From positions 1-11,471 of the forward strand of contig CAJOFG010000092.1 in NCBI GenBank assembly GCA_905233965.1: a DNA stretch of 11,471 bases, in the 5' to 3' direction. A program made the translations under genes and the position numbers. This stretch comes from an uncultured Selenomonadaceae bacterium (lineage in GTDB: Bacteria > Bacillota > Negativicutes > Selenomonadales > Selenomonadaceae). Positions 1 through 11,471 of this stretch are shown here, in pieces (position 1 is the stretch's first letter; each line of letters starts with the position of its first letter). The notes beneath the pieces were generated by a model. It was not told the origin of the DNA. It did not search any database and saw only the letters and a program-made list of their open reading frames with translations.

Positions 1-470
1 GCGAAGGCGCGCATATCGTCTTTGGAAATTTTCACTTCGTCAGCCGCGATAAGCATATTTTTTTCGTTCAGCCAATCGACTTTGCCGCCGACAAGTTTCG
101 CGCCGGAATCTTCGTCAACTACGGCGACGTTGCCTTCAACGTGAATGTCTTTCGTGTTCCGGTCGTAAGTTCCTTTATCGGCAACGAGGATTAAAACTTT
201 GTCCTCCTCCTGATAAAATCTGCCGGTTAAGTGTTCCAATTCGGCTTTCTGCGTTTCCGTGTTGATGACCATTTTTTCGGAATCGAGCTCCCAAATTTTT
301 TTGCCGTCCTTCTCTTCGGAAATCGTGTTGCCGCTGTATTCCATTGTCTTGGGAGTTTCAAGTTTATCATCTTGCGGCGGCGCGTCCGGCGTCGTGCGTA
401 TCGTCCAAATGACGAGGCAAACGAAGAACAATAAGATTATCCCGCCGATTATTTTGCCTTTACGTTCCAT
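1..470 (-). CDS. lptC: LptC-like LPS export protein, 3' end cut off by the window
   Basis: LptC is the single-pass inner-membrane, periplasm-facing component of the LptBFGC-A machine that carries lipopolysaccharide across the periplasm. The visible 156 residues start with a short basic tail (MERKGK), one hydrophobic segment at about residues 7-24, then a polar, proline-containing linker. A beta-rich region follows with the repeated 'K..Y......I..EG.V.V.D..G..L.....W' pattern typical of the LptA/LptC (OstA-like) fold, including GTYDRNTKDIHVEGNVAVVD at roughly residues 98-117. The reading frame is open to the left edge, so the C-terminus is missing. The ATG lies directly after the TAA of the upstream acyltransferase, with AGG about 11 bases before it, so it is almost certainly in the same operon. 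lptA and lptB would be expected further left. Assignment rests on fold pattern and neighbours. Confidence 0.85.
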   Translation of the reverse strand, partial: MERKGKIIGGIILLFFVCLVIWTIRTTPDAPPQDDKLETPKTMEYSGNTISEEKDGKKIWELDSEKMVINTETQKAELEHLTGRFYQEEDKVLILVADKGTYDRNTKDIHVEGNVAVVDEDSGAKLVGGKVDWLNEKNMLIAADEVKISKDDMRAF

Positions 471-1388
471 TTACTGACTACCTGCTTTTTCACTTTTCAC
501 CGTGTGGTGTTTATTTTCTTTTTTCATCTCGATAGGTGTATTCCATCTCTTTTGAAACCAAATCCATTGAGTCGGGTGTTCGCGAATGACGTTTTCCAAA
601 ATCCGCGTCATTTTTTCGGTGAACCGGAATAAATCTTCGTCGGTGTTCCCGGTATCTTCAAAGCGCATGGGTTCCCGGACTTCGATAACGTGTCTGCCGT
701 TCGGTTGGCGAATTATGAACATCGGGAGAACCGGTGAATTGAATTTTTTTGAGAACACGGCGGGTCCCATCGGAGTTGATGCGGGCTTGCCGAGAAAGTC
801 GATAAACGCTCCGCCCGGTCCGGCGTCTTGGTCGGCGAGGAATCCCAAAACTTTTCCCTTCTTCAGCGCACGTCCCGCCGCCAGCAATTCACTTGTCCCG
901 CGATTGAAAATTTCAACTTTGACTGTCGCCCGTAAATCGTCCAATGCCCGCGAATAATCCCGGTTAGGTTGCAGTTTCGCGATCGCCGTTATCGGGAAAC
1001 CCATTAAAGCAAGTCCGCCGCTCATCCATTCCCAAGTGCCGACGTGTCCGGTTAAAACAACCGTTCCGTGTCCTTCGGCAAGTACCTTTTCGATTCTCTC
1101 CGGGTGGTCTACCGTGACGTAGTCGGACAAATTTTTCGTCGCCAAATTCGGCATATATAAAATTTCCAGCATATTCCGCGCAAGGTTCACGAATGATTCT
1201 TTGACGAGTTTGCGCGCTTCCCGTTCGGAAATTTGCAGAGCCGGCATCATTTGCGCGACGGCACGTTCACGCTGTTTTTTTACCAGCAGATAGTACAGGT
1301 TTCCCAAAATTCTGCCGAGAAAAAGGAGCAGGTCATACGGGAGAAATCTGATTATTCTGCTCAGAATCATAAGTGCATTGTACAACAT
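471..1388 (-). CDS. lpxL: Lipid A late acyltransferase (LpxL/HtrB family)
   Basis: This is a membrane-associated acyltransferase of the lysophospholipid acyltransferase family that transfers an acyl chain from acyl-ACP to Kdo-lipid IVA. The 305 residues have the usual family length. Visible features are a hydrophobic N-terminus (about 4-36), the catalytic HX4E motif at H115-E120 (GHVGTWEW), the conserved FLADQDAGPGGAFIDFLGKP block near 183-202 and the C-terminal HPTQWIWFQKRW block near 271-282. The extreme C-terminus is charged and probably disordered. The ATG at 1388 is 23 bases after the kdsC stop with only a weak GGTG-type ribosome site. The stop abuts the lptC start. Its place after the Kdo genes agrees with the order of the pathway, because LpxL enzymes prefer Kdo-bearing lipid A. 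Whether it adds laurate or another chain, and whether it acts like LpxL or LpxM, cannot be read from the sequence. Confidence 0.9.
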   Translation of the reverse strand: MLYNALMILSRIIRFLPYDLLLFLGRILGNLYYLLVKKQRERAVAQMMPALQISEREARKLVKESFVNLARNMLEILYMPNLATKNLSDYVTVDHPERIEKVLAEGHGTVVLTGHVGTWEWMSGGLALMGFPITAIAKLQPNRDYSRALDDLRATVKVEIFNRGTSELLAAGRALKKGKVLGFLADQDAGPGGAFIDFLGKPASTPMGPAVFSKKFNSPVLPMFIIRQPNGRHVIEVREPMRFEDTGNTDEDLFRFTEKMTRILENVIREHPTQWIWFQKRWNTPIEMKKENKHHTVKSEKAGSQ

Positions 1389-1411
1389 TTTTTAATCACC
1401 AAGAAATTTTT

Positions 1412-1984
1412 TTATTGATTGACGTTTGAAAAATTTTCGTCCGGCTCCGCGACGCTCATGTATCGCCGGATAATTTCTTCCCACTTGTCTTGAGATTTTA
1501 AAATAAATTCCAGAATTTCCCGGACGGCACCGCGCCCGCCGAAATCTTTTGCAACGTAATGAGCGACAGATTTTACTTCCGGAGCCGCATCGCCGACAGC
1601 CGCACGAAAACCGACTTGCAAGAGTACCGGCAAATCAATCAAATCATCGGCAATGTAAGCAATTTCCTCATCGCGAAAATTCAATTCGGCTTTCAAGTCT
1701 TTGTATGCGCCGCGCTTGTTCATGCAACCCTGTTTGACGGCGGAAATTTTTAAACCCTTCGCCCGGTTGGAAGTGCAAACGGATTCGCGTCCGGTGATTA
1801 TCGCGGTTTTAATTCCGACTTCGTGAGCAAGGGTTATCGCCAAGCCGTCACGACAATGAAACGATTTAAAAAGTTCGCCGCTTTCCCCGATGTAAATTCC
1901 GCCGTCGGTCAAAACGCCGTCCACGTCGAAAATTATCAATTTAATTTTTTTTGCACGCTCTATTGCGTCGCTTGAAAAATTCAT
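1412..1984 (-). CDS. kdsC: 3-deoxy-D-manno-octulosonate-8-phosphate phosphatase KdsC
   Basis: KdsC is a cytoplasmic HAD-superfamily phosphatase that removes phosphate from Kdo-8-P to give Kdo. HAD motif I is FDVDGVLTDG, with nucleophile D20 and acid/base D22. Motif II is the threonine of IITGRES (T65). A lysine-containing segment lies around 90-98, and motif IV is ADDLIDLP with D113/D114 and D117. There is no separate cap domain, as expected for this C0-type tetramer. At 190 residues it is slightly longer than many homologues because of a polar C-terminal tail. Its ATG overlaps the stop of the second MqsA-like antitoxin by four bases (ATGA), so it is probably translated by re-initiation; a GGGAG also lies about 10 bases upstream. 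In a plain kds operon it would directly follow kdsD, but here a toxin-antitoxin module separates them. Confidence 0.95.
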   Translation of the reverse strand: MNFSSDAIERAKKIKLIIFDVDGVLTDGGIYIGESGELFKSFHCRDGLAITLAHEVGIKTAIITGRESVCTSNRAKGLKISAVKQGCMNKRGAYKDLKAELNFRDEEIAYIADDLIDLPVLLQVGFRAAVGDAAPEVKSVAHYVAKDFGGRGAVREILEFILKSQDKWEEIIRRYMSVAEPDENFSNVNQ

Positions 1985-2235
1985 GCAAAAGCAACTCCCG
2001 ACGTTTGAAAATTTTCATGCCCCGATTTTTCCCGGAGTCTTGCCTCAATTTTCATAACTTCATTTTCGGATACTTCCAAATCTTTTTGCGAAAAAATTGC
2101 TTCGCCGTCGCCTTCCGGATACCAACCCGGCATATCAACGACAAATTTTTCTCCCTTGTACGAAAATTCTCTTAAGCGAACATCACGGCGCAAAGTTTCT
2201 CCGGTTTCAGGGTGAATCAATGTATCTTTACTCAT
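1981..2235 (-). CDS. MqsA-like antitoxin, short form, second copy
   Basis: This 84-residue protein resembles the N-terminal, toxin-binding half of MqsA-family antitoxins: HPETGETLRRD, then an FSYKG strand, VDMPGWYPEGDGEA and a following helix. In classical MqsA four cysteines (CPxCG and YCxxCGE) bind zinc. Here these positions are H8, T11, P40 and D43, so no zinc site is expected. The C-terminal helix-turn-helix that lets E. coli MqsA bind its own promoter is absent; the protein ends soon after residue 70. It follows its paralogue with a 4-base ATGA overlap, has its own strong GGAGGT site 6 bases before the ATG, and overlaps kdsC by four bases. Family assignment relies on the adjacent MqsR-like gene as well as the sequence pattern. 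Neutralising activity is inferred. Confidence 0.75.
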   Translation of the reverse strand: MSKDTLIHPETGETLRRDVRLREFSYKGEKFVVDMPGWYPEGDGEAIFSQKDLEVSENEVMKIEARLREKSGHENFQTSGVAFA

Positions 2236-2489
2236 GCCGGTACCTCCGAAATATTTTCGTCAGATTCAAAGTAATCCGATTTTTCCCGGAGTCTTTCTTT
2301 TACTTCGTGAAGTGCTCTTGACGGAATTTCCATATCCTCCTGAGAAAAAAGTGCTTCGCCGTCGCCTTCCGGATACCAACCCGGCATATCGACTTTTATT
2401 TTTACGCCCCGATACTCAAATTCAAACGGACGAATATCGCGCCGCAAAGTTTCTCCGGTTTCCGGGTGAATCAATGTATCTTTACTCAT
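2022..2489 (-). repeat. Tandem gene duplication of the short antitoxin, 254-base period
   Basis: Positions 2022-2235 and 2276-2489 align without gaps at a constant offset of 254 bases. Long blocks are identical or nearly so: 2099-2136 against 2353-2390, and about 60 bases covering the ribosome site, start codon and first 17 codons (2190-2247 against 2444-2501). The middle and the 3' end are more diverged. This supports a tandem duplication of one antitoxin gene together with its translation signal. Confidence 0.85.
2232..2489 (-). CDS. MqsA-like antitoxin, short form, first copy
   Basis: This 85-residue paralogue of the next gene starts with the same residues (MSKDTLIHPETGETLRRD) and shares the VDMPGWYPEGDGEA block at 33-46. 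The zinc-ligand positions are again replaced (H8, T11, P40, D43), and the DNA-binding domain of long MqsA proteins is missing. The two copies differ most in the strand before residue 30 and in the C-terminal helix and tail. This suggests duplication followed by divergence where the protein contacts its partner or is degraded. A strong GGAGGT site lies 6 bases before the ATG, 15 bases after the toxin stop. The toxin-first order matches mqsR-mqsA of E. coli. With no DNA-binding part, it is unlikely to autoregulate by the classical route. Confidence 0.75.
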   Translation of the reverse strand: MSKDTLIHPETGETLRRDIRPFEFEYRGVKIKVDMPGWYPEGDGEALFSQEDMEIPSRALHEVKERLREKSDYFESDENISEVPA

Positions 2490-2504
2490 GCCGGCACCTC
2501 CAAT

Positions 2505-2795
2505 TTATTTTTCCTTAAACGAAAGTAATGTAAACTCCGAAAGCATTTCCTTCGTGAATTTGACGTAAAGAACAAAATTTTCATAGGGAACGTGATAAAC
2601 GTCTTGCCAAACTTTATGGTTTTTGTACGAAGTCATGGATTTATAAAAATGTTCTTTCTTCATGGTCGAAACTACCATGCGAACATCTGAAAGCTCGAAT
2701 CCCAATTCAAGAGCGTTGTTTCCTGCCGTTGAAGTGATAATAAAATCTGAACGCTTGAACTCTTCCAAGTCGTAGGTCGGCTTATATTTTTCCAT
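2505..2795 (-). CDS. mqsR: MqsR-like mRNA interferase toxin
   Basis: This 96-residue protein closely follows the plan of E. coli MqsR (98 residues), a RelE-fold ribonuclease that cleaves mRNA, mainly at GCU. It opens with MEK, carries HFYKSMTSYKNHKVWQDVY at about 49-67 (E. coli has DFYKSMTTYSDHTIWQDVY) and ends in SFKEK as MqsR does. Residues reported as important in E. coli, K56, Q68 and Y81, correspond to K52, Q64 and Y77, so an active toxin is plausible. The ATG lies 7 bases after the stop of the kdsD C-terminal frame. The nearest ribosome-like site (AAGGG) is 17 bases upstream, which suggests weak or coupled translation, in contrast to the strong sites of the two antitoxins behind it. It sits inside the kds operon with no promoter that I can see. 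Confidence 0.9.
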   Translation of the reverse strand: MEKYKPTYDLEEFKRSDFIITSTAGNNALELGFELSDVRMVVSTMKKEHFYKSMTSYKNHKVWQDVYHVPYENFVLYVKFTKEMLSEFTLLSFKEK

Positions 2796-2802
2796 GACGT
2801 TT

Positions 2803-3057
2803 TTAAACGATACCCTTGCTGAGCAAGTCGGTCAAATGAATCATGCCGACGGGATTTTTTTCCGAATCGACAACCGGCAAAACGGTTACCGGTCGCGGCT
2901 TGTGTTTCTCCATGACGGAGAGAGCCGCCGCCGCCAATTTGTCCGCGCTGATAATCAAAGCGTCGCTGTGCATGATATGTTCAACCGGTTCGTCGATAAA
3001 ATTTATATCCTTCTCCAACGCCCGGCGAATAATTCCGTCCGTGACTATGCCGACATC
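2803..3057 (-). pseudogene. Detached C-terminal CBS-domain part of KdsD, out of frame
   Basis: This stretch encodes the rest of a KdsD protein in the frame one base back from the upstream part. It reads [17 protein letters not shown], then EPVEHIMHSDALIISADKLA and PVVDSEKNPVGMIHLTDLL, ending in SKGIV before TAA. This matches the end of the first CBS domain and the whole second CBS domain of typical KdsD enzymes. The frame has no good start: a TTG at 3018 has no ribosome site, and a TGA lies just above 3057. Joined to the upstream 240 residues by a -1 shift it gives 324 residues, close to the 328 of E. coli KdsD. It is therefore a frameshift remnant or a sequencing error rather than a gene. 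Confidence 0.8.
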
Positions 3058-3776
3058 TCATCGACGACCGATACTGCGCCAAGACCTTTTGCAGTCATTT
3101 CAAAAAGCGCATCCTTGGCAGTCGCGCCGATTTTTACAATCGGATTGTCTTCGCCGCTGTGCATGACATCACCGACGGTAAGCAAAAGTTTTCTGCCGAG
3201 TGCGCCGCCCGGATGGAATAAGGCGTAATCTTGAGAAGTAAATTTTCTTTCGTCCATCAACGCCATTGCTATCGCGTCACCCATTGCAAGCGTCGCCGTC
3301 GTCGAGGAAGTCGGCGCAAGACCCAGAGAGCAGGCCTCACGCTCCACGCCGATATTTATAAAATGGTCGCTGTTCCTGCCGAGCGAAGAAGTTTTCCTGC
3401 CGCACATCGCGATAATCTGCGCCCCGATCCTGCGAATTATCGGAAGGATATTCACAATTTCGGAGGATTCGCCGCTGTTGGAAATTGCGATAACAATATC
3501 GTTTTCCGTTATCATTCCCAAATCGCCGTGATAAGCTTCGGCGGGGTGCATGAAAAATGCCGGCGTTCCGGTTGATGCGAGAGTTGCGGCAATTTTTCTG
3601 CCGACGTGTCCGGACTTGCCCATACCGCTGACCACGACGCGCCCTTGACAATTTAAAATCGACTGAACCGCCGCGACAAAATCATCGTCAACGCGGGGAA
3701 TTAAATTTTCCACCGCCGCCGCTTCCATTTTTAAAGTTTCTATTGCTCTTTCTTTTATCATTTCAAACACCGTCAT
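3045..3776 (-). CDS. kdsD: Arabinose-5-phosphate isomerase KdsD, SIS domain (frameshifted)
   Basis: KdsD converts D-ribulose-5-phosphate to D-arabinose-5-phosphate, the first committed precursor of Kdo, in the cytoplasm. The 243-residue frame carries a complete sugar isomerase (SIS) domain: GMGKSGH (51-57), [11 protein letters not shown] (77-87), SNSGES (99-104), [11 protein letters not shown] (155-165) and HPGGALG (188-194). A first CBS motif starts near 204 (VGDVMHSG). Translation stops at TAG (3045-3047), three codons after VVDE, although homology continues in another frame down to 2803. A 1-base or about 10-base deletion near 3055-3058 would explain this. Some natural KdsD homologues lack CBS domains, so the truncated protein may still work. 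The ATG overlaps the kdsA stop by four bases and has no ribosome site of its own, so translation is probably coupled. Confidence 0.9.
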
Positions 3777-4594
3777 GAAAATTTTTTAACAGTCTGATGA
3801 ATTGCCAGGACTCTCGTCAAAAGTTTTTCCAAGTTGTCAAGGCAAACCATGTTCGCGCCGTCCGAAAGTGCTTCGTCCGGATTGTCGTGGACTTCAAGGA
3901 AAAGTCCGTCAATGCCGACAGCCGCCGCCGCACTCGTCAGGTATTCGACAAATTCACGCTGACCGGAGGAAGTTTTTCCGCCGCCGCCCGGAAGTTGTAC
4001 GCTGTGCGTCCCGTCAAAAATTACCGGGTAACCGAAACTCCGCATTATCGGCAGTCCGCGCATATCGACGACCAAATTGTTGTAGCCGAAAGAATTTCCG
4101 CGCTCCGTCAGCAAAATTTTTTTCGTGCCGCTCATTTCCAACTTCTCGACAACATTTTTCATGTCGTTCGGGGAAAGGAATTGCCCTTTCTTGACGTTGA
4201 CGACCGCGCCGGTTTTCGCGGCGGCGACAAGCAAATCCGTTTGCCGACAGAGAAAAGCCGGAATTTGTACGATGTCCGCAACCTTCGCAACCGGTTCCGC
4301 CTGATAAGTTTCGTGAATGTCGGTAACAATCGGCACGTTCAATTCCGATTTAATTTCGGCGAGAATTTTTAAACCTTCCTCCATGCCGGGTCCGCGATGA
4401 CTTTGCAAAGATGAACGGTTCGCCTTGTCGAAGGACGCTTTGAAAATGTACGGGATACCGACGTTGCCGGCAATTTCCTTCGCCCGTTTCCCGATTTTCA
4501 AACTGCGTTCAAAACCTTCCAGAACGCAGGGACCCGCAAGCAGGACGAGTTGCCCGCCGCCGAATTCGATATTTTGAATTTTAACTTTGTTCAT
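3773..4594 (-). CDS. kdsA: Kdo-8-phosphate synthase KdsA, metal-dependent type
   Basis: KdsA condenses phosphoenolpyruvate with arabinose-5-phosphate to form Kdo-8-phosphate. The 273 residues match the family in length and throughout the sequence: AGPCVLE (20-26), [12 protein letters not shown] (51-62), [13 protein letters not shown] (91-103), [12 protein letters not shown] (111-122), [15 protein letters not shown] (133-147), [18 protein letters not shown] (162-179), [12 protein letters not shown] (193-204). C23, H197, E234 and D245 occupy the metal-ligand positions known from the Aquifex enzyme, where E. coli KdsA has Asn in place of Cys. This points to the metal-dependent class. GAGGG stands 7 bases before the ATG and overlaps the kdsB stop. 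The stop overlaps the kdsD start (ATGA). Confidence 0.97.
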
Positions 4595-4604
4595 GTTTCA
4601 TCCC

Positions 4605-5339
4605 TCAAATTTTTTCTTCGCGATAAATTTTATTCACCAGTTCCAAATCTTCCGGAGTGTCAACGCCGATAAATTTGCAGTCGCTCTTAATCACCCGGAT
4701 TTTATAACCGTTTTCCAATGCCCGGAGCTGTTCCAGCGATTCGGTCTGCTCCAAAGCCGTCGGTTCCGTTTTCGAGTAGTTCAGCAAAAATTCTCTGCGG
4801 TAAGCGTAAATTCCGATGTGCTTGTAAACTTTCGACTTGCCGGAATTTCGCGGGTAAGGGATTAACGACCGGGAAAAATACAGCGCGTCATTGTTTTTGT
4901 CCGTCACGACTTTTACGTTGTTGGGATTTTTCATGTCGGATTCTTCGCGCAATTCCGTTGCGACCGTCGCCATTTGAAGTTGTTCGTCCTTCTCAAACTC
5001 CGTGACGAGTTCGTCAATCAAACTGCCTTCAATCAGCGGCTCATCTCCCTGCACGTTAATTACAACGTCAACGTCGGGAAATTTTTCGGCGACTTCCGCG
5101 AGCCTGTCCGTCCCGGTTTTATGGTCCGCCCGCGTCATCACGGCGCGCCCGGAATTTTCTTCTACAGCTTGAAAAATTCTTTCGTCGTCCGTCGCAACTA
5201 TCACGTCGGAAATTTTTTTCGCAAGTTTCGCCCGTTCAAACACCCGGCAAATCATGGGCTTGCCGCAAATGTCTTTCAAAGGTTTTCCGGGCAGTCGCGT
5301 GGACGCATACCTTGCCGGAATTACGCAAATTGTTTTCAT
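4605..5339 (-). CDS. kdsB: CMP-Kdo synthetase KdsB
   Basis: KdsB activates Kdo with CTP to give CMP-Kdo, the donor used by WaaA. The 244-residue protein, of normal family length, shows PARYASTRLPGKPL (8-21), TDDE and HKTGTDRL (73-80), NVQGDEP (95-101) with a metal-binding Asp, PYPR (161-164), YKHIGIYAYR (172-181), EQTESLEQLR (197-206) and GVDTPEDL (225-232). The start was set at the ATG at 5339 because the protein then begins directly with MKTICVIPARYAS, as KdsB proteins do. AAGGA lies 9 bases upstream and the previous stop is one base away. A longer in-frame start at 5399 would overlap lpxK by about 60 bases with unrelated residues. The kdsA start follows 10 bases after its stop. Confidence 0.97.
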   Translation of the reverse strand: MKTICVIPARYASTRLPGKPLKDICGKPMICRVFERAKLAKKISDVIVATDDERIFQAVEENSGRAVMTRADHKTGTDRLAEVAEKFPDVDVVINVQGDEPLIEGSLIDELVTEFEKDEQLQMATVATELREESDMKNPNNVKVVTDKNNDALYFSRSLIPYPRNSGKSKVYKHIGIYAYRREFLLNYSKTEPTALEQTESLEQLRALENGYKIRVIKSDCKFIGVDTPEDLELVNKIYREEKI

Positions 5340-5340
5340 G

Positions 5341-7863
5341 TCAATCAGTCCTTGTCCCGAAAAATTTTTTGCAATTATCGCGGTCGCCCAATTTATCACT
5401 CAACCGGCGGCGAAGTTCATCTTTAAATTCCCGACCGCCCGTTTGGAATTTGACTTCGACGCAGATAACGAAAATGGGGATACTCCATTTTGCCTTCGCG
5501 ACCTCTTCCGGAATTTTAACCGCGTCCTTTTCGGTAACGACGATTGTTTCCGCGCCGAGAGCGTCCGCCTGTTGCAAAATATCCTTCATTTCCTTCATGG
5601 TGTATTCGTGATGATCCGGGTAGCGCAAACTTTCAATCAGCACCGCGCCCAAGTCCCGAAGCGTCCTTTCAAACGACGCCGGATTTCCTATCGCCGAGAC
5701 CGCCATAATTTTTTTGCCGGAAATTTCTTCAACGTCTATTCCGTCCTGTGACAAGTCCTCGAACCAATCCGCGAGCGGCATGAAACAGCGCGGTTGATGA
5801 ATACTTTCCACAATCTGCGCCGCCTCGTTGTATTTGTGTACCGTGTCGCGAATGTATTCGCCGGCTCCGGATTCCGCCTGATCAACTTTCGTTATCAAAC
5901 AAACATCGGCGCGGCTGATATGCGACATCGATTCGCGCAAAGTTCCGCGCGGCAAAACGTGACCGTTGCCGAAAACATTAACCGCATCGACAAGCAGAAT
6001 ATCCATATCGCGGACAAGTTGCCAATGTTGATAGCCGTCGTCCAAAATTGCGACTTCCGCTCCGAAATGTTCAATCGCGTACCGACCGGTAACCGAACGC
6101 TCCGCACCGATTAAAACCGGCACGTTCGGCAAATGTTTCGCCAACATATAGGCCTCGTCGCCGGCCTCCGCCGCGTCCATGTGCAAATTTTTTCCGTCGG
6201 AAACAATTCCTATTTCGCCCTTCCACTTCGCCCGGTAACCGCGATTCAAAATGACGACGCGATAACCCATGTCGCGAATATCTCTTGCAAGTCGCTGAGC
6301 CGTCGGAGTTTTTCCCGTGCCGCCGACCGTGATGTTGCCCAAGCTGATGACGTAGCAATTCAATTTTTCTTTGCCGGAAATGCCGAGCTTATAACCGAGA
6401 AGGCGAATGTCAACCAAAGTTCTGTAAACCAGCGAGAAACAGTACAGGACGGCAACGACAAGGTGCATTGAAATTCCGTGAACCTCTTTGCTGTGAACGA
6501 GGTCGATAAAATAAGTTTGAAGGTTTTCGACTTTCTGAGTGGTGCGCGGGTGCTTGGCATTTTCCTTCGCCTCAAAGTCAGTCAAAACTTGGCGGAGAAG
6601 TTCGGCGGATTTTTTTGACGCGCCGCGATTCTCCCAAACGATTTTTAAAGTTTCTTCCTCAAGCTGTTTCCTTTTTTCCGGGTCGTCGAAAAGTTTTTGC
6701 GCCTCTTCGACTAATTCAGCCGGATTATTTACCGTGACGCAGGCGTTGCGATTTTTGAACAGCGTGTGAGTGTCTTTGAAGTTCTCCATGTGGTGACCGA
6801 CGATAATTGCTTTGCCGTGCGCCGCCGGTTCCAAAATGTTATGCCCGCCGTGAGTGACAAGACTGCCGCCGACGTAAATGACATCGCCGACGCTGTAAAT
6901 TTGTCCGAGTTCCCCTATCGTGTCGAGAATTATAATATCTTCATCGGCGGGAGGGCGTTTTTGCAATTCCGTCCGCGTGCCGACTTTTAAACCGGTTCTC
7001 TTGCAAAGGCTGATAACTTCGCGTGTCCTCAAAAGTTCACGGGGCGCGATTATCAATTTCGCCTTCGGATGATTTTTGCGAATCTCTTTGAACGCCCGAA
7101 GAATATAATCTTCCTCATTCCGGTGAGTACTTCCCGCAAGCAAAATTCCGTCGGCGGTTTTCAAGCCCATATCGGTTAAAATTTTTTCCCGCTCCTCCGG
7201 CGTAACGTCCGTGTAAGTCTGATCAAATTTCGTGTTGCCGGTAACCGTCACCAATTCTTTCGGCGCACCGAGTTGAACGATATAATTCGCGTCGATGGGT
7301 GACTGCATGGCAAAAAATTTGACCGTGCTTATCATGTCGGTCAAAATCGAGAACATATATTTGTAACGGCGAACGCTCTTTTCGGAAATTCGCCCGTTGA
7401 CCATCATAACCGGTATGTGAAGTTTTCGCGCCGTCATGAAAAAGTTCGGCCACAGTTCCGTTTCGACGTTCAGAAAAACACGCGGGTGTATCCTGCGCAA
7501 AACGGATGCCGCGACGAACGGCAAATCGAGCGGAAAATAAATTATACTGTCCGCGTCCTTGATGATTCGGTTCGCCATTTCGTAACCGCTCGTGGTGACG
7601 ACGGAAACCAAAATAGGGGACTTCGGAAATTCCTTGCGAAATTCTTTTATCAGCGGACTTGTCGCGACGATTTCACCGACCGACGCGGCATGAACCCAGA
7701 TACAATTTTTTTTCGCTACGGGATCGAGCGCACCTTCCGGGAAAAATCCCAGACTTTGCCGGATACGTTCGACAAAACCTTTTTCGCGAACCGAGCGAAT
7801 CAAAAATATCGGAATGATTATGACGACAACCAAAATTGCCGCGAGATTGTAAAGAAATTGCAT
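5341..7863 (-). CDS. WaaA-LpxK fusion: Kdo transferase and lipid A 4'-kinase
   Basis: One 840-residue frame joins two normally separate enzymes. Residues 1 to about 430 are WaaA/KdtA: an N-terminal membrane anchor (3-22), HAASVGE with the conserved Glu64 taken as general base in this family, VETELWPN (133-140) and the GT-B donor site GGSLVTHGGHNILEPAAHG (332-350). Residues from about 450 to 840 are LpxK: a hydrophobic N-terminus (466-480), the Walker A motif VGGTGKTP (513-520), LNRGY (539-543), AGDEAYML (567-574), DDGYQH (608-613), LPRGTLRE (637-644), DHHEYT (750-755) and VTEKDAVK (776-783). LpxK phosphorylates the tetraacyl disaccharide to lipid IVA at the inner face of the membrane and WaaA then adds Kdo, so the fusion joins consecutive steps. 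AAAGGA lies 7 bases before the ATG. A possible internal ATG at 6468, with AGAGG well upstream, could yield LpxK alone. No stop separates the halves. Confidence 0.93.
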   Translation of the reverse strand: MQFLYNLAAILVVVIIIPIFLIRSVREKGFVERIRQSLGFFPEGALDPVAKKNCIWVHAASVGEIVATSPLIKEFRKEFPKSPILVSVVTTSGYEMANRIIKDADSIIYFPLDLPFVAASVLRRIHPRVFLNVETELWPNFFMTARKLHIPVMMVNGRISEKSVRRYKYMFSILTDMISTVKFFAMQSPIDANYIVQLGAPKELVTVTGNTKFDQTYTDVTPEEREKILTDMGLKTADGILLAGSTHRNEEDYILRAFKEIRKNHPKAKLIIAPRELLRTREVISLCKRTGLKVGTRTELQKRPPADEDIIILDTIGELGQIYSVGDVIYVGGSLVTHGGHNILEPAAHGKAIIVGHHMENFKDTHTLFKNRNACVTVNNPAELVEEAQKLFDDPEKRKQLEEETLKIVWENRGASKKSAELLRQVLTDFEAKENAKHPRTTQKVENLQTYFIDLVHSKEVHGISMHLVVAVLYCFSLVYRTLVDIRLLGYKLGISGKEKLNCYVISLGNITVGGTGKTPTAQRLARDIRDMGYRVVILNRGYRAKWKGEIGIVSDGKNLHMDAAEAGDEAYMLAKHLPNVPVLIGAERSVTGRYAIEHFGAEVAILDDGYQHWQLVRDMDILLVDAVNVFGNGHVLPRGTLRESMSHISRADVCLITKVDQAESGAGEYIRDTVHKYNEAAQIVESIHQPRCFMPLADWFEDLSQDGIDVEEISGKKIMAVSAIGNPASFERTLRDLGAVLIESLRYPDHHEYTMKEMKDILQQADALGAETIVVTEKDAVKIPEEVAKAKWSIPIFVICVEVKFQTGGREFKDELRRRLSDKLGDRDNCKKFFGTRTD

Positions 7864-8094
7864 AAAAAAATCCTTTTCGGTTTATTTTAGGGCGTGTCGG
7901 TAAAGTAAGAATGTGCGCCGTGACGAGGAATTTTTTTGTCCGACGAGGAAAAATTTCGCAGTCGTATCGACATACGTCAAGAAATTTTGACAAAGTTCGG
8001 ACGGAAAAACAACCGTCATCGGCGTGCGTTCGTCTTTACCAATCCGTCCCAAGACGTATTTTATTTTACCGACGAACATTTTGCAACCGGGTAT
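7864..8094. other. Intergenic stretch with hairpin and short direct repeat
   Basis: This 231-base stretch separates the waaA-lpxK fusion from the repaired end of the PIG-L-like gene. I see no convincing gene in it. It contains GACGAGGAA twice (7922-7930 and 7942-7950), separated by T-rich and A-rich runs, and an imperfect inverted repeat at 7961-7978 (GTCGTAT / ATACGTC around a CGAC loop, 6 of 7 pairs). The arrangement looks like a mobile or dispersed intergenic repeat rather than coding sequence, but a single window cannot show copy number. Confidence 0.4.
7884..7911 (-). promoter_or_regulatory. Possible promoter of the waaA-lpxK/kds operon
   Basis: On the minus strand a TAAAAT (-10-like, 7884-7889) is preceded after 16 bases by TTCTTA (-35-like, 7906-7911). 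It lies 20 bases upstream of the waaA-lpxK ATG, which leaves room for the AAAGGA ribosome site at 7871-7876. The -35 match is weak. It is the best candidate I see for the long operon, but read-through from the gene upstream is also possible because no clear terminator separates them. Confidence 0.35.
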
Positions 8095-9688
8095 TCAACT
8101 CAGTTTAAGCGAACGGACTTTATCAATCCACTGCCAAATTTTGAATTGAATTTGTTCCGCGTCGCCGACACGCCGAACAATCGCCTTGTCGTAAATGTTC
8201 GGATTGCCGACAACTCCCGCCGTCAAAATAATTTCTTCGGCGTTCCCGAAATTTAAATTCGTCGCCGGTCAAAACTTCGCGCAAAAAAATTTTGTCGTTC
8301 GATTCCGCCGTGACTTTAACCGGTTCATCGACGCGGAAACGGTAAACGCCGATCGGAATTTTTTCAAACTCGTAAGGCACAAAATATCTGTAGAAAAAAT
8401 TTTTTCCCGTCGTCAACTTGATGAACGGCGAAATTGTTCTGCGCGGCTCCGGGTTGGAAAAAAATTCAAGTTCCGAAATGCCGAAATTTTTTCCGGACTT
8501 CACGACGGAAATTTCGACGCTCCGGGCAAAAATTTTTTCCGTGTCGAAAATTGCCGGGCGACCGTGTTCCGGTAAATTCATTTTAAATTCATTTATATTA
8601 TCCGAATAAATTCCGGATTTGTCAATGACCGGGCGCGGATTATCCGTGACAAAACGAAAATTTAATTTTGCCGGCTCCTCGTCGAAAATGTTGCCGTGAA
8701 CGGTGACGCGCCGAATTTGAACGGGTTCGGGAAATTTGACGAAGATTTTTTTTTCGGGATCGCTTTTCGCCGGCTGCCAAACGTGACTTTCAATTTTCGC
8801 CGGGAAATTTTTTTTCGCGTCGATAATTTTAAAGTCGCGAATTTTTTCGACGTTGCCGGACGTTGCGGAAATTTCGGAGGGGAAAATTAAATTGTCTGTG
8901 CGCCGGTAAAAAAATATTTCGTCGGAATTTAAAATTCGTGCGGCAGTCAAAATTTTTTTCCGGGACTTGTAAGCAAAAATCGCGGCGGCAACCGGATTGT
9001 CTTTCAAAAGAGATTGTCGGCAATGTTCGTTGACGGGGAAACGGACGCGATTTTCCCAAATGTAATTTCCCTTGCCGATTAAATCGAAATCGTAATTGTC
9101 GGTAACGCCGATTTGCGGCGGCTTGGTTTCCAAAAGATTCGGCGCGTAAAAATCGGGCGGCGCGGAAATTCCGGCGGCGTAAGCAAATTTTTTGTAAATC
9201 TCCGGGCGATAATCCGGATTTTCGGAAAAAATTTCTCCGACGACTTCCTCGAACGTCGAAGACAAAATTCCGGGTTCCGACAGTGAATCGAAGTCGGTGC
9301 AAAAAATTATGTCGGCTTGCAGTTCGGAAATTAAATTTTTCAATTCGCCTTTCAAATTTTTTTTCGCGTTCATGAAAATAATTTTCTCCGGTTTGACGTT
9401 CAAAATTTTCAGCGCGTCGAAAGATTCTTTCCGCAAAATTTTTGAGTCGCCGGGAGAGGAGAACGCGATAAAAATTTCAGCCCTTGCCGACGAAAAATTT
9501 AAAATCGTATTGCCGGCGATTGCAATTTCGTCGCCGGGAGTCGGAGCAAGAATTAAAATTCGCGTGCCGAAATATGAGCGGTCAAAAAAAGAATTGCCGA
9601 CAACGTCCGACTCCTCCGCGTCGATAAGTTCTCCGCAAAGTTCAAACGTGCCGCCAATCCCGTACTTAAAAATATTTTCGTTCTTCAT
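8095..9688 (-). pseudogene. PIG-L/LmbE-like protein with discoidin-like region, frameshifted near 3' end
   Basis: The first 480 residues read cleanly from the ATG at 9688. Residues 42-170 follow the PIG-L/LmbE fold: ILILAPTPGDEIAIAGN matches the signature APHPDDE, and AEIFIAFSSPG and ADIIFCTDFDS match later strands. Catalytic residues are degraded. The zinc His and catalytic Asp positions are T50 and G52, D53 remains, and the later HPDH-type motif is absent, so deacetylase activity is doubtful. Residues about 275-412 resemble a discoidin (F5/8 type C) domain, ending GISELEFF. After residue 480 the frame yields RERRRNYFDGG and unlikely residues to a stop at 8123. Skipping one base near 8248 instead gives GNAEEIILTAGVVGNPNIYD, then KIWQWIDKVRSLKLS, and a stop at 8095: 530 residues in all. 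No signal peptide is visible. A surface or polysaccharide role is only a guess. Confidence 0.7.
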
Positions 9689-9740
9689 CTCAAAAATTCA
9701 CCCGCTCACAAATTTTTCTTGAATTATAGTTGCATTTGCC
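9689..9740. other. Short gap between IS end and PIG-L-like gene
   Basis: These 52 bases hold the start region of the PIG-L-like gene. The only translation signals are GAG directly before the ATG and GGGTG about 12 bases away, both poor. If the IS ends at 9740, this stretch is the flanking DNA from which the guide of any TnpB omega-RNA would be copied. Confidence 0.4.
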
Positions 9741-9750
9741 ATAGACAAAT
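9723..9750 (-). promoter_or_regulatory. Possible promoter of the PIG-L-like gene at the IS edge
   Basis: A perfect TATAAT occurs on the minus strand at 9723-9728, 34 bases before the ATG at 9688. The nearest -35-like sequence (TTTGTC, 9744-9749) is only 15 bases away and belongs to the repeats at the presumed end of the IS607 element. If both parts are used, the insertion contributed half of this promoter. The weak -35 and short spacing keep confidence low. Confidence 0.35.
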
Positions 9751-9760
9751 ATAGACAAAC
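9741..9760. repeat. Tandem 10-base repeat at the presumed end of the IS607 element
   Basis: ATAGACAAAT and ATAGACAAAC lie back to back (9 of 10 bases equal). They are placed between the tnpB 3' end and the next gene, where the end of an IS607 element is expected. They are followed by CC at 9739-9740 (GG on the minus strand). IS607-type recombinases use a GG-containing core, so the element may end here. The exact edge is inferred. Confidence 0.5.
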
Positions 9761-9850
9761 ACATTTGAGAGGATAAACTCTCCGGCGTACTACACACCTC
9801 TATCCGATTGTAAAAACTTTCGGACTACATTTTAAAATCTGCTCTGAATA
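9741..9850 (-). ncRNA. Candidate omega-RNA (TnpB guide RNA) scaffold
   Basis: TnpB nucleases use a right-end RNA that overlaps the tnpB 3' end and runs through the element end into flanking DNA, which serves as guide. The DNA downstream of tnpB contains a GAGAG/CTCTC hairpin with a 6-base loop (9767-9782). An alternative pairing is possible between GGATA (fwd 9771-9775) and TATCC (9801-9805), compatible with a compact fold or pseudoknot. The 5' limit inside tnpB is arbitrary. No homologous RNA was compared; this is a prediction from position and structure. Confidence 0.3.
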
Positions 9851-11056
9851 TGTTGGTTCGATAATTTCAGCGTGATATTGAAAAAATTTTCGCATTATGT
9901 TCAAGGAACCGTTTACATCAGCGTTGAGTGGTGTAGCGAAATTTTTAGATTTATAAAGACCTCTGAATTTTCTGCGACCGCTGAAATTATGCTTGACTAA
10001 ATCCGCAGGTTTGAAGTCCGGAATGAAATCTCTGTCAAGAAAACTTGCCTTGCTGGTGTAAGATTCATCAATAATGTGAACTGAAATTCCTTCCAACGCA
10101 CATTTATAAGTGAGCATATCAATAAATCTGTTGAACGGTATCGAAACAAAATTTTGATTTGTTTTTCTGCCGAGATTCGTGCCTTGTTTCCACTGTTTAT
10201 TATGACCGATTATTAAATCCGTAACTCGGTGGGAAACTAATTGGTTCACGATAAAACGACTTGCCTTATGAAGATAATCAGAAATTTTGTTGTCGCGTTT
10301 TCTGCTCAAAGTCAACATTTTATTTGTTCTCGAAAAATCTTTGTCGTTAATTTTCCTTTGCCGACTGACCAATTTCGCATTTATTTTATTGAAGTGTTGA
10401 TTTACAGACTTCAGCGGTTTGCCGTTCACAATGAAAGAAGTTGAATCGGAAAAACTTACCGCCGCAAGATTATCAATCCCGATGTCTATGGCAGAAAATT
10501 TTCGCGGCTGTGACAAACTTTTCTCTTCCGGCAACTCCTTTTTATAGCCGACTTCAACAGTGATTTTTCGCTTTCTCGGAACAATTCTGACAAACTGAAC
10601 TTTTTCAACTTTGCTCTTGATGAAAACATTTGTCTGCGAAAGTTTAAGGTAACCAAATTTTGCCCTTGTTGAAACTGCTTGGCTTGTGTAATGCAAAATT
10701 TGTCTGCCCGTTTGTTTTTCGAGATATTGCGGAATTTTTACTTTTGCCTGATAGGAATCTTTGACTTTTAATTGCAAAAGTGCGAAAAATGACTTGAAAT
10801 TCTGATGTATCAACTTCAGCGTGTGTTGAGCAACTTTTGCCGGTAATGCTCTAAAATCTGCTTGATTAGTTTCTGCAAATTGACTCGTCAACTCGTTGTA
10901 AGGCAAAAATTTTTTTGTGGCAAAAAAGTTTTGTCGCACCACATAAAGTCCTGCATTATAGAGATTTTTTGACAAAAAACAAAGTCGGTCAAGTTCTTTA
11001 TATTCGGCACTCCCTTTGTGAAAATCGTGCTTTTCAACAAGTGTCATCGTTGACAT
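9800..11056 (-). CDS. tnpB: TnpB RNA-guided nuclease of IS607-type element, zinc-finger-less
   Basis: TnpB is the RuvC-type, RNA-guided DNA nuclease ancestral to Cas12, thought to help IS elements persist. The 418 residues show an N-terminal helical/OrfB-type region, RuvC-I AIDIGIDNLAAVSFSD with D191, RuvC-II HIIDESYTSKASFLD with E331, and RuvC-III NADVNGSLNI with D380, so the catalytic triad is complete. The paired CxxC motifs that normally lie between RuvC-II and RuvC-III are missing. A segment with SGRRKFRGLYKSK (359-371) takes their place, as in a known subgroup. The C-terminal tail after 390 is short. The gene overlaps tnpA by 23 bases. I used the ATG at 11056; another ATG at 11047 (MTLVEKHDF) also fits. 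The frame is intact, so the protein may be active. Confidence 0.9.
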   Translation of the reverse strand: MSTMTLVEKHDFHKGSAEYKELDRLCFLSKNLYNAGLYVVRQNFFATKKFLPYNELTSQFAETNQADFRALPAKVAQHTLKLIHQNFKSFFALLQLKVKDSYQAKVKIPQYLEKQTGRQILHYTSQAVSTRAKFGYLKLSQTNVFIKSKVEKVQFVRIVPRKRKITVEVGYKKELPEEKSLSQPRKFSAIDIGIDNLAAVSFSDSTSFIVNGKPLKSVNQHFNKINAKLVSRQRKINDKDFSRTNKMLTLSRKRDNKISDYLHKASRFIVNQLVSHRVTDLIIGHNKQWKQGTNLGRKTNQNFVSIPFNRFIDMLTYKCALEGISVHIIDESYTSKASFLDRDFIPDFKPADLVKHNFSGRRKFRGLYKSKNFATPLNADVNGSLNIMRKFFQYHAEIIEPTYSEQILKCSPKVFTIG

Positions 11057-11471
11057 TTTCCTCGACCGCCTCCGTTTCCAGTTTCTTTATAAGTTCTTCG
11101 GTTTTTCGTTTTGAGCGTCGTCTGCCATAAATTTTCGCACAAAAACTTGTAACCAGCGAAACAAAGTCTTCAAACAAATCTTCTTTGCTTTCCACTTCAT
11201 TTACTACGACAATCTCACATTTCGGATATAAAACCTTGATGTAGTTAAACCCGAACCGCGTCAATCTGTCTTTATGCTCGACTACTAATCTTGTCGCTTT
11301 TTTCTCGGTAAGGATTTTCATAAGTTTAGGTCTGTTATCATTCAATCCGGAGGCACATTCTTTTACAATTTCGTTTATAATCCAACCTTTGGCTAAACAA
11401 AACTGCTCCAGTCTTTTAGCCTGTGAATCCAAATTAGATTTATTTTCTGATGAACTCACTCTTGCATAAAT
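11034..11471 (-). CDS. tnpA: IS607-type serine recombinase TnpA, N-terminus outside window
   Basis: This is the transposase of the element, a small serine recombinase. The frame is open at the right edge. It begins with IYARVSSSENKSNLDSQ, in which the serine after ARV is the expected nucleophile. It continues with ECASGLNDNRPKL, VVEHKDRLTRFGF (the conserved arginine region) and FVSLVTSFCAKIYGRRRSKR, all hallmarks of the IS607 group. A GTG at 11459 could be read as a start but would remove the catalytic motif. The missing part should hold the MerR-like DNA-binding domain that precedes the catalytic domain in IS607 TnpA. The C-terminus is highly charged (KRKTEELIKKLETEAVEE), probably a helix used in oligomer assembly. 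Confidence 0.9.
   Translation of the reverse strand: MYARVSSSENKSNLDSQAKRLEQFCLAKGWIINEIVKECASGLNDNRPKLMKILTEKKATRLVVEHKDRLTRFGFNYIKVLYPKCEIVVVNEVESKEDLFEDFVSLVTSFCAKIYGRRRSKRKTEELIKKLETEAVEENVNDDTC

What the first reader, a model, noticed from the sequence alone, without database searches (positions are those of the whole stretch)
1981..2795. MqsR toxin with two stripped-down MqsA-like antitoxins embedded in the Kdo operon
Seen: an MqsR-like protein with K52, Q64, Y77 and the YKSMT...WQDVY block, followed by two 84-85-residue proteins similar to the MqsA N-terminal half. Both lack all four zinc cysteines (H8, T11, P40, D43) and have no helix-turn-helix. Known: E. coli MqsA folds around zinc and represses its own operon through its C-terminal domain. 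Inferred: this module is a distinct zinc-free, non-autoregulating form whose expression follows the essential kds operon, so toxin and antitoxin levels would track LPS synthesis.
Basis: partly seen in the sequence, partly recalled or inferred. Interest (0 to 1): 0.75.

Follow-up and report, generated by a model that had tools for sequence, protein, structure and literature searches.

The report
MqsR toxin with operator-free stub antitoxins
In the rumen bacterium Quinella, a known growth-arresting toxin is paired with antitoxins that have lost the half that binds DNA, and the DNA site that half would bind is gone too, so the pair probably cannot switch its own genes on and off and must be controlled another way.

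Summary
Window 1981-2795 (minus strand) encodes an MqsR RNase toxin and two tandem 84-85 aa antitoxins resembling the MqsA N-terminal domain, without zinc cysteines or helix-turn-helix (HTH), between kdsD and kdsC.

Zinc loss is ordinary: 49 of 50 HTH-bearing antitoxins beside the nearest MqsR relatives also lack the full ligand set. HTH loss is distinctive: all 34 MqsR-linked antitoxins found in the genus (Quinella) are 73-89 aa. A 17-bp palindrome, TACACCATNATGGTGTA, lies upstream of mqsR in 45 of 50 HTH-bearing loci and 0 of 29 Quinella loci. Repressor domain and operator went together. Many Quinella antitoxins (21 of 32 distinct) instead end in [AS][LFSM]A; 0 of 50 HTH-bearing ones and 0 of 233 neighbouring ORFs do. 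This may be a degron.

The kds setting is local: two filled slots and one relic, all inside one eight-genome clade. The window's kdsD is frameshifted.

Best reading: a working MqsR/MqsA-N pair without self-repression, expressed from host or constitutive promoters and set by antitoxin dose and perhaps proteolysis. New variant of a known kind. Neutralisation, degradation and expression are inferred.

The parts
2505..2795 (-). MqsR-type RNase toxin, 96 aa
   Evidence: PF15723 E 1.9e-23; 3hi2_B E 3.3e-10; K52, Q64, Y77, K94 kept
2232..2489 (-). Antitoxin 1, 85 aa, MqsA N-terminal-domain-only, no Cys, no HTH; starts 15 nt after the toxin stop; its last residues (SEVPA) are read across the ribosome-binding site of antitoxin 2
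1981..2235 (-). Antitoxin 2, 84 aa, 67% identical to antitoxin 1 over residues 1-73; ATGA overlap with antitoxin 1 and with kdsC
   Evidence: AlphaFold2 pLDDT 84.3 with residues 1-70 at 83-96 by block; fold match to MqsA N-terminal domain
1984..2022 (-). C-terminal tail of antitoxin 2 (residues 72-84, GHENFQTSGVAFA); residues 77-84 predicted disordered; putative degron
   Evidence: pLDDT under 50 at residues 77-84; tail statistics; sequence
2496..2501 (-). Shine-Dalgarno-like GGAGGT of antitoxin 1
2242..2247 (-). Shine-Dalgarno-like GGAGGT of antitoxin 2, lying inside antitoxin 1
2796..2925 (-). Upstream region where HTH-bearing relatives carry the TACACCATNATGGTGTA operator; best match here 10 of 16
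2803..3776 (-). kdsD (arabinose-5-phosphate isomerase), in two frames; stop 7 nt before the toxin start
1412..1984 (-). kdsC (Kdo-8-phosphate phosphatase); start overlaps the antitoxin 2 stop (ATGA)

Best explanation
This is a type II toxin-antitoxin pair of the MqsR/MqsA kind in which the antitoxin has been cut down to the toxin-binding N-terminal domain. The toxin is an RNase of the MqsR family. The short antitoxin is expected to bind MqsR and block mRNA from entering, as the isolated N-terminal domain of E. coli MqsA does. The DNA-binding half and the operator it would bind are both missing across the genus Quinella, so the pair cannot repress its own transcription in the MqsA way. Expression is expected to come from whatever promoter lies upstream (in the window, the kds operon) or from a constitutive one, and balance to come from antitoxin dose (tandem copies, translational coupling) and turnover. 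The disordered [AS][LFSM]A tail found on two thirds of distinct Quinella antitoxins is a candidate protease tag. Shown by sequence: domain architecture, operator absence, tail enrichment, pairing, slot history. Inferred: neutralisation, constitutive expression, proteolysis.
For: Toxin family and catalytic residues. Pairing: 31 of 32 Quinella MqsR matches lie beside a short antitoxin, 34 antitoxins in all; the exception is cut off by its contig end. Lengths 73-89 aa against 131-178 aa for 50 HTH-bearing relatives. No credible HTH match in or downstream. Operator at 12 of 16 or better in 13 of 14 Selenomonadaceae HTH-bearing loci, 32 of 36 others and 0 of 29 Quinella loci; composition shuffles 2 of 700, 14 of 1800 and 6 of 1450. 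Its ACC-N5-GGT core and 17-bp length match the Pseudomonas putida MqsA operator shown by EMSA (passages of PMC5422877). E. coli MqsA residues 1-76 alone rescue growth and make a 1:1 complex that does not bind the promoter (passages of PMC2791442) and stop mRNA binding to MqsR (passages of PMC9636575). Fold match. dN/dS 0.05-0.30 in 9 toxin pairs (2 more saturated) and 0-0.24 in 8 antitoxin pairs. Tail: 21 of 32 distinct Quinella antitoxins and 64 of 121 database short forms, against 0 of 233 ORFs of 150 aa or more from the same loci and 0 of 50 HTH-bearing antitoxins.
Confidence: 0.78

Rival explanations
1. The module is a decaying remnant: the antitoxin has been truncated because the toxin no longer matters, and the kds-slot copies are on their way out.
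For: The G035 slot holds a relic in which the toxin start runs into a frameshifted antitoxin; one Quinella toxin has an in-frame stop and one is truncated; the window's kdsD is frameshifted.
Against: Short antitoxins are the only form found beside MqsR in the genus; catalytic residues are kept in 32 of 32 matches; dN/dS is low in both genes; pairing is 31 of 32.
Confidence: 0.12
2. Self-regulation persists through another protein: a separate DNA-binding partner represses the module, as PaaR2 does for PaaA2-ParE2.
For: That arrangement exists for an antitoxin without a DNA-binding domain (passages of PMC8630535).
Against: In the window the neighbours are kdsD and kdsC, and Quinella upstream regions show no inverted repeat above chance on average (mean z 0.29 against 1.47 and 1.62 for HTH-bearing groups). 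A regulator encoded elsewhere was not searched for.
Confidence: 0.08
3. The C-terminal tail is not a degron but a further toxin contact, for example covering the RNA path of MqsR.
For: The tail is conserved in sequence beyond its last three residues (for example NNFELGNVAFA-like ends), and disordered antitoxin tails often bind toxins (general knowledge).
Against: Antitoxin 1 of the window and 10 other distinct antitoxins lack the pattern; the E. coli N-terminal domain inhibits without such a tail.
Confidence: 0.3
4. One reading: the module was recruited to the kds operon so that toxin and antitoxin levels report on LPS synthesis.
For: Tight packing: 7 nt after kdsD, ATGA overlap with kdsC; slot carriers fall in one clade.
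Against: Only 2 of 31 loci are in the slot plus one relic; other members of that clade have no module there; kdsD is broken in the window.
Confidence: 0.1

Closest known systems
E. coli MqsR/MqsA (PF15723 / PF15731, TIGR03830)
   Same: Toxin family with its K, Q, Y and K residues; toxin-first gene order; antitoxin N-terminal fold
   Different: Antitoxin lacks the HTH and dimerisation domain and the four zinc cysteines; no operator; two antitoxins in tandem
HTH-bearing MqsA of other Selenomonadaceae, proteobacteria and cyanobacteria (50 loci)
   Same: N-terminal domain with the HPETGE / PGWY blocks; in 22 of 50 no ligand cysteine; adjacent to MqsR
   Different: 131-178 aa with an HTH, and a TACACCATNATGGTGTA operator in 45 of 50
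Engineered MqsA-N, residues 1-76 of E. coli MqsA
   Same: Almost the same extent as the natural short antitoxins; enough to rescue growth and block mRNA binding (PMC2791442 and PMC9636575, passages)
   Different: A laboratory construct that keeps zinc; no acquired tail
PaaR2-PaaA2-ParE2 of E. coli O157:H7
   Same: Antitoxin without a DNA-binding domain; its degradation by ClpAP and ClpXP is reported (PMC8630535, passages)
   Different: Different toxin family and a separate regulator gene; none is seen next to the Quinella module

Membership tests
MqsR toxin (PF15723) | Family score above the curated cut-off | tested here: met
   83.2 bits against 26.2
MqsR toxin (PF15723) | Catalytic Lys and Tyr (E. 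coli K56, Y81) | tested here: met
   K52 and Y77, kept in 32 of 32 Quinella matches; essentiality from PMC9636575 passages
MqsR toxin (PF15723) | RNase activity and growth arrest | not testable with these tools
   Needs expression
MqsA antitoxin (PF15731, TIGR03830) | Score above the curated cut-off | tested here: not met
   TIGR03830 21.9 and 21.4 against 61.8; PF15731 13.7 against 30 for one antitoxin, no listed match for the other
MqsA antitoxin (PF15731, TIGR03830) | N-terminal toxin-binding fold | tested here: met
MqsA antitoxin (PF15731, TIGR03830) | Four zinc-binding cysteines | tested here: not met
   No Cys in either antitoxin; 2 of 34 Quinella antitoxins have one Cys, off the ligand positions. 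Not decisive: 49 of 50 HTH-bearing relatives lack the full set
MqsA antitoxin (PF15731, TIGR03830) | C-terminal HTH that dimerises and binds DNA | tested here: not met
   No credible match; positive control 50 of 50
MqsA antitoxin (PF15731, TIGR03830) | Palindromic operator before mqsR | tested here: not met
   Best 10 of 16 in the window; 0 of 29 Quinella loci reach 12
Three-component system with separate regulator (PaaR2 type) | Dedicated DNA-binding regulator gene in the operon | tested here: not met
   Window neighbours are kdsD and kdsC; a regulator elsewhere in the genome was not searched for
Type II toxin-antitoxin | Antitoxin binds and neutralises the toxin | not testable with these tools
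   Pairing 31 of 32 and low dN/dS are indirect

The most novel reading that the evidence does not exclude
Across a whole bacterial genus an antitoxin family has traded transcriptional self-control for protein turnover: repressor domain and operator were lost together and a SsrA-like C-terminal degron was gained, freeing the module to sit at the 3' side of housekeeping genes and leave solitary antitoxins behind. This would be a caught-in-sequence answer to how antitoxins without a DNA-binding domain arise.
Probability: 0.4. Interest if true: 0.75.

Novelty: new variant of a known kind. Interest (0 to 1): 0.58.

Why it matters
Autoregulation by the antitoxin is treated as a hallmark of type II modules. 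[quoted passage not shown] Here the ancestral HTH-and-operator form survives in neighbouring genera and the derived form fills one genus, so the loss can be dated and tested. It also separates two properties often run together: zinc binding was dispensable long before the HTH was lost. A review (PMC4963847, passages) found no C-terminal consensus or degron for antitoxin classes, MqsA included; if the tail proves to be a degron, this would be a class with one.

Tried and rejected
Single-sequence searches of the antitoxin against PDB and PHROGs gave nothing useful. A toxin tree did not place the window or G023 toxins; both are long branches, so one or several insertions into the kds slot cannot be decided from it. 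The kdsC plus kdsD tree puts the three slot carriers in one eight-genome clade (100/100) but needs at least two changes. Host-operon riding was tested and is only suggestive (7 of 27 against 0 of 14, p 0.075). The promoter and terminator scan of window 1900-4700 is at chance (2 promoters against 2.8 expected, 6 terminators against 4.1). Direct identity of the tail with the genus's tmRNA tag was rejected: 18 of 20 fetched tmRNA loci gave a tag, all ending ALAA, own tag ANEDYALAA, while the tails end AFA, ALA or SFA. Zinc loss as a defining trait was rejected. L141 looked like an MqsR without antitoxin, but its antitoxin reading frame breaks off soon after its start. The best 120 of 1885 database matches were listed, and only the 7996 candidates sharing most words were scored, so short forms outside Quinella are not excluded. 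L146, a short antitoxin without an operator (8 of 16), is in a genome (RGIG6591) that also holds an HTH-bearing copy, L143; its genus was not established and it is not in the Quinella counts. Papers: searches of the open library listed none whose title or abstract start described an HTH-less MqsA; subscription papers are not held.

Full report
What is there. On the minus strand, kdsD is followed after 7 nt by an MqsR toxin (2505-2795), after 15 nt by antitoxin 1 (2232-2489), by antitoxin 2 through an ATGA overlap (1981-2235), and by kdsC through another ATGA overlap. Flanking genes are lptC, an LpxL-type acyltransferase, kdsC, kdsD, kdsA, kdsB and a waaA-lpxK fusion frame. Antitoxin 1 and 2 are 67% identical over residues 1-73, with dN/dS 0.43. 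The repeat includes the ribosome-binding site, and the last residues of antitoxin 1 (SEVPA) are read through the site of antitoxin 2, so antitoxin 1 has lost the usual tail.

Genus. The toxin occurs in 22 genomes of the window's genus (listed), out of 66 held for that genus. A locus titled Quinella sp. 1Q5 is the same contig as G031, a same-genus genome. In 31 loci of the genus, window included, there are 32 toxin matches; 31 lie beside a short antitoxin and one is cut off by its contig end. There are 34 antitoxins of 73-89 aa, 32 distinct; 2 have a single cysteine off the ligand positions. Among the 32 toxin matches two are partial and one holds a stop. Tandem antitoxins also occur in G060 and G028, and G033 has two toxin-antitoxin pairs in a row.

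Relatives. Of the 80 best loci in the named genome collection, 28 carry short antitoxins, 50 carry HTH-bearing ones of 131-178 aa, and 2 showed none. Of the 50, one has both CxxC pairs, 22 have no cysteine at the ligand sites, and the rest have part of the set. So zinc was lost first and separately. Of 19 more distant viral-contig loci, 15 show four or five cysteines, one shows two and three matched only by the HTH part; all 19 have the HTH.

Operator. Searching inverted repeats upstream of mqsR showed a shared palindrome in HTH-bearing loci. Scored as TACACCATNATGGTGTA, 12 of 16 or better is met in 13 of 14 Selenomonadaceae HTH-bearing loci, 32 of 36 other HTH-bearing loci and 0 of 29 Quinella loci, where the best is 10 (one locus skipped at a contig edge). 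Composition shuffles reach 12 in 2 of 700, 14 of 1800 and 6 of 1450. The consensus was derived from the HTH-bearing loci, so their counts are not independent of it; the absence in Quinella is. The loci are related, so a plain Fisher value (8e-17) overstates it. The palindrome has the length and ACC-N5-GGT core of the P. putida operator TTAACCTGGAAGGTTAA, where MqsA binding was shown by EMSA (PMC5422877, passages).

No HTH was found in the short antitoxins or within 600 nt downstream of 33 of them (best E 0.87 and 1.8; positive control 50 of 50). Domain and operator are therefore both absent across the sampled genus.

Function. E. coli MqsA residues 1-76 alone rescue cells from MqsR, bind it 1:1 and do not bind the promoter (PMC2791442, passages), and keep mRNA off MqsR while the active site stays open to mononucleotides (PMC9636575, abstract and passages). 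The Quinella antitoxins are a natural equivalent. That they neutralise their toxin is inferred from this, from pairing and from low dN/dS (0.05-0.30 in nine toxin pairs, two more saturated; 0-0.24 in eight antitoxin pairs). In E. coli the antitoxin also has two promoters of its own inside mqsR that are not autoregulated (PMC6918082, abstract and one section), so loss of the repressed promoter need not starve the cell of antitoxin. No credible internal promoter was seen in the window.

Tail. 21 of 32 distinct Quinella antitoxins and 64 of 121 short database forms (the sets overlap) end in [AS][LFSM]A, against 0 of 233 ORFs of at least 150 aa from the same loci and 0 of 50 HTH-bearing antitoxins. 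The pattern was picked after seeing the tails. The genus's tmRNA tags end ALAA. Six related viral-contig antitoxins that keep the HTH end YALAS, YALGS or NALAG, a second SsrA-like look. I read the tail as a likely protease tag, with toxin contact as the rival; neither is shown.

Place. Of the 30 best kdsC loci in the genus, the kdsD-kdsC slot holds toxin-antitoxin-antitoxin in the window, antitoxin-toxin in G023, and a relic in G035 in which the start of the toxin runs into a frameshifted antitoxin. kdsD was found beside kdsC in 23 of the 30. The three carriers lie in one eight-genome clade with 100/100 support; the other five members have no module there. One old insertion with losses, or several insertions, remain open. 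The window's kdsD is in two frames and is the only kdsD match in this incomplete genome (86%). Seven complete short antitoxins in G065 (two), G036, G044, G062 and G061 (two) have no MqsR match in the fetched 4.5-6.5 kb, so the antitoxin can outlive the toxin. Antitoxin matches occur in 28 genomes of the genus, some partial or weak.

Verdict. Observation confirmed; interpretation partly supported. The zinc claim is not special, the Kdo link is local, and the loss of self-regulation is better supported and wider than proposed. It is a new variant of MqsRA.

Noticed in passing
window 2803-3776: kdsD is split into two reading frames; no other kdsD match in the held genome. Real mutation or assembly error is undecided.
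   Followed up: partly
window 5341-7863: One 840-aa frame joins a Kdo transferase (WaaA) to an LpxK kinase.
   Followed up: no
window 9800-11471: TnpB-family RNA-guided nuclease next to a serine resolvase, an IS607-like element.
   Followed up: no
window 8123-9688: 521-aa frame with no Pfam or NCBIfam match at the thresholds used.
   Followed up: no
L256, L257, L258, L259, L260, L261, L262: Solitary short antitoxins without MqsR in the fetched stretch; by eye some follow flagellar or cobalamin genes, names recalled and not searched.
   Followed up: partly
L264 2374-2520: Fragment of a further short antitoxin (C-terminal part with the tail) elsewhere in the window's own genome.
   Followed up: no
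L281-L286: Viral-contig MqsA antitoxins with HTH and four cysteines end in YALAS, YALGS or NALAG.
   Followed up: no
L042 2879-3407: In G023 the same kds slot holds the pair in the order antitoxin then toxin.
   Followed up: yes
L141 1016-1370: MqsR with an operator-like palindrome upstream whose antitoxin frame breaks off soon after its start.
   Followed up: partly
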